In this document: piece by piece, positions 1-64,000 of the stretch
Layout of the letters: every line of letters starts with the position of its first letter
Numbering within the stretch: position 1 is the first letter of the stretch
NCBI GenBank assembly: GCA_003280085.1
Contig: QCFY01000002.1
Span: 62,001-126,000, forward strand
Origin: Prochlorococcus sp. AG-363-O06
GTDB lineage: Bacteria; Cyanobacteriota; Cyanobacteriia; PCC-6307; Cyanobiaceae
Direction of reading: 5' to 3'
Length of the DNA: 64,000 nucleotides
Made by a program: the position numbers and the translations under genes
The notes under the pieces: model-generated
Told to the model about the DNA's origin: nothing
The model's input: the letters and a program-made list of their open reading frames with translations, nothing else
The model's database searches: none

Positions 1-1077
1 TATGAATTTAGGCCATTTGTTATCAAGGCACGAAAATGCAAGTGATTGAATCTTCTCGAGTTGATCATCACTCCAGCCATCTAATAATCTAAATAAGGTC
101 ATAAAAAAATACAAAGCACCGTAATCCTTTTTCGCACGATTCAACTGTTCTAATATCTTTGGCCAAATCTCATCTGGCCGACGAGTTAGAAGGTTTTCTA
201 GTGCAAGATAACAATGACTGAAATCTGTATTAAATAATTCACTAATAAGGAAATCATTATCTGGAGAATGAACGTATGTCTGCAGACGTTTTAGATTGCA
301 AGGGTGGTCTTTCATAATTGAGTCTAGAACTTTTTCAAGCTCTAGCGCATTAACTTGAATTAAGTCCTGAGGCCACAAGGCCTCAATTGCACTAATTCGA
401 AAGAATGGTGCAACTGGAGTCCTTAAGACTAGAGGGAGTAGTTCAATAGCGCCAGAATCTATAACATCAGTTATTGCACATTGCCTTGAGTTTTGATTAG
501 GAAGAGATAAATATTCTTCAAGCAAATAAAGATATTCTTTATCACCATAATGGCTACAAAAAGCAGCAATCACAGCACCTCTAAAACCAGCTGGTAATGA
601 TGAGTCATGCAGAATTGACTTAAATTTAGGGGTTTTTGAAAAAGCCTTCATACCAACAAGGCTCTTAATCAAGACTCTCCTGTTTTGCAGAGGTTCCTCT
701 AATAAATTAACAATCTTTCTATGGATTTCTTTATCTTTACAGCCCAACTTATCCAAAGCCCATGCCGCATTTTCGACTAGATATGGGTCACTACTCCACA
801 AACATTTGGCAATTACAGGGATAGTATCCACGCAACCATGTCTTGCCAAACCCTCAACAGCTTTTCTTTTCGCTATAACCACTGCCTGATTTGTTGACTT
901 AGATTGAATCAAGTCCAGAAAGGCATTCTTAACTTCTAAGCATGGAAATTTTATCAAGTGAAATGCAGCCTTATAGTAATCACTTGATAACCTTAATTTA
1001 CTGATAGGTAGAGAAAGAATCTCCAGTGCCTCTGATTTGGTTAATGGGGGTAAATTGTCATGGCTAAGAGATTCCAA
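1..1077 (-). CDS. cpeY: CpeY-like phycoerythrobilin lyase, 3' end outside window
   Basis: The reverse strand is open from a TTG at 1077 to the window edge (359 codons, no stop), so the C-terminus is missing. The protein is all-helical with repeated HEAT-like units (for example AVVIAKRKAVEGLARHG and ENAAWALDKLGC near the N-terminus), as in the E/F-clan bilin lyases. CpeY attaches phycoerythrobilin to alpha-phycoerythrin Cys82, with CpeZ as a helper. The assignment rests on the HEAT pattern, the length and the position beside cpeZ-cpeA-cpeB. No ATG lies in frame near the 5' end and an in-frame TGA lies just upstream, so TTG is the best start; no clear Shine-Dalgarno was seen. Confidence 0.75.
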   Translation of the reverse strand, partial: MESLSHDNLPPLTKSEALEILSLPISKLRLSSDYYKAAFHLIKFPCLEVKNAFLDLIQSKSTNQAVVIAKRKAVEGLARHGCVDTIPVIAKCLWSSDPYLVENAAWALDKLGCKDKEIHRKIVNLLEEPLQNRRVLIKSLVGMKAFSKTPKFKSILHDSSLPAGFRGAVIAAFCSHYGDKEYLYLLEEYLSLPNQNSRQCAITDVIDSGAIELLPLVLRTPVAPFFRISAIEALWPQDLIQVNALELEKVLDSIMKDHPCNLKRLQTYVHSPDNDFLISELFNTDFSHCYLALENLLTRRPDEIWPKILEQLNRAKKDYGALYFFMTLFRLLDGWSDDQLEKIQSLAFSCLDNKWPKFI

Positions 1078-1245
1078 ATAAAAAGTTCAATATTTTTATC
1101 TATTTAAACTCAATCTCAATAGATGTAGAGGGTTATTCTTAAAATAAGCAAGATTGAAACTTTTTACCTAAATGCAAAGCATTAAAGCAAATCAAATGCT
1201 CTAACTCTAGGATATTAGACAATAAAACTTCTATAACCAAAGAAA

Positions 1246-2148
1246 TTGCAGCATGATAAGCCACAACCAGATCCTCAGCAAGAATTAAGGCTTAGCGAGA
1301 AAGAGGCTGAGCAGCTTGCTGCAGAGCTCAAAGAGCAAATTCAATCAGGGCAAATAAGTAATGCAAATTCTGAACAGATTTCATTAATGATTGCAGGGCT
1401 TCAGGACAGTAGAGGGCTGATAAGAAGAACATTTACTGAAGGCCTAGGCAAAGTCGGCAAAGCCACTTTGCCCTATCTAAAACACGTTCTTTTAGATCAT
1501 TCGAATGTGACGGCAAGGCGTGCAGCTGCAAAAGCATTACGTTTAGTTGGCGAACCAAATGCACTTCCAGCTCTTCTAAAGGCTTTAAGCGAAGACTCAG
1601 ATGAAGTTGTTCAAGGGTCGGCCGCTGGAGCTATTGCAAGCTTTGGTGAAAGTGGATTCGAATGTTTTATAGCTATTCTGATTAACCCTCAAAGCACAGC
1701 AATGCAATGCGGACTTGCAAAGTGGGGATTGTCCTTCATAGGAGCAGAAGCACCAGAAGCTCTACTTAAAGCAGCGAAATCTCAATATCCTGAAATTAGA
1801 GCCGCTGCAATAGCTGCTCTAAGCGAACAAGCCAATAGTTTTGGAGATCAGAATGCCAAGCAAATACTTATAAACGCCTTAAACGATTCTTCAATAGAAG
1901 TACGCGCTGAGGCTACTGCACAAATAAGTCAAATAGATGAACCAGGTTTGGCATTAGATTTGCTAGTTAAAAAACTATCCGACTCAAGTAGCCTTGTCAG
2001 AAAAAGTGCGGCATTGAGCTTAATTAAAATTTCAGAACCAAAAGCAATTGAATATCTAATAGAACGAGAATTAAAAGAGAAGGATAAAGACGTCTTAAAT
2101 ATTCTAAAGCTAGCAAGAGTACAGCTTACTAAGTTAGCTTATAAATAA
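1246..2148 (+). CDS. HEAT-repeat phycobilin lyase-like protein (MpeX/MpeU type)
   Basis: This 300-residue protein starts at TTG. After a charged N-terminus of about 45 residues it consists of HEAT repeats, seen as recurring VTARRAAAKALRLVGEPNALPAL-like helix pairs, for example near residues 85-110, 115-135, 180-200 and 210-260. Length and pattern fit the MpeU/MpeX branch of E/F-clan bilin lyases or lyase-isomerases, which act on phycoerythrin cysteines. It sits between cpeY and cpeZ but is transcribed the other way, converging on cpeZ with a 23-bp gap. The gene has been called mpeX in Prochlorococcus phycoerythrin clusters, from memory. Its substrate site cannot be read from sequence, and a chaperone-like role is possible. 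Confidence 0.65.
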   Translation: MQHDKPQPDPQQELRLSEKEAEQLAAELKEQIQSGQISNANSEQISLMIAGLQDSRGLIRRTFTEGLGKVGKATLPYLKHVLLDHSNVTARRAAAKALRLVGEPNALPALLKALSEDSDEVVQGSAAGAIASFGESGFECFIAILINPQSTAMQCGLAKWGLSFIGAEAPEALLKAAKSQYPEIRAAAIAALSEQANSFGDQNAKQILINALNDSSIEVRAEATAQISQIDEPGLALDLLVKKLSDSSSLVRKSAALSLIKISEPKAIEYLIERELKEKDKDVLNILKLARVQLTKLAYK

Positions 2149-2171
2149 ATCCAATAATAGGTTCCGAGATC

Positions 2172-2801
2172 TTATTGGCTAGGCAAATATTTAGACAATG
2201 CAACTTCTATAGCCGAACGCAATAAATCATCTTGAGGATTATCATTATATAGGTCCCTTATTGATCTTTCAGCTAAAGAGTTATTCACCTCACCCAAAGC
2301 TAGGATTGCTGTAGTTGATCTAAGTATATTTTGATCTCTAGATAAGCTAATAAGACTTAGAAGGCCAAATTCACCTTGGGTTTTCAATAATGGGATAACA
2401 GTAAGTATGATCTCAGGATCTTCCTCTTTTAATGAAAGTTCAATTACTTCTAATGCTTCTTTTGGGAAAGGCTTAGAATTTGCAATGACCGAAACTTGGA
2501 CAAATACCTTAAGGCAACTTAATCTAACGACCTGATCATTTGTTAAATGATAAACCTCAACTAATGGCTTCAATACCTGATTCCCAAATTGCCCTAATGC
2601 TTTCACTGCCTTTCGTCTAATTTGAAGCTCAGGATGATCCAAATAGGACAACAACCTCTTCAGCGTTTGATTAGGCCAATGCTTAATCATAGTTACGCAG
2701 ACCTGTTTATTTATATGAGGGTTAGGGTGAAATAAATCCAAAAATAATTTGTCAAAGCCTTGGCTCCCGTAATCTTTATCGATTAATCCTTGCGAATTCA
2801 T
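2172..2801 (-). CDS. cpeZ: CpeZ-like phycoerythrin lyase chaperone
   Basis: A 209-residue HEAT-repeat protein starting at ATG 2801. Repeats such as PELQIRRKAVKALGQFGNQV (about residues 56-75) and QVVRLSCLKVFVQVS follow the lyase-family pattern. Length fits CpeZ (about 205 residues), the chaperone-like partner of CpeY in adding bilin to alpha-phycoerythrin. It lies 92 bp downstream of cpeA on the same strand, consistent with a cpeB-cpeA-cpeZ transcript. It ends 23 bp from the stop of the opposing lyase-like gene. Confidence 0.75.
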   Translation of the reverse strand: MNSQGLIDKDYGSQGFDKLFLDLFHPNPHINKQVCVTMIKHWPNQTLKRLLSYLDHPELQIRRKAVKALGQFGNQVLKPLVEVYHLTNDQVVRLSCLKVFVQVSVIANSKPFPKEALEVIELSLKEEDPEIILTVIPLLKTQGEFGLLSLISLSRDQNILRSTTAILALGEVNNSLAERSIRDLYNDNPQDDLLRSAIEVALSKYLPSQ

Positions 2802-2893
2802 TTCACATCAAGCTTAGAAAGCAAATAGAAAATTTATTCTAAAATAAACCTTAAAGCAAAAAACTCTACTTGCAAAATTGGAATTGCGAGATC

Positions 2894-3361
<468 letters not shown>

Positions 3362-3416
3362 TTAAAGCTTCCTAAATAAGGAAGTGTGATTTGCAAGGGA
3401 AAACCTCTAATGAGAA

Positions 3417-3977
<561 letters not shown>

Positions 3978-4001
3978 CTAGCCGGAACAGAAAGTGGCAA
4001 A

Positions 4002-4029
4002 AGCGCTTTTGTTTTAAAGCAAAAGCACT
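4002..4029 (-). promoter_or_regulatory. Hairpin/palindrome in the cpeB 5' leader
   Basis: Two complementary 10-mers (agcgcttttg and caaaagcact, one G-U wobble in RNA) flank an 8-nt loop, 37-64 nt upstream of the cpeB start. The left arm also belongs to a perfect 14-bp palindrome, caaaagcgcttttg, at 3998-4011. Two mutually exclusive folds, or a dimeric-protein operator, are possible. No U-tract follows in the cpeB direction, so a plain terminator is unlikely. Confidence 0.35.
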
Positions 4030-4066
4030 AGCTAACAACCTACGTCTAGCGCCTTACAAGAAGGCA

Positions 4067-4096
4067 AATATAATGTTAGTCCGCAACGGTTCGTAA
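4067..4096 (-). promoter_or_regulatory. Candidate cpeB promoter
   Basis: Read on the reverse strand there is a TTACGA (4096-4091) and, 18 nt further on, a TATATT (4072-4067), about 100 nt upstream of the cpeB ATG. The -35-like box overlaps a short dyad, cggtt-cgt-aaccg, at 4087-4099 that could be an operator. The whole gap 3966-4269 has no gene I can support; it is the divergent region between cpeB and the small gene at 4270. Assignment is by eye only. Confidence 0.3.
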
Positions 4097-4269
4097 CCGA
4101 AACGAAAACACCTATAGCTCCAAGGCAAAGCTTAATGAAACTGAATCACTTTCAAAAAGATGGTCTAGCATTGATTTTCTCTTAAGCTTCCTAGCCATAT
4201 ATACAAAACAACAGTTTCATTAGATAAGATTAAACAGGCTACAGAAATCTGTTTTATTTAGATCAATCG

Positions 4270-4485
4270 ATGTCGGAACCTGAACTCCAAGAACTTAATG
4301 AGTCAATAGAGGAACTCACTATTTACCACGATCGTCTTCACAAAGAGGTACTTACTATAGCTAAAAAATTAAAAATGCCTCAGAAAAGAATAGAGTCAAC
4401 AATAAAGGAACATTCGGAGCTTAATCAAATAAAAATAATTCTTGAAAAGCTTATAGAGCAGAGGGATAAGCAAAGGAAATCTTAA
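4270..4485 (+). CDS. Small coiled-coil hypothetical protein
   Basis: A 71-residue, highly charged protein of alternating hydrophobic and E/K positions throughout (ELNESIEELTIYHDRLHKEV near the N-terminus, LEKLIEQRDKQRKS at the end). It is predicted to be almost entirely helical coiled coil, with no cysteine, signal peptide or membrane segment. I do not recognise the family. It is divergent from cpeB across a 304-bp gap and 180 bp upstream of the ABC exporter gene. ATG start, no strong Shine-Dalgarno. It could be a small scaffold or a lineage-specific protein of unknown role. Confidence 0.6.
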   Translation: MSEPELQELNESIEELTIYHDRLHKEVLTIAKKLKMPQKRIESTIKEHSELNQIKIILEKLIEQRDKQRKS

Positions 4486-4665
4486 GGAGAAGACTGTCTT
4501 AAATTAAGAATCAAGGGAGGTATGATCTAGAAAACATTATTAATCATTTCGAATTAACTACTCACCTCTATAAAAGCTTGATTGTGAGCGGTTCCTGGAC
4601 TGGCTGTTTAAGTAGCACATAAGCCTTGTCTGGGAATAAATTTATAAAGTGTTTGGCATTCAAAC

Positions 4666-6498
4666 GTGCCTCTTGCAAAAGGCCAAACAATTCATCGTCT
4701 TAGGCGTTTGTTTCGGGTAATCCCAAAAAAACGTGTTCGATCTCTGATGGCTGTACTTCCACTCTCTGCAGTTTCTGGCGTAGTGGACTTAGGAACAGTT
4801 GCGGTTGCCGCAAGACTTGCAGGCAGTCTTGTAGGCCAAAAATTACAAGACTCCATACCTGGGATAAAAGTCTTTGGAGGGTCATCAGGAGATCAAGCTC
4901 TTTGGCTGGTCCTTATTTTTGTTATTTTGAGTTGGCTTGGCTCCACTAGCAAATTACTCTTAAAAGTTTTTCAAGAACGTTTAACAGCAGAAGTTTGGAG
5001 AGATATATCTGACAGGATTTTAGGCAGGGTAATAGGTCAACCTTATGAGTACTACATGACGGCGAAAAACTCTGCAATTTCAGCTCAAATAATGGCAAAT
5101 ATGCAAAGAGTATCAGATTTAATAATAGCTCCAATACTTACAATTACATCAAGCTCAATAGTCTTATTATTTCTGGCAATTGCATTAGGACTTACGCTAG
5201 GAATTAAAGCAATACTTTTACTAGGCTTACTAGGAATTGCTTTTATGGCAATTTCTTCATTGGTTGTTCCTTACTTACGCCATGCATCTCAACAAAGAGT
5301 TAGGTTGGATATACTTGCAAACTCATTACTTAATCAAATATTCTTCTCAATAAGAGATATACACTTAAGTCATACTGGTAGACATTTTGAATCTAGATTT
5401 ATAAAGGCAGGACAATCAGCAAAATCATATGAGTGGATGTCAAAGCTTTTGCCAGATGTTCCACGATTTTTAATTGAACCATTAGCAATAACCTTGATTT
5501 TTTCTGCCGCTCTCTTACCTAGATTTATCAACTCTTCAGACGAAAAGCTTGCAATAACTTTAATACCTTTTGTCACTACTTTTGTAGTGGCTTCTGTAAA
5601 AATTACACCGCCACTACAAGACCTTTTTAAATCAATAACACGCCTCAGGGGGGCATTACCAGAAGTAGAATCTGCTTTAAGTTACTTAGAACTCCCCTCC
5701 CCTAAAAGGGCATTTATTTCAAACAAAAGCCTTTCTCCTGAAGGGGTTTTCCCTAGAAGGGAAATTTCACTCCATAAAGTTGGTTATAGATATCCCGAAG
5801 CAGATCAAGCTGCATTAAGGTCAATATCTATCAATATCCCTGTAGGTTCAAGAGTTGCATTAATGGGGCCAACTGGAAGTGGCAAGTCAACTCTTTCTAG
5901 CATTTTACTTTCACATTTAGAACCAACCACAGGTCAAATAAGATTAGACGGCATTCCGTTAGCATCATCAGACATATCAGCTTGGCAGCGCTGTTGCGCC
6001 GAAGTTCCACAAAATATACATCTTCTTGATGCAAGTATTGTAGACAATATTGCATTTGGAATACCTGAAGAGAAAGTAAATTACGATGAAGTTTGGGAAG
6101 CAATAAGTGCCGCTCAGCTTTATGATTTAATTACAGAGATGCCTCATGGACTATATACATGTGTTGGTGAGAACGGGTTCAATTTTTCTGGTGGGCAGCG
6201 ACAAAGGATTGCTCTTGCTAGAGCCTTTTATAGAAAAACAAAGTTCTTAGTGCTAGACGAAGCAACAAGTTCATTAGATGAAAAAACCGAGAGTGATGTA
6301 ATTAATTCCCTGGAAATTATCGGAAGAAGATGTACTACATTAGTAATAGCTCACCGCCTTAATACACTTTCTAAATGCGATCAAATATATGAAATAAAAG
6401 ATGGACTAGTTGCTTCGTCAGGAACCTATAGCGATCTATGTGACCCTTCACATCCGTTAGGGATTAGCGTCAGAGGTCGCAGAAGTGAAGAGGTTTAA
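4666..6498 (+). CDS. ABC exporter, fused membrane and ATPase domains
   Basis: A 610-residue half-transporter of the MsbA/PglK-like type. The N-terminal half (about residues 20-330) has six hydrophobic segments; the C-terminal half is the nucleotide-binding domain, with Walker A GPTGSGKST (about 400), signature FSGGQRQ (about 505), Walker B FLVLDEATSSLD (about 527) and the switch histidine in IAHRL (about 562). Such proteins work as homodimers in the cytoplasmic membrane and export lipids, lipid-linked sugars or peptides; the substrate cannot be told here. Start is GTG 4666. It stands alone with UvrD/PcrA 73 bp downstream. The polysaccharide genes 8 kb away make a glycolipid substrate possible but unproven. 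Confidence 0.85.
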   Translation: MPLAKGQTIHRLRRLFRVIPKKRVRSLMAVLPLSAVSGVVDLGTVAVAARLAGSLVGQKLQDSIPGIKVFGGSSGDQALWLVLIFVILSWLGSTSKLLLKVFQERLTAEVWRDISDRILGRVIGQPYEYYMTAKNSAISAQIMANMQRVSDLIIAPILTITSSSIVLLFLAIALGLTLGIKAILLLGLLGIAFMAISSLVVPYLRHASQQRVRLDILANSLLNQIFFSIRDIHLSHTGRHFESRFIKAGQSAKSYEWMSKLLPDVPRFLIEPLAITLIFSAALLPRFINSSDEKLAITLIPFVTTFVVASVKITPPLQDLFKSITRLRGALPEVESALSYLELPSPKRAFISNKSLSPEGVFPRREISLHKVGYRYPEADQAALRSISINIPVGSRVALMGPTGSGKSTLSSILLSHLEPTTGQIRLDGIPLASSDISAWQRCCAEVPQNIHLLDASIVDNIAFGIPEEKVNYDEVWEAISAAQLYDLITEMPHGLYTCVGENGFNFSGGQRQRIALARAFYRKTKFLVLDEATSSLDEKTESDVINSLEIIGRRCTTLVIAHRLNTLSKCDQIYEIKDGLVASSGTYSDLCDPSHPLGISVRGRRSEEV

Positions 6499-6571
6499 AG
6501 AAAAGAGTATGATTATTACTAATTTAAAAATCACGAGAATAAACCTATACATTTATACAGCATAATCTAAA

Positions 6572-9001
6572 ATGAAAGAACAAAAAAGTGTTTTTCTCGA
6601 AGGGTTAAATGATGCACAATGCATAGCAGTCGACCATCTTAATGGTCCTTTGTTAGTAGTTGCTGGGGCTGGAAGTGGAAAAACTAGAGCTTTAACTCAT
6701 AGGATTGCTCATTTAATATCTGAGCACTTTGTAGATCCTCAAGAAATCTTAGCTGTTACTTTTACAAATAAAGCTGCTATGGAAATGAAAGAAAGGCTAG
6801 AGCTCCTTCTTTCAAAAAAACTTGCACAAAAACTTTTTGCGCAGCCTTGGTCTACTCTCCCTACTGTCGATCAACGACAATTACGAGGCAAGGTCTATCA
6901 AGAAGTGAGCAAAGAATTATGGATAGGAACCTTTCACGCTTTATTTGCACGCTTATTAAGGTTTGATATAGAAAAGTTTAAAGACTTAGAAGGTCTTACT
7001 TGGACAAGGCAATTCTCAATTTATGACGAGTCAGATGCTCAAAGCCTTATCAAGGAAATAGTGACGCAAGAGCTTCAACTGGATCCAAAGCGATTTGAAC
7101 CCAAAAAAGTGCGTTGGGCAATCAGTAATGCAAAAAATCAAGGTCTACTACCAGATGAATTAGCAAATCAGGCTGAAGGTCAAAGAGAAAGGCTTATTGC
7201 AAAAACATACAAACTTTATAGAAAATCTCTAGCCTCAAATAATGCGTTAGATTTTGATGACCTTCTTTTGATACCAGTACAATTACTGAAGCAAAGTGAA
7301 GAGGTTAGAAATTATTGGCACAAACGCTTTAAGCATGTCCTTGTAGATGAATATCAAGATACAAATCGAACACAATATGAATTGATAAAGCTTATAGTTA
7401 CAAATGGAGTTGATCCCAGGGAATTTAATAAATGGGCAGATCGCTCTGTATTTGTAGTAGGTGATGCTGATCAGAGTATCTACAGCTTTAGAGCCGCTGA
7501 CTTTAGAATTCTTATGGGGTTTCAGGAAGATTTTGGAGACAAGGCTAAATTTGATACAACTAATACTATGGTTAAGTTAGAAGAGAATTACAGATCTACA
7601 TCAACGATTTTAGAAGCCGCAAATGCACTAATTTCAAATAACAAAGAGAGAATAGATAAAGTCCTGAGGGCAACTAGAAGTGCTGGAGAATTAATAAAAC
7701 TAACCCGATGTGATGATGAGATAGCAGAAGCAGAAGCTGTGGTTCATCGACTCAGAATACTTGATGCAAAGCATCCAGAATTAAAATGGAAGGATATGGC
7801 TATTCTTTATAGAACTAATGCTCAGTCGCGAGCAATAGAAGAATCTTTAGTTCGATGGAGTATTCCCTACACAGTCGTAGGTGGCTTACGCTTTTATGAC
7901 CGGAGAGAAATAAAAGACATACTTGCTTATATAAGAATATTAATTAATCCATCTGACAGTGTAAGTCTACTGAGAGTACTTAATGTCCCTAAGCGGGGAA
8001 TAGGGAAGACGACAATTCAAAGGCTCTCTGATGCTTCAAATCAATTGGGGATACCTCTTTGGGATGTAATTAGTGATGCTGACGCTGTTCGAACATTAAG
8101 TGGCAGGTCCTCAAAAGGGCTATTTGAATTTTATGAGTTGATTGATTCTCTTCAAAAAATCATTTTCGACCTGGAGCCTTCTGAAGTAATCAAAGAAATT
8201 CTTGAAAAAAGTGGTTACTTAAGAACATTGATAGCTGAAGCCAGTGATGAGTCAGAAGAGCGCCGCCGTAATCTTCAAGAACTTGTAAATGCAGCCCTTC
8301 AATATCAAGAAGAGAATGAGTCAAAAGACATAGAAGGCTTTTTGGCCTCAGCAGCCTTGGCAAGTGATTCAGACAATAAAGACACAGCAGCAGATCGAAT
8401 CACTTTAATGACGTTGCATAGCAGTAAAGGGTTGGAATTCCCCGTGGTCTGCCTAGTAGGAATGGAACAAGGTCTATTCCCAAGTTACCGATCCCTCGAC
8501 GACCCGTCCGCCTTGGAAGAAGAAAGAAGATTATGTTATGTAGGCATAACACGTGCAAAAGAAAGATTATTCCTTTCTCATGCCAGTGAAAGAAGACTTT
8601 GGGGAGGGATTAGAGAGCCTGCACTTCCTTCATTATTCCTTTCAGAAATACCTGAAGAGCTAATACAAGGTGATATTCCTCTCTCTAGCGGGGCTTCTAT
8701 AGTAAGGAAACAAAGAGTAGAGCGATTAGCTCGCATAAGTCTCACAAATTCGAATGAAAATGAAATCAATCAATCCAAATTAAATGCTAAGAATGCTGTA
8801 CGTAGGCGACACTCAGGACCATCTCCTGGGAAACAATGGTCAGTGGGCGACAAAGTAAAACATATAAATTTTGGAGAAGGAGAAATAACTCATACTTTTG
8901 GGAGTGGAGAGAAGGTATCCATTGCAGTTAAATTTGCAGGAATGGGACCAAAGATTCTTGACCCAAGACTTGCCCCCATTGAACCATTAGATCTTGCCTA
9001 A
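6572..9001 (+). CDS. pcrA: UvrD/PcrA-type superfamily 1 DNA helicase
   Basis: An 809-residue 3'-5' DNA helicase for repair and replication restart. Motif I AGAGSGKT is at about residues 31-38, the FTNKAA motif at about 66, motif II DEYQDTN at about 259, motif III GDADQSIYSFR at about 297, and the late motifs VTLHSSKGLEFP-like (TLMTLHSSKGLEFP) and YVGITRAKERL follow. The C-terminus (about 760-806) is a small basic/beta region, GDKVKHINFGEGEI, like the RNA-polymerase-binding Tudor-like domain of PcrA. ATG start. It is followed 53 bp later by the nucleotidyltransferase gene. The uvrD name would be equally acceptable. Confidence 0.93.
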   Translation: MKEQKSVFLEGLNDAQCIAVDHLNGPLLVVAGAGSGKTRALTHRIAHLISEHFVDPQEILAVTFTNKAAMEMKERLELLLSKKLAQKLFAQPWSTLPTVDQRQLRGKVYQEVSKELWIGTFHALFARLLRFDIEKFKDLEGLTWTRQFSIYDESDAQSLIKEIVTQELQLDPKRFEPKKVRWAISNAKNQGLLPDELANQAEGQRERLIAKTYKLYRKSLASNNALDFDDLLLIPVQLLKQSEEVRNYWHKRFKHVLVDEYQDTNRTQYELIKLIVTNGVDPREFNKWADRSVFVVGDADQSIYSFRAADFRILMGFQEDFGDKAKFDTTNTMVKLEENYRSTSTILEAANALISNNKERIDKVLRATRSAGELIKLTRCDDEIAEAEAVVHRLRILDAKHPELKWKDMAILYRTNAQSRAIEESLVRWSIPYTVVGGLRFYDRREIKDILAYIRILINPSDSVSLLRVLNVPKRGIGKTTIQRLSDASNQLGIPLWDVISDADAVRTLSGRSSKGLFEFYELIDSLQKIIFDLEPSEVIKEILEKSGYLRTLIAEASDESEERRRNLQELVNAALQYQEENESKDIEGFLASAALASDSDNKDTAADRITLMTLHSSKGLEFPVVCLVGMEQGLFPSYRSLDDPSALEEERRLCYVGITRAKERLFLSHASERRLWGGIREPALPSLFLSEIPEELIQGDIPLSSGASIVRKQRVERLARISLTNSNENEINQSKLNAKNAVRRRHSGPSPGKQWSVGDKVKHINFGEGEITHTFGSGEKVSIAVKFAGMGPKILDPRLAPIEPLDLA

Positions 9002-9054
9002 GAACGACTCTTCTAGATCTCTTTAACTTCGAAAGCAACTTCGAAATTAATCTA

Positions 9055-10347
9055 ATGAATCCCGAGAAACAGAAAACTAACATCCTTAGCCTTCCTTATT
9101 TGCCCAAGGATTTAATATCATTAATTAAACAAACTGCATCCAAAGCAGGAATCAAACGCATTGCAATTGTCGGAGGTGCAGTAAGAGACAGCCTGTACAG
9201 CAAAATGAATAAACTTGAATTGAAAGAGCTGAAGGATCTTGACTTAGTAGTAGAGGGGTCGGCATCAAAATTCGCAGATTACATACAAGATGAATTAGAG
9301 GTAGAGCGACTAACAGAATTGCGAATACATGATGCCTTCAACACGATCGAAATGAAAATTGATGGTTTTGCAATTGACATAGCCAGTGCTCGCGTCGAAA
9401 CTTATTCAGCACCAGGCAAAAATCCACAAATTAGTCTTTCAAACCTAAACCAAGATCTTGCTAGGCGCGATTTTACATGCAACGCTATGGCGGTTTGCAT
9501 TACAACTTGGGCCCTAATTGATATCTTTGAAGGACAAGCTTCATTAAAAAAAAAGCAATTAGAGTTTATACATTCAAACAGTGTCAAAGACGACCCAACA
9601 AGAGTACTTAGAGGGGCAAGGTATGCAGCAAGGCTGGGCTTTGAATTGGCATCCGCTGCCCAAGCTCAGATTGATTCAACATTAGAAGCCTGGCCTTGGG
9701 ACTGGACTCCAGGGCAAGCAACTAAGAATGCTCCCCCTGCATTGTCTACAAGATTGCGTTTTGAATTAGAAGAGTTATTGAATGAAGACAAGTGGTCAAT
9801 AGCATTAAGCAAATTACAAACATGGGGTGCCTTGAAATTAGTTGATGAGCAACTCCAAACTGACAAACGATTGAGGCGAAGATTGAATTGGGCTCATAGG
9901 TTAGGTATCCCACCAATAACAGCGTTAGTGGTGGGAGCTAAAAACCCAATCGAGCTTGCATCAAGACTACAATTGCCAATACATCAACAAACAATACTTA
10001 AAGAGAGTATTGAGATAGAAAAAATTCTCAGCAAAATACTAGTAAAAAAAGAATTTTTATCGTGGTCTCCCTCTCAATGGTGTGAAGAAATTGAAAGTAG
10101 ATCCTGGTCCGCACCCGCTATAGCAATAAGTATTTGCAATGGAACTTCTATTTGGAGAGTACTATTGCGGTGGTGGGGTAGATGGCGAAGAATAAAATCA
10201 CCTATCTCTGCTAGAGAGCTAATACAAAAGGGATGGCAACCTGGGCCTAGACTTGGCAAAGAACTATCTCGGTTGAGAAAAGAATTAATTGACAAAGTGG
10301 GAATCCTTCCTCCAGGAGAATTCATTAGCAACCAAATTCAAAACTAA
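9055..10347 (+). CDS. CCA-adding enzyme / poly(A) polymerase family
   Basis: A 430-residue class II nucleotidyltransferase. The active site is visible: GGAVRD at residues 40-45, the metal-binding DLD at 61-63, and RRDFTCNAMA at about 139 for nucleotide selection; DPTRVLRGARYAARLGF marks the neck region. The role is either adding CCA to tRNA 3' ends or polyadenylating RNA. Cyanobacteria split or combine these activities, so I leave the symbol open. The stop codon region overlaps that of selD by 4 bp on the other strand. Confidence 0.88.
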   Translation: MNPEKQKTNILSLPYLPKDLISLIKQTASKAGIKRIAIVGGAVRDSLYSKMNKLELKELKDLDLVVEGSASKFADYIQDELEVERLTELRIHDAFNTIEMKIDGFAIDIASARVETYSAPGKNPQISLSNLNQDLARRDFTCNAMAVCITTWALIDIFEGQASLKKKQLEFIHSNSVKDDPTRVLRGARYAARLGFELASAAQAQIDSTLEAWPWDWTPGQATKNAPPALSTRLRFELEELLNEDKWSIALSKLQTWGALKLVDEQLQTDKRLRRRLNWAHRLGIPPITALVVGAKNPIELASRLQLPIHQQTILKESIEIEKILSKILVKKEFLSWSPSQWCEEIESRSWSAPAIAISICNGTSIWRVLLRWWGRWRRIKSPISARELIQKGWQPGPRLGKELSRLRKELIDKVGILPPGEFISNQIQN

Positions 10348-12536
10348 TGGGAGCAAACCTTCCCAATTTTTTGCCAAGGGCCTTTCCGAACTAACTTGTC
10401 TGAAACATGTGCCGAACAAAATATCGCCAAGGGACCACATGTTTGAGGGTCAACTATTAATTCCATAATAGATTTATATTGCTCACTCCCGTTAGCAATA
10501 TCCCCAAGATTTAATTCAAATTGAGGTGTTTTCATGTCACCTGATTGTAAAAACTTCCAAGCGCTACGATTATCTGGTGCCAAAGTACTAAAGATCCCTT
10601 TTTTAAACAATCGAAAGGCTCCCTGCATTGCAGGAATTGAATTAGCAAAAAGCTTAATCTTCAGCCCTGACAAGCCAGCAAGTCGTCGCCTAGAATTAGT
10701 TGCACCAAGCATCTCTCCCAAGTGTCCTAGCAAACCAAAACCAGTAATATCAGTACATGCATGAATGGGCCTTAATGTTGAATCCTCATACTGAACTTTT
10801 AAAAGATCCTCAAGCAGGACATGTTGACTAGTAGACATTTCACTGAGAGCATTATCCATAATTTTTGAATCAACTTGGTCTGCCATAAAAGCTGCAAAAA
10901 TCACACCTGTACCAAGTGCTCTACTAATTAGCAGATCATCTCCAAGTTGCAATCCACTTTTAGACCAAGCGGTATGGCCTTCATTCAATATTCCATTTAC
11001 AGATAACGCAATTTGAACGCCTAAAGAAATTTCTTCTCCACAAAAATCTCTAGCTTCAAGGGTATGGCCCCCTACAAGACAAGCTCCCTGAGGAGACAAT
11101 GCTGACTGTATTCCTCCTAAACATTGAGTTAAAAGTTCTTGCTGCAGACTTGATGGGACAGGTGGCAAAGTTATTACTGCTTGTGCTGAAGTAACTCGTA
11201 CACCTGTAGCCCAGAGATCTGAACATGCATGCAATGTAGTTAATCTTCCATTTAACCAAGGGTCACTTACCAAAGCAGGAAAACCGTCGACACTCTGAAA
11301 AACATGCCGGCCATTTTCAGTAGGCCCAATCAAAGTAGCGTCTTGAGGTTCCTGGCCAAGACCTTGGAGATCAGCCAGCTCTAAAGCTTTTTTAAGAGGC
11401 TCGGCCGGTAATTTTGCGGCACATCCACGGCAACGCATTTGCGACATTCCTCTCTTATTCAAAGAATGCATATAAGAATTTAAATCGAATTTCGCCATAA
11501 AAGACCTGTCAATCGATTCTTTCAAATACCACAAAAAGCTATGTGGCCCAAAGACAAAATCACCCCAAAAAGCCCAAGCAACAGAATTGCCTGTTTTGGA
11601 TACACCACCCATTAATTGCAATGCTTGACGTTGTGGTCTCCATTGCAATGGTTTTAAGCCTTTGCAGCTTCGCTCAAGATTTTTAGCCAATGGGACAGCT
11701 GCACGCACAGCCCAAACACCTGAAGGGGGGCGGTAGCTATCTTGAATTACGCCACAATCACCGACAGCAAATAATAAGGAATGACCTCTAACTTGAAAGG
11801 TTTTAGTTGTCAAAACTCTGCCTGATGAATCCACTGCCAAGCCAGATTCTTTTAACCATTTAGGTGCACAAGAACCTGTGCATTTAAGTGCTGGCCCTTC
11901 AATAACATCTTTCGTTGAAATTAAATTGATAGCTGCTGAAGAAAGCTCTTCCTTTAAGTCTGTAATTTGCTTAGTTAAATATGCCTGAAGCTGCAAAGGT
12001 CTCATTGGCCAGCGCTCCCTCAATGCAAAAGCAATCTCTATAGCAGCAAGCCCAGAGCCAATCACAGTAAAAGGATGCTCTTGGTTAAGAGAAGATATCG
12101 AATCCTGACTAATGATAAAATCCAAAGCTGCTTCTAATGGCTTAATAGGAAAAATATGATCATCTTGTTGAACTTCTTTGGGGAGATTTTTGTCCGCTAT
12201 CTGACTACCAATATCGATACTAAGTCGAGTAAACTTTACGGGGGATCGGCCTTCTAAGATCAGAGTATTATTGCTCAAATCAATCCTCTTAATCTCGCTC
12301 TTAATAAATACAACATTGGCTTTACTCGCCAACTCTCTAAGATTGACTTGTGCTTCATCTAGTTGATATCTTCCCGCTACAATGCCTGGGAGCATTCCTG
12401 AATAAAGACTAGTACTGGTTCTATTAATCAAAGTGATTAAACAATCTGGCCTGGAATTCGGTGACATTACCCAACGAAGCAAAGCCAAAGCATGGCTATG
12501 TCCACCACCTGCAAGAATAAGATGCTCAGATGACAT
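10344..12536 (-). CDS. selD: Selenide, water dikinase fused to an NADH-dehydrogenase-like flavoprotein
   Basis: A 730-residue fusion. Residues 1 to about 360 form a pyridine-nucleotide-disulfide-type FAD oxidoreductase: an N-terminal dinucleotide motif LILAGGGHSH, a second one near FTVIGSGLAAIE, and a C-terminal FAD motif LLFAVGDCG. Residues 364-730 are SelD, with catalytic Cys372 and Lys375 in RCRGCAAK (equivalent to Cys17/Lys20 of E. coli) and TDITGFGLLGHLGEM near the end. SelD makes selenophosphate from selenide and ATP; the flavin domain may supply reduced selenium. The Cys form shows that no selenocysteine is needed. This fusion occurs in other marine picocyanobacteria. Convergent with the CCA enzyme. 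Confidence 0.92.
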   Translation of the reverse strand: MSSEHLILAGGGHSHALALLRWVMSPNSRPDCLITLINRTSTSLYSGMLPGIVAGRYQLDEAQVNLRELASKANVVFIKSEIKRIDLSNNTLILEGRSPVKFTRLSIDIGSQIADKNLPKEVQQDDHIFPIKPLEAALDFIISQDSISSLNQEHPFTVIGSGLAAIEIAFALRERWPMRPLQLQAYLTKQITDLKEELSSAAINLISTKDVIEGPALKCTGSCAPKWLKESGLAVDSSGRVLTTKTFQVRGHSLLFAVGDCGVIQDSYRPPSGVWAVRAAVPLAKNLERSCKGLKPLQWRPQRQALQLMGGVSKTGNSVAWAFWGDFVFGPHSFLWYLKESIDRSFMAKFDLNSYMHSLNKRGMSQMRCRGCAAKLPAEPLKKALELADLQGLGQEPQDATLIGPTENGRHVFQSVDGFPALVSDPWLNGRLTTLHACSDLWATGVRVTSAQAVITLPPVPSSLQQELLTQCLGGIQSALSPQGACLVGGHTLEARDFCGEEISLGVQIALSVNGILNEGHTAWSKSGLQLGDDLLISRALGTGVIFAAFMADQVDSKIMDNALSEMSTSQHVLLEDLLKVQYEDSTLRPIHACTDITGFGLLGHLGEMLGATNSRRRLAGLSGLKIKLFANSIPAMQGAFRLFKKGIFSTLAPDNRSAWKFLQSGDMKTPQFELNLGDIANGSEQYKSIMELIVDPQTCGPLAIFCSAHVSDKLVRKGPWQKIGKVCSH

Positions 12537-12644
12537 TTATCCCACAAGAAGCTTTTTCTAAAACGAGTTTATTCATATCAATAAAAAGCATTTGTTTTTA
12601 AATTCTATTTCTAATTTTAAGTCAAATCAAATCAAACATCTTTT

Positions 12645-13970
12645 TCAACGACCAGCGACCTTAAGGACAGTCTTAATCGTGCGAAAAAGTATTAAAAGGT
12701 CAAGCCAAGTGCTGAAATACTTTAAATAATAGAGATCATAAGAAAGCTTTAGCTCGGAGTCTTGGACACTGGCTGCATAAGGCGCACAAACTTGAGCCCA
12801 GCCACTTAATCCAGGACGCATCCAATGTCGCTTACGGTAATGCGGGATACTGGCTTCGAGTTTCAATTCCAGCTCGGGACGCTCCGGCCTAGGGCCGATA
12901 AGACTCATATCACCTCGCAGAACGTTGAGTAATTGAGGCAATTCATCCAAACGAGACCGCCTTAACCAATGTCCCACACGAGTAATACGCTCATCGCCTG
13001 GAAGTGTCCAGGAAATAGGATCTTCCGGCGAAGCAACTTTCATAGTTCTTAGTTTTAAAACCTTGAATGGCTGTCCCAACCAACCTGACCTTTCCTGAAC
13101 ATAAAAAACTGATCCCCTGTCCTCAAGCCAAATTAAAACTGCTGCGATAAAAACCAATGGAGCCGTTACTGCTATCAACAATGCCGCAAGTACAAAATCT
13201 GCAGCTCTTTTCAATTGTCTTTGAGGACTAAACAGTGCATTCCATGGAATTTCAGAATAACCAATCCATAAGTCAGGAAGCAATGCTGGTGGAATACGTT
13301 CAAGCTGACGTTCTGCCAAAGCTAAAGGCGTGGTCAGATTGCATTCTCTTGGGTCACGCTTCTCTAATTCTTCTAACAATCGACGATATTTTGGTTGATG
13401 GCGAACACTTGTTGACAATGCGATGACTAACGGACTGGGTTGAGATACGGCATCATTAGAAGACAACCATTGGGGCATCATGCGAGTAGGAGTCAACTGC
13501 CAAGCTTGCATAGCCCTTAGCGCCTCCTCCGCAGGGGCAACCAAAATAAGTTGAGGCTCTTCAGCCTGCAATGCACCACGACGCAATGCAACACGGACAA
13601 ACAAAGACAAAATCGTTGTACAAAACAACCAAGACATTTGACTGCTTCTATACACCAACCAAACATCTAAAGAAGGGTTAATGAGCCAACGCAATATGGC
13701 CACCAACATCAATGTTGATAGGAAACAAAGACCTAAGCGCTGAATTAACGTCCAACGAGAGAGGCTTGGCCATCCAAGAACCGTATAAGTTCCTAAAAGC
13801 CAGCCCCACAACAAATATGCAATAGCAGTTACAACAATCCAAAAAAACTGGCCCTGAAGAGGAAGTTCCCAAAAACTTGCCAACCCAATCAGCACTAAAC
13901 ACATGCCGAGCAGATCAAGCACTGCACAAAGAAAAAGAGTGCGCCGAGGGTTGCGCCAGGACAACTTCAT
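12645..13970 (-). CDS. Undecaprenyl-phosphate sugar phosphotransferase
   Basis: A 441-residue polyprenyl-phosphate hexose-1-phosphate transferase (WcaJ/WbaP type). The N-terminal part has four hydrophobic helices (about residues 12-125), then a cytosolic region, then a fifth helix (KRAADFVLAALLIAVTAPLV) leading to the catalytic domain with FKVLKLRTM, RLDELPQLLNVLRGDMS and IGPRPERPE motifs. It starts surface-glycan assembly by moving sugar-1-phosphate to undecaprenyl phosphate. ATG 13970 is preferred to a TTG one codon upstream. Next to galE and the ugd/epimerase pair, it suggests extracellular polysaccharide or O-antigen synthesis. Confidence 0.9.
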   Translation of the reverse strand: MKLSWRNPRRTLFLCAVLDLLGMCLVLIGLASFWELPLQGQFFWIVVTAIAYLLWGWLLGTYTVLGWPSLSRWTLIQRLGLCFLSTLMLVAILRWLINPSLDVWLVYRSSQMSWLFCTTILSLFVRVALRRGALQAEEPQLILVAPAEEALRAMQAWQLTPTRMMPQWLSSNDAVSQPSPLVIALSTSVRHQPKYRRLLEELEKRDPRECNLTTPLALAERQLERIPPALLPDLWIGYSEIPWNALFSPQRQLKRAADFVLAALLIAVTAPLVFIAAVLIWLEDRGSVFYVQERSGWLGQPFKVLKLRTMKVASPEDPISWTLPGDERITRVGHWLRRSRLDELPQLLNVLRGDMSLIGPRPERPELELKLEASIPHYRKRHWMRPGLSGWAQVCAPYAASVQDSELKLSYDLYYLKYFSTWLDLLILFRTIKTVLKVAGR

Positions 13971-14040
13971 CAAATCGATAGAGTGTGATGCGTCAAAAGG
14001 AAAATGAAGCTTTCAAGGCTAGACCAAGAATCCCTAGAAA

Positions 14041-15081
14041 TTAATGATGGCAATATCCATAAGGATTTGCTTTCTGCCAAGCCCAAGAGTCCCTACACAT
14101 GTCAGACAAACTTCTTTTAGTTTTCCAACCAAGCCTCTCCGCAACAAGGCTTGGATCTGCAACTGAGCAAGCCACATCTCCAATTCGCCTGAGACCCATC
14201 CTGTATGGGATCTCAATTCCAGTGACCTTCTCAAAAGCGTCTATGACTTGCACAACCGAATAGCCATTGCCAGTTCCTAAATTGAATGTAATTAATTGAG
14301 GTTTGCCACGATTCAGAAAATCAATAGCTTCGCAATGCCCTTCAGCTAAATCCATAACATGAATGTAATCCCTTACAGCACTGCCATCAATAGTTGGCCA
14401 ATCACATCCAAAAACTTCTAATTCTTTTAACCTGCCAACAGCAACTTGACTTATGTAAGGGAAAAGATTGTTCGGGGTTCCATTTGGATCTTCTCCAATT
14501 AGACCACTTGGATGCGCTCCAACAGGATTAAAATATCTCAAACAAGCAATACGCCATCCAGGCTCACTTGAAGCCATATCAGCCAACAGTTGCTCTACTG
14601 CTGCCTTCGTATGTCCATATGGATTAACAGGACGTATATCCGCACTCTCCGGAGTGGGTACTTGGTCTGGATAACCGTAAAGAGTTGCTGAACTACTAAA
14701 AACAATCGTCCTGCAATCATTATTTTTCATAACCTCCAGCAAACACCTTGTTCCGTTTACATTGACATCCCAATAGCGCAAAGGACTTTTACAAGATTCA
14801 CCAACAGCTTTTAAGCCTGCAAAATGCACCACTGCATCAAAAGCACTGTCAATTGCATCAAAAGCATTCTGGAGGTCTTTAGGGTTACGAATGTCACCCT
14901 GAAAAACCTTCAAGCGCCTTTCATCTTTGACTGAAGATAACTCGCAAACCCTTTGCAATGACTGATGGGAACTATTTGAAAAGTCATCAATGACAACAAG
15001 ATTATTTCCCCCTTCTAACAACGACAGACATACATGACTGCCGATGAACCCGGCTCCGCCGGTGATCAACAGCTGAGACAT
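14041..15081 (-). CDS. galE: UDP-glucose 4-epimerase
   Basis: A 346-residue extended short-chain dehydrogenase. The NAD motif GGAGFIGSH is at residues 8-16; the catalytic SSSATLYG serine and the YGHTK Tyr-Lys pair (NPYGHTKAAVEQ, about 152-163) are present, as are RYFNPVGAHPSG and RDYIHVMDLAEGH typical of GalE. It interconverts UDP-glucose and UDP-galactose for cell-surface glycans. It is divergent from hisS across 55 bp and upstream of the sugar transferase, 70 bp away on the same strand, so the two may form one transcript. Confidence 0.94.
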   Translation of the reverse strand: MSQLLITGGAGFIGSHVCLSLLEGGNNLVVIDDFSNSSHQSLQRVCELSSVKDERRLKVFQGDIRNPKDLQNAFDAIDSAFDAVVHFAGLKAVGESCKSPLRYWDVNVNGTRCLLEVMKNNDCRTIVFSSSATLYGYPDQVPTPESADIRPVNPYGHTKAAVEQLLADMASSEPGWRIACLRYFNPVGAHPSGLIGEDPNGTPNNLFPYISQVAVGRLKELEVFGCDWPTIDGSAVRDYIHVMDLAEGHCEAIDFLNRGKPQLITFNLGTGNGYSVVQVIDAFEKVTGIEIPYRMGLRRIGDVACSVADPSLVAERLGWKTKRSLSDMCRDSWAWQKANPYGYCHH

Positions 15082-15115
15082 GAAAACTGAAATCTTTTAA
15101 AACCAGGATAAGAGT

Positions 15116-16420
15116 TTGCACCAATTTTCCCGCAATATGGCAGAAGTTAATGTTCATTGCGTGGAGAAATTACAAGTTTTAAGAGGCATGGTTGATCTCT
15201 TGCCTTCTGAAACAATTTTGTGGCAACACATAGAAGAATCAGCAAATCGCCACTTCAAAAAGGCTGGTGTCTCAGAAATCCGCACACCTCTGCTGGAGGC
15301 CACAGAGCTCTTTTCAAGAGGTATCGGTGAAGCCACAGATGTTGTTGGGAAGGAAATGTATTCATTCCTAGATAGAGGAAACAGAAATTGCACCCTGCGA
15401 CCAGAAGGCACGGCATCAGTAGTTCGATCCGTAATTCAAAATGGATTAACTAGTCAAGGGCCACAAAAACTTTGGTATTCCGGCCCAATGTTCAGATATG
15501 AGCGCCCACAAGCTGGGCGCCAAAGACAATTTCACCAAATTGGACTTGAATTTATTGGTTTTGGTTCTCCTCGTAGCGAAGTTGAAGCAATTAGCATCGC
15601 ATGGGACCTGCTTAAAGAACTGGGAGTTACAGGCCTCAACTTAGAAATCAACTCTCTTGGAAATGACGAAGACAGAAAAACTTATCGAAAAAACTTAGTA
15701 GCTTGGTTAGAGGAAAATTTTAAAAGCCTTGATTCAGATTCACAAACTCGCTTAAAGAAGAATCCATTACGAATTTTAGATTCAAAAAATCCTTCTACTA
15801 AGGCACTTCTAACAAACGCACCAAACCTCAAAGATTTCTTATCAAAAGAAAGTAAGGAAAGATTCCAGAAAGTTGAAGATGAACTTACAAAGCTAAGCAT
15901 TCCATTTGAAGTAAATCCAATGCTAGTAAGAGGTTTGGATTACTACAGCCACACAGCATTTGAGATCACTTCTAGCGATCTAGGCGCGCAATCCACAGTC
16001 TGTGGAGGTGGCAGGTATGACGGGCTCGTAGAGCAATTAGGAGGACCTTCTACCCCTGCAATCGGATGGGCCATAGGGATGGAACGTTTGATCTTGTTAC
16101 TTTCTAGAAACGAACCTGAAACTTACTATTCACCTACCTACTACTTAGTCAATCGAGGTGAGCAAGCAGAGTCCTTTGCCTTAAAGGTTGCACGTGATTT
16201 GCGTTATCACAATCAAAATGTCGAACTTGATTTAAGCAGTGCTGCATTTAGCAAGCAGCTCAAAAGAGCCGACAGAAGTGGTGCGAAATGGGCAGTTTTA
16301 ATAGGTGACACTGAAGCAAAAGAACACGAAGTAATCCTTAAAGACCTTCGATCAAAAAAAGAAGAACGTTCAAAAGAAGAGCGGTTAAAATTGAAGGATT
16401 TATTGAAACGATTCTCCTAA
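15116..16420 (+). CDS. hisS: Histidyl-tRNA synthetase
   Basis: A class II synthetase of 434 residues from TTG 15116; ATG 15137 (427 residues) is an equally good or better start, since the conserved LRGMVDLLP begins shortly after either. The class II core motifs are seen: the TLRPEGT loop, the motif 2 region [21 protein letters not shown], the histidine-specific [14 protein letters not shown] and motif 3 [11 protein letters not shown] Rossmann-like anticodon-binding domain closes the protein. The C-terminal about 15 residues are unusually rich in K, E and R. Confidence 0.95.
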
Positions 16421-16454
16421 ATACTCTCTGACACATAGATATGGATTTACTGAA

Positions 16455-17909
16455 GTGACCAAACCTCTCACTAAAATACGCAACATTTGCTGCATTGGAG
16501 CTGGGTATGTAGGAGGGCCCACTATGGCTGTCATCGCAGATCGATGCCCCTTCATAAAAGTGACAGTAGTAGACCTTAATGAAAAAAGAATTGCAGCTTG
16601 GAATAGCAAGGATCTAAGCCAACTACCTGTCTATGAGCCAGGTCTAGATGCTGTAGTAAAGCGTGCCCGAGGAAGAAACCTACACTTCTCGACCGAGGTC
16701 GACTTAACAATCTCCCAGGCTGACATGGTCTTCATATCGGTAAATACACCTACGAAAACAAAAGGTCTGGGATCTGGTCAAGCCAGCGATTTGCGATGGG
16801 TTGAAGCATGTGCCCGCCAAGTAGCAAACTCTGCAGAAGGCCACACCATTGTGGTGGAAAAAAGTACGCTTCCTGTCAGAACAGCTGAAACAGTTCAATC
16901 AATCCTGCAAGCTTCTCAAGAGCCTAAGGATGAGCAAACAAAACAAAAAACTTTTGTCGTCTTATCCAATCCGGAGTTCCTTGCAGAAGGCACTGCCATC
17001 AGTGATCTGGAATCCCCAGATAGGGTCTTAATAGGAGGTGAAGATTCAGAAGCTATAGAGGCACTGGCTGGAATATATAAAGAATGGGTTCCAGCCGAAA
17101 AGATCCTAAGGACAAACCTTTGGAGTAGTGAACTATCAAAATTGACAGCTAATGCTTTCCTTGCACAAAGAATTAGTTCTATCAACTCAGTAGCATCTCT
17201 CTGTGAAGTTACAGGTGCTGATGTTAAAGAAGTAGCAAAAGCTATTGGAGCAGATAGTCGAATAGGTACCAAATTCCTAAATGCTGGTCCTGGTTTCGGA
17301 GGTAGTTGTTTCAAAAAAGATATCTTAAATCTAGTTTATCTATGTCGACACTTTGGCTTACCTGAAGTCGCTGATTATTGGCAAAAGGTTGTAACCTTAA
17401 ATACTTGGCAGCAAGATAGAATTGCAAGACTAGTAGTTAAAAAACTATTTGGGACTGTTACTAGCAAGAAAATTGCCTTATTAGGATTTGCATTTAAAGC
17501 AGATACAAATGATACTCGAGAGGCTCCTGCAATCCGAATTGCTAAGGACTTATTAGAGGAAGGCGCATGCTTAGCAATATATGATCCAAAAGTAGATGCA
17601 AAACAAATAGAAACTGATTTAACACTTCCTCCCAATTATGTATTAGCAGATAAAAGCAGCTCTCCTAAAGAAATAAATAATGCCGAAGGGATTTGGTGGC
17701 CAAGTCAAAATGTCAAAGAAGCTGCGCTTGGAGCCGATGCCATTCTCATACTGACTGAATGGGATGAATTTCAATATCTGAACTGGAAAGAGATCGCTCC
17801 ACTAATGAGACAACCTGCTTGGGTCTTTGATACCAGGTCAGTCGTCAATGCAAATGCTGTTAAATCAACAGGGTTAAGGCTTTGGCGAGTTGGAGATGGC
17901 GCACAGTGA
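16455..17909 (+). CDS. ugd: UDP-glucose 6-dehydrogenase, eukaryote-like type
   Basis: A 484-residue NAD-dependent dehydrogenase oxidising UDP-glucose to UDP-glucuronate. The N-terminal NAD site is CCIGAGYVGGPT (residues 12-23), the catalytic cysteine is Cys285 in GFGGSCFKKD, and the C-terminal UDP-binding domain carries LGFAFKADTNDTRE. Motifs such as SVNTPTKTKG, NPEFLAEGTAI, WSSELSKLTANAFLAQR and INSVASLCEVTGADV resemble animal and plant enzymes more than the short bacterial type. GTG start. It overlaps the next gene by the GTGA tetranucleotide, so they are probably co-translated. Confidence 0.94.
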   Translation: MTKPLTKIRNICCIGAGYVGGPTMAVIADRCPFIKVTVVDLNEKRIAAWNSKDLSQLPVYEPGLDAVVKRARGRNLHFSTEVDLTISQADMVFISVNTPTKTKGLGSGQASDLRWVEACARQVANSAEGHTIVVEKSTLPVRTAETVQSILQASQEPKDEQTKQKTFVVLSNPEFLAEGTAISDLESPDRVLIGGEDSEAIEALAGIYKEWVPAEKILRTNLWSSELSKLTANAFLAQRISSINSVASLCEVTGADVKEVAKAIGADSRIGTKFLNAGPGFGGSCFKKDILNLVYLCRHFGLPEVADYWQKVVTLNTWQQDRIARLVVKKLFGTVTSKKIALLGFAFKADTNDTREAPAIRIAKDLLEEGACLAIYDPKVDAKQIETDLTLPPNYVLADKSSSPKEINNAEGIWWPSQNVKEAALGADAILILTEWDEFQYLNWKEIAPLMRQPAWVFDTRSVVNANAVKSTGLRLWRVGDGAQ

Positions 17910-18928
17910 GCAAAACATATCTTATAACTGGAGCTGCGGGATTTATCGGCTCCGCTCTGTCTCAACGTTTAATTGACAATGGGGAAAGGGTAATAGGGGT
18001 TGATAATCTAAATAGCTATTATGATCCGACATTAAAAAAAGCAAGGCTCTCAAATATAGATTTTAATTCTCAGCATTTGGGTTGGTCTTTTCACAAGTTA
18101 GATATCGAAAATAAAGACGCTCTACAAGATTTATTCAAACAAGAAAAACCTGATGTAGTGGTTAATCTTGCCGCACAAGCAGGCGTTAGATATTCCCTTG
18201 AAAATCCCAATGCATACATTCAAACAAATCTTGTTGGTTTTGGTCACATACTTGAAGCTTGTAAGCAATTTAATATTGGAAATTTGATTTATGCATCCAG
18301 TAGTTCTGTATATGGGGGCAACAAAAACTTGCCTTTCCATGAAAAACAATCTGTCAATCATCCGGTAAGTATTTACGCAGCAACGAAAAAGGCAAATGAG
18401 CTCATGGCTCATACCTACAGCCATTTATACAAACTTCCAGCGACAGGCTTAAGATTTTTTACCGTTTATGGCCCATGGGGTAGGCCTGATATGGCGCCGA
18501 TGATATTTGCAAAATCGATACTTAATGACAAGCCAATTAACGTATTTAATAACGGCAAAATGGAAAGAGATTTTACATATATCGACGACATTGTTGAAGG
18601 CGTTCTTCGTTGTTGCTACAAGCCAGCGACTAGTAATGAGACTTTTGATGCGCTTCACCCTGACCCCTCGACATCCTCTGCTCCTCACCGAATTTTCAAT
18701 ATCGGGAACTCAAATCCAACAAATCTAATGAAATTTATCGAGTTACTTGAAGATGCACTAGGCAAAAAAGCTAAAAAAAACTTCCAACCCTTGCAACCTG
18801 GTGATGTAGTCGCTACAGCTGCAGATTCAACAGCCCTTAATCAATGGGTTAATTTCAAACCATCTACATCAATTGAGACAGGGATTCAAAAGTTTTCAGC
18901 CTGGTATAAGGAATATTATAAAAAATAA
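17906..18928 (+). CDS. UDP-glucuronate 4-epimerase-like NAD-dependent epimerase
   Basis: A 340-residue extended short-chain dehydrogenase. The NAD motif TGAAGFIGSAL is at the N-terminus, the catalytic serine in YASSSSVYGGN, and the Tyr-Lys pair in SIYAATKKANEL; AAQAGVRYSLENP and RFFTVYGPWGRPDMA are typical of UDP-glucuronate/galacturonate epimerases (LspL/CapI/GAE group). I chose GTG 17906, whose GTGA overlaps the ugd stop; an in-frame TTG at 17882 would add 8 residues inside ugd. With ugd it would make UDP-glucuronate and then UDP-galacturonate for surface polysaccharide. Confidence 0.88.
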   Translation: MSKTYLITGAAGFIGSALSQRLIDNGERVIGVDNLNSYYDPTLKKARLSNIDFNSQHLGWSFHKLDIENKDALQDLFKQEKPDVVVNLAAQAGVRYSLENPNAYIQTNLVGFGHILEACKQFNIGNLIYASSSSVYGGNKNLPFHEKQSVNHPVSIYAATKKANELMAHTYSHLYKLPATGLRFFTVYGPWGRPDMAPMIFAKSILNDKPINVFNNGKMERDFTYIDDIVEGVLRCCYKPATSNETFDALHPDPSTSSAPHRIFNIGNSNPTNLMKFIELLEDALGKKAKKNFQPLQPGDVVATAADSTALNQWVNFKPSTSIETGIQKFSAWYKEYYKK

Positions 18929-18996
18929 TTTCTTCTTATATCATCCCAGTAATTGAAATGAGCGAGTAGAATTATATTTGAATCAAATATGTATCT

Positions 18997-20112
18997 TCAA
19001 TAATTTTGAGGATGAATACTTTCCAAATTCAATTCACTTGGTTTAATAATTCCATCTTCAGTAATAAAGGAAGTGATCAAATGTGAAGGAGTAATATCAA
19101 AACCAGGGTTGAATCCCTTGGTTTTAGATGGTGCAATTCTAACTCTTCCTAATTGATTATTTAATTGCTCACCAATAATCAGCCCTTCAACATGCGTAAC
19201 TTCATTGTCTGATCTATTTTCAATTTTAATATCAGACAGGCGCTGATATTTATTCCAGTCAATTGTTGAGAAGGGAGTTGCTACATAAAAAGGAACTGAA
19301 TTATCAAAAGCTGCTAATGCCTTTAAGTATGTTCCTACCTTGTTAAAAGCATCACCACTTCGAGTAACACGGTCGGAACCAACAAAAACAGCATCAACAA
19401 GTCCATTTTGCATCAAATGACCGCCAGCATTATCAACAACAAGAGTATGCGGCACTCCTTCTCCAGCTAACTCAAAAGCGGTCAGGTTTGCGCCTTGGTT
19501 CCTTGGCCTAGTTTCATCTACCCAAACATGAATACTTATCCCTTTATGAAAAGCTTTATAAATGGGAGAAAGTGCGGTTCCCCAATCAACTGTTGCCAAC
19601 CAACCCGCATTACAATGTGTAAGTATATTTACTACTTCACCCTTTGAAGATTTCTTTTTCTTATGAGCTAGTTTATAAATTAAATCAAGACCATGATTAC
19701 CTATAGATTCACATGCTTGGGCATCTTCTTCAGCAATTAAAGTTGCTTCTTGCATTGCAGCTAAAGCCCTTTCGGATGGAGTAAGATGCAAAACCCGTTG
19801 ATAAATACGGTTCAGAGCCCATTCAAGATTAATAGCAGTTGGTCTTGTAGCTTTCAATTCTTGGAATGCAGTATTTAAACTCAAATCAGTTGGATCCTGT
19901 TTCAAAGCAAGCATGAGGCCATATGCTCCAGCAACTCCAATCAATGGGGCTCCACGAACCACCATTGAACTTATAGCGCATGCAACTTCTTTGTAATCTT
20001 TAAAAGATTTCGTCAACAGAGAATGAGGCAACTGAGTTTGATCAATAACTCCAATAGATTCACCTCCATTCTCTAACCAAATAGTGCGCCAGGACTTACC
20101 ATTGATCTTCAT
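18997..20112 (-). CDS. mtnA: Methylthioribose-1-phosphate isomerase
   Basis: A 371-residue member of the eIF2B-like aldose-ketose isomerase family. The catalytic cysteine is in THCNAGWLATVDWGTAL and the catalytic aspartate in GSDRVTRSGDAFNKVGT; SMVVRGAPLIGVAGAYG near the N-terminus and ARPTAINLEWAL-like (TRPTAINLEWAL) support MtnA rather than eIF2B. It turns methylthioribose-1-phosphate into methylthioribulose-1-phosphate in methionine salvage. It is divergent from mtnP, which supplies the substrate, across 301 bp. Confidence 0.93.
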   Translation of the reverse strand: MKINGKSWRTIWLENGGESIGVIDQTQLPHSLLTKSFKDYKEVACAISSMVVRGAPLIGVAGAYGLMLALKQDPTDLSLNTAFQELKATRPTAINLEWALNRIYQRVLHLTPSERALAAMQEATLIAEEDAQACESIGNHGLDLIYKLAHKKKKSSKGEVVNILTHCNAGWLATVDWGTALSPIYKAFHKGISIHVWVDETRPRNQGANLTAFELAGEGVPHTLVVDNAGGHLMQNGLVDAVFVGSDRVTRSGDAFNKVGTYLKALAAFDNSVPFYVATPFSTIDWNKYQRLSDIKIENRSDNEVTHVEGLIIGEQLNNQLGRVRIAPSKTKGFNPGFDITPSHLITSFITEDGIIKPSELNLESIHPQNY

Positions 20113-20413
20113 AAAGTTAAAATATATATATAAATACTAGCCATAAAAAATGAATTAAATTTAAAATTTAAAGAAAGGAAGACATCTAAAGTAATCAAAT
20201 CAACAACTATAACTTTGATAAAGGGAAAGGGGGTTAAGGCGAATCAAAGATTGACTCGAAATAATACTCTGGAGATAAAATATATTATGAGGAATCTAGA
20301 CATATAGAAGTTTCATCAAGGCTTTAGTAACGAATCTAGGATATTAAAATTGATCAAACGATCGCGTAATAGCATTACAGAAGCTATGATTTCTATCAGC
20401 AAGGAGGTTGTGA
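20113..20413. promoter_or_regulatory. mtnA-mtnP divergent intergenic region
   Basis: This 301-bp AT-rich gap holds no gene I can support. It must carry both promoters. On the plus strand TTGACT (20251-20256) and TAAAAT (20276-20281) are spaced by 19 nt, a possible mtnP promoter giving a leader of about 125 nt. A strong Shine-Dalgarno, aaggagg at 20401-20407, fixes the mtnP start at the TTG 6 nt later. I looked for a SAM-type riboswitch and saw no convincing one. Confidence 0.35.
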
Positions 20414-21325
20414 TTGGGGTCTTCTAATCCTTTAAACCTAAATGATGCCAAATTAGGGATTCTAGGTGGTAGTGGTGTTTACTACATGGATGAACTTTCA
20501 GATATAAAAGAACTAGAAATTAATACTCCTTATGGCAAGCCTTCAGACACTTTAAGAGTAGGCCATCTCAATGGAATGGAAGTTGCTTTTTTAGCCCGTC
20601 ATGGCCGAAATCACACATACACACCTACTGATGTGCCATATCAAGCAAACATTTGGGCCTTACGTTCTTTAGGAGTCAGATGGATTCTCGCTCCATCAGC
20701 TGTTGGCTCCCTTCAAGAGCAAGTTCGACCATTAGACATCGTGATACCCGATCAATTTATAGATCGTACACACCAACGACCGCTTACATTCTTTGCCAGC
20801 GGAGCAGTTGCACATGTAAGCATGGCAGATCCCTTTTGCCATTCACTCTCTCGCCTACTGGCTGAGGAAGGCGAGAAACTAATGCCTGAAGGGCGTCAAT
20901 TGCATAGAAGCGGTACCTATCTTGCAATGGAAGGTCCCGCTTTCTCAACCAAAGCAGAATCAAATTTATACAGAAGTTGGGGATGCAAAGTAATAGGTAT
21001 GACTAATCACACAGAAGCGAGGCTAGCCAGAGAGGCAGAGATTGCATATGCTTCACTTTCCATGGCAACTGACTATGATTGTTGGCATGAAAGTCATGAA
21101 AGCGTCAAAGTTAATCTCGTCATTGATAATCTTCGAGCCAATGCTGACTTAGCAAAGAAAATCATAGCTTCAACAGCAAAAAGAATTGCTTCTACACGAC
21201 CTATTAGTGAAGCGCACTTTGCATTGAGAGATGGTCTAATGACAGCCAAAGAAAAAGTACCCCCAAACACAAGGCAAAAACTTGATCTTTTTACATCTCC
21301 GTACTGGGGGAAATTTCAAAGCTAA
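20414..21325 (+). CDS. mtnP: S-methyl-5'-thioadenosine phosphorylase
   Basis: A 303-residue purine nucleoside phosphorylase family 2 enzyme that splits methylthioadenosine into adenine and methylthioribose-1-phosphate. LGILGGSGVY at the N-terminus, the ARHGRNH phosphate-binding motif, and MTNHTEARLAREAEI followed by MATDYDCWH are characteristic of MTAP-type enzymes. TTG start with the best Shine-Dalgarno of the window upstream. It recycles the by-product of polyamine and related reactions together with mtnA. No kinase is needed with a phosphorylase route. Confidence 0.94.
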   Translation: MGSSNPLNLNDAKLGILGGSGVYYMDELSDIKELEINTPYGKPSDTLRVGHLNGMEVAFLARHGRNHTYTPTDVPYQANIWALRSLGVRWILAPSAVGSLQEQVRPLDIVIPDQFIDRTHQRPLTFFASGAVAHVSMADPFCHSLSRLLAEEGEKLMPEGRQLHRSGTYLAMEGPAFSTKAESNLYRSWGCKVIGMTNHTEARLAREAEIAYASLSMATDYDCWHESHESVKVNLVIDNLRANADLAKKIIASTAKRIASTRPISEAHFALRDGLMTAKEKVPPNTRQKLDLFTSPYWGKFQS

Positions 21326-21338
21326 ATAGCTTAAAAAA

Positions 21339-21366
21339 ATGAGCAGTTCAATAATGAACTGCTCAT
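21339..21366. terminator. Bidirectional terminator between mtnP and psbJ
   Basis: A perfect 12-bp stem (atgagcagttca / tgaactgctcat) with a 4-nt loop. On the reverse strand it is followed by seven T residues, so it is a strong intrinsic terminator for the psbE-F-L-J operon, though 117 bp downstream of psbJ. In the mtnP direction the T-tract is weak. Confidence 0.8.
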
Positions 21367-21482
21367 ATATGATGTATTTTCAGAATTAAATATTCTGAGT
21401 AAAAACTCCTTATATGCAAAGAAGACCAGAGCTTTTAATTAAGCAAAAGTTTCTTTAAATTGATGATTAGTCCTGGCTGTAG

Positions 21483-21680
21483 TTAGGCAGAACCAACACC
21501 AGTGTATGAACCGTAGAAGAATATGCCGAGAACAAAAATAACAGCAATGCCTCCAGCAGTTGCAACCACCCAAAGTGGTAAAGGACCTTCTGTCCAGCGA
21601 CGTTCCCATGAAACAGCCGGACGGCCATCTGGAAGCCTATCTGGAAGTCGTCCGTCAGGCCCCTTGATTTTTGTGCTCAT
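21483..21680 (-). CDS. psbJ: Photosystem II protein J
   Basis: A 65-residue protein with an extended polar N-terminus rich in G, R, D and P (the repeat [12 protein letters not shown]) and one membrane helix ([24 protein letters not shown]) ending in the family motif GVGSA. PsbJ lies near the QB site and helps electron transfer and assembly in photosystem II. The soluble N-terminal part is longer than in most cyanobacteria, where PsbJ is about 40 residues. Last gene of the psbEFLJ operon. Confidence 0.94.
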
Positions 21681-21692
21681 AATTCAAAAAGC

Positions 21693-21812
21693 TCAATTAA
21701 AGAAATAACTGGAGAACAAAACTCCCATGACGAAAACCAGCAAAAGACCTAAATAAAGGCTTGTGCGGTTTAATTCAACCGGCAGGTTGTTCGGATTTGG
21801 GTTGACTTGCAT
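21693..21812 (-). CDS. psbL: Photosystem II protein L
   Basis: A 39-codon ORF that I translated by hand: it begins [20 protein letters not shown] and continues with a membrane helix, [14 protein letters not shown], ending YFFN. This is the almost invariant PsbL sequence. The protein lies at the photosystem II monomer interface and protects the QA site. It lies 12 bp upstream of psbJ and 19 bp downstream of psbF on the same strand. Confidence 0.95.
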
Positions 21813-21831
21813 GACTAGGAAAATAGGTCAA

Positions 21832-21978
21832 TCAACGACGAATGAACTGCATGGCTGCAATAGCGCCAAGGAAAAACACCGTTGGGATAGCCAAGGCGTG
21901 AACAGCAAGCCATCTAACCGTAAAGATCGGATAGGCGCGTACCTCCGCGGCTTGGATTGGAGCAGAAGATTGAGACAT
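21832..21978 (-). CDS. psbF: Cytochrome b559 beta subunit
   Basis: A 48-codon ORF translated by hand. After a short soluble part ([20 protein letters not shown]) comes the single membrane helix, with the heme-ligating histidine at about residue 27 in [11 protein letters not shown], and the ending FIRR. It pairs with PsbE to hold the cytochrome b559 heme of photosystem II. Start ATG 21978 is three bases from the psbE stop; the genes are co-transcribed. Confidence 0.96.
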
Positions 21979-21981
21979 GGC

Positions 21982-22230
21982 TTATTTCAGGCGCAGGTCT
22001 AGTTGGGATTTGGATTCGAAGCGTTGGCTCACAACTGGAGCCTTGGTCTCAGAAGCCTGGAAATAGGCATCTGGTCTTGGAGTTCCAAATGTGTCATAGG
22101 CGAGTCCTGTAGACACAAATAAGAACCCAGCTATGAAGATCGCTGGGAGTGTCACCGCATGGATGATCCAATAACGGACACTGGTGATGATCTCAAAAAA
22201 CGGGCGTTCCCCGGTAGAGCCGGCAGCCAT
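21982..22230 (-). CDS. psbE: Cytochrome b559 alpha subunit
   Basis: An 82-residue protein with one membrane helix. The heme-ligating histidine is in [13 protein letters not shown] (about residue 24), and the lumenal tail contains the family block [12 protein letters not shown]. It forms the cytochrome b559 heme site with PsbF and is essential for photosystem II assembly. First photosystem gene after rubredoxin and ycf48 in the operon. Confidence 0.96.
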
Positions 22231-22330
22231 AACCTCACGCTTATTAGCTTATAGATCTTATCAAGATTGAGCTTCAAGTCTGGGTATGCATGTTCAGCAT
22301 GGTTACAGAGCGTTGTGCATTTATAAAAAA

Positions 22331-23341
22331 TCAGCCTGCCCAACGAAGCAATGTTCCCCTCTCTCCAAGCACAAAACCCTTGTTTACACCTTGTTCAGAG
22401 CCAGGTTTAAACAAAATACGAATGAGATTAGAGGGTTGCTTATCTCCGACTGGATCAACTTTCCAACTGTCCCCTCCGTCGTCACTAACCAACAAAGTTC
22501 CATTCCCTCCAGCTAGCCAAATGTTGTTATTTGGATCCCAAGCCATATCTAAATAGTTATAACCATTAGTGATTGGGATAATTGGTCTGGTCCACTCTTC
22601 AATATCAGAAGAATCCTTATTAAATCGAATCTCAGCCCCTCTTGAAAGCATCCACAAGCCCCCTTCGGGTTTATATCCAATTGTCTGAACCCTTTTACTG
22701 CTAGCTCTTTGATGAGGTTCCCAAACCTCTTGTCCCGGTTCGAGAGTTGCAAAGAAATTACCAAGGCTGCTTACGCTGATATATGAACCATTTGAATCTC
22801 TTCGCAAATCTCTAATACCACCAGAAGCATCATTTACTTTCCCCTCCCAAGTGGTTCCAGCATTAGTCGTTTGGTATACAGCACCAGCAGTAGTTGCCAA
22901 TTCTGCTGAATCTTTACCCAAAGTACTTATTAGGAAAGGCTCTCCAGGCAACTGGCTCCCTATGACTAGGCGAGTCCAATTCTTACCTGAATCATTTGTA
23001 TGCATTACTAATCCGGGCTGACCAACAATCCAGCCCTCATCTCCACTGAAATCAATACTTATCAGCCTGAAATTTTCTTCATCAGGTAATTCCAATTGCC
23101 TTTCACTCCAGGTTTTACCTCCATCATTTGTTTCAAGAATCAACCTATTGGTACCCACTAGAAAGCCATGACTTGCGTCGGAAAAGGCAATGTCTAAAGG
23201 ATTTGCAGATGTTTCTAGCTGTACTTTCTCCCAAGGACTAACAGAAGCAGTTGGTAGCTTCGTAGTCACACAGCCTCCAAGGCCAATGCCAATGCAAATC
23301 ACAAGGCAAAGGTTTAGGCAATTAATGATTAAGCGTTTCAT
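22331..23341 (-). CDS. ycf48: Photosystem II assembly factor Ycf48/HCF136, lipoprotein
   Basis: A 336-residue lumenal protein with a lipoprotein signal peptide: a hydrophobic stretch ending in the lipobox IGLGGC (Cys about residue 24). The rest is a seven-bladed propeller with repeated [21 protein letters not shown] and DDGGDSW signatures. Ycf48 binds newly made D1 and helps early photosystem II assembly and repair. ATG 23341 is chosen over a TTG three codons upstream, because signal-peptide charge (MKR) starts there. It lies between rubredoxin and psbE, a conserved order. Confidence 0.92.
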
Positions 23342-23354
23342 GGAAATCAAAGGT

Positions 23355-23753
23355 TCAATTCAATGAATAAAGGGAAAGGAAGCATGCGACTACAAATGCT
23401 AAGCCACCAAAAATTAATACATTCTTCTGACCAGGAGTAAGACTATTCACACCAAAACCATAATTCAAATTTTCTTCAAATCCGCTGGGTTTAGATCTTG
23501 GTCCAATATCACGGAAAATCTCTACTCCAGCCCTGCAGACAGGGCAGCGGAATTTTCCCTGATCTAAATCCTTGAAAGCTGTGCCAATTGCAATCCCAAA
23601 CTTTTTAACCCCCTCCTGTGGGTCATACACATAGCCACAACTCCTGCATTCAAAAAGATGCAAGGAAGTATCTTGAGGGTTTTCTGAAGATTTCATCCCA
23701 GATGATGAGTTTCCCTGTATACCAGGTTGGATACCTTTATTGGACTCCGACAT
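23355..23753 (-). CDS. rub: Membrane-anchored rubredoxin
   Basis: A rubredoxin whose iron is held by four cysteines: [11 protein letters not shown] and [12 protein letters not shown]. After the domain comes a C-terminal membrane helix ([19 protein letters not shown]). ATG 23753 gives 132 residues; a TTG at 23801 would add 16. Rubredoxins of this type (RubA) are needed for photosystem assembly in oxygenic phototrophs. Its place upstream of ycf48 and psbEFLJ points to that job. It is divergent from ndhC. Confidence 0.92.
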
Positions 23754-23866
23754 GTCTTTTAAAGAAATTGGTTCATTACTAAACGATGCTCTCCAAAGCA
23801 ATACAACTCTATCGGCGCGAGCCTAATTTCAAGTAATGCGAGACTTATAACAACCAAGCCCTTCCT

Positions 23867-24229
23867 ATGTTTTCTTTACCGGGCTACGACGCCTTCCTGG
23901 GTTTCTTAGTTATTTCAGCGGCAGTCCCAGTATTGGCATTAGTTACAAATAAATTTGTTTCTCCAAAAAGCCGTTTAGGCGAAAGAGAGCTTACCTATGA
24001 ATCAGGCATGGAGCCTATTGGAGGAGCCTGGATTCAATTCAATATCCGTTATTACATGTTCGCACTTGTTTTCGTTATTTTTGATGTAGAAACAGTTTTT
24101 CTCTACCCCTGGGCCGTTGCATTTCACAAACTAGGAATCTTGGCCTTTATAGAGGCACTTGTTTTTATTGCAATCCTTGTGGTTGCTCTTGCTTATGCAT
24201 GGCGCAAGGGCGCCCTCGAATGGAGTTAA
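23867..24229 (+). CDS. ndhC: NDH-1 subunit 3
   Basis: A 120-residue membrane subunit with three helices. Family marks include the loop [12 protein letters not shown] and the helix [23 protein letters not shown]. It is part of the membrane arm of thylakoid NAD(P)H dehydrogenase-like complex 1, which drives cyclic electron flow and respiration. It opens the ndhC-ndhK-ndhJ operon and is divergent from rubredoxin. Confidence 0.96.
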
Positions 24230-24233
24230 CCCT

Positions 24234-24986
24234 GTGACCAACGGCAAATCTATAGAAACAATTCGGGACCTACGTGCTGCGAGCTGTAGCCCAATAGAAG
24301 CTCCGAAAGTAACCAGCGACCTAAGTGAGAACATAATTCTCACAAGCTTGGATGATCTTCACAACTGGGCTCGTTTAAGCAGTTTGTGGCCTCTTTTATA
24401 TGGAACTGCTTGCTGCTTCATTGAATTTGCAGCTTTAATTGGTTCCAGATTTGACTTTGATCGCTTCGGGCTAGTACCTAGAAGCTCTCCCAGGCAAGCA
24501 GATCTACTAATAGTGGCAGGCACTGTCACCATGAAAATGGCCCCTGCCTTAGTTCGACTTTACGAGCAAATGCCAGAACCAAAATATGTAATTGCAATGG
24601 GCGCATGCACAATTACTGGAGGAATGTTTAGCGCCGACTCGACTACTGCAGTGAGAGGTGTTGACAAATTAATACCTGTAGACCTTTATCTCCCTGGTTG
24701 TCCTCCTAGACCTGAAGCAATATTTGATGCAGTAATCAAGTTGAGAAAAAAAGTTGGAGATGAGTCAATTGCAGAGCGCCAAAAATTAAATCAATCACAT
24801 AGGTACTTAACTGTTAAACATAACCTTAAAAAAGTCACTCCAAAAGTAACCGGGTCTTATCTATCAGCCAAGTCCCAAAAAACAGCTATAGAACCTGGAC
24901 TAGAAAATGAATTTTCGCCAGGTAAAATCAACAAAGAATATGTAAATACATCTGAAAATCTATACAACAAAACTAACGACAAATGA
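24234..24986 (+). CDS. ndhK: NDH-1 subunit K, binds a 4Fe-4S cluster
   Basis: I take GTG 24234 as start (250 residues), 4 nt after the ndhC stop; an upstream start at 24159 would overlap ndhC by 71 bp and add a non-family hydrophobic peptide. The cluster N2 ligands are visible: the tandem cysteines in GTACCFIEF, then [10 protein letters not shown] and PGCPPRPE. The C-terminal tail after about residue 180 is a variable, polar extension. Its stop overlaps ndhJ by ATGA, so translation is coupled. Confidence 0.94.
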
Positions 24987-25561
24987 CTGAGAAAAATTCC
25001 AATCAAGAAGCTGCAGAATCTAACCGGAAAAATGATTCTGAAGTAACTTCACAGCCAGCCTCAGGCCCTATCAGTCAATGGCTTTCAGCCAAGCTTCTGC
25101 CACACAATTGTCTAGAGCCAGATCATATTGGAATTGAATTACTTTCTATAAAACCAAATGACCTGTACTTAATAGTTGAAGCCCTAAAGAATGATGGGTT
25201 TGATTATCTCCAATGTCAAGGTGGATATGATGAGGGAGCAGGAAGAAATCTAGTTTGTTTTTATCATTTAATTGCTATGAATGAATTAGCACCACAAAGT
25301 GGTGAATTTATAGAGCAAAAGCCTAGAGAAGTTCGTTTAAAAGTTTTTTTACCTCGTGATGGAGATCTAACTGTTCCAAGCCTTTACAAATTATACAAAG
25401 GTGCTGATTGGCAAGAAAGAGAAACTTTTGACATGTTTGGCATAAACTTCGATGGCCATCCTCACCCTAAGAGGTTGCTGATGCCAGAAGATTGGAAAGG
25501 ATGGCCTTTAAGGAAAGATTATGTGCAACCAGATTTTTACGAGATGCAAGATGCTTACTAA
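24983..25561 (+). CDS. ndhJ: NDH-1 subunit J
   Basis: A 192-residue peripheral-arm subunit (the NuoC/30-kDa family). The family signature [20 protein letters not shown] is near the C-terminus, followed by [12 protein letters not shown]. The first 35 residues are polar and variable. It overlaps ndhK by four bases. It converges on the YvcK-like gene with a 4-bp overlap. Confidence 0.95.
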
Positions 25562-26934
25562 TATTCTCTTTTGTACTGGCGGTAAAAACGCATAATTGCT
25601 ATTGAAAGACTTCTAGGATCATGACGCAAAGTTGAAGTTGGCCTTCGACCTTGAAGAGGTGCCTCCATGACTTCATAACCTTCTGAGTTCAAAGCCAAGC
25701 CATCGCAAACAACTGGTTCTGCTCCTTTAGCTCGGTAATAATCAATCAAAGGGCTTGGAGGCATTTCTTCTTGAGCAAGCACTGCACTAAAAATTCTTTT
25801 ACCAATTCCTAAAGTTGCCAATTGCGCTTCAATTGCCCTCAAATGACCTCGAACATCCAATCCATCTGTTTCACCAGGCTGAGTCATTAAATTGCATATA
25901 TAAAGCTTTGGGGCACTGCTTTTTTGAATAGCTTCAACAATCTCTGGAACAAGAAGGTTTGGAAGTAAAGATGTATATAAACTACCAGGCCCCAACAGAA
26001 TAAGTTCTGCATTGGCAATTGCTTCAAGCGCCCTAGGCAAAGCAGGAGGATCAGCAGGTAAACACCCCATCCTGACTATTGGACTAGAAGCATTACCAAT
26101 ATTTGATTCCCCTTCTAAACGATCACCATTTTCTAATTCGGCCCAAAGTCGAACATCAACATTAGTTGCTGGGACAACCTGTCCTTGTACCGCTAAAACC
26201 CTGCTTGAAGCTGTTATAGCAGTCTCAAGATTCCCAGTAATTGCAGTTAGTGCAGATAAAAACAAATTGCCAAAGCTGTGGCCTTCAAGACCACTCCCAG
26301 CAGAGAAACGGTATTGAAATAATCTCGTCAATAATGGTTCTTCACTAGAAAGTGCTGCTAAACAATTTCGGATATCTCCTGGTGGTAAAACTCCAAGCTC
26401 ACGTCTCAATATGCCACTACTCCCACCATCATCTGCAACGGTAACAATCGCTGTTATTCGGCTGCTATATCGCTTTAACCCACTAAGAAGAGTCGACAAT
26501 CCAGTTCCACCACCAATAGCAACAATGTTTGGCCCACGATTCAACTTGCTTTTAGCTCGAAGGGCATCCACCAAAACCGTATCTTTATCCGGAGCCAACG
26601 CCTGTTGAATAGAGCCAAAACTTCTACTTTGCCCCCATAGCAAAAGTCCTGCACCTAAAAGCAAGACTAAGGGTCCAGTAATAGTTCTAGGTAAAACTGT
26701 TGTGACTAAATCCAACAGCCATTCAAGAAAATCAATAGTCCAATAAATTGGTTTTAAGTCAGCCCAAATTGCTCCACCTAAAAGGGCCATTAAAAGTCCT
26801 AAACCTGAGGTCAGCATCCACCGCTTTACAACTAAGCCCGGCAATAACCATCTAAAAGCTCTTCGAGAGCGTGTCACCAGATCTCTTTGCAAGCCCATGC
26901 CAACAAAGTTTTGACGTACTCGCTTGCGAGACAT
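25558..26934 (-). CDS. YvcK/CofD-like protein with membrane anchor
   Basis: A 458-residue protein from ATG 26934 (TTG 26982 would add 16). The N-terminal 120 residues carry two hydrophobic helices; then comes the YvcK fold with [14 protein letters not shown] and [24 protein letters not shown]. YvcK proteins bind nucleotide-sugars and link central carbon metabolism with cell-wall synthesis in other bacteria; the exact role in cyanobacteria is not known to me. The C-terminus ends in [17 protein letters not shown]. Convergent with ndhJ. Confidence 0.8.
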
Positions 26935-27065
26935 GTACTGAAGAGAACGATGTTTTAAAAAGGGGCGTTTTTGCGAAGTCAAATTTAAAACCCAGCCTCA
27001 CTGCAAATGTTTTTTGAACTCTAAAGAACCTTCTCTAATTCCACATTCAAGGCAAGATTAGAGAA

Positions 27066-27872
27066 GTGAATTCCACGTCCCTAATAGTGCCTCAAACTAA
27101 ACCCGTGGTCGAGATGTTGAATCTGACAATGCAATGGGGATCTAACAAAGTGCTAGACCAAATCAACTTGAAAATGAGCCCGGGCGAGCGAATTGCAATA
27201 GTTGGGCCGTCTGGATGCGGCAAATCAACGCTTTTAAGGGTTCTAGCTGGCTTGTTATTACCATCAAACGGTTTGCTTAAGTTATTTGGAAACACACAGA
27301 ACTATCTGCGTCTTGACCAAGAGGATCCTCCAGATGTTCGACTTGTCTTTCAAAACCCAGCTCTTCTTGCATCTTTAACTGTCGAAGAAAATGTAGGTTT
27401 TCTTCTCAAGCAAAGTGGTGATATAAGTCAAGATTTAATTCATCAAGAAGTCATTAAATCCCTTAGGGAAGTAGGGTTATATGATGTTGCAGATAAATTT
27501 CCTGGCCAGCTAAGCGGCGGCATGCAAAAACGAGTTAGTTTTGCGAGGGCTCTAATTAACAATCCAACAAAAACTAAAAACTCCATGCCATTACTTCTAT
27601 ACGATGAGCCCACAGCAGGATTAGATCCGGTAGCATCTACACGAATTGAAGATTTAATTGTTCAAACAACATCAGTTGCCCAAGGTTGTTCAATTGTAGT
27701 CAGTCATGTAAAGACAACAATCGAAAGGACATCTAACAGGGTTTTAATGCTTTATGACGGCCGCTTTCAATGGGATGGGTCAATAGAAGACTTTAGAGAA
27801 AATAAAAATCCTTATGTTGAACAATTTCGAACAGGTAGTCTGCAAGGACCAATGCAACCTACTGAATTTTAA
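27066..27872 (+). CDS. ABC transporter ATPase, Mla/TGD3-like
   Basis: A 268-residue ATPase. Walker A GPSGCGKST is at about residues 48-56, Q-loop FQNPALLAS, signature LSGGMQKRVSFARAL, Walker B LLLYDEPTAGLDP and the switch histidine SHVK. The GGMQKRV signature is typical of MlaF/TGD3, ATPases of lipid importers. It is 5 bp upstream of an MCE-domain gene, which supports an intermembrane lipid-transport role. The partner permease is not in the window. GTG start. Confidence 0.87.
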   Translation: MNSTSLIVPQTKPVVEMLNLTMQWGSNKVLDQINLKMSPGERIAIVGPSGCGKSTLLRVLAGLLLPSNGLLKLFGNTQNYLRLDQEDPPDVRLVFQNPALLASLTVEENVGFLLKQSGDISQDLIHQEVIKSLREVGLYDVADKFPGQLSGGMQKRVSFARALINNPTKTKNSMPLLLYDEPTAGLDPVASTRIEDLIVQTTSVAQGCSIVVSHVKTTIERTSNRVLMLYDGRFQWDGSIEDFRENKNPYVEQFRTGSLQGPMQPTEF

Positions 27873-27877
27873 CTATC

Positions 27878-28744
27878 ATGCGTCGCAGCCTTCGTGATGC
27901 AATTGTTGGGCTTTCCATAGTCAGTGGAATAGTTGGATTCGGAGCAGCCATGCTTTGGCTCCAAGGAATAAAGCTTGGCTCCAACAACTGGAAAATCACC
28001 GCAAGTTTTAATGATGCCACCGGTTTGGCTGAGCGAGCGCCAGTAACCTATCGAGGGATATTGGTTGGTTCAGTTGTCAAAATCAATGTGACCCGTCAAT
28101 CTGTTGAAGCTAATCTCGAAATAAGCCAAAATGATTTAATTCTCCCTAAACCAGTTTTTGCGAAGGTCATAAACAGCTCTCTATTGGGTGGAGATGTTCA
28201 AGTCGCTTTGATAAGCAAAGGCAATCCAAATATTTCCACCTTGCTTACACCAAGTTCTGATAATTGCCCATCAGAAAAAATCCTTTGTGCAGGCGACATG
28301 ATTCAAGGCCAAGCACTCATGAATATTTCAACTTTAACTGAAGAATTTGAAAAGATTTTAGAAAAGGCAGATAAACAGAATGTTGTCTCTAGCTTGGTTG
28401 ACTCAACTGAACAGTTTGACAAAACACAAAAAAATCTTGATGAGCTAATTGTGCAAGTAAAAGAAGAAATAGCGAGGGCAGAGCCTATAATTACAAACCT
28501 AAAATATGCAACTATGCATATTAATAATATACTCGCATCATTAGATAATCCAGACACAATTAACGACCTAAAAAAAACCGCTCAATCTACAAGGTCAATT
28601 ACTGAGAAATTTGATGAATTAAGTGGTGATGTCGTAAAGATAATGGATGATCCTGAACTAATGAGTGCAGTAAAGAATGTAACCATAGGTCTTGCTGAAC
28701 TCTTTAATGAACTTTATCCAGCAAGGCTGAAAGACAAAAACTAA
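27878..28744 (+). CDS. MCE-domain protein, MlaD/TGD2-like (Ycf22)
   Basis: A 288-residue protein with an N-terminal membrane helix (residues 10-28, VGLSIVSGIVGFGAAMLWL) followed by one MCE domain (YRGILVGSVVKINV near residue 60). The C-terminal half is helical and rich in charged residues, likely a coiled coil. MCE proteins form rings that carry lipids between membranes. It follows the ATPase gene directly, so both probably serve one lipid ABC system, possibly thylakoid or outer-membrane lipid traffic. Confidence 0.88.
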   Translation: MRRSLRDAIVGLSIVSGIVGFGAAMLWLQGIKLGSNNWKITASFNDATGLAERAPVTYRGILVGSVVKINVTRQSVEANLEISQNDLILPKPVFAKVINSSLLGGDVQVALISKGNPNISTLLTPSSDNCPSEKILCAGDMIQGQALMNISTLTEEFEKILEKADKQNVVSSLVDSTEQFDKTQKNLDELIVQVKEEIARAEPIITNLKYATMHINNILASLDNPDTINDLKKTAQSTRSITEKFDELSGDVVKIMDDPELMSAVKNVTIGLAELFNELYPARLKDKN

Positions 28745-28760
28745 TAATTGAATTTTTAAA

Positions 28761-30905
28761 TTAATTAACTGCTGCAATTGCCTCCATTGCAACTGCAGCA
28801 ATTGCCTGATCACTTGCTTTTGGCAATTGTACATATTTACCACCCGCAGCCTCTGCAAGATCCTTACCCATCCCACTGCCAATAAACTTTCTTTCAGTGT
28901 CAATTACTAAAAGCTTTATACCAAGATTTCTATACCTTCCTGCAACATCAAGTACTTCCTGTTTTAAATCCACTGAATCTTCGCCTTCAAGCTCTGGCTG
29001 ACCAAGTGATTTCCCCAAGGGGACATTGCCACGCCCATCAGTAATTGCTACCACAACGACTTGCCCCAAATCGCCAGTAGCAAGTGCATTGGCCCCAACT
29101 CTAGCGGCCTGGGTGAGACCGTGCGCAAGGGGAGATCCTCCTCCGCAAGGCATAGTTTCAAGTCTTCTTTTGGCTGCTGTAATTGATCTAGTTGGAGGCA
29201 ACAAAACTTCTGCCTGATCCCCTCTAAAAGGAATTAGTGAAACTTCATCTCTATTCTCATAAGCCTCAGTAAGCAAACGGATTACAGCTCCCTTTGCACT
29301 CTGCATCCGATTAAGAGCCATTGATCCACTTGCATCAACCAAAAAAACCACCAAAGCTCCAGCTTTTCTCTGAAGCAACTTTGCTCGTAAATCACTTTCC
29401 TCAACAACTACTTTTCGTTCTGGCTGCCTTATTCGACGAGCTTTCTGATAAGGAGCAGCTGCTCTTAAAGTCGCGTCAATGGCTATTCGACGAACAGGAC
29501 CCCTCGGTAAGACTGGCTTTACATACCTTCCTCGGCTATCGCTAAGCACATTTGACCTGCTGCCACTATTGCCGCTTTTCGATTTCGATGAAGAAAAAAG
29601 CAATAGGTCTGGATCAATTGCACATGCCTCAGGATCAAGCATGAACTCTTCTGGTACTGGGGGAGTTGCCTCCTCAGGATTCTCATCATCTTCCTGATCA
29701 TCTTCTTCTTCAGAATCATCTTCTTCGTTCTGATCATTTTGTTGCTGTTGCTCTTGCTCTTGCGGTGGAGGGGGCTCCATTTGCTCTTCTTGAGGGGGGA
29801 TCTGCAATGAGCGAGGGGCTATAACAAGCCTCACGGCGACTTGAAGATCATCAGCATTTACCTTGTCTCTGCCACTTAAAGCGGCATGAGCACATGCAAC
29901 TCGAACAGCATAAAGTTCGGATCTATGACCTTCCACTCCTCCTCGTATTGCTTCATTAACCAAATAAGAAATCTGTTCCTCAGTTATTCGAATATCTTTT
30001 AGCCACTGCCTCGCAATGAGCAATTGAGTAGAAAGGGCATCAGTTTCTTGCTCCCACTTTTTTGCAAAGCTTGCAGTGCATTCTCCATGCTGAATAGCGG
30101 CTTGCGTGATTTCGACTCTTTGTTCATTGGTAATTATTTGATCGGCTGACAAAACAATCGCGAATCTATCCAGTAAATGATCACGAACAGCTCCTTCCTC
30201 TGGATTATATGTAGCTATTAACAAAGGGCGGCAAGGATGGCTCAAGCTCAAACCCTCCCTTTCAACTCGATTCTCACCAGCACCAACTGCTGCAAGTATC
30301 AAATTAATTATTCCGTCTTCCAAAAGATTCAATTCATCTACATAAAGAACCCCTCTATGGGCCTCTGCTAATAGGCCTGGCTGAAAAACAGGAGTACCAG
30401 AGGCCAAAGAAGCTGTTACATCTACAGCCCCAACTAATCGATCTTCTGTTATGCCAAGAGGAACTTGAATAAAAGGTGCTTGGATAACACGTTTTGGATA
30501 TTGATTAACAGCTTTATCTTCAGAATCTACTCCTCTAATATTTTGCATCAATGCCTTGGTTGCTACATCCCATTCATCTTGAAAATATGGATCTAAATTA
30601 CGTCCTATAGGAAGCTGAAATGTTTCTGAATCTTTAGAAGCAATTATCTGCTCACAATCAAGCACCTCAATTGGTGGCATAAGTGCATGCAACCCCCTAG
30701 CTAAAACTGATTTACCTGTTCCGCGACCGCCTGCAATTATGACTCCTCCTAAACCAGGATCAACAGCTGCAAGCATTAAAGCGAGCTTAAGAGTTCCGTG
30801 ACCAGTAACTGCTGCCAGTGGAAATGCGCGGCTAGCTACATCTTTCTCCTTACGTTCATAAGAGAGTGAGTTATTAGAAATAGATGTTGATCCACTTGCC
30901 GCCAT
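28761..30905 (-). CDS. chlD: Magnesium chelatase subunit D
   Basis: A protein of about 714 residues from ATG 30905 (TTG 30920 would add five). The N-terminal AAA+ domain has Walker A GGRGTGKS; the middle holds a proline-rich, then strongly acidic linker (runs of [12 protein letters not shown] and [10 protein letters not shown]); the C-terminus is a von Willebrand A domain with the MIDAS motif DASGSMA. With ChlI and ChlH it inserts Mg into protoporphyrin IX, the first step towards chlorophyll. Divergent from folK across less than 50 bp. Confidence 0.94.
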
Positions 30906-30952
30906 TGTAATTCCAAACAAAAACGTTCCCCCCTTGCCTCCATAATTAGCAG

Positions 30953-31534
30953 ATGAACATCTCTAATATTCAAGAGCCGAGAACTCTTGCAATTGCTTTA
31001 GGAGCCAATCTTCCCAGTAAAGCAGGAGGACCATTAAACACTTTAATAGCAGCAAGGCCAAAGATCGAACAAACCATTTGCGAATGGTTAAAAGTCCTCC
31101 TTGCAGAGCAAAACCAAACCAAACAAGGTTCTGAAGATTTGCGATGGCGCTGGTCGTCTTTATTCGAAACTAAAGCCTTTGGAGGGCCTACTGAACAACC
31201 TAATTATGTCAATGCAGTTTTAGTTCTTGATGGTCCAAGGCTTAAAGCAATAAGACCTACTGAAAGAGCTGCAAAAAAATTATTAGAGCGATTTTTAATA
31301 ATTGAAAACAAATTTGGACGCTCTCGAACGAATTCGAAAGACCGATGGGGGCCACGAACATTAGACATAGATCTTCTCGCCTGGGGAGACCTACATGTCA
31401 AGACAAAACCTCTCCAATTACCTCATCCTCGATTAATTGAGAGGAGTTTTGTTGTCGTACCATTAGGATGTGCACTTTGCAAAGGAGATGAAGCCCCAAT
31501 CCGACTTGCAGGTAATAGCAAATGGGAAGAATAA
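30953..31534 (+). CDS. folK: Hydroxymethyldihydropterin pyrophosphokinase
   Basis: A 193-residue folate enzyme that adds pyrophosphate to 6-hydroxymethyldihydropterin. Start [10 protein letters not shown] matches the family N-terminus, and the signature [15 protein letters not shown] (about residues 125-139) holds the catalytic aspartates. ATG start. It is divergent from chlD and followed 64 bp later by the Nudix gene. Confidence 0.93.
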
Positions 31535-31598
31535 GGAAAGTTAAATAAAAGACTTATTGTTTAGATGGTGGTCCTAAGAACTTTTGCTTTCAATCTAA

Positions 31599-32159
31599 AT
31601 GATTCCTTCACCAGGTTCAGAGCCTTCAAAGATTATAAAAAATATCGCTCATCTGGATGCAAAGAAAATCCGATTTGAAATTAACCAAATTGAATTACCC
31701 ATCGGAATAAAAGGAGTTTTTGGCACAATTCAACATCCAGGTGCTGCTTTAGCAGTCCCAATAACTGATGACGGAAAAATTATTTTGTTACGTCAATATA
31801 GATTCGCTGTTGGCCAAAGAATTCTGGAATTCCCGGCAGGGACACTTGAGGAAGGAGAAGATCCTCTAACGACTATGCAAAGAGAGCTTGCAGAAGAGGC
31901 CGGATTTGAGGCTGCTCAATGGGATTCTCTTGGCCCAATGCTTCCTTGTCCAGGATATTCAGATGAAATAATTCACTTATTCTTAGCTAGGAGTCTTAAG
32001 CCTCTAAAAGAAAGACCTCCAGGAGATGAAGATGAAGACCTAGAAGTACTGATGATGTCTCAAGATGAACTTGAACAAGCCTTTACAAATAAAGCACAGT
32101 CCCTAGATGGGAAAAGCATAGCTGGATGGTTTAGAGCTAAAGAATTCTTAAAAACTTAA
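31599..32159 (+). CDS. Nudix hydrolase, ADP-ribose pyrophosphatase-like
   Basis: A 186-residue protein with a full Nudix box: GTLEEGEDPLTTMQRELAEE followed by AGF (about residues 87-109). LLRQYRFAVGQRILEFPAGT just before the box is typical of ADP-sugar pyrophosphatases (NudF type). A role in clearing ADP-ribose or ADP-sugars is likely; the true substrate is not seen. A 117-bp gap with no visible terminator separates it from the convergent aminotransferase. Confidence 0.85.
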   Translation: MIPSPGSEPSKIIKNIAHLDAKKIRFEINQIELPIGIKGVFGTIQHPGAALAVPITDDGKIILLRQYRFAVGQRILEFPAGTLEEGEDPLTTMQRELAEEAGFEAAQWDSLGPMLPCPGYSDEIIHLFLARSLKPLKERPPGDEDEDLEVLMMSQDELEQAFTNKAQSLDGKSIAGWFRAKEFLKT

Positions 32160-32276
32160 ACTTGATGTTTGGAATTTAATGCTTAATTGACTATATAAAT
32201 AGCTGGATAAATATTCCTTGCTTACCTCTAGATCATTTCATTTAACTTCTAAACTTGATTGCAAATTAATTTGTTT

Positions 32277-33473
32277 TTATTGAGTCATTAATTCTCTAAG
32301 AGTTTTCACAACATGCTTTTGTTGTTCTAGGCTGATCTCAGGAAAAATAGGGAGACTTAGTACCTGGGAGCAGATACTTTCAGTTACAGGCAAGCTACCT
32401 ACTTGATAACCAAGATTCTTATATGCTGGCTGTAGATGGATTGGGATTGGATAGTAAATAATAGTATTTATTCCTTGTTTCTTCAGATTCTCCTGCAGCC
32501 AAGATCTAACCGAATTTCTCAATAAATAGCCACTGCTATCATGACTTTCAGGTTGAATAGTTTCAGCAACTAAGTATTCCTTTTCAGGAAAATCAATTAC
32601 CTTAACTACAAATTGATTCCAACCATGCTGAATAGATTTATCAAAGTCTATATGAGGTAATTCCAGCCCTGGCAAGTTCTTCAAAAGCTCTATATACCTT
32701 TCTGCTACTAATGCTCTATTCGCAACCCAATTAGAAAGGTGAGGTAATTTAATGTTTAATATTGCCGCCTGCAAGGCATCCAAACGACTGTTATAGCCCA
32801 AATCTGTATGTACATAGCGACGAGACATTCCATGCACTGCAAGTTCACGAATTTTTTTTGCCAAATCACCATCCTTTGTTACAACAGCTCCCGCATCCCC
32901 TGCCGCACCAAGATTTTTTGTTGGGAAAAAGCTGAAGCAACCCACATCTCCCCAGCTCCCTACATCACGTCCACTCCATTTAGCACCAGAAGCTTGAGCA
33001 CAATCTTCTATAACCTTTAAACCATATTTTTCAGCTATACAGAGAATTCTCTCCATATTCACTGGATAGCCAAAAAGGTGCACAGGCAAAATTGCCTTCG
33101 TGTTTTTCGTAATAGCATCTTCTAATTGATCTAGGTCAATTAAAAAAGTACTTGGATCAACTTCTACAAAAACTGGTTTAGCACCAACAGCACTAATCGC
33201 TTCAGCTGTTGCAAAGAAGCTAAATGAGCAGGTAATAACTTCATCACCAACACCTATTTCTAGGGCTCGCAAGCCAAGAATCAATGCATCAGTTCCACTG
33301 TTACAGCCAACGACATAAGGCACCCCAACATTCGCTGCAAAAGATTCTTCAAAATCTTTGACTTCCTGCCCACCTATATATTGTCCACTCCTTAGGACTC
33401 TTAATGCAGCAGCATCAAGATCATTACCTAGGTCGGAGAGTTGCTTTGAAAGACTAAAAGGAGGCACCTGCAT
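32277..33473 (-). CDS. DegT/DnrJ/EryC1 family sugar aminotransferase
   Basis: A 398-residue PLP enzyme from ATG 33473 (GTG 33482 would add three). The Schiff-base lysine is in SFFPTKNLGAAGDAGA; CNSGTDALILGLRAL and IEDCAQASGA are the other family landmarks. Members transaminate keto-sugars on nucleotide carriers for lipopolysaccharide or surface glycans. It is not near the other sugar genes, but its product could feed the same glycans. The acceptor sugar is unknown. Confidence 0.87.
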   Translation of the reverse strand: MQVPPFSLSKQLSDLGNDLDAAALRVLRSGQYIGGQEVKDFEESFAANVGVPYVVGCNSGTDALILGLRALEIGVGDEVITCSFSFFATAEAISAVGAKPVFVEVDPSTFLIDLDQLEDAITKNTKAILPVHLFGYPVNMERILCIAEKYGLKVIEDCAQASGAKWSGRDVGSWGDVGCFSFFPTKNLGAAGDAGAVVTKDGDLAKKIRELAVHGMSRRYVHTDLGYNSRLDALQAAILNIKLPHLSNWVANRALVAERYIELLKNLPGLELPHIDFDKSIQHGWNQFVVKVIDFPEKEYLVAETIQPESHDSSGYLLRNSVRSWLQENLKKQGINTIIYYPIPIHLQPAYKNLGYQVGSLPVTESICSQVLSLPIFPEISLEQQKHVVKTLRELMTQ

Positions 33474-33532
33474 AGAAGGCACCTTAAGGCTTGCCGGATC
33501 CAGACTGGCTAAAAATCATTCCGTGCAAGCAA

Positions 33533-34153
33533 TTAAACAACCCAAGAGGGCTCATAACCTCGCTTCCATTTGATATTGCATCCAATAGAAGGCTTTTGAT
33601 CTTGAGATGGCAACTTACCTGATAAAACTGCATTTAAAGCACTTCGAAGATCTTGTCCAGTGACTGGGACTGTATTGCCAGGGCGGCTGTCATCTAACTG
33701 ACCTCGATAACATAACCTCTGGCCTCCATCTTTTAAAGGTGAAAAAAGAAAAAAGTCAGGGGTACATGCTGCTTTAAGAGACTTAGCCAAGCTTTGATCC
33801 AAATCTAAAAGGTATGGGAAACTCCAACCAGAAGCTTTGGCTTGTTTAGCTAAAAACTCAGGGCCATCCTGAGGGTGTGACTCAAGACTATTGCTAGCAA
33901 TTGCAAGAATCTTGATTTGATCGCCAAAATCAACATCTAAATTTGTGAGTTCAGACTCAACATGCTTAACAAATGGGCAATGAGCACATATAAACATCAA
34001 TAACAGAGGCTTATGTGGAATCACCTCGCTAGAAAAGGAAGTGATTCCTCTATCAAGGGATGGATCACTTAGGCCAGTATCAGGGACAATCTGAAGCTCA
34101 AACTTGGGAAGTTTTGTTCCCAATGGAAGCATTGTGGAGTTAGTTCGAGCCAT
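33533..34153 (-). CDS. Thioredoxin-fold / AhpC-TSA-like protein
   Basis: A 206-residue thioredoxin-fold protein. The active site is CxxC-like (FICAHCPFVKH, about residues 54-64), after a LFMFICAHCP-type strand; SNSLESHPQDGPEF and ACTPDFFLFSP follow. It resembles the peroxiredoxin-like family found in many bacteria and probably is a thiol-disulfide oxidoreductase of the cytoplasm. No signal peptide. Divergent from fabI. Confidence 0.8.
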   Translation of the reverse strand: MARTNSTMLPLGTKLPKFELQIVPDTGLSDPSLDRGITSFSSEVIPHKPLLLMFICAHCPFVKHVESELTNLDVDFGDQIKILAIASNSLESHPQDGPEFLAKQAKASGWSFPYLLDLDQSLAKSLKAACTPDFFLFSPLKDGGQRLCYRGQLDDSRPGNTVPVTGQDLRSALNAVLSGKLPSQDQKPSIGCNIKWKRGYEPSWVV

Positions 34154-34271
34154 GATTAAAAAGCGTGAAGATGTTTTTTAGTTAGTCTTCATGGAGAAAT
34201 TGAGGCAGTTTCACAAGGAAGCTACCTACGTACGAGAGAATCTTATAAATCTTTCAAGTAATTTCTTACAG

Positions 34272-35054
34272 ATGCTTCTCGATCTAAGCGGCAAAAAGAT
34301 CCTTGTGACAGGAATAGCTAACAACCGATCAATTGCATGGGGAATTGCCCAACAACTTCATTCAGCAGGTGCGGAGCTAGGGATCACCTATCTTCCTGAC
34401 GAGAAAGGAAGGTTTGAGACAAAAGTAAGGGAGCTAACTGCACCCTTAAACCCAAGTCTTTTTCTACCCCTGAATGTTCAAGATAATTCCCAAATAAAAG
34501 AAGTTTTCAATGCCATCTCAGACAAATGGGGGAACCTTGATGGCCTAGTTCATTGCCTCGCTTTTGCTGGTAAAGAAGAGCTTATTGGCAATTACAGCGA
34601 CACTTCGGTTGAAGGGTTTTCACGTGCTTTAGAAATAAGCGCTTACTCGCTTGCTCCACTATGCAAATACGCAAAACCTCTTTTTACCGAAGGGGCTGGG
34701 GTGGTTACTTTGACTTATCTTGGTGCAGAAAGGGCTATTCCTAATTACAACGTAATGGGTGTCGCAAAAGCTGCTCTTGAGGCATCTGTGCGTTATTTAT
34801 CAGCTGAGCTTGGGAATGATAAACAAGTTCGCGTAAATGCAATAAGCGCTGGCCCAATTAGGACATTGGCCAGCTCAGCGATTGGAGGAATTCTAGAAAT
34901 GATTCACAATGTGGAAGAAAAATCTCCCTTAAGAAGAACTGTTACCCAGGTTGAAGTAGGAAATACAGCCGCTTTCTTGCTGAGCGATCTATCAAGTGGT
35001 ATCTCAGGACAAACTATTTACGTTGATGCTGGCTACTGCATTAATGGAATGTGA
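34272..35054 (+). CDS. fabI: Enoyl-ACP reductase (NADH)
   Basis: Using ATG 34272 the protein is 260 residues and begins MLLDLSGKKILVTG, the usual FabI start; the frame is open to ATG 34191, which would add 27 atypical residues. The NAD motif GIANNRSIAWGIAQQL, catalytic YNVMGVAKAALEASVRYL and C-terminal QTIYVDAGY are all present. It carries out the last reduction in each fatty-acid elongation cycle. It lies upstream of hisB by 36 bp. Confidence 0.94.
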   Translation: MLLDLSGKKILVTGIANNRSIAWGIAQQLHSAGAELGITYLPDEKGRFETKVRELTAPLNPSLFLPLNVQDNSQIKEVFNAISDKWGNLDGLVHCLAFAGKEELIGNYSDTSVEGFSRALEISAYSLAPLCKYAKPLFTEGAGVVTLTYLGAERAIPNYNVMGVAKAALEASVRYLSAELGNDKQVRVNAISAGPIRTLASSAIGGILEMIHNVEEKSPLRRTVTQVEVGNTAAFLLSDLSSGISGQTIYVDAGYCINGM

Positions 35055-35090
35055 TTTACATGCATACACCCTTCTGCATCTTTGGGAAAT

Positions 35091-35714
35091 ATGACTAAAA
35101 ACCGAAATGGCCAAATTCATCGTGTTACCAAAGAAACTGACGTGATGGTCAGATTAAATCTTGATGGCAAGGGTCAATGCAACGTAGAAACTGGAATTGC
35201 CTTCCTTGATCACATGCTCCAACAAATTGCCAGTCATGGCCTTATAGATTTAGAAATTAAAGCAAAAGGTGATACCCATATAGATGATCATCACACTAAT
35301 GAAGATGTAGGCATTGCATTAGGGCAAGCCCTTTCTCAAGCGCTAGGAGACCGATCTGGAATCAATCGCTTTGGGCATTTTGCTGCACCCCTAGATGAGG
35401 CTTTAGTTCAAATAACCCTTGACTGTTCTGGCAGACCTCATTTGAGTTACCTACTAGAAATACCAACTGAAAGAATAGGTAGTTATGACACAGAGCTAGT
35501 TAAAGAATTTTTTGTGGCTGTTGTAAATAACAGTGGTCTAACACTACATATACATCAGTTAAGTGGTACAAATTCTCATCATATTGTTGAAGCATGCTTT
35601 AAAGCATTTGCTCGAACTCTGAGAATGGCTTCAGAGTTTGATAGCAGAAGAAAAGGGAGTGTTCCTAGCAGCAAAGGCCTATTGGAACAAGCAGGATTGC
35701 AAAATCAAACTTAA
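35091..35714 (+). CDS. hisB: Imidazoleglycerol-phosphate dehydratase
   Basis: A 207-residue protein from ATG 35091 (TTG 35082 would add three). Metal-binding motifs of the family are clear: [27 protein letters not shown] and [17 protein letters not shown]. It dehydrates imidazoleglycerol phosphate in histidine synthesis. It is the monofunctional type, without the phosphatase domain of enterobacterial HisB. Downstream of fabI. Confidence 0.95.
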
Positions 35715-35786
35715 TGGTCGATAAAAGAAATATCTCGCAAACAAACAAATTTTCCGCCATGATTAATATCCCGTCTAATCAATCAA

Positions 35787-37280
35787 GTGACTAAGTCTCT
35801 AGCAAATGCAAGATTAGAAAGTGTAACTAGTACTTTTGATAAAGCAGATTGGGCTAGTGCATACTGCAATGTTGAAAAAGAATTAACCAATTGTCCATTA
35901 GAAGTCTTAAAAGGTGAAATCCCAAGAGAACTAAATGGAGTGCTATATAGGAATGGGCCTGGAAGACTTGAGAGAGGCGGGCAATGGATTCACCACCCTT
36001 TTGATGGTGATGGGATGATCTGCGCCTTTAATTTCAAGAATGGGTCTGTAAATCTTACCAATAAGTTTGTAAGAACTAAAGCCTGGCAAGAAGAGGAAAA
36101 AGCAGGAAAGTTTCTCTATCGAGGAGTATTTGGCTCACAAAAAAAAGGAGGAATAATTGCAAATGCATTTGATGTGCGTCTCAAAAATATTGCAAATACA
36201 CATGTTGTGAAATTAGGGTCTGACCTTTTGGCTCTTTGGGAAGCATCTAGCCCTCACGCCCTAGACCCAACCACATTAGAGACAAAAGGAATAACTACTC
36301 TCAAAGGCACGCTGCACCCCGGGGAAGCTTTTAGTGCACATCCCCGCTTTGATCCTGGTCACAATGGTGGAAGGCGAATGGTGACCTTTGGGGTCAAAAC
36401 AGGTCCAAAGAGTACGCTTAGGTTGATGGAGTTTGGGATAGAAGGTGAAAAATCAGGCGAATTAATTAATGAAAGGAAAGATATGTTCAATGGTTTTGCT
36501 TTTCTACATGACTTCGCTATAACTCCAAACTGGGCAATTTTCCTGCAAAATGCAATTTCTTTTAACCCACTCCCTTTCCTAATTGGTCAAAAAGGAGCCG
36601 CCCAATGTTTATCATCTCAACTTAATAGACATTCGAAATTCTGGCTAATTCCTCGCGAGTCTGGATTATTTGCAGGAAATCGACCAAAAATCATAAATGG
36701 GCCAAAAGGTTTTGTATTCCATCATTTAAATGCTTGGGAAGAAAACCAAGAGGTTATTTTAGATAGCATTTATTACCAAGACTTTCCTTCAATCGAACCT
36801 AAACAAGATTTTCGGGAAATTAATTTCGACTCAATCCCAGAAGGAATTCTCAAGAGATCAAAAATTAATTTATCAACAAACACAGTAACAACAAATACTC
36901 TTAGCAAGCAATGTTGTGAGTTTGGGATGGTAAATCCTTGTCTTGAAGGGATGCCTGCTCGCTACAGCTGGATGGCAGTATCAGAAATCAAGAGTGGCAA
37001 TGCTCCACTACAGGCAATAAAAAAACTTGACTTAATTAATAAAGAAGAAGTCTTCTGGAGTGCCGCCCCAAGAGGCTTTGTTGGCGAGCCTCTATTTGTA
37101 AGTAGGCCTAATTCGAAAAAAGAGGATGATGGCTGGGTTCTATGTATGATATGGAATAGTAAAACAAATTCCACGGGATTAGTAATACTTGAAGCAGAGA
37201 ATCTTACAGAGCAAGCCATTCTAAAGTTGCCTATTAAAATTCCACATGGCCTACACGGTAGCTGGGTGGATTCAATATAA
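35787..37280 (+). CDS. Carotenoid cleavage oxygenase family protein
   Basis: A 497-residue member of the RPE65/carotenoid oxygenase family. The four iron-ligating histidines are probably His185 (AHPRFDP), His241 (FLHDFAI), His312 or His313 (FHHLNAWEE) and His490 (GLHGSW); HPFDGDGMICAF near residue 70 is also conserved. These enzymes cleave carotenoids or apocarotenals, giving for example retinal or apocarotenoid signals. The substrate cannot be told. GTG start. Confidence 0.88.
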   Translation: MTKSLANARLESVTSTFDKADWASAYCNVEKELTNCPLEVLKGEIPRELNGVLYRNGPGRLERGGQWIHHPFDGDGMICAFNFKNGSVNLTNKFVRTKAWQEEEKAGKFLYRGVFGSQKKGGIIANAFDVRLKNIANTHVVKLGSDLLALWEASSPHALDPTTLETKGITTLKGTLHPGEAFSAHPRFDPGHNGGRRMVTFGVKTGPKSTLRLMEFGIEGEKSGELINERKDMFNGFAFLHDFAITPNWAIFLQNAISFNPLPFLIGQKGAAQCLSSQLNRHSKFWLIPRESGLFAGNRPKIINGPKGFVFHHLNAWEENQEVILDSIYYQDFPSIEPKQDFREINFDSIPEGILKRSKINLSTNTVTTNTLSKQCCEFGMVNPCLEGMPARYSWMAVSEIKSGNAPLQAIKKLDLINKEEVFWSAAPRGFVGEPLFVSRPNSKKEDDGWVLCMIWNSKTNSTGLVILEAENLTEQAILKLPIKIPHGLHGSWVDSI

Positions 37281-37303
37281 ATATAATGCTCTCTGAAAAT
37301 TAA

Positions 37304-37891
37304 TTAATAATCTTTCCTCAAAAGCTCTTCAAGCAAGGGCTCAAACGAACTGAATGCATTTCCTCGATGGCTGATCTTTTTTTTCTGTTCTGGATCCATT
37401 TGAGCAAAAGTAAGGCCCGTGCCTAATTTTTCAAAAATTGGATCATAGCCAAAACCTCTTTCACCCCTAGGTGCAGACGAAATAAAGCCTTCGCAGCGAC
37501 CTTCAACTTCTAGTAGAGTTTTTTTCTGCGGCGCAGCAAGGCATAAGGCACAGATAAAATAAGCTGATCTTGTTTTCGAAGCTTGCAGTTCAGCAAGCAA
37601 TTTACTTACCCTTTCTTTATCAGTCTTTGCATACCTAGCTGAATGAATTCCAGGCCTACCAAATAAGGCATCTACACATAAGCCAGAATCATCAGCAAGT
37701 GCCCATTCGCCAGTAAAGTTTGCAATTTCTATTGCTTTAATACGTGCATTATCTGCAAAAGTACTGCCAGTTTCTTGCACGTCTATCTCTTCAGGCTGAG
37801 CAATTAAATCAACTGAAAACTTGCAAAAAAATTCTTTAAACTCTTTGAACTTCCCTAAATTCCTACTTGCCAAGACAATGCGCTTATTCAT
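37304..37891 (-). CDS. rdgB: Non-canonical purine NTP pyrophosphatase (RdgB/HAM1)
   Basis: A 195-residue protein from ATG 37891; an in-frame TTG at 37933 would extend into the phosphomutase gene. LASRNLGKFKEF opens the protein and ADDSGLCVDAL and RPGIHSARYA are the substrate-site motifs; ERGFGYDPIF is typical. It hydrolyses dITP, XTP and dHAPTP-like nucleotides to keep them out of DNA. It lies 11 bp downstream of the phosphomutase gene on the same strand. Confidence 0.93.
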   Translation of the reverse strand: MNKRIVLASRNLGKFKEFKEFFCKFSVDLIAQPEEIDVQETGSTFADNARIKAIEIANFTGEWALADDSGLCVDALFGRPGIHSARYAKTDKERVSKLLAELQASKTRSAYFICALCLAAPQKKTLLEVEGRCEGFISSAPRGERGFGYDPIFEKLGTGLTFAQMDPEQKKKISHRGNAFSSFEPLLEELLRKDY

Positions 37892-37902
37892 AACTAAATT
37901 AA

Positions 37903-39360
37903 TCAAGCCTTTTGAGCAAAATCTTTTGCCCAAGTTAAGTCAAGTGCAACTAGCTTTGGATTTGGTGCCTCAGAATAAATTCTAAGCAAAGGTTCTGTTC
38001 CAGAGAAACGAAACATAATCCAATGGAATTTATCTAGAATTAATTTAACCCCATCAGTACGGACAACTTCCTTAACTGGCTTTTGGTTAACTAATAAAGG
38101 AGGGTCTTTAGAAAGTAATTCTTCTAAACGAGTTCTTGTCATCATATCAGGCAACTGTAGATCAAAACGATCATAATGGCTATCTCCAAATTTCCTTTTT
38201 ATTTCTCTTAAACGTACTCCTAGAGGCTTACCTTCTGTAATCAAAGCTTCAAGCAATAGCAATGCGGTGTACAAAGCATCTCTTTCAGGCAAATGTGCAC
38301 CAAATCCAATTCCACCAGATTCTTCACCACCAATCAAGATATTATCTGAAAGCATTTGTTCGGCAATATATTTAAAGCCAACAGGAAGTTCACGGACCTC
38401 CCTGTTGTATTCTTTGGCAATTTTCGTCATCAAATCAGAGCCGCTAACTGTTTTCAAGACTGCGCCAGGTAATTTCTTCACCCTAGCTAAATGATCTATA
38501 AGTAAAGGCATTAATAGTTGAGTACTACAATAACTACCAACTTCATCTATGGCTGCAATTCTATCCCCATCACCATCAAAAACAATCCCAATGGTAGGTT
38601 TTCCATTCTGTCCTAAATACTTTACTGATTTAGTTATTTGATAGAGATACTTTGACAGTGGTTCAGGTGGATAGCCCCCAAACAAGGGATCTCTTTTCTC
38701 ACGAATTTCCTCAATTATTTGATTATCTAACGCACCAAATAAGTCCCGTATACAACCAGCAGCAGAACCATGCATAGGATCAATAATTACATGCAGAGAC
38801 ATATCTTTAAGACCTTGCAAAATAAATGGAATATCAAATTTCTTTTTCAAACAGTCTAGATGCTCTTGCCTCGCATCAAAACGCTGAATCTCTCCAGATC
38901 TTGGAGAGATTACACCTCCAGCTAACAATCTTTTTTCAACAGCCTTTGTAAAGTCTCCATCAACCGAACCACCAAAAGGACCTTTTATTTTTAGCCCCAA
39001 CCATTCCGGCGGGTTGTGACTGGCTGTTACAACCAATGCACCTAATGCTTTTCGATTCAATACTGCCCAACTACAAGCGGGGGTAGGCAAAGCCGTTTCA
39101 GTCAAGAGAGGTTCTAATTCGCAGCCTCTAACAGCAGCAGCTATGGCCTCAGCAAACTGTGGAGCTAAAAATCTTCTGTCATATCCAATTACGACAGTTC
39201 TACTGTTTAAATCCGATGGTGCTCTGTATTGCAGTTCTTGTGCAGCAGCAGCAGCGACGGGGAGCAGCCGCTCGAGATTAAAATCAACCCCCAAAACTCC
39301 ACGCCAGCCATCTGTTCCAAAACGAATTGGAGAAAGGGATAAGGGGATTGAATTTGACAC
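37903..39360 (-). CDS. Phosphoglucomutase/phosphomannomutase
   Basis: A 485-residue alpha-D-phosphohexomutase from GTG 39360 (TTG 39393 would add 11). The four family sites are seen: the phosphoserine loop VTASHNPPEWLG, the metal loop FDGDGDR, the sugar-binding GGEESGGIGF and the phosphate-binding RFSGTEPLLRIY. It interconverts hexose-1- and 6-phosphates for glycogen and nucleotide-sugar supply. Whether glucose, mannose or glucosamine is preferred cannot be decided. Confidence 0.92.
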   Translation of the reverse strand: MSNSIPLSLSPIRFGTDGWRGVLGVDFNLERLLPVAAAAAQELQYRAPSDLNSRTVVIGYDRRFLAPQFAEAIAAAVRGCELEPLLTETALPTPACSWAVLNRKALGALVVTASHNPPEWLGLKIKGPFGGSVDGDFTKAVEKRLLAGGVISPRSGEIQRFDARQEHLDCLKKKFDIPFILQGLKDMSLHVIIDPMHGSAAGCIRDLFGALDNQIIEEIREKRDPLFGGYPPEPLSKYLYQITKSVKYLGQNGKPTIGIVFDGDGDRIAAIDEVGSYCSTQLLMPLLIDHLARVKKLPGAVLKTVSGSDLMTKIAKEYNREVRELPVGFKYIAEQMLSDNILIGGEESGGIGFGAHLPERDALYTALLLLEALITEGKPLGVRLREIKRKFGDSHYDRFDLQLPDMMTRTRLEELLSKDPPLLVNQKPVKEVVRTDGVKLILDKFHWIMFRFSGTEPLLRIYSEAPNPKLVALDLTWAKDFAQKA

Positions 39361-39415
39361 AGTATTAATGAATAAAGAATCAATGCACAACAATCCAATA
39401 ACTTAACCTCAACTA

Positions 39416-40882
39416 ATGGGTAAAAACCCTCTCGGTAAAAACCTGCTTACAGAACGACTATTAAGAAGTTGGGTCCGCTGTCCTAGAAAAGCATGGCTTG
39501 ATCTCCATGGAGATAGCAAGCAAAGGCTCTGGACTGCTCATAGAGCTCTTCAATTAGATCATCAACAGAACAGTTTTACTGCATTCATAAAAGTAAAGCC
39601 TGGGAAAGGCATAACAGCCTGCGAACAAGGCTCCTCAGCAGTAATAGGAATAAGACTTAAAGGAATATCTCATAACGGATTCAAACTTGAAAGCCATCCA
39701 AGCCTTCTTCAAAAAGTTCCTGGCGAAAGCTGTTGGGGGAATTTTGGATATAGACCTGTCATTGCTAGGCAAGGGAAAAGGCTTACTAAAGAGCATAAAT
39801 TGGCTTTAGCCCTGGAAGGACTCCTACTTGGCCATGTACAAGGTTCATTAGTCAGGGAAGGATTGGCTGTATCAAAAACAAAAAATGGAGTGGAGTTAGA
39901 AACAATTTCTTTTACTAAAAAACTAGAAAAACAATTAAAAGAGTCACTTTGCAAATTAACAAGCGATTTAATCAAAGAGACGCCTCCTCCAATCACAGCT
40001 GATAGGCGTAAATGTTCAATATGTTCATGGAGAGGAATATGCAATTCAGAAGCATCATTAAATGGCCACCTAAGCGAAGTAAGCGGCATTGGCGCTCGCA
40101 GAAGTGAATTGCTTCATGATTTAGGGATTAGAAATATAAGCGAATTGGCTGCATATAAACCTACTGACTTAGCTAGAAAACTTGAATCTTTTGGGGAGCA
40201 GCATGTAGAAATCGCACAAAAAATTATTTTTCAGGCCAAGGTTCAAGCAAGAAATTTACCCGAAAGGTTCGATAAAAATAAAGTATTTCCGGAAATAAAT
40301 GGTCAAGAAAAGCTATTAATCTATGATATTGAATCAGATCCTGATTATGGGGAAAACTTTCTACATGGATTTATGTACTTAGAACGAAGTTCATCTGGGG
40401 CATGGGATCTAGATTCAGCAAAATATCAGCCATTACTAGTTCTAGAAGAATGCAAAGAATCCAATTCTTGGAGTATATTAAAAAGTCACCTAAGCTCATA
40501 TCCTAATATTAAAATATTACATTATGGCGAAACAGAGCCTTTAACCGTCATTCGCTTAGCTAAAAAAGCTGACATTACAGACTTAGAACTAAAAAACCTT
40601 AAAAATTGTTTTATTGATATCCATGACCGACTAAGAAAACATTGGCGTCTACCTTTAAATAACTATAGTCTCAAATCTGTAGCTGGATGGATTGGTTTTA
40701 ATTGGAGCCAAAATGGATCCGAAGGGGCTAAAGCACTTTTGTGCTGGAGACAATGGAAAAGGGAAAAGCTATTCAACTATAAAACTAGTTCCAAGCCTTT
40801 GGAATGGATTCAAAAATACAATAAAGAAGACTGCCTCGCCACTTGGGCAGTTACAGAGTGGTTGCTACGTCAGGATGAATAA
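39416..40882 (+). CDS. TM0106-like RecB-family nuclease with HhH and RNase H-like domains
   Basis: A 488-residue protein. The N-terminal half resembles the RecB-type nuclease TM0106 family, with a cysteine cluster CSICSWRGIC (about residues 200-209) that may hold an iron-sulfur cluster. A helix-hairpin-helix segment follows (VSGIGARRSELLHDLGIRN), then an RNase H/exonuclease-like domain starting LLIYDIESDPDYG and ending with YNKEDCLATWAVTEWL. A DNA or RNA nuclease in repair is likely; the biological role is unknown. ATG start, divergent from the phosphomutase. Confidence 0.78.
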   Translation: MGKNPLGKNLLTERLLRSWVRCPRKAWLDLHGDSKQRLWTAHRALQLDHQQNSFTAFIKVKPGKGITACEQGSSAVIGIRLKGISHNGFKLESHPSLLQKVPGESCWGNFGYRPVIARQGKRLTKEHKLALALEGLLLGHVQGSLVREGLAVSKTKNGVELETISFTKKLEKQLKESLCKLTSDLIKETPPPITADRRKCSICSWRGICNSEASLNGHLSEVSGIGARRSELLHDLGIRNISELAAYKPTDLARKLESFGEQHVEIAQKIIFQAKVQARNLPERFDKNKVFPEINGQEKLLIYDIESDPDYGENFLHGFMYLERSSSGAWDLDSAKYQPLLVLEECKESNSWSILKSHLSSYPNIKILHYGETEPLTVIRLAKKADITDLELKNLKNCFIDIHDRLRKHWRLPLNNYSLKSVAGWIGFNWSQNGSEGAKALLCWRQWKREKLFNYKTSSKPLEWIQKYNKEDCLATWAVTEWLLRQDE

Positions 40883-40889
40883 TAAAAAA

Positions 40890-41744
40890 TTAATGCTTGA
40901 TATCTTTTAAGGATTTAAATCCAAGTGGGATTTTAATACTAACAATTTGAGACTTAGACATGACTGAAAGATTTTTCTCATGCAGAGCATGTCTTTTGAG
41001 CATTGCCAATCCTATAGTCTTTTGAATACTAGAATCATATAATGAAGAAAGAATTAAACCTGACTTCTTAAAAGAATCTTCCCCATCTAATTTAAAACCT
41101 ATGAATTCCCCTGGTATAACTTTAGAATCCGATTCCCAATATCTTAATTCTTGTTTAATGATGCCTTTGTTTGACAACTTAGAAATAGTTTCCTGACCGA
41201 GATAACACCCTTTATTTAAATTAACCAAATCAGAAAGACCTAGTTCAAACGGATTACTTTCTGTACCTAGTTCACTGTCTCTAAGGGGGAAACCTTGTTT
41301 AATGCTCCATTCATCCACTTGACTCTGAGTTGCAAAGGCATAGTCTCTAAAAGAATCTGGAGTCTCTTCATCTCTAAAGAGCCATGTTATATTTCTAGAA
41401 TCTCGTGGCTGCTCTTCTGAAATTATTTGAAGCCTATTTACTTCCTCTGAATCCTGAATATAAACATTATCCGCAGGGAAAATTGACGACCCAAAGCTAT
41501 TAACTACCTTATCTATATTGCCACCTAGGACTATTACATAAGCACCATCATTATCTAGTTTTACCTCCAAAATGGCTCTCACCCTCCCAGTTGGAGTTAA
41601 CAAGCAAGCATGTGCAATCAAATCTTGTTTAAATGTCAAAAATTCTGCCGTGGTTTGTCCATGTAAAAAAGACCTGACTCCGGGTCCAGTTAATCGAATA
41701 ACTGGCCATCTCTCGGCCCAACAAAATTTCTTAGTAAAACTCAT
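40890..41744 (-). CDS. ygfZ: YgfZ/GcvT-like folate-binding protein
   Basis: A 284-residue protein with the family's K-G-C-Y-x-G-Q-E motif ([15 protein letters not shown], about residues 176-190) and [11 protein letters not shown] near the N-terminus. YgfZ helps make or repair iron-sulfur clusters in a folate-dependent way. It overlaps pyrE by four bases (ATGA), so the two are co-translated. It ends 7 bp from the stop of the convergent nuclease gene. Confidence 0.88.
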
Positions 41745-42304
41745 AAATTACTTGTCCTGGATCTTCCAACTAATTCATCTAACAAGAAAAGACTTACTAA
41801 TTCGAGGCCTTCTTGTTTGATCATTTCTCCACCACCCTCTTGCCTATCAACAATGGTAACGACGCGATTAACAAGATATCCAGCTTCCCGGAGCTTTCTC
41901 ACTGCCTTCAAAGAAGACCCTCCTGTTGTGACTACATCCTCAAGCACCGTGATCAAAGCACCTTTTGGAGGCAATGGTCCCTCAAGCCAAGCCCCTGTCC
42001 CATGGCCTTTAGCTTCTTTTCTAATAATCAAAGCATTTAAGGAGCGATCATTTTGGGCAGCGCTCATGGCGACAGAACTGACTAAGGGGTCTGCTCCAAG
42101 GGTCAAACCTGCTACAGCTTTTGCGTCCTTATCAACATGCTCAAGTAACAATTCGCTCAACAAAACCAGCCCTTTTCCGCTCAAGGAAACGGGCTTGCAA
42201 TTCACGTAATGATTACTTTCTCTTCCAGAGGCAAGGGTGAATTGACCCAAGCGATATGCATCTCTTACAAGCATTGTGAGAAGCTTATCTCGGGAAAATT
42301 TCAT
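41741..42304 (-). CDS. pyrE: Orotate phosphoribosyltransferase
   Basis: A 187-residue enzyme from ATG 42304 (TTG 42313 would add three). The PRPP-binding loop [13 protein letters not shown] is at about residues 115-127, and [17 protein letters not shown] near the N-terminus is typical. It joins orotate and PRPP in pyrimidine synthesis. It is upstream of, and overlaps, ygfZ. Confidence 0.93.
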
Positions 42305-42436
42305 ACGGTTCAAGAAGCAAATTATGTTGGCTGTCGCATCAAAGATGACTTGACTGCTTTGAATTTAGATTGTTGTCCTTATTATTCCTTCTAAAGCCTT
42401 CAATATGATCGAAGGTTATTAGAGAATGTTTCATGA

Positions 42437-42509
42437 GGGGGTCTAGCAATCTGGTGAATGCACTGAACTCATAATTCAGCTAAGGCGAGTTCGATCCTCG
42501 CGACCCCCA
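42437..42509 (+). tRNA. tRNA-Met (CAT anticodon)
   Basis: A 73-nt cloverleaf: acceptor stem GGGGGTC/GACCCCC with discriminator A, anticodon stem CTGAA/TTCAG around the loop CTCATAA, and T-arm GCGAG-TTCGATC-CTCGC. CCA is not encoded: the 3' bases are A then T. The first pair is G-C, so it is not the initiator type. An elongator Met tRNA is likely; a lysidine-modified Ile tRNA with CAT cannot be fully excluded. Confidence 0.93.
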
Positions 42510-42522
42510 TGCGACTCAATTA

Positions 42523-43803
42523 ATGCGACTGCTAATTTTTGGGCTACTGATAGCGCTACCTGCGTTCTTTGCAGGTAGCGAAGTATCTCTTCTTCGCCTA
42601 AGGCCTAGTCGTGTCCAACGATTAGTTGAAGAAGGTCAGCCAGGCGCAAAGTCAATCAATCGACTTCAAAGACGTTTAAGAAGGGCCTTAATGGTTTCTC
42701 AATTAGGCGGAACATTATCCCTAGTGGCACTTGGATGGCTAGGGAAAGGAATGGGATATAGGCTTTGGCCAGAAGCAAAAAATGTGAACCTTATATGGGA
42801 TGTCAGTCTTTTCTTATTAATTGTTCTTCTGGCGACGTTAATTTCAGGGTTACTGCCTAAAGCTTTAGTACTTAATAGGCCAGAAAAATCTGCTCTTTTT
42901 CTAGCCCCTCTCTTAGAAGAAGTGATGCGGGTATTAGCACCCTTATTAGTTTTATTAGAGTCACTAGGTTCCAATTTGTTTCGTTTAATCGGGCTTAACA
43001 CTCATTGGGATTCACTAATGCCTGCTTTATCAGCAGAAGAATTAGAAACCCTTATCGAAACGGGGGGGGTGACTGGTCTTAGACCAGATGAACGAAATAT
43101 TTTAGAAGGAGTATTTGCGCTAAGAGACACGCAAGTACGCGAAGTAATGATTCCTCGTTCTGGAATGGTAACCCTTTCAGTCGAAGTTGTTTTTGCAGAA
43201 CTAATGAAAGAAGTTCACCTTACTAGGCATGCTCGCTTTTTAGTTATTGGAGATTCATTAGATGATGTAAGAGGTGTCCTAGATCTTCGACAACTAGCTG
43301 AACCCATTTCAAGAGGTGCATTGCAAGCAGAAACTCCTCTTAAGCCATATTTGAGGCCCGCCAGAAGAGTTCTTGAAACAAGCACTTTGGCTGAACTACT
43401 TCCGATTATTAGGAATGGAGAACCTTTCCTCTTAGTAGTTGATGAACATGGTGGAACAGAAGGACTTGTAACGGCTGCAGATCTGACAGGCGAGATTGTT
43501 GGCGATGAAATTCAATCAAACAATCAAGATCCAGACATACAAATTGTTGAAGGTCAATCCAACAAATGGTTAATTGCAGGTGATTTAGAAATTATTGAGC
43601 TCAATCGCCAACTAAACCTAGGTCTGCCAGAAGCAGACGATCACCACACACTTGCTGGATTTTTACTTGAAAAACTTCAGCATGTCCCCTCTGAAAAAGA
43701 GTCACTTAATTTCCAAAACATCAGATTTGAAATAATTCGGATGAACGGCCCTCGCATTGAATTAGTGAAGTTGGCCTTAGGAAGTACCCCTCATCACGGA
43801 TAA
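42523..43803 (+). CDS. CNNM/HlyC-CorC family membrane protein with CBS domains
   Basis: A 426-residue membrane protein. The N-terminal part (about residues 1-165) has three or four helices with FAGSEVSLLRLRPSR; then come two CBS domains (MIPRSGMVTLS and PFLLVVDEHGGTEGLVT) and a C-terminal CorC/HlyC domain (LEIIELNRQLNLGLPEADDHHTLAGFL). Such proteins are cation (Mg2+ or Co2+) transporters or regulators. A run of eight G residues at 43062-43069 stays in frame. It starts 13 bp after the tRNA. Confidence 0.87.
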   Translation: MRLLIFGLLIALPAFFAGSEVSLLRLRPSRVQRLVEEGQPGAKSINRLQRRLRRALMVSQLGGTLSLVALGWLGKGMGYRLWPEAKNVNLIWDVSLFLLIVLLATLISGLLPKALVLNRPEKSALFLAPLLEEVMRVLAPLLVLLESLGSNLFRLIGLNTHWDSLMPALSAEELETLIETGGVTGLRPDERNILEGVFALRDTQVREVMIPRSGMVTLSVEVVFAELMKEVHLTRHARFLVIGDSLDDVRGVLDLRQLAEPISRGALQAETPLKPYLRPARRVLETSTLAELLPIIRNGEPFLLVVDEHGGTEGLVTAADLTGEIVGDEIQSNNQDPDIQIVEGQSNKWLIAGDLEIIELNRQLNLGLPEADDHHTLAGFLLEKLQHVPSEKESLNFQNIRFEIIRMNGPRIELVKLALGSTPHHG

Positions 43804-43837
43804 TTAATAACTAGCTAGTTTGGACAATGACTCTCTA

Positions 43838-44842
43838 ATGAGCACCCCAATGATTCCAGTAAAAGTTGGGGTGATAGGTATCGGCAATATGGGCTGGCAC
43901 CATGCTCGGGTTTTAAGTTTGCTCAAGGATGCCGAATTGATAGGGGTTGCAGACCCAGATCCTGAACGTGGCAATTTGGCAACTGAGCAGTTTGACTGCA
44001 AATGGTTTGAAAACTATCAAGAATTAATTGATGAAGTTGAAGCAGTTTGCATTGCAGTACCAACTTTGCTCCATCATCAAGTCGGAATGGACTGCCTCCA
44101 AGCCAGTAAGCATGTCCTAATAGAAAAACCAATTGCTGCTAGTCAAGATGAAGCCACTGCTCTTATAACTGCTGCAAATAAGGCTGGTCGACTTTTACAA
44201 GTTGGTCATATTGAGCGATTTAATCCAGCCTTTCGTGAATTGATTAAAGTTGTAGCCAATGAAGAGGTTGTTGTTCTAGAAGCAAGACGTCATAGCCCAC
44301 ATGCAGACAGAGCGAATGATGTTTCTGTTGTTCTGGACTTAATGATTCATGATCTTGATCTAGTCCTGGAATTAGCAAATGCTCCTGTCATAAGACTCGC
44401 TGCAGTAGGTGGGCGAAGTGCAGAAGGTCCTATTGATTATGTAAATGCAACTCTTGGCTTTAGTAACGGTGTAATAGCGAGTCTCACTGCAAGCAAGATG
44501 AGCCATAGAAAAATTAGAAGCCTAAGTGCACATTGCTTAACCAGCTTGGTTGAAACTGATTTCTTAAATCACAATCTGCATATACATCGGCGCGCCCACG
44601 AGTGGTACTCAGCCGACCATGGGGAATTGCTCTATCGAAATGATGGATTCATAGAAGAAGTAAGCACAACCTCTATCGAGCCTTTATATGCGGAACTTGA
44701 GCACTTTTTACAATGTGTAAGAGGAAGAGAAACTCCTGCCGTAGGAGGAGAACAGGCCTCTAGAGCGTTAAGACTGGCTGATCTGATTGAACACGCAGTA
44801 GAACATCCAGGGAATGGACTGGAATTAAAAGAGGCAATTTAA
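43838..44842 (+). CDS. Gfo/Idh/MocA family NAD(P)-dependent oxidoreductase
   Basis: A 334-residue oxidoreductase from ATG 43838 (TTG 43820 would add six). The dinucleotide motif GVIGIGNMGWHHARVL opens the protein; EKPIAASQDEA is the family's catalytic-lysine block and DLMIHDLDLVLELA follows. Members reduce or oxidise sugars or inositols; its substrate is unknown. Together with the DegT aminotransferase it could work on nucleotide-sugars. Confidence 0.88.
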   Translation: MSTPMIPVKVGVIGIGNMGWHHARVLSLLKDAELIGVADPDPERGNLATEQFDCKWFENYQELIDEVEAVCIAVPTLLHHQVGMDCLQASKHVLIEKPIAASQDEATALITAANKAGRLLQVGHIERFNPAFRELIKVVANEEVVVLEARRHSPHADRANDVSVVLDLMIHDLDLVLELANAPVIRLAAVGGRSAEGPIDYVNATLGFSNGVIASLTASKMSHRKIRSLSAHCLTSLVETDFLNHNLHIHRRAHEWYSADHGELLYRNDGFIEEVSTTSIEPLYAELEHFLQCVRGRETPAVGGEQASRALRLADLIEHAVEHPGNGLELKEAI

Positions 44843-44864
44843 TTATTTTTTAACATTAAAAACA

Positions 44865-44917
44865 TTCGCCCTGCTTTCCTGGCAAATCCAACAAAAGATT
44901 TTTGCCAGCAAGGCGAA
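44865..44917. terminator. Hairpin downstream of the oxidoreductase gene
   Basis: A long dyad: outer arms ttcgcc (44865-44870) and ggcgaa (44912-44917), inner arms ctggcaaa and tttgccag. It sits 22 bp after the Gfo/Idh/MocA gene and downstream of psbK. No long T-run follows directly on the plus strand, so termination is likely but not certain. Confidence 0.45.
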
Positions 44918-44936
44918 CTCTTGCCATCAATTAAAA

Positions 44937-44962
44937 CCTTTGCGATTTGTTACCCGCAAAGG
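44937..44962 (-). terminator. Terminator of the tgt-psbK transcript
   Basis: A perfect 8-bp stem (cctttgcg / cgcaaagg, 44937-44944 and 44955-44962) with a 10-nt loop. On the reverse strand the stem is followed by TTTTAATT. It ends 19 bp beyond the psbK stop. Confidence 0.65.
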
Positions 44963-44980
44963 AGTTTTTGCGCTCAGAAG

Positions 44981-45124
44981 TTACCTAAAGCCAACTGCTG
45001 CTTGCCATACAAAAACAAGCAAGAAGAAGAACAGAGGTATCAGTGGAAGTACGTCCACCGTTGGAGCAAAGGCCCTATAAGCCTCTGGCAATTGGGCCAA
45101 CATGTTGAGAGTCAATGCTGCCAT
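44981..45124 (-). CDS. psbK: Photosystem II protein K
   Basis: A 47-codon reverse-strand ORF found by hand translation. It begins [19 protein letters not shown], where LPEAY is the start of mature PsbK, then a membrane helix ([24 protein letters not shown]) ending in R. PsbK is a small photosystem II subunit on the CP43 side that aids stability. It lies 30 bp downstream of tgt on the same strand, the usual cyanobacterial neighbour. It is easily missed by automatic gene finders because of its size. Confidence 0.93.
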
Positions 45125-45154
45125 CCCTAGAAAATCATGGACGTTTCAAGGACG

Positions 45155-46273
45155 CTACCACGTGTGGTGAGCTTGCGAGTCACTATTCCACGGAGCGAAA
45201 TCCTCTGAAAAACAACCTTCAGAGATTGATTGGCGGATTGAACGAGCAAAACGAGTCAAATGATGAAGATTGTGCAAGCTCAAAAGAGTCAGTCCTAGCA
45301 ACTCATTACTACGAATAAGGTGGTGTAGATATGCCCGACTGTGCTTGGCACAAGCCTCGCATTTACAGGTTGAATCTATGGGGTCATGATCATTACGAAA
45401 GCAAGAATTTTTTAAATTCCATCTTTGATCTTTAACCAAAGCAGTTCCATGCCTGCCTAAACGAGTTGGTATTACACAATCAAAAAGATCTATACCCTGC
45501 GAAACCGCTATGGCTAATTCCTTAATTGTCCCTATACCCATCAAGTATCTAGGGGACCCTTCTGGCAGATATGGGCTTAGGTCACGAACTACTCTATGAA
45601 TTTGGTTTACAGGTTCACCGACACTAACTCCCCCAATTGCGATCCCTGGCAAATCGAAACTCGAAACAATTCTTGCGCTCTCTGCACGAAGATTTGAGAA
45701 GCCTCCTCCCTGAATTATCCCAAAAAGAGCCTGATCGGGCCTGTTATGTACAGAAACACATCTTTCCAACCATGCATGAGTCCGCTTACAGGCAATTTCT
45801 ACCTCAGATTCAGTTGCAGAATAAGGAGGACATTGATCAAAAGCCATGGCAACATCTGAGCCAAGTGCCATTTGTATATCTATTGCTTTTTCTGGTGTTA
45901 ACTCAATTTGATTTCCGTCTCTAGGATTGCGAAAAACAACTCCATCATTATCGATTCGATTTAACTTCGCAAGGCTAAAAACTTGAAATCCACCAGAATC
46001 AGTCAATACAGGTCCTTCCCAACCCATAAATTTATGAATACCCCCCGAGTCTTGAATAATTTGCTCACCTGGCTGTAAATGGAGATGATATGTATTAGCG
46101 AGAATCATTGAAGCACCTGTCTTTTCCAATTGAGTTGTTGTAACTCCCTTTACAGTTGCCGATGTACCTACTGGCATAAAAATAGGGGTCTGGATACTCC
46201 CATGTGGCGTTCTAAATTCTCCTAATCTTGCTCGGGTGTTAGAGCAATGTGCTTTGATCTGAAACTCAAACAC
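45155..46273 (-). CDS. tgt: tRNA-guanine transglycosylase
   Basis: A 372-residue protein from GTG 46273, giving the usual start [18 protein letters not shown]; a TTG at 46297 would add eight. The catalytic aspartates are in [12 protein letters not shown] and [14 protein letters not shown], and the zinc ligands in [17 protein letters not shown]. It swaps guanine 34 for preQ1 in tRNAs with GUN anticodons on the way to queuosine. psbK follows on the same strand. Confidence 0.94.
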
Positions 46274-46363
46274 TTTGAAAAATGAAAATATGCACAACTT
46301 GCATGGAGGTCTTCAAGCTTTTCTGAGACTAGTTTGTGCTTTAGCTAATTATGGAGGTTTATT

Positions 46364-47131
46364 CTGCTTAAGACACCTTGGCTAAGAGATTTAAATGGTG
46401 CTTGGATTTTCTACACCATCCTCCCTGCTTGCCCATGGATTAATCCAAGATTCGAGCGCATTGCACGATTTGCTCCATTAATTGGAATATTTATAGGAAT
46501 CATTCAATCTCTCCTTTGGCTTGGACTTGACTATCTAGGCTGGCCAAAGGAATCTTTAGCCATTTTTACAATTTGTACTGAAATCACATTTACAGGTGGG
46601 CTCCATTTAGATGGACTAATCGACACAGCAGATGGAATTGCAGCTGGCAGGACAAAATGCCTTACAGCAATGAAAGATAGCCGAGCAGGTGCAATCGGAG
46701 TAATTGTATTAATAGTTTCTTTATTGCTGCAGATTTCCTCATTAATAAAATTACATCATCTTGCACCTGTGTCAATAATTATTGCTTCATTTTGGGGGAG
46801 ATGTGCTCAATTTTGGGCTATAGAAAAGTTCCCCTATTTAAACGAAGAAAGTAAATCTAATTCACACAAATACTACTGGAAAGGCATAGAAGAAATAATG
46901 CCAAGCTTAATCATAGTACTAGTATTTATTACCCCTTTAATCTTATTAAGCACCTCCTCAACATTATCTACAATATCTATCACAATATTCGGTGTTATAA
47001 CCTGTATAGTTGTTCCTCAATTAATAGGCAAACAATTAAAGGGCCATAATGGAGACTCTTATGGCGCTTCTCTTGTAATCACTGAAACAGCTATGCTTAT
47101 GGCCATTGCATTCATATTGCCTTCAGTATGA
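46364..47131 (+). CDS. cobS: Adenosylcobinamide-GDP ribazoletransferase (cobalamin synthase), probable CTG start
   Basis: The coding frame runs from an in-frame TAA at 46345-46347 to the stop at 47131. No ATG, GTG or TTG occurs in frame before 46670, yet the frame upstream clearly encodes family sequence: TPWLRDLNGAWIFYTILPA at the N-terminus and the active-site GGLHLDGLIDTADG. The best start is CTG 46364, 6 nt after GGAGG (46353-46357); ATT 46361 is closer. That gives 255 residues, family size, with several membrane helices. CobS joins adenosylcobinamide-GDP and alpha-ribazole in B12 (pseudocobalamin in cyanobacteria) synthesis. It overlaps the kinase gene by 20 bp tail to tail. Confidence 0.85.
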   Translation: MLKTPWLRDLNGAWIFYTILPACPWINPRFERIARFAPLIGIFIGIIQSLLWLGLDYLGWPKESLAIFTICTEITFTGGLHLDGLIDTADGIAAGRTKCLTAMKDSRAGAIGVIVLIVSLLLQISSLIKLHHLAPVSIIIASFWGRCAQFWAIEKFPYLNEESKSNSHKYYWKGIEEIMPSLIIVLVFITPLILLSTSSTLSTISITIFGVITCIVVPQLIGKQLKGHNGDSYGASLVITETAMLMAIAFILPSV

Positions 47132-48227
47132 ATGCAAAAGCATTGCCCTTAGAAGGTAGATTAGGATTAAAAGTTGATGGAGGGATAAATAGTTTAAGCT
47201 CTCCACCTAATTCTTTTGCTAGTTTACTAGCTAGTGATAAGCCAAGACCACTACCATCCTTATCTTTAACATTAGTTCCCCTAAATCCTTTTTTAAAAAT
47301 TTCCGAACGCTCTCCTTTCTCAATAGGCTCACCTGTATCCCATACACAAATGCCTTCTTGACTAATAATAATTCCTATAGAAGAACCTTTATTACTATAT
47401 CGAAAAGCATTTTCAAGCAAATTAGCAACTATCTCTGCAATCAATCCATATCTCATAGGCTTTTGAGTATCGACCCAATCTGGCCATTCCGTAGGAGCGA
47501 ACCATTCGCGGCCCTGAAGATTTGCAGTCGCAGAGGCACGATCCAACAAAGGTTGTAAAATATCTATCAAATTAAAAGATTTAGATTTTGAAAGAATAGG
47601 TGGCAAAAGCAACGGAGACGAACTGCTCCCCTGGGATGGAAGCTTAGGCTGAGTTAATTGATCAAGAGCAGAAATATATCTATTTATTTGAGCCTCCTCG
47701 GTAAGTAAACCCTCTACTAATGTCCTGTTATTACTATCAGGATCCAACCGCCGCATCAAGAGCTTTGCATATGTGCGCAAAGCAGCCAATGGATTGCGTA
47801 ATTGATGTACTAATAATTTTATTTGTTCTCTATTTTGATTTAACTCTTTAAGCAAGTTTGTCCTTTCAAGCTCTAATCCAAGACATTGTGCAAGAGCAAC
47901 AGCTGCTGCAGTTAACCGCTGGTCAAGATTGTCTGGCCAAGCTTCTGCATCATGAAATCTTTCAGCTCTTATTACCCCCATCAAGATAGAACCCTCTTGC
48001 AATGGATACCAGCGTCTATAAGGCGAAGGTGCACGCAATTCGGAATCCGCCTCGACTGGCGGCAAAGCTTTCCCAAGCTGAGGCCATTCTCCAACAACTT
48101 CTAAACTAGGAGCCGCCCCATTATTTGTCTGAGCAACATAAACAATTAAATGCTTCAACGAAGGTTCAGCTGAAAAGCTTTGAAGCTGAACCTTCACTAA
48201 ATTCAAAAACCTTTCCGACAGCTCCAT
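47112..48227 (-). CDS. Hik2/CSK-like soluble histidine kinase
   Basis: A 371-residue sensor kinase without membrane segments. The N-terminal about 130 residues look like a GAF-type sensor domain; then the phospho-acceptor HQLRNPLAALRTYAKLL (His about residue 138), the N box ANLLENAFRYSN, the VWDTGEPI G1 box and GSGLGLSLASKLA. The H-box resembles cyanobacterial Hik2 and plant chloroplast sensor kinase, which report plastoquinone redox state or salt; this link is from memory of motif resemblance. No response regulator is adjacent. Convergent with cobS. Confidence 0.75.
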   Translation of the reverse strand: MELSERFLNLVKVQLQSFSAEPSLKHLIVYVAQTNNGAAPSLEVVGEWPQLGKALPPVEADSELRAPSPYRRWYPLQEGSILMGVIRAERFHDAEAWPDNLDQRLTAAAVALAQCLGLELERTNLLKELNQNREQIKLLVHQLRNPLAALRTYAKLLMRRLDPDSNNRTLVEGLLTEEAQINRYISALDQLTQPKLPSQGSSSSPLLLPPILSKSKSFNLIDILQPLLDRASATANLQGREWFAPTEWPDWVDTQKPMRYGLIAEIVANLLENAFRYSNKGSSIGIIISQEGICVWDTGEPIEKGERSEIFKKGFRGTNVKDKDGSGLGLSLASKLAKELGGELKLFIPPSTFNPNLPSKGNAFAFILKAI

Positions 48228-48331
48228 AGTTATCTAGTTTTCTAGTTGAATGCCCTTACCAGGCTGGGCAGAGAAGAGCAACTTGATAATTCAGAAAAAA
48301 GTATTAAGATGTTTTGTATCGACCAGCACAA

Positions 48332-48443
48332 AGCATCTCCGTGAGGTGTTCTCAAGGCCGACTTAGCAAAGTTGCACAAATAGTGCTACCAAAACTACAG
48401 CAGAGGTAGATAAGGCCCCTGTTATGTCGGCTAAGTTGTTTTT
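48332..48443 (+). ncRNA. Candidate structured RNA with U-tract terminator
   Basis: The 376-bp gap 48228-48603 holds no coding sequence I can support but several nested stems: a hairpin at 48332-48350 (catctc/gaggtg, loop cgt); a 9-bp closing stem cgacttagc (48359-48367) with gctaagttg (48430-48438, one G-U), followed by TTTTT; within it hairpin gcac-aaata-gtgc (48374-48386) and ctacc (48386-48390) with ggtag (48405-48409). This looks like a small RNA with an intrinsic terminator, or a leader attenuator of the downstream gene. It is not 6S, RNase P or tmRNA as far as I can see. Confidence 0.4.
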
Positions 48444-48603
48444 GAGTGTAAAGAGTTCGTAGAGACATCCTGCGTCAACTTTTGCTCACGGCAAGCCGCG
48501 TTTGGACGTCAAAAGCTCGTTCTCTTGCACGAGACATTTGACTTTAGGAGTTTCTCTAATTAGCTCCTGTTTACCCCCATCTCTTCCCCCAAGGATTTAC
48601 ATA

Positions 48604-48972
48604 ATGTCCAAGAAGCGCAAGCGTATTAGTCGCAGAAGACTAGCCGGTCAAAGAGTCATGGCCCATGTGCCAACCTTTCATCTCGAAACTGGACAACACA
48701 AGCCTGTTACAGCAGCTAGACGCTACATCGCAGAATTGGGTCTCCGCTCTCCAGCTATCATTAATGTCCGTAGAAATGAACACACTACTGACAGATTCTT
48801 CTGGGGTGAGAAAGGCTTATTTAGTGCTCAATATGCCGAAGAGAATCACTTCCTTTTTCCATCTCTTCGCACAATCGTTGACTCTGTAGGCGAAGACAGC
48901 ATGTTCGAAGGTATAGAACTAACCTCAGATGACTGGGAAGAAATTGAAGAATATGAATATGCCTTTGTATAA
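48604..48972 (+). CDS. DUF3155-like conserved cyanobacterial protein
   Basis: A 122-residue protein from ATG 48604 (a start at 48502 would add 34 atypical residues). The N-terminus is very basic (MSKKRKRISRRRLAGQR), the centre contains KPVTAARRYIAELG and NEHTTDRFFWGEKGLF, and the C-terminus is acidic (SDDWEEIEEYEY). I recall this as the DUF3155 family of cyanobacteria, of unknown function. The basic start suggests nucleic-acid or ribosome binding. The candidate structured RNA lies just upstream. Confidence 0.8.
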   Translation: MSKKRKRISRRRLAGQRVMAHVPTFHLETGQHKPVTAARRYIAELGLRSPAIINVRRNEHTTDRFFWGEKGLFSAQYAEENHFLFPSLRTIVDSVGEDSMFEGIELTSDDWEEIEEYEYAFV

Positions 48973-48987
48973 ATAAATCTGCTGAAT

Positions 48988-49608
48988 TTATTGAAACCCA
49001 AACCAATCCTCTAGAGCTTTTCTTAACTTAGGAAATAGTTCTGGGGGTATTTCATGTCCACCATCAAAAGTTTGTAACTCTAGTCTGCATAAAGATTTTT
49101 CAAGGGATTGAGCTATTTTTTCAGTGGCCTCAAATGGAACAACATTATCTCTAAGGCCATGTGTAAGGAGAAGAGGCGGCTGCTCTTTAGCTGGAACCCA
49201 AGTTGGATGGGGGTAACCACTGCAACAAATAATTCCAGCAAATGGCATTTCACAACAAGTATCAAGAGCCATCGCAGCTCCTTGTGAAAAGCCTAAAACA
49301 ATAGTCTTTTCAAGTGGAATTAAAGAGTTAGGAAGATGACGAAGTCGAATCTGAAGTTCTTCAATTGCTTCAGGGACTTCAACCCAAGCTGGCGGGAACA
49401 AGCTGTACCACTGCCGTCCAGGTCCCTGAGGGTTTATATGAGGTGCATTTAGTGAAACTAATTCGATTGGAAACTTCTGTGTATAGATCAATTCTTTCCC
49501 TAAAGGTATCAAATCTTCAGCATCAGCCCCCCACCCATGAAGCATCAACAATCTATGGCTAGCTTTTGAAGCAGTAATGCATAAATAATCATCTTCTTTT
49601 ATCTTCAT
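48988..49608 (-). CDS. Phospholipase/carboxylesterase family hydrolase
   Basis: A 206-residue alpha/beta hydrolase from ATG 49608 (GTG 49614 would add two). The oxyanion region LLMLHGWGADAEDLIPL, nucleophile GFSQGAAMALD, aspartate in HGLRDNVVP and histidine in DGGHEIPPE form the full catalytic set. It resembles the YpfH/acyl-protein thioesterase group. The substrate is unknown. It ends 15 bp from the DUF3155-like gene, tail to tail. Confidence 0.85.
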   Translation of the reverse strand: MKIKEDDYLCITASKASHRLLMLHGWGADAEDLIPLGKELIYTQKFPIELVSLNAPHINPQGPGRQWYSLFPPAWVEVPEAIEELQIRLRHLPNSLIPLEKTIVLGFSQGAAMALDTCCEMPFAGIICCSGYPHPTWVPAKEQPPLLLTHGLRDNVVPFEATEKIAQSLEKSLCRLELQTFDGGHEIPPELFPKLRKALEDWFGFQ

Positions 49609-49668
49609 GACCACATGTTGACAATAAGTTTCTTAGGTTGAGCTAAGAAATGGTTCCTTTGTTCTGTC

Positions 49669-50412
49669 ATGGCTCCAACAGCCTTGTTAAGCGTTTCCAA
49701 TAAAGAAGGTTTAGTCCCTTTAGCAAATGCCCTGACCAGTCAGCATGGTTTCAAGCTTATTTCAAGTGGAGGCACTGCAAAGCTACTAGAAGAAAACGGA
49801 ATACCGGTACAACGAGTAGCAGACTTCACAGGGGCTCCAGAAATCCTTGGGGGCAGAGTAAAAACCTTGCATCCCCGAGTACATGGAGGAATCCTTGCAA
49901 AAAGAGATGACAAATCTCATGAGAAAGATCTAAACGAACAAAACATCCCTCTAATTGATTTAGTAATTGTAAATCTCTATCCATTCCAGGAAACCATTAA
50001 GGATCCCAAGGTGAGCTGGGATAAAGCCCTCGAAAATATTGATATAGGAGGTCCAACAATGATTCGAGCAGCAGCCAAAAACCATGCAAACGTTGCAGTT
50101 CTCACAAAGCCTGAACAATACGGCCCATTCCTAAAAGCATTGCAAAGCGATATCAACGGAATAACTCTTGAGATTCGCCGTTCACTTGCACTCGACGCGT
50201 TCGAACACACGGCCACTTACGACATTGCAATAAGCAAATGGATGCAAACAAAAATCGATAACAACAAATCACCGTGGATGGAGGCAATGCCTCTTAAGCA
50301 AACTCTTAGATACGGAGAAAATCCACACCAAGCAGCAGCTTGGTATAGCCAAAACAAGAAAGGATGGGGGGGGGGCAACTCAATTGCAAGGGAAAGAATT
50401 AAGCACAAATAA
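49669..50412 (+). pseudogene. purH: purH 5' part (IMP cyclohydrolase), ends early by a frameshift
   Basis: The first 247 codons of bifunctional PurH: the IMP cyclohydrolase domain, with [17 protein letters not shown] at the start, [15 protein letters not shown], and [10 protein letters not shown], and then the beginning of the transformylase domain, [11 protein letters not shown]. At a run of ten G residues (50366-50375) the frame shifts and runs into a stop after 13 further codons of non-PurH sequence. One G fewer would restore [21 protein letters not shown] and join the next ORF. It is either a real lesion, a slippage site or a sequencing error. Confidence 0.85.
50366..50375 (+). repeat. 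G10 homopolymer run inside purH
   Basis: Ten consecutive G residues in AT-rich DNA, the longest G-run I noticed here. In the family the region codes for a loop between PurH domains. The reading frame is correct before the run and in the -1-base register after it, so nine Gs would keep purH whole. Confidence 0.95.
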
Positions 50413-51232
50413 CTTGCTTGATTTGGAAGCGGCGTTTTGCACAGTTAATGAATTTGGCTATGACATATATGAGCAAAAAACTGAATGTGAGCCCGCAGCT
50501 GTTGTCATAAAACACACCAACCCATGTGGAGTCGCTACTGGGAAGACACTAGAACATGCACTCAAAAGAGCCCTTGATGCAGATCGAGTTAGTGCTTTTG
50601 GAGGAATAGTTGCACTTAACTGCAATGTAGATGAAACAACAGCAAGTGAAATCAATAGTCTCTTTCTAGAATGTATTGTTGCGCCTAGTTTTGACAAGTC
50701 AGCGCTAGAAATACTTTCAAAAAAGCAAAATTTACGTGTAATCCAGCTTAAAAAAGAGTCAATCCCGTCAACAAATCAATATGACCTAAAAAGCATCTTA
50801 GGGGGTATGGTATTTCAGCAAAAAGATAATAAACCCGTCCTTACAGACCATTGGGAATTAGCAACCAAACATGAACCGAGTAAGTTACAACTAGATGATC
50901 TGATCTTTGCTTGGAAAATAGTCAGGCATGTTCGCTCAAATGCAATTGTTATAGCTGGTTCAAGACAAAGCCTGGGAATAGGTGCTGGGCAAATGAATAG
51001 AATAGGATCTGCAAAAATAGCTCTAGAGTCAGCTGGTGAAAAAGCAAACGGTGCTGTTCTAGCAAGCGATGGATTTTTTCCCTTTGATGACACAGTAAAG
51101 TTGGCCTCGAAACATGGCATTAATGCAATAGTTCAACCTGGTGGAAGTAGACGCGACCCTGAATCAATTAAAGCTTGTAATGAATTAGGTATCTCTATGC
51201 TCTTCACAGGGAGCAGGCACTTCTTGCATTAA
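50384..51232 (+). pseudogene. purH: purH 3' part (AICAR transformylase), out of frame with the 5' part
   Basis: The remainder of PurH: AICAR formyltransferase, with [37 protein letters not shown] and [20 protein letters not shown] at the C-terminus, ending H LH as in family members. It could start at TTG 50384 by itself but lacks its own Shine-Dalgarno and overlaps the 5' part, so it is more likely the second half of one gene. Together the two parts would give a protein of family size, about 520 residues. Confidence 0.85.
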
Positions 51233-51269
51233 AACTATTGTTAAATCAAGCTAATTTTTTGATTGCGTA

Positions 51270-51821
51270 TTAACTATTATCTTTAGGGTAATAAGTGATT
51301 TTATTAGTTTTCTTAAACGCAGCTAATCTCCCAGGCCCAGCACAAATAAAATAAAAGAAAATTGCTGCATATATTGCAGAAAGTTCAAAAGTATAATTAT
51401 GTGCTTCAACAACTGCCAATGGGAAGCCTTCTAAACCAGTATCAAGTAAATGAAAATAAACTGCGAAAGCCATTGTCGAAAACAAGCCCAAAGAAGCAAC
51501 TCTTGCAAAAAGACCTGTAGCAAGTCCTATTGGACAAATTATTTGAGTAACCGAAGCTGCATACGTCCAAATAATGGGATCGCCAGGTAAAAATGGGAAG
51601 TATTTAGATACAACAAACTCAGAAAAACCCTCTGGGTCTTGAAACTTCTCAAGTCCATGATGCACCATCATGATGGAAACTAAAATCCGCAAAACAAATA
51701 TGGCTAGTTCAGCAGTGATATTGATTTCACCAGCGGATGATGGGCTTTGCACAACTACTTCCACCTTTTGTGACCCATTAGCCTGCGAGCCCTGAGCCCC
51801 TGATTGCCCAATTTCAGCCAT
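51270..51821 (-). CDS. DoxX-like membrane protein
   Basis: A 183-residue protein with four hydrophobic segments after a 33-residue polar N-terminus, beginning ITAELAIFVLRILVSIMMVHHGLEKF (about residues 34-60, HGLEKF is the DoxX-family mark) and ending with AIYAAIFFYFICAGPGRL. DoxX proteins associate with thiol or oxidoreductase systems; function in cyanobacteria is unclear. It converges on purH with a 37-bp gap and is separated from ispH by 165 bp with no recognisable feature. Confidence 0.82.
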   Translation of the reverse strand: MAEIGQSGAQGSQANGSQKVEVVVQSPSSAGEINITAELAIFVLRILVSIMMVHHGLEKFQDPEGFSEFVVSKYFPFLPGDPIIWTYAASVTQIICPIGLATGLFARVASLGLFSTMAFAVYFHLLDTGLEGFPLAVVEAHNYTFELSAIYAAIFFYFICAGPGRLAAFKKTNKITYYPKDNS

Positions 51822-51986
51822 CTGAAAACCAATTAGTTGATGATCATCTTAGTTGTTTTGTTGTCTTAATTGTGCCTCCCCTCAGAAAATTTTCCTCTAA
51901 GAAATTGCCTCAGCATAAAAAGTAAAGAATTTAAACCTTGATATTTCATTTCCAAATATCAATTAAGTGCATCAATCAGTTTAGGT

Positions 51987-53186
51987 TTAAAGTTCGCTAA
52001 TCTTAATTAGTTTTTGAATAACATGCTCAACCACCCTGTCTGGAGTTGATGCACCTGATGTAATTCCTACGCATACTTTCCCTTCAGGTAAAAAATATTT
52101 TTCTTTAACAATATCCTGCCCTAATGGCATATGAGTTATGGAGTTATCTTCCTCTCCAATACGTTCTGGTGTATCTATATGAAAAGATCTTAGCCCCCTA
52201 GAAATAGCTATCTCTTGGAGATGAGTTGTATTAGACGAATTAAATCCACCTATAACAACAAGCATATCTAAAGGCTCATCCACCAAAGAGAACATCGCTC
52301 CCTGCCGCTCCTCGGTCGCATCACAAATAGTATTAAATGCAAGGAAATGATTCACCAATTCCATAGGCCCATACTTATTCAACATGGTTAATTCAAACAA
52401 TCTGCCAATTTCTTCAGTCTCACTCTTCAACATTGTTGTTTGATTTGCCACACCTATGCGTTGCAAGTCTGTATCAGGGTCAAAGCCAGGAGAAGATGCC
52501 TTCGCAAATCTTTCAAGGAAATCCTTTCTATCACCCTTTCCTAAAATATAATCAGCAACATATTCAGCTTCAGCCAAATCTAAAACAACAAGATAAGTTC
52601 CCGCAAAAGAGCTTGTTGCAAGAGTTTCTTCATGTTTGTATTTACCATGAATTATAGAAGTAAAAGTATGCTTCTTATGCTTTTCAACCGTATGCCAAAC
52701 TTTGGAAACCCAAGGACAAGTTGTATCAATGATGTGACATCCACGCTCATGAAGTAGTTGCATCTCCTGAACGGTGGCACCAAAAGCGGGAAGTATTACA
52801 ACATCTCCTATGCCTACATCTGAAAAATCTTTAACACCTTGCTCAGCGGAAATAAAGCGAACATTCATTTGACGCAAATGATCATTAACCGACGGGTTGT
52901 GAATAATTTCATTGGTTATCCAAATATTCTCATTTGGATAATGCCTTCTTGTTTCGTATGCCATAGCAACTGCACGCTCAACGCCCCAACAAAAACCAAA
53001 AGCTTCAGCAAGCCTTACCTTTAATCTTCCATGCTCTAAGCCATATCCATTATCCCTAATTGAAGTAATTAAACTGCTTTGATAAGCCTTTTCAAGCGCC
53101 TGAGCTCTTTTAGTAGGAGAGCCAAAACCTCTCCTGTTATACCTATCTGATTGATGTAGCGACCGCTTAAAAGCTTGTGTGTCCAT
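51987..53186 (-). CDS. ispH: HMBPP reductase (IspH/LytB)
   Basis: A 399-residue, cyanobacterial/plant-length IspH. The three cysteines that hold the iron-sulfur cluster are in [22 protein letters not shown] and [12 protein letters not shown]; the glutamate-containing [10 protein letters not shown] and TSGASTPD are also present. It converts HMBPP to IPP and DMAPP at the end of the MEP pathway, supplying carotenoid, chlorophyll and quinone side chains. ATG 53186. Confidence 0.95.
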
Positions 53187-53242
53187 GCAGGCAAGGCTAC
53201 AACGTTACATGCCAATCTATTGGCAACCGAGAAGAAAAAAGA

Positions 53243-53277
53243 CAAAAAACGAGCCTGGCTAAAAGCCAGGCTCGTTT
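53243..53277 (-). terminator. Terminator of amt
   Basis: A 14-bp perfect stem, aaacgagcctggct (53247-53260) with agccaggctcgttt (53264-53277), 3-nt loop. On the reverse strand it is followed by TTTTTT, 19 bp after the amt stop. A canonical intrinsic terminator. Confidence 0.9.
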
Positions 53278-53295
53278 AAAGGAGTAATTAATTTG

Positions 53296-54759
53296 CTAGT
53301 TACCAGCTGAAGCAAAGTCTGGATAAGCCTCCATCCCATGCTCACCAATATCTAGGCCTGCAATCTCTTCTTCCTCGCTAACACGAATGCCACCAAAGAA
53401 AGCTCCAATAACTTGCCAGGCAATCCAGCAAGTTACCAAAGTCCAAATTGCATAGGCTAGGCAGCCAATGAACTGAACCCAAAGCTGACCGAAACCCCCT
53501 CCGACAAAAAGCCCAAGAGCAGATCCGTCTCCTTGAATATCAAATCCCCATAGGCCTACTACAAGCGTTCCCCAAATACCACAAACACCGTGAACAGAGA
53601 ACGCGCCCACTGGATCATCAATACCCAATGAATCCAAAGCTGAAACAGAAAAAACAACTATGACTCCACCAATCAATCCAGCAACCCAAGCTCCTGACAT
53701 AGTCAAGTTTCCACAACCAGCTGTGACACTTACTAGGCCTGCAAGAATGCCATTAATAATCATGGTCAAATCAGGCTTGCCAGAAGTAAGAGTAGATACA
53801 ACAGTTGCACCAATCGCGCCACCGGCAGCAGCAAGAGTCGTTGTTACAGCGACATATGGAACCCATTGATCCATTGCAAGCTGAGAGCCAGGGTTAAATC
53901 CATACCAGCCGATCCATAAGACAAGTGCACCCAAGGTAGCTATAGCCATGTTGTGACCTGGCATGGCTTGGGTCTTGCCATTTACAAATTTGCCCAGACG
54001 AGGACCAAGAAGCATTGCTCCAACTAAACCGGCCCAAGCACCAACTGAATGGACAATAGATGAACCCGCAAAGTCAACAAAACCTAATTCACTCAGCCAC
54101 CCACCATTCCACTGCCAACTGCCAGCAATTGGATAAATAAATGCAGTCAGAACTAAAGAGAAAACAACAAATTCTCCAAACTTGACTCTTTCAGCAACCA
54201 AACCAGAAACAATTGTTGCAGCAGTTCCTGCAAAAGCAGCTTGGAATAGAAAATCCACTGTTGGGACCAAGCCAGCTTCACCAATTAATTCTGGAGAAAC
54301 TGCTGGGTCAAAAAACAAACCATTGAAATAAAGCCATCCAGCAGAAACTGGATCGCCATACATAAGCGAGTAACCAACAAACCAATAGGCAGTTACAGCT
54401 AAAGCAAACACAAATAAGTTTTTAGCAAGAATGTTGACCGCATTCTTTTGTCTACACATGCCTGCTTCGACCATGGCGAAACCAGCATTCATAAAAATTA
54501 CGAGGATCGTTGCAACTAACAACCAAAGATTGTTTGCAAGAAATGCTGCATTCAGCTCAGGCATCTCCGAAGCATGAGCTGAGAGATTGAAAAGGCCTAA
54601 TCCAAAAAGAGCAATTGGCACACAGGCCAACCACATCAAAGAACGATGTGAGCTAAATCCACGTATGCTGCGCAAAAGCAGCATTGGGCCATCAAGGAGA
54701 CTTGCCTCCTGAAGGCGAGAAGTACGCCTCTTAGGAGGCGAATGCAGAGCAGTTGTCAT
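53296..54759 (-). CDS. amt: Ammonium transporter
   Basis: A 487-residue Amt/MEP/Rh family transporter from ATG 54759 (TTG 54795 would add 12). Eleven or twelve membrane helices; family motifs include MNAGFAMVEAGMCRQKNAVNIL near the N-terminus, the GSIVHSVGAWAGLVGA pore region and DDPVGAFSVHGVCGIWGT. The first 60 residues are polar and basic, a likely signal segment. It takes up ammonium, the main nitrogen source of Prochlorococcus, and is usually controlled by NtcA. It has its own terminator. Confidence 0.95.
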   Translation of the reverse strand: MTTALHSPPKRRTSRLQEASLLDGPMLLLRSIRGFSSHRSLMWLACVPIALFGLGLFNLSAHASEMPELNAAFLANNLWLLVATILVIFMNAGFAMVEAGMCRQKNAVNILAKNLFVFALAVTAYWFVGYSLMYGDPVSAGWLYFNGLFFDPAVSPELIGEAGLVPTVDFLFQAAFAGTAATIVSGLVAERVKFGEFVVFSLVLTAFIYPIAGSWQWNGGWLSELGFVDFAGSSIVHSVGAWAGLVGAMLLGPRLGKFVNGKTQAMPGHNMAIATLGALVLWIGWYGFNPGSQLAMDQWVPYVAVTTTLAAAGGAIGATVVSTLTSGKPDLTMIINGILAGLVSVTAGCGNLTMSGAWVAGLIGGVIVVFSVSALDSLGIDDPVGAFSVHGVCGIWGTLVVGLWGFDIQGDGSALGLFVGGGFGQLWVQFIGCLAYAIWTLVTCWIAWQVIGAFFGGIRVSEEEEIAGLDIGEHGMEAYPDFASAGN

Positions 54760-54894
54760 AGATTTTAAGAGACTTCTAAGAGATCTGGGATACAAAGTAC
54801 AGTTGGTACTCTTGCAACTTGAAACAAAAGAAGTTTTTTTCCAGTCATCCTTGATACAAATCTTTTACTGTGTATAGAAATTGTTAGAAAATTT

Positions 54895-55662
54895 TTAACC
54901 TTTGTGAAGAGGCTGACTTTTCAGCACTGAACATTTTCCTTCCCAGGTGATGTGATCTTGATGAAATCCAAAACAGCAAGCTATAACCTCCATCCCAGAG
55001 CAAAGAGCTTCTCTAAACAATTGACCATAAACTTGATCGGCTGAATCACCAGGTGCAAAAGACTTCACATCTGATCGACTTATACAAGGAACTAGAACTG
55101 CTCTGGAGTCTGGGAGCACATACATAAGCTCTCGCAGATGTTTTTGCCCCCTTTTCGTAACCGTATCAGGGAATAATCCACATTCCTTTTCTACCCATGT
55201 TGTGTTTTTGACTTCCATAAATATTTTTCGCGAGTCTTGAGAATCAGAGGCTGGGGTCAGCAATAAATCAATTCGACTTCTCCCTTCTCTCCCATAGGTA
55301 ACTTCTTTCTTAACACATGCAATCACTCCCAACTCTTCTTCAAGCAATCCTTCTTGAACAACTAAGCCAATAAGAGTATTAGGCAAAGAGGTATTTACAC
55401 CTACCCAACAAGGAGAACCGTCCTCAGAAATCACTTGCGCTTGCTCCCATGACCATGACAACTTTCTTGAAGGAGAATCCACATACCTCACTCTTACTTT
55501 CCCTCCTGGATACAAGATTCCCTTCATTGGACCAGTATTTGCACAATGAGCTGTCACGGTTTGACCATTACCCAATTCAATATCTGCCAGGAAGCGCTTA
55601 TATCGCTTCAACAAGACACCTTCCTCTAAAGGTGGGAACTTCAACAAAGACTTAACTACCAT
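54895..55662 (-). CDS. sfsA: SfsA family protein, sugar fermentation stimulation homologue
   Basis: A 255-residue protein. ERYKRFLADIEL-like (LLKRYKRFLADIEL), TAHCANTGPMKGIL, the active-site-like IDLLLTP and MEVKNTTWV are all family motifs, and the latter resemble nuclease-fold PD-(D/E)xK residues. The family is found widely; the role is uncertain. It sits 135 bp from amt on the same strand and is divergent from murJ. Confidence 0.88.
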   Translation of the reverse strand: MVVKSLLKFPPLEEGVLLKRYKRFLADIELGNGQTVTAHCANTGPMKGILYPGGKVRVRYVDSPSRKLSWSWEQAQVISEDGSPCWVGVNTSLPNTLIGLVVQEGLLEEELGVIACVKKEVTYGREGRSRIDLLLTPASDSQDSRKIFMEVKNTTWVEKECGLFPDTVTKRGQKHLRELMYVLPDSRAVLVPCISRSDVKSFAPGDSADQVYGQLFREALCSGMEVIACCFGFHQDHITWEGKCSVLKSQPLHKG

Positions 55663-55667
55663 TGAGG

Positions 55668-55698
55668 TGATATGAATAGGACCATTCTGATATGAATA
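55668..55698. repeat. 11-bp direct repeat between sfsA and murJ
   Basis: The 11-mer tgatatgaata occurs at 55668-55678 and 55688-55698, 20 bp apart (about two helical turns) in the 74-bp divergent intergenic region. Such spacing suits a tandem operator, but chance in AT-rich DNA is possible. Confidence 0.3.
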
Positions 55699-55736
55699 AA
55701 ACTAAATCAATAATTTAATATTTTAGAGTTATAGAA

Positions 55737-57344
55737 ATGTCAAAATCACTCAAAAAGATTGCCTTAATAGTGACCTTAGGGACTCTCCTAAGCAAGACAG
55801 GAGGACTAGCAAGGCAGTTATTAATTGCAGCAGCATTTGGAATCGGAACAGCATACGATGCTTATAATTATGCCTATATTCTACCTGGATTCTTGTTAAT
55901 ACTTATAGGAGGTAATAATGGACCATTCCATAATGCAATGGTCAGTATATTAAGCAAGCGAGATGATAGTGAGAGTTCCGAAATACTTGCATCAATTAGA
56001 ACAATTGTTGGCACTATGTTGCTCTTTATAAGTCTTCTATTGTTTATAGGTGCCAGCCCAATTATTAGCATTTTCGGGCCAGCTTTAGAAAGTGATGTCC
56101 ACCAAGTTGCCGTATTACAACTTAGGATAATGGCACCCATTGCTTTTATCTCTGGGCTGATCGGTCTTGAGTTTGGTTCACTTAATGCAAAGGATGAGTT
56201 TTGGATACCAGCAATTTCACCTATAATTTCAAGCATTTCAATAATTTTTGGAATTAGTATTTTCTGGCTAAAGGTAGGGTCTGAAATCAACTCAAGCGAA
56301 TTAGCAATAAAGGGAGGAATAGTACTTGCTTTATCAACTCTCGTAGGAGCAACTCTCCAATGGCTAGTTCAATTTCCTCTATTGGCTAAAAGTGGACTTA
56401 ATAAAGTTAGATTTGCATTTAATTGGCATCATCCAGGAGTACAAGAGGTCTGGAAGGTAATCGCTCCAGCAACTCTTTCTTCAGGGATGCTCCAAATAAA
56501 TGTTTGCACAGATCTATTTTTTGCATCGGCAATAGCAGGAGCTGCCTCTGGACTGAGCTACGCAAGTCTTTTAGTGCAAGCACCTTTAGGATTGTTTTCC
56601 AATGCTTTATTAATTCCACTTCTACCAACCTTTGCAAAGCTAACTGAGCCAGAAAGTAAATCAGAATTAATAATTCGTATTCGTCAAGGGATCATGTTTT
56701 CATTATCAAGCATGATTCTTTTAGCAGCTTTATTTTTAACCCTAGGCAACCCTATCGTTTCTCTTATATACAAAAGAGGTGCTTTTGACCAGGGAGCAGT
56801 GAATCTAGTCTCACAAATACTCATTGCATATGCCATTGGAATGCCAGCTTACCTTTGCAGAGATTTATTAGTAAGAATCTTCTACTGCTTAGGAGATAGC
56901 ATTACTCCGTTAAGACTTTCAATACTTGGGATTGGATTAAATGCTCTATTTGATTGGTTATTAATTGGAGGACCAACCCCAATAGGCAATCAATTACCTT
57001 TTAATTTTGGAGCCCCTGGGCTTGTTATAGCGACGGCTTTAATTAACTTGCTTACTTGCTTAGCTCTTTTATTCAAATTAAATTTAAAACTTGACGGTCT
57101 TCCTCTGAAAAGATGGAGCATTGATTTAATTAAGCTTTTCTTAGCTGGATTTATGTCTGGGTTTGTAGCATGGAGTCTAAATATAGGAGTTGCATGGCCT
57201 AATAGTCACCTAGGAGAGGTAATAAAAGTGAGTTTCGCAGGTTGTATATCAATAGGACTATTTGGAGTGATTGGAAATGCCTTAGGTGTAAAAGAAGTTA
57301 ATGCAGCCCTAATAATTCTAAAAAGGAAATTTATTCATCAGTGA
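55737..57344 (+). CDS. murJ: Lipid II flippase MurJ
   Basis: A 535-residue polytopic membrane protein of the MOP superfamily with about fourteen helices. The start SKTGGLARQLLIAAAFG and the RGAFDQGAVNLVSQIL and DLLVRIFYCLGD motifs are typical of MurJ/MviN. It moves lipid II across the cytoplasmic membrane for peptidoglycan synthesis. ATG start. It overlaps the next small gene by 14 bp, tail to tail. Confidence 0.93.
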   Translation: MSKSLKKIALIVTLGTLLSKTGGLARQLLIAAAFGIGTAYDAYNYAYILPGFLLILIGGNNGPFHNAMVSILSKRDDSESSEILASIRTIVGTMLLFISLLLFIGASPIISIFGPALESDVHQVAVLQLRIMAPIAFISGLIGLEFGSLNAKDEFWIPAISPIISSISIIFGISIFWLKVGSEINSSELAIKGGIVLALSTLVGATLQWLVQFPLLAKSGLNKVRFAFNWHHPGVQEVWKVIAPATLSSGMLQINVCTDLFFASAIAGAASGLSYASLLVQAPLGLFSNALLIPLLPTFAKLTEPESKSELIIRIRQGIMFSLSSMILLAALFLTLGNPIVSLIYKRGAFDQGAVNLVSQILIAYAIGMPAYLCRDLLVRIFYCLGDSITPLRLSILGIGLNALFDWLLIGGPTPIGNQLPFNFGAPGLVIATALINLLTCLALLFKLNLKLDGLPLKRWSIDLIKLFLAGFMSGFVAWSLNIGVAWPNSHLGEVIKVSFAGCISIGLFGVIGNALGVKEVNAALIILKRKFIHQ

Positions 57345-57591
57345 AATCAACTTCACGTTCATCTTTTATCTTTAAAGGAAGTTGCAAATTATTGTCAACT
57401 ACTTCAGGCCCCTGCACGGAAATAATCCTTGCTTTAATGCCAAATTCTTGAAAAGCTGTTTCCATCTCTTGAATCAAAGCCTTCTCAACTTCGACCTCTG
57501 CATCTACAACTTTTCCAATAAGTCTTTCACCTAAGCGCCCAATCCTTTTGCGCATCACCTCACGAGCATTAGTAACTTCAATAATCAGCAC
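57331..57591 (-). CDS. Small conserved cyanobacterial protein
   Basis: An 86-residue, mostly helical charged protein from a GTG start, with IGRLGERLIGKVVDAEVEVEKAL and a C-terminal beta part (ARIISVQGPEVVDNNLQLPLKIK) ending in an acidic tail. No membrane segment or known catalytic motif. Unknown function. It shares the strand with two more small genes upstream (25 bp to the next), so it may be part of one short operon. Confidence 0.75.
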   Translation of the reverse strand: MLIIEVTNAREVMRKRIGRLGERLIGKVVDAEVEVEKALIQEMETAFQEFGIKARIISVQGPEVVDNNLQLPLKIKDEREVDFTDE

Positions 57592-57616
57592 AATTACTCA
57601 ATTCAGGTTGACAAAG

Positions 57617-57907
57617 CTATCGACAGTAAGGCGTCAGCAGCTCTTCTAAATCAAAAAGCTGGCTAGCAGGAATTAACCGTGCCAATGGCAAACGTGTACT
57701 CCCTCCAGCCAATTCAACATGAACCGACTCAAGCCCATACCTAGCAGCCACAGTTGCCCCTTCCTCTAATTTTGCATTGCACTCAATAGCTAAAGCTTCT
57801 GCCAAGCCTGCATCTCCTAGATAGAGATTCCAACTTTCAATTTGAATATAAAGTCGATCTGCAATCGAGAATTCCAGATCTTTCAACTCAACTGAATTAA
57901 GGCCCAT
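57617..57907 (-). CDS. DUF3181-like conserved protein
   Basis: A 96-residue soluble protein (DLEFSIADRLYIQIESWNLYLGDAGLAEALAIE at the start, LARLIPASQLFDLEELL at the end). I recall this as the DUF3181 family of cyanobacteria, function unknown. ATG start. It lies between two other small genes on the reverse strand, 25 and 50 bp away. Confidence 0.75.
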   Translation of the reverse strand: MGLNSVELKDLEFSIADRLYIQIESWNLYLGDAGLAEALAIECNAKLEEGATVAARYGLESVHVELAGGSTRLPLARLIPASQLFDLEELLTPYCR

Positions 57908-57957
57908 AAGAGCATTTCAAAGAAATAATTGCCATTCAGGCTTTCATAGCCGAAGTT

Positions 57958-58194
57958 TCATGTTTCTTTTGGGCGTTGAGCAATAACTATTGCAAGGTGA
58001 AACAAGACTGCAATCAGCCAAACTTCACTAAACAAGTCAAGATGTGCCCAAGGATGACGTATCTGCTGAAAGACCCAGAGCCCGCTATTAAGAGCTGCAA
58101 AAGCCATAGCATGAATCGTGAAATTCACTATTCGTGAATAATGTTGATATAGAGGGTCTTTGGGGTCACCTGTCCCATACCAGCGAATAGGCAT
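57958..58194 (-). CDS. Small conserved membrane protein
   Basis: A 78-residue protein with two hydrophobic helices (VNFTIHAMAFAALNSGLWVF and EVWLIAVLFHLAIVIA) around a short loop, HPWAHLDLF, and a polar N-terminus MPIRWYGTGDPKDPLYQHY. Probably thylakoid or plasma membrane, with both ends on one side. Conserved in picocyanobacteria as I recall, function unknown. It is the most upstream of the three small genes. Confidence 0.75.
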   Translation of the reverse strand: MPIRWYGTGDPKDPLYQHYSRIVNFTIHAMAFAALNSGLWVFQQIRHPWAHLDLFSEVWLIAVLFHLAIVIAQRPKET

Positions 58195-58283
58195 AAAAAA
58201 TTTTTGTGCTTTTATGATTGTCGCCCTATTAGGATGAATTGGTTGACTAATGTCCCCTTTATGGGGTCTTATAAATTTTTCAT

Positions 58284-58357
58284 GCGCCTGTAGCTCAGCG
58301 GATTAGAGCATCTGACTACGGATCAGAGGGTCGGGAGTTCGAATCTCTCCAGGCGCG
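58284..58357 (+). tRNA. tRNA-Arg (ACG anticodon)
   Basis: A 74-nt cloverleaf: acceptor GCGCCTG/CAGGCGC with discriminator G, D-arm AGCTC..., anticodon stem TCTGA/TCAGA around CTACGGA, T-arm with GGTCGGGAGTTCGAATCTCTCC. ACG would be edited to ICG. CCA is not encoded. A terminator follows at 58366. Confidence 0.95.
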
Positions 58358-58365
58358 CTTAATAC

Positions 58366-58397
58366 CTGCCTTAACTGGCCTGAAGGGGCAGTTTTTT
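58366..58397 (+). terminator. Terminator of the tRNA-Arg gene
   Basis: Stem CTGCCTT (58366-58372) with AAGGGGCAG (58383-58391), a G bulge or wobble in the stem, followed by TTTTTT (58392-58397). It lies 8 bp after the tRNA. Confidence 0.75.
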
Positions 58398-58406
58398 AAT
58401 ACCATG

Positions 58407-58438
58407 ACAAAAACCTATGAAAAGTCACAGGTTTTTGT
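58407..58438. terminator. Second inverted repeat upstream of glyA
   Basis: A perfect 10-bp AT-rich dyad, ACAAAAACCT (58407-58416) with AGGTTTTTGT (58429-58438), 12-nt loop. It may back up the tRNA terminator or act as a regulatory fold of the glyA leader; the U-tract lies inside the arm. Confidence 0.5.
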
Positions 58439-58501
58439 TGGACAGAAATCCTTACCTACGATCTCAATGTTGGAAATTCAAAAATTTTTTAGGAGAGAAC
58501 A

Positions 58502-59761
58502 TTGATTTCCATTAACACTGCTTTATCAAAATCAGATCCAACAATCTCCTCCTTAATCGGCAAGGAGCTACAGAGGCAAGAAAACCATCTTGAACTAATC
58601 GCAAGTGAAAACTTTGCCTCTCAAGCCGTGATGGAAGCTCAAGGATCTGTACTAACTAACAAATATGCTGAAGGATTACCTAATCGGCGCTACTACGGTG
58701 GATGTGAGTACATCGATTCAATTGAAGAACTAGCGATTGATCGCGCCAAACAACTCTTCAATGCAAATTGGGCAAATGTTCAGCCTCATAGTGGTGCTCA
58801 AGCTAACTTCGCTGTCTTTCTTGCTCTCCTCGAACCTGGCGACACAATCATGGGAATGGACTTGGCCCATGGTGGACACCTAACCCATGGATCTCCTGTA
58901 AACGTCAGTGGAAAATGGTTCAATGTCGTTCAATACGGAGTAAACCAAGAATCACAAGTTCTAGAAATGAGTGCGATTCGAGAACTGGCGTTAAAGCACC
59001 GACCGAAGTTAATTGTCTGTGGATATTCTGCATATCCAAGAAAAATAGATTTTGAAGGTTTCCGAGCTATTGCTGATGAAATAAATGCTTATCTTTTTGC
59101 TGATATAGCGCACATTGCTGGATTGGTTGCAGCAGGGTTGCATCCAAACCCAGTGCCACATTGTGACGTTGTAACTACAACAACTCACAAAACACTTAGA
59201 GGGCCTAGAGGCGGTCTAATTCTTTGCAGAGATGAAAAGTTTGGCAAGAATTTTGATAAAGCAGTTTTTCCTGGAACTCAAGGGGGACCTCTTGAGCATG
59301 TTATTGCTGCAAAAGCAGTTGCTTTTGGAGAAGCTCTAAGCCCAGAATTTGTTTCTTACAGCAAGCGAATTTTAGAAAATGCCCAAGCTTTAGCAGTTCG
59401 TATTCAAGAAAGAGGAATAAATGTTGTCAGCAATGGTACAGATAATCACATAGTTCTTTTAGATTTAAGAAGTATTGCGATGACAGGAAAGGTTGCTGAC
59501 TTATTAGTTAGCGAAGTAAATATCACAGCCAATAAAAATACTGTACCTTTTGATCCAGAATCTCCATTTGTAACTAGTGGTCTAAGATTAGGAACTCCAG
59601 CGCTCACAACAAGAGGCTTTAATAAGCAGGAATTTCTTGAAGTCGCAGATGTTATTGCAGATGTTCTTCTACATCCTAATGACTTGTCAATAAAGGAAAA
59701 TTGCAAAGAAAGAGTTAAAAACCTCTGCAGCCACTTTCCTCTTTACAAAATGACTAGTTAA
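58502..59761 (+). CDS. glyA: Serine hydroxymethyltransferase
   Basis: A 419-residue PLP enzyme from TTG 58502, 6 nt after an AGGAG. The N-terminal [17 protein letters not shown], the PLP lysine in [14 protein letters not shown] and DNHIVLLDL are family landmarks. It converts serine and tetrahydrofolate to glycine and methylene-THF. No glycine riboswitch was seen in the 144-bp upstream region. Confidence 0.95.
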
Positions 59762-59849
59762 TCCCCAAAAAGCAATTAATTTAAACTCAATTTATCTTTC
59801 ATCCTGCAAAAAAGGAAAGGAGTCAATCTAAACAATTAGATGCACAAGT

Positions 59850-61121
59850 ATGTCAATAGAGTCACTAAAAAAAAGCGTTGAGATTTTATGTATTGGGACT
59901 GAAATACTCCTAGGAGATATCCTCAATAGCAATGCAAGGTGGATTGCTCAAGAGCTTGCGGAGCTAGGCCTACCTCATTACATCCAAACCGTGGTAGGGG
60001 ACAATACTAGAAGGATCCAGGAAGCTATTCTAAATTCTTCAAGAAGGAGCAATATCCTTATAATTACAGGTGGATTGGGTCCTACTCCTGATGATTTAAC
60101 TACTGAAAGTTTAGCAAGTTTATTTAAAGCAGACTTATATAAAAGCGAGGAGGTTTGGGAAGATATTCAAATAAAATTAAAGCATAAAGATGAAAAATTA
60201 GCAAAATGCAATGAGAAACAGGCTCTACTTCCAATAGGCTCGAAAATTATTCGCAACCCACGTGGTACTGCGCCTGGAGTGATATGGACGCCAAAGTCCA
60301 ACTTTACTATTTTGACATTCCCTGGAGTTCCTTCAGAGATGAAAGCCATGTGGCTTGAAACCGCAAAACCTTGGTTAATTAATAGTGGATTGGTAAATGA
60401 GAAGTTTAAAAGCAAGGTTTTACTCTTTTCAGGCATTAGTGAATCAAGACTATCTGAAAAAATCGAAAAGTTCTTAGAAAGCAAAAACCCAACAGTCGCA
60501 CCATATGCATCTTTAGGAGAAGTAAAGCTGCGAATAACAGCAAACAGCATTACAGATGAACAAGCAGATAAAATGATTACAGCAATGGAAGAGAAAATTA
60601 TTAAAAGAATAGGGCCATATTGTTATGGCTCAGATGCAGATACTTTAGCTTCAACTGTTATTAAGTTACTTCAAGATAAAAAAAAGTCTATTTCAGTAGC
60701 AGAGTCCTGTACTGGAGGTGGCTTAGGCGCTGAATTAACTTCAATACCTGGAGCCTCCAAAACTTTCTTAGGAGGTGTAATTGCCTATAGCGATGAAATT
60801 AAGAAGAAAATACTAGGGGTTCCAGCCGAAATTTTACTTAGACATGGGGCCGTTTCAGAAGCCACTGTAGAAGCTATGGCAATCGCTTCTACACAAATAT
60901 TTGGTAGCGAGTGGGCTATTGCCATAAGTGGGTTGGCAGGACCAGAAGGTGGCTCAGCCCTAAAGCCAGTTGGTTTAGTTTGTTTTGGTATTGCTGGTCC
61001 TAACGGGTGCAAAACCTTCCAAAAGCAATTCGGGAAGAACAAATCCAGAGGAGAGATTCAACGGCTTAGTGTTATTCATAGTCTTGATGCACTTCGTCGA
61101 ATTTTGCTTAATGGGTATTAG
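59850..61121 (+). CDS. cinA: CinA-like protein (MoCF plus PncC domains)
   Basis: A 423-residue two-domain protein. The N-terminal MoCF-like domain holds GTEILLGDILNSNARW and GGLGPTPDDLT; the C-terminal NMN-amidohydrolase/CinA domain holds VAESCTGGGLGAELT and GGVIAYSDEIKKKILGV. It may pair ADP-ribose pyrophosphatase and NMN deamidase activity in NAD recycling. It is 25 bp upstream of leuC on the same strand. Confidence 0.92.
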   Translation: MSIESLKKSVEILCIGTEILLGDILNSNARWIAQELAELGLPHYIQTVVGDNTRRIQEAILNSSRRSNILIITGGLGPTPDDLTTESLASLFKADLYKSEEVWEDIQIKLKHKDEKLAKCNEKQALLPIGSKIIRNPRGTAPGVIWTPKSNFTILTFPGVPSEMKAMWLETAKPWLINSGLVNEKFKSKVLLFSGISESRLSEKIEKFLESKNPTVAPYASLGEVKLRITANSITDEQADKMITAMEEKIIKRIGPYCYGSDADTLASTVIKLLQDKKKSISVAESCTGGGLGAELTSIPGASKTFLGGVIAYSDEIKKKILGVPAEILLRHGAVSEATVEAMAIASTQIFGSEWAIAISGLAGPEGGSALKPVGLVCFGIAGPNGCKTFQKQFGKNKSRGEIQRLSVIHSLDALRRILLNGY

Positions 61122-61146
61122 GGTTCTTGCTTATTGCATCTAGAAA

Positions 61147-62583
61147 TTGAGCAAAAATACTCTCTACGACAAAGTTTGGGATCTTCATCAGGTTGGGCAA
61201 CTCCCTGGAGGTTCAACTCAACTTTTTATTGGCTTGCATTTGATCCATGAGGTTACAAGTCCACAAGCCTTTGCAGCACTTAAAGAAAAAGATCTAAGCG
61301 TACGTTGTCCTGAAAGAACCATCGCAACGGTCGATCACATCGTCCCAACAAATAATCAACAAAGACCATTCGCAGATCCTTTAGCCGAGGAAATGCTAAG
61401 AACCCTTGAGATGAATTGCTCTAAAAACGGAATTAAATTCCATGGAATTGGGACTGGGCAACAAGGAATAGTGCATGTAATTGCACCCGAGCTTGGTTTG
61501 ACTCAACCTGGCATGACAATCGCTTGTGGAGACTCGCATACGTCTACTCACGGTGCTTTTGGTGCAATCGCTTTTGGAATAGGCACAAGCCAGGTTCGTG
61601 ATGTATTGGCGAGCCAAAGTCTTTCAATTAATAAATTAAAGGTAAGAAGAATATGGGTAGAAGGAGAGCTTGCAAAGGGAGTTTATGCAAAAGATCTGAT
61701 TCTTCACATTATCCGAACACTTGGAGTGAAAGGAGGCGTTGGATATGCCTATGAATTTGGGGGTCCCGCAATCAAATTGCTCTCAATGGAAGAGCGCATG
61801 ACTATATGCAACATGGCAATAGAAGGAGGAGCGCGTTGTGGCTATATAAATCCAGATCAGGTGACCTATGAATATCTCAAAGGCAGGTCTCATGCTCCAA
61901 CAAACGATGCATGGAATAAGGCAATTAAATGGTGGAAAAGCCTATGCAGCGATGAAAAATCTATTTTTGATGATCAGGTCAACTTCAATGCTACTGAAAT
62001 CGCCCCGACTGTCACTTGGGGAATAACACCTGCACAAGCGATTGGTATAGACGAATCTGTACCCGAGTCCTCTTCACTCCCAAAAAATGAAAAAGCAATT
62101 ACAGAAGAGGCCTACAGTTACATGGGGTTAAAAGCAGGGCAAGAAATATCAGGACTAGCTATAGATGTTTGTTTTATAGGCAGTTGTACCAACGGACGAA
62201 TAAGCGACTTACAAACTGCTGCTGAGATTGTCAAAGGTAAGCGAGTAGCAAAAGGCATAAAAGCTTTTGTTGTGCCTGGCTCTGAGCAGGTTGCAAAAGC
62301 CGCAATTCATGATGGTTTAGATGTAATTTTCAAGCAAGCTGGTTTTGAATGGCGTGAACCAGGCTGCTCCATGTGTCTTGCAATGAATCCTGACAGATTG
62401 GAAGGGCGTCAAATTAGCGCTAGCTCAAGTAACCGAAACTTCAAGGGGAGGCAAGGCTCTGCTAGCGGGAGGACACTACTAATGAGTCCGGCAATGGTTG
62501 CAGCAGCAGCAATTCAAGGGAAAGTGACCGATGTAAGAACTTTCTTTAAAACCAACAGCGACCAATCAAGTAAAACTCTATGA
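61147..62583 (+). CDS. leuC: 3-isopropylmalate dehydratase, large subunit
   Basis: A 478-residue aconitase-family enzyme from TTG 61147. The three cluster cysteines are in GSCTNGR (one) and [13 protein letters not shown] (two); [13 protein letters not shown] and TVDHIVPTN are other family marks. With LeuD it isomerises 2-isopropylmalate to 3-isopropylmalate in leucine synthesis. Its stop overlaps leuD by ATGA, so they are translationally coupled. Confidence 0.95.
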
Positions 62584-63197
62584 ACACTTCTTCCACATTT
62601 CCCTCTGGTGAAATACAGAGAATAAAAGGATGCTGCATTTCATTGCCAGGAAACGACATTGATACAGACAGAATTATCCCTGCAAGATTTCTTAAATGTG
62701 TAAATTTTGAAGCTCTAGGTGAGCAAGTATTTGCTGATGATAGAAAGGAATTAAATGGTTTTCATCCTTTCGACATACCTATAAATAAAGGAGCCAAGAT
62801 TCTAATTGTTAATGATAATTTTGGTTGCGGATCAAGCAGAGAACATGCTCCACAAGCTCTAATGCGATGGGGAATCAGGGGTATAATTGGTCAAAGCTTT
62901 GCAGAAATCTTCTATGGCAATTGTTTAGCATTAGGCATTCCATGTGCAACCATTGAAAGACGTGAAAGTGATGAGCTTGTAGAATCAGTAAGGAATAAAC
63001 CCCTAACTGAATGGGATTTTGATTTAAACAAGTTAGAAGTCTCTAACAATAACATTTCTTTCAAACTATCTATTGATAAAGGTTCCTTAGGAATGCTAAT
63101 CAATGGAAGCTGGGATGCAACTTCACAACTCATCTCCCAAGGAGAGAAAATAGATAAGACCATTGCAAAACTTCCATATCTAAATGATTTTTTTTAA
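62580..63197 (+). CDS. leuD: 3-isopropylmalate dehydratase, small subunit
   Basis: A 205-residue aconitase swivel-domain protein. [14 protein letters not shown], the substrate-loop [15 protein letters not shown] and [14 protein letters not shown] are family-typical. It forms the active enzyme with LeuC. It starts in the LeuC stop and is followed 12 bp later by the end of the convergent DUF3769-like gene. Confidence 0.95.
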
Positions 63198-63209
63198 GAA
63201 GTCATTTAA

Positions 63210-64000
63210 CTATGGTTTCTCTTCAGTTGCATAGTAAGGTGCAAAGGGCAAGCCTGTCTTATCAAAACTAAAGTCATTAAGCCTAAATTTAATCCCACCG
63301 ACTCCTTCATAAGGATTATAAAATATAGAAAAATCATAAGAGCGTCTTTGCCATGCAATCTCAACCTTTGAATTTATAGACTTACCATAATATTTAGAGC
63401 CTCTATCTATATTATATTGCACTCCAGTATTGATAAGTAAGGGTCCGTAGATCTGTTGGCTAAAGCCAATCCCAACTGTTGCCAAGTCAACGGCCTTGTC
63501 AAAGCTAAAAGGACTTTCGCCTTCTCTTAAAGTGACACCAGCAGTCAGAGAAAGCTTTGTATAGTCGAGAAATGGCCTACTTAAATGGCCAAGCGTAAAT
63601 GTGGGCCCTGCACTTAAACTAAGCTTACCTTGTTTATCTCCATTCTCATAGATAAAAAATGAAGAGCTAATATTTGAATTCAAAGCAAGTCCTGGAATAA
63701 TGGGAACAGGAGAGTATCTATACGTATCAATTGAATCTAGATTTTTAGTTTTTCCAGACCACAAACTATATTTACTATTTAAGGAAGCATACACACTTGA
63801 CCTCCAAAGATTGATCATATCTTTAGATTTATAGGCTTCTGCTTGATAGTTTCCTATACCAAAACGAAGTAGAAAGTTATTACTTAGCTTACCTTTAGAC
63901 AAATCAACTGACTTGCTAACAAAGCCTCCATAAGCAGTGTAAATATCAGTTTCACCCAATGAACCATTCCAAGCTTTATAGCGATATGCAGCAAAAAGAT
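63210..64000 (-). CDS. DUF3769/LptD-like outer-membrane protein, 5' end outside window
   Basis: The frame is open from the window edge (64000) to the stop at 63210; a TTG at 63959 inside is not a convincing start because the upstream codons (AAYRYKAWNGS) continue the family pattern. The 263 visible codons show alternating hydrophobic and polar strands, DNNFLLRFGIGNY-like (LSNNFLLRFGIGNY) and YGPLLINTGVQYNI, as expected of an outer-membrane beta-barrel end. I recall the DUF3769 family as the cyanobacterial counterpart of LptD; the name is uncertain. The N-terminus is missing. Confidence 0.72.
   Translation of the reverse strand, partial: LFAAYRYKAWNGSLGETDIYTAYGGFVSKSVDLSKGKLSNNFLLRFGIGNYQAEAYKSKDMINLWRSSVYASLNSKYSLWSGKTKNLDSIDTYRYSPVPIIPGLALNSNISSSFFIYENGDKQGKLSLSAGPTFTLGHLSRPFLDYTKLSLTAGVTLREGESPFSFDKAVDLATVGIGFSQQIYGPLLINTGVQYNIDRGSKYYGKSINSKVEIAWQRRSYDFSIFYNPYEGVGGIKFRLNDFSFDKTGLPFAPYYATEEKP

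Follow-up and report, generated by a model that had tools for sequence, protein, structure and literature searches.

The window analysed here is a stretch of 64,000 nucleotides from Prochlorococcus sp. AG-363-O06. The source genome is a 1.42-Mb assembly of 38 contigs, 77% complete, and the sole member of its own genus-level group among the genomes compared. The genes of interest are cobS and its divergent neighbour tgt (Table 1). The cobS product matches TIGR00317 with E=7.8e-37 and 127.4 bits, above the curated cut-off of 110 bits, and PF02654 with E=3e-45 and 155.3 bits (cut-off 23.2). It is 53-57% identical to CobS of its nearest relatives, and this identity begins at the N-terminus; a PDB search for a comparison of the N-terminus returned no match. 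A scan across genome contigs returned one named relative only, the single-amplified genome Prochlorococcus sp. AG-409-P03, in which the cobS start region is identical to that of locus L002.

Table 1. Positions of the genes and candidate signals around the start of cobS, in window coordinates
Feature	Position	Strand	Basis
tgt, control gene divergent from cobS, ordinary GTG start	45155..46273	-	TIGR00430, E=4e-149
ACTAGTTTG, the window version of the conserved CCTACGTTG-like box; probable cobS -10 region (TAGTTT 46330-46335)	46328..46336	+	conservation; putative promoter role
In-frame TAA, upstream bound of the possible cobS start region	46346..46348	+	sequence
Six-codon out-of-frame mini-ORF, ATG GAG GTT TAT TCT GCT TAA, probably incidental	46351..46371	+	sequence
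Shine-Dalgarno GGAGG, 6 nt before CTG	46353..46357	+	sequence; Shine-Dalgarno conservation
CTG, very probable initiation codon of cobS	46364..46366	+	codon conservation, parsimony, in-place TTG/ATG in sister lineages
cobS CDS from the CTG start, 255 aa, adenosylcobinamide-GDP ribazoletransferase	46364..47131	+	TIGR00317, PF02654, identity to relatives

The frame of cobS is open from 46349 to 47131, and our reading of the sequence found no ATG, GTG or TTG in it between the upstream TAA and ATG 46670. This ATG lies 107 codons into the frame and 3' of the catalytic HLDGLIDTADG motif. The window has 62 stop-to-stop ORFs of 120 codons or more, and cobS is a clear outlier among them in the number of codons that precede the first ordinary start; the next highest value is 50, and most ORFs fall between 0 and 25. 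An earlier note on this DNA had described a cobS frame without an ordinary start before 46670, although the motif lies upstream of that position, a GGAGG 6 nt 5' of CTG 46364, and a six-codon mini-ORF in another frame that contains the GGAGG and overlaps the CTG. All of these are present in the sequence as described.

Two other genes, the neighbour tgt and the housekeeping gene infC, served as controls and have ordinary starts. The start of tgt is GTG 46273-46271, and nearly all relatives have GTG, ATG or TTG there. NATL-like genomes (L016, L019, L020, L022, L023, L028, L030) are without the usual GTG or ATG directly before the TTT codon of tgt and have a TTG four codons earlier, which indicates that the start has moved. 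As a second gene with a non-canonical start, infC was rejected: it begins with ATG in 27 of 27 picocyanobacteria (L122-L148), and TGA almost always directly precedes this codon (TGA ATG), whereas E. coli has ATT.

Codon conservation at the cobS start

A search of 400 genomes of the family identified CobS in 361; in total, we inspected about 155 start regions. Codons were counted from the A of the conserved GAW motif, which places the CTG of the window at -12. Our main comparison comprises 60 low-GC Prochlorococcus-like species outside the high-light clade, and 44 of them have CTG at this column. CTG accounts for 86% of the Leu codons there (a fraction of 0.89 in 29 full-length genes), versus 15% or less (0-15%) at all 20 other Leu-rich columns of CobS, that is, every other column with at least 60% Leu. 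The same cobS genes encode leucine by TTA (40%), CTT (20%), CTA (17%), TTG (13%), CTC (6%) and CTG (5.4%), and although TTG is thus the commoner codon, CTG outnumbers it 44:1 at -12 in the 60 loci. By parsimony over 47 rows, on a CobS tree built without the start region, 7 codon changes are needed at -12, versus 11-27 at 18 control Leu columns. CTG is the majority codon at -12 in 19 of 31 genus-level groups, and the column lacks it in 12. Because the CTG column is conserved across species, the pattern is far beyond chance; only the out-of-frame mini-ORF looks like a chance feature.

Loci without CTG at -12 nearly always have ATG, GTG or TTG nearby (15 of 16). Of the 33 loci that have no ordinary in-frame start at -22 to -8, 32 carry CTG at -12, and the sole exception, L044, has ATG at -23. 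The association between CTG and the lack of an ordinary nearby start gives p=4e-6 in Fisher's test, which ignores phylogeny, so that relatedness inflates its significance. An upstream in-frame ATG, GTG or TTG that is possibly usable occurs in 12 of the 44 CTG loci; the remaining 32 have none nearby. TTG stands exactly at -12 in L088 and in L033, L037 and L038, the last three of which we take to be MIT9313-type genomes. ATG is found at -12 in L059 and at -13, one codon upstream, in L024. In many loci, in-frame stops lie 4-9 codons 5' of the CTG. The NATL-like group (13 species) is an example: its stop is mostly 8 codons before the CTG, and ATT, CTG and ATT are the only near-cognate codons left before the conserved protein.

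Upstream of the CTG, at a distance of 5-9 nt, 40 of the 44 CTG loci have a Shine-Dalgarno match of at least 4 nt; among control positions the figure is 17.6%. On comparative grounds, the Shine-Dalgarno matches, the codon conservation and the exceptions with ordinary starts therefore show that the -12 column is the initiation codon, and that it stays CTG and does not drift to synonymous Leu codons or to TTG. Judging by its distribution, the CTG start is old and common to most non-high-light Prochlorococcus, about 19 genus-level groups. That cobS of the window starts at CTG 46364, as the earlier note had proposed, is strongly supported by the presence of CTG at the aligned column in so many species, and we consider it very probable. 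One study counts against this reading: with a CTG start, reporter expression was undetectable in both E. coli and tobacco chloroplasts (PMC9845219).

If initiation took place at ATT 46361, a rare kind of start known from infC, the CTG would be codon 2. ATT is a known weak start and is the codon before the CTG column in 26 of the 60 species, but this position varies (ATT, ATC, ACC, TTT, CTC, AAA, AAT and others) while CTG is constant. In addition, only 3 nt separate GGAGG from ATT in the window, and sister lineages have their TTG or ATG at the CTG column. As the codon before CTG is not conserved, we rejected ATT 46361 as the start of cobS and regard it as highly unlikely.

An in-frame ATG AGG could have been broken to ATGGAGG by an error in sequencing or assembly, or by the recent insertion of one base, in which case the true start would be ATG 46351. 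This is very unlikely, even though an in-frame ATG AGG occurs at the aligned place in L002, L005 and L012, L012 belongs to the nearest clade of the window, and the window stems from an assembly that is fragmented and incomplete. The same ATGGAGG occurs independently in L007, also out of frame, and this argues against a sequencing error in the window. L011, L037 and L038 have TGGAGG but no ATG. Compared with L012, the distance between ATG and CTG in the window differs by 2 nt. Moreover, CTG is conserved with or without a preceding ATG, including in species where in-frame stops are present and an upstream ATG is wholly absent, and this too makes the missing base suggested earlier improbable. The expectation that close relatives have an ATG here is borne out only by the in-frame ATG near the start in L002, L005 and L012, two of which have lost the CTG; most relatives have none.

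Leader, mini-ORF and upstream box

In the 26 nt upstream of the CTG, ATG is depleted, with 5 seen versus 24 expected from base shuffles. The mini-ORF of the window overlaps both the Shine-Dalgarno sequence and the cobS start, and a four-codon ORF is found at the same place in L007, so that a regulatory leader peptide or translational coupling to cobS might be envisaged. However, an out-of-frame ATG in the leader is restricted to these two of the 44 CTG loci, and their peptides, MEVYSA in the window and MEAT in L007, are unrelated. With ATG depleted overall, the coupling or control put forward in the earlier note is not supported and is barely credible; we rejected the mini-ORF as a conserved element and consider it probably incidental. 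We found no special structure at the cobS start, where the folding energy over 40 nt is the same as in the coding control, and no cobalamin riboswitch in 46150-46500, where Rfam matches were at chance level only and below the gathering score.

A CCTACGTTG box lies upstream of the start column in many species, mostly at a distance of 35-40 nt, and its reading frame varies. Because the frame differs among species, the box is not coding. Its TANNNT core fits a -10 element, and it is a probable promoter or operator between tgt and cobS. As a -10 element, it would predict a cobS leader of about 20-25 nt (about 22 nt in the window) and would place the TTG and GTG codons of the box upstream of the transcript. 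These codons were rejected as a general start, since the frames of the box differ among species, in-frame stops follow the box in L053, L061 and L176, and the box is probably the -10 region. A CCTACGTTG-like box lies about 38 nt before the cobS start in L013, L037, L039, L048 and others, and is often embedded in CAACctacGTTG. A longer near-palindrome, ACTAGTTATATAACTAAT, is present in the NATL-like group.

Candidate starts in other picocyanobacteria

High-light Prochlorococcus has an invariant ATC at -11 in all 17 cobS loci (L069-L073, L093-L101, L103, L106, L121), yet ATC makes up only 6% of its Ile codons. None of the 17 loci has an NTG codon between the upstream stop and the conserved CobS protein, and none has a clear Shine-Dalgarno sequence; in L106, a TAA stands two codons before the ATC. 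An AUC start is likely for these genes. Two groups of marine Synechococcus are without an obvious ordinary cobS start, and other lineages have ATG or TTG. In WH7803-like Synechococcus the -14 codon is CTG, and an in-frame TGA excludes the upstream GTG as a start in L053 and L061. The -14 codon of the other group is ATT or ATC; here the upstream GTG is excluded in L176, by a TGA at -16. In L053, L061, L176 and their relatives, CTG or ATT/ATC are the sole candidate cobS starts after the in-frame TGA.

These wider cases are weaker, since the high-light genomes are closely related and CTG is common in GC-rich genomes. An Ile codon at -14 is also found in Synechococcus relatives that have an upstream ATG. 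From these comparisons, the class of codon and not CTG alone may be what is maintained. It is conceivable, and we put it forward tentatively, that cobS in marine picocyanobacteria is held under a class of starts that IF3 discriminates against: the codon would change but stay non-canonical, and the amount of a B12 enzyme that is toxic in excess would come to depend on the fidelity of initiation.

Probable weak initiation, its possible purpose and known parallels

Our data suggest a model in which the initiator fMet-tRNA would read CTG 46364, positioned by GGAGG on a short leader. The weak codon would be kept because CobS is a membrane enzyme that is toxic in excess, and a weak start keeps its output low. 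The codon would also tie this output to the fidelity of initiation (IF3), in the manner of Streptomyces sigR (GUC) and E. coli infC (AUU). The full explanation, an old CTG-initiated cobS that is kept weak to limit CobS and to make its production fidelity-dependent, appears probable to us. Taken separately, it is somewhat probable that the weakness of the start has itself been selected, and control by IF3, as opposed to a steady low rate, for which we argue by analogy, is doubtful.

Conservation of a start codon that is normally very weak, in 44 or more species, suggests that low CobS production is deliberate on the part of the cell. The strongest sign of selection is that a single C-to-T change would turn CTG into the ordinary start TTG, and yet CTG is kept over TTG by 44:1; for this reason the weak start has probably been selected. 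Elevated levels of CobS, which is a polytopic membrane enzyme, dissipate the proton motive force and kill E. coli (PMC8749415), from which we infer that low CobS dosage is the likeliest purpose. The weak start is not indispensable, since 12 of the 31 genus-level groups do without CTG at the column.

Alternatively, CTG might be the start and have persisted through weak selection or mutational inertia, not through selection for low or regulated initiation. Several lineages have indeed replaced CTG with ordinary starts and show no visible loss of cobS. However, inertia does not sit well with the far greater turnover of the other Leu codons of cobS, with the excess of CTG over TTG, or with the apparent persistence of a non-canonical start in high-light Prochlorococcus and some Synechococcus even where the codon has changed. 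We consider inertia an unlikely account of the pattern.

Very few non-canonical starts kept by selection are known in bacteria (infC, sigR). If our reading is true, cobS, a central gene of cofactor synthesis in highly abundant phototrophs of the ocean, would extend this list by a case of unusual depth, and its starts would probably be mis-called by gene finders restricted to ATG, GTG and TTG. It also suggests a simple way for streamlined, regulator-poor genomes to cap a harmful enzyme. The open-access literature, which excludes subscription papers and UniProt/RefSeq annotation, held no earlier report of a CTG or other non-canonical start in Prochlorococcus. Three features of a conserved non-canonical start are found in cobS: no usable ordinary start, a codon conserved beyond its usage, and a properly spaced Shine-Dalgarno sequence. 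The gene thus joins a small known set and is unusual in its codon, its phylogenetic depth and the kind of gene.

The closest parallel is sigR of Streptomyces, which has a GTC start that is conserved in 32 of 34 species and repressed by IF3, as are starts other than AUG, GUG and UUG in general (PMC5472188). Both genes have a genus-wide non-canonical start with a good Shine-Dalgarno sequence, missed by gene callers, and ordinary starts in sister lineages. In contrast to sigR, which encodes a sigma factor, cobS has CTG and not GTC, encodes a biosynthetic membrane enzyme, and is a single gene divergent from tgt; dependence on IF3 is proposed for it by analogy only. E. coli infC, as far as the account cited in PMC5472188 goes, has an ATT start through which IF3 autoregulates. 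Like infC, cobS has a start that is persistently non-canonical and belongs to the codons disfavoured by IF3, but it does not encode an initiation factor and is not autoregulated. CTG starts also occur in a survey of start-codon turnover in prokaryotes, where switches to CTG were rare (2 of 61,358 ancestral AUG starts; PMC5622118), whereas in cobS the CTG start persists across many genus-level groups.

What the first reader, a model, noticed from the sequence alone, without database searches (positions are those of the whole stretch)
50366..50375. Ten-G run splits purH into two overlapping frames
Seen: the IMP-cyclohydrolase half is in frame to the G run, the transformylase half is in frame after it, offset by one base. 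Removing one G restores the family sequence through [11 protein letters not shown]. PurH is essential in purine synthesis, so a dead gene is hard to accept for a free-living autotroph. Options: programmed or transcriptional slippage on the run, phase variation in a population, a recent lesion, or a base-calling error at a homopolymer.
Basis: partly seen in the sequence, partly recalled or inferred. Interest (0 to 1): 0.75.

Follow-up and report, generated by a model that had tools for sequence, protein, structure and literature searches.

The report
Probable sequencing artefact splitting purH gene
A run of ten Gs shifts the reading frame inside an essential purine-synthesis gene of a marine cyanobacterium, but three other conserved genes in the same draft genome carry the same kind of one-base surplus in G or C runs, so this is most likely an amplification or assembly error and not biology.

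Summary
Ten Gs lie at 50366-50375; the IMP-cyclohydrolase half of PurH is in frame up to the run, the transformylase half after it, offset by one surplus base. It is the only purH in the assembly. The run is private to this genome: relatives encode the same Trp-Gly-x-Ala stretch with interrupted, in-frame codons, so there is no conserved slippery site. A genome-wide survey explains the rest. Four conserved genes are frame-broken (purH, aspS, a UbiD-like decarboxylase, an S9-type peptidase), each at a G or C run with exactly one base too many. Of coding homopolymers of 7 or more, 4 of 22 G/C runs change frame, against no clear case among about 380 A/T runs. A living cell with both AspRS and PurH broken is hard to accept. 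Published transcript data found G/C runs not prone to slippage; MutS and TrmD are intact; tRNA-Pro/Gly anticodon loops look normal. The assembly looks like a single-cell amplified genome, a class with about 3 indels per 100 kb. Verdict: most likely an amplification or assembly artefact (0.86). A real recent lesion and +1 rescue are not strictly excluded, because no second genome of this genus and no reads are held.

The parts
49669..50412 (+). purH, 5' reading frame: IMP cyclohydrolase (MGS-like) domain and the first part of the AICAR transformylase domain; homology ends at the G run, the frame stops 12 codons later
50366..50375 (+). run of ten Gs at which the frame changes; nine would keep the family reading frame
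50384..51232 (+). purH, 3' reading frame (+1): rest of the AICAR transformylase domain, including KHTNPCG; TTG at 50384 is only the first start-like codon after the run

Best explanation
The tenth G is most likely not in the organism's chromosome. A one-base expansion at a G run was introduced after the cell was collected, by whole-genome amplification, library PCR or assembly of a draft that looks like a single-cell amplified genome. The real gene probably has nine Gs and makes an ordinary bifunctional PurH. Shown: the surplus base, its privacy to this genome, and the same one-base surplus at G/C runs in three other conserved genes. Inferred: that the assembly is a single-cell genome, and at which step the error arose.
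For: Four conserved genes of this draft are frame-broken, all at G/C runs, all with one base too many. Of coding runs of 7 or more, 4 of 22 G/C runs change frame against no clear case in about 380 A/T runs. Two of the four, aspS and purH, are essential; aspS reads through in every relative in which it was found and the listed purH matches of relatives carry no stop. purH is single-copy here. The C half keeps all 108 columns that are at least 95% conserved. The draft has 38 contigs, the smallest 2,024 bases, 77% complete, and its nearest named relatives include many Prochlorococcus single-cell genomes. The published workflow for such genomes kept contigs over 2,000 bp and gave on average 3.0 indels per 100 kb on benchmark cultures (PMC6122165).
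Against: No reads were available, so the G count was not re-measured. The source type is inferred, not read from a record. The same benchmark series found P. marinus single-cell assemblies to have the fewest indels (PMC5519541). Why all four errors are insertions is not explained (four of four has a two-sided sign-test value of 0.125).
Confidence: 0.86

Rival explanations
1. A real, very recent slippage mutation in the sampled cell or lineage: replication added one G and PurH is now split, in a dying cell or one supplied with purines.
For: Homopolymer indel rates rise with run length in mismatch-repair-deficient bacteria (PMC5854121), and this is the longest G/C run of the genome. The C half is well conserved, so a loss would have to be recent.
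Against: Three further conserved genes, one of them aspS, are broken in the same way; one viable cell with both aspS and purH lost is implausible. MutS1 and MutS2 frames are open, so there is no sign of a mutator.
Confidence: 0.09
2. Rescue in expression: the surplus base is real and the frame is restored by RNA polymerase skipping a base or by +1 ribosomal frameshifting on GGG-G and CCC-C.
For: All four breaks need the same +1 correction and lie in runs of Gly GGG or Pro CCC codons; all downstream frames are open.
Against: No conservation of the run in relatives. In E. coli and Buchnera, insertions within homopolymers fell only in A/T runs, and guanine was depleted around transcription deletions (PMC5574713). 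TrmD is present; tRNA-Pro and tRNA-Gly anticodon loops look normal. Eighteen other coding G/C runs of 7-9 are in frame and would be harmed by efficient slippage.
Confidence: 0.03
3. Phase variation: the run length switches PurH on and off in a population.
For: A G10 run inside a coding frame is a typical anatomy for phase variation (own knowledge).
Against: The gene is a single-copy biosynthetic gene and not a surface or restriction gene; relatives lack the run; similar surpluses occur at runs as short as seven.
Confidence: 0.01
4. Two separate genes: the two frames make two proteins that work together.
For: Both halves are open, and a TTG codon lies at 50384.
Against: The break lies inside the AICAR transformylase domain, separating RYGENPHQ from KHTNPCG, not at the domain border. 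Of 70 relatives' PurH frames over 450 aa, 69 are at least 500 aa long.
Confidence: 0.01

Closest known systems
Spurious frameshifts at homopolymers in draft and single-cell amplified genomes
   Same: One-base indels in homopolymers of otherwise conserved genes, several per genome, in a fragmented draft with a 2,000-base contig limit; frequency within the published benchmark of about 3 indels per 100 kb (PMC6122165)
   Different: Here the detected cases are confined to G/C runs and all are insertions
Transcriptional slippage rescue at poly(A) tracts in endosymbionts (Buchnera, Blochmannia)
   Same: Conserved gene broken by one base at a homopolymer
   Different: Those tracts are A/T; G/C runs were found not prone to slippage (PMC5574713); here the run is not conserved
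Frameshift-suppressor tRNAs and loss of m1G37 methylation (+1 at CCC-C and GGG-G)
   Same: Direction of shift and codons fit (own knowledge of the suppressors)
   Different: Anticodon loops look normal and TrmD is present
Phase-variable poly-G tracts
   Same: Length and composition of the run
   Different: Housekeeping gene, run absent from relatives

Membership tests
PurH (bifunctional AICAR transformylase / IMP cyclohydrolase) | Both domains match the family profile | tested here: met
   Halves match PRK00881 at 6-232 and 243-510 of 510, PF02142 and PF01808
PurH (bifunctional AICAR transformylase / IMP cyclohydrolase) | Both domains in one reading frame | tested here: not met
   Frame changes at 50366-50375 as assembled
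Homopolymer indel artefact of a draft assembly | Several conserved genes of the same assembly broken at homopolymers | tested here: met
   Four genes, all at G/C runs
Homopolymer indel artefact of a draft assembly | Homologues in relatives intact at the same place | tested here: met
   purH and aspS; UbiD-like gene intact in G064; S9 peptidase not compared
Homopolymer indel artefact of a draft assembly | Raw reads disagree with the consensus, or differ in run length | not testable with these tools
   No reads held
Programmed or transcriptional slippage site | Slippery run conserved in relatives | tested here: not met
   Relatives have interrupted codons, at most seven Gs, in frame
Programmed or transcriptional slippage site | Product across the run | not testable with these tools
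   No transcript or peptide data held
Phase-variable tract | Run length differs between cells or strains | not testable with these tools
   Only genome of its genus held; closest DNA 72% identical

The most novel reading that the evidence does not exclude
The four one-base surpluses are real, and this lineage expresses essential genes through routine +1 frameshifting, or base skipping in transcription, at runs of Gly GGG and Pro CCC codons.
Probability: 0.03. Interest if true: 0.85.

Novelty: not a real feature. Interest (0 to 1): 0.08.

Why it matters
It warns that conserved genes that look broken at G/C runs in single-cell drafts of marine cyanobacteria should not be taken for pseudogenes or recoding sites without reads. 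If the surplus bases proved real, it would be a very unusual case of tolerated frameshifts in essential genes.

Tried and rejected
Sister strains: none held; the genus has one genome and the closest DNA is 72% identical. A 16-base pattern from the site was scanned in viral contigs and gave chance hits only. Apparent PurH truncations in G332 and G059 are contig ends; G229 is broken at a different place, not at a G run. An excess of long G runs in this genome: not unusual for the family. A frame-change survey of 139 relatives' loci gave mostly noise from antisense ORFs; the best-supported cases (L068, L069) were inspected and are not frameshifts. My first reading of the aspS run as in frame was wrong: that ORF ends about 25 residues later (corrected). 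A DNA alignment of the site was made on wrong stretches and orientations and is unusable.

Full report
What is there. Ten Gs occupy 50366-50375. Upstream, the frame starting at 49669 encodes the IMP-cyclohydrolase half of PurH and ends 12 codons past the run, at 50412. Downstream, the +1 frame encodes the rest of the AICAR transformylase to 51232. The family profile places the halves at positions 6-232 and 243-510 of 510, so the change of frame is pinned to the run. With one G fewer the reading would be [14 protein letters not shown]. purH is present once. The window is part of a 1.42 Mb, 38-contig, 77% complete draft, the only genome of its genus held.

Is the run conserved? No. Relatives with Trp-Gly-x-Ala at this place use codons that interrupt the run (for example TGG GGA GGA GCT, TGG GGT GGT GCA); the longest seen there is seven Gs, in frame. 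Of 400 family genomes searched, 363 have the transformylase half and the listed matches carry no stop. Two short frames are contig ends and one genome is broken elsewhere. Some weaker hits (G182, G260, G277, G283, G327) were not inspected.

Is the gene decaying? The C half keeps every one of 108 columns that are at least 95% conserved in relatives. Its overall identity is lower, relative to the N half, than in any of 32 relatives (difference +2.0 against a mean of -2.7, sd 1.6). I read this as faster change at variable sites in a gene still under selection, not as a long-dead gene. It does not separate artefact from recent lesion or rescue.

Genome-wide context. I fetched almost the whole draft (1,418,669 bases) and looked for changes of reading frame in two ways: tblastn with ORFs of a complete relative (387 orthologue-like queries, one frame change) and a hexamer-based frame model over all contigs. 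Besides purH, three conserved genes are clearly broken: aspS at C1:164860-164867 (eight Cs where GAPPHGG needs seven), a UbiD-like decarboxylase at C14:21598-21604 (seven where six keep the frame), and an S9-type peptidase at C6:69683-69689 (likewise). The last two names rest on sequence resemblance, not on a profile search. All four are G/C runs with one base too many.

Counts. Among coding runs of seven or more, 4 of 22 G/C runs change frame. Three A/T runs were flagged against 380 in frame; on inspection two are gene junctions and one is ambiguous. Fisher p is about 7e-6 without those three and 2e-4 with them. The frame model cannot see breaks very near gene ends, so four is a lower bound. 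In the relative G064 two switches at A/T runs were seen and not followed up.

Reading the pattern. AspRS truncated before motif 3 should be inactive (established knowledge of class II synthetases), and aspS reads through in every relative in which it was found. A living cell with aspS and purH both broken is hard to accept, so either the bases are not in the chromosome or they are tolerated. Tolerance finds no support: in E. coli and Buchnera transcriptomes all insertions within homopolymers fell in A/T runs, and G/C runs were judged not prone to slippage (PMC5574713); TrmD is present; tRNA-Pro and tRNA-Gly anticodon loops look normal; and 18 other coding G/C runs of 7-9 are in frame. MutS1 and MutS2 have open frames, so there is no sign of a mutator.

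Likely source of the error. The draft has the features of a single-cell amplified genome, including a smallest contig of 2,024 bases, and its relatives in the collection include many such genomes. The published workflow for Prochlorococcus single cells kept contigs over 2,000 bp and showed on average 3.0 indels per 100 kb on benchmark cultures (PMC6122165); a related paper notes that P. marinus single-cell assemblies tended to have the fewest (PMC5519541). Four detected gene-breaking indels in 1.42 Mb is well within the benchmark.

Limits. That this is a single-cell genome is inferred. No reads, no sister genome and no proteomics were available, so the count of Gs was not re-measured. Four insertions out of four suggest a biased error but are not significant alone (two-sided sign test 0.125).

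Verdict.

Noticed in passing
G000:C1:164860-164867 (loci L115, L182): aspS (aspartyl-tRNA synthetase) is frame-broken at a run of eight Cs, where seven keep the frame; motif 3 lies in the downstream frame.
   Followed up: yes
G000:C14:21598-21604, minus strand: UbiD-like decarboxylase gene frame-broken at a run of seven C on the coding strand; intact in G064.
   Followed up: yes
G000:C6:69683-69689: S9-type peptidase gene frame-broken at a run of seven Gs.
   Followed up: partly
G000:C8:13159-13235 (locus L124): The tRNA with anticodon CAT (initiator type) has nine Cs at the T-stem/acceptor junction, leaving an A-C mismatch in the T stem; G064 has a paired stem there. It may be a substitution error in the run.
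   Followed up: partly
L133 (G229:C46:6700-8900): purH of another genome (a draft with 6% contamination) is frame-broken upstream of RYGENPHQ, not at a G run.
   Followed up: partly
G064:C1 near 804510 and 244103: Frame switches at a T9 and an A12 run in a complete relative; not checked whether they are lesions or gene borders.
   Followed up: no
window 51270-51821, minus strand: Small membrane-type protein next to purH with a sub-threshold match to the HvfX family (38 bits, cut-off 80).
   Followed up: no
window 50384-51229: The transformylase half of PurH is more diverged relative to the N half than in 32 relatives, while all highly conserved columns are kept.
   Followed up: partly
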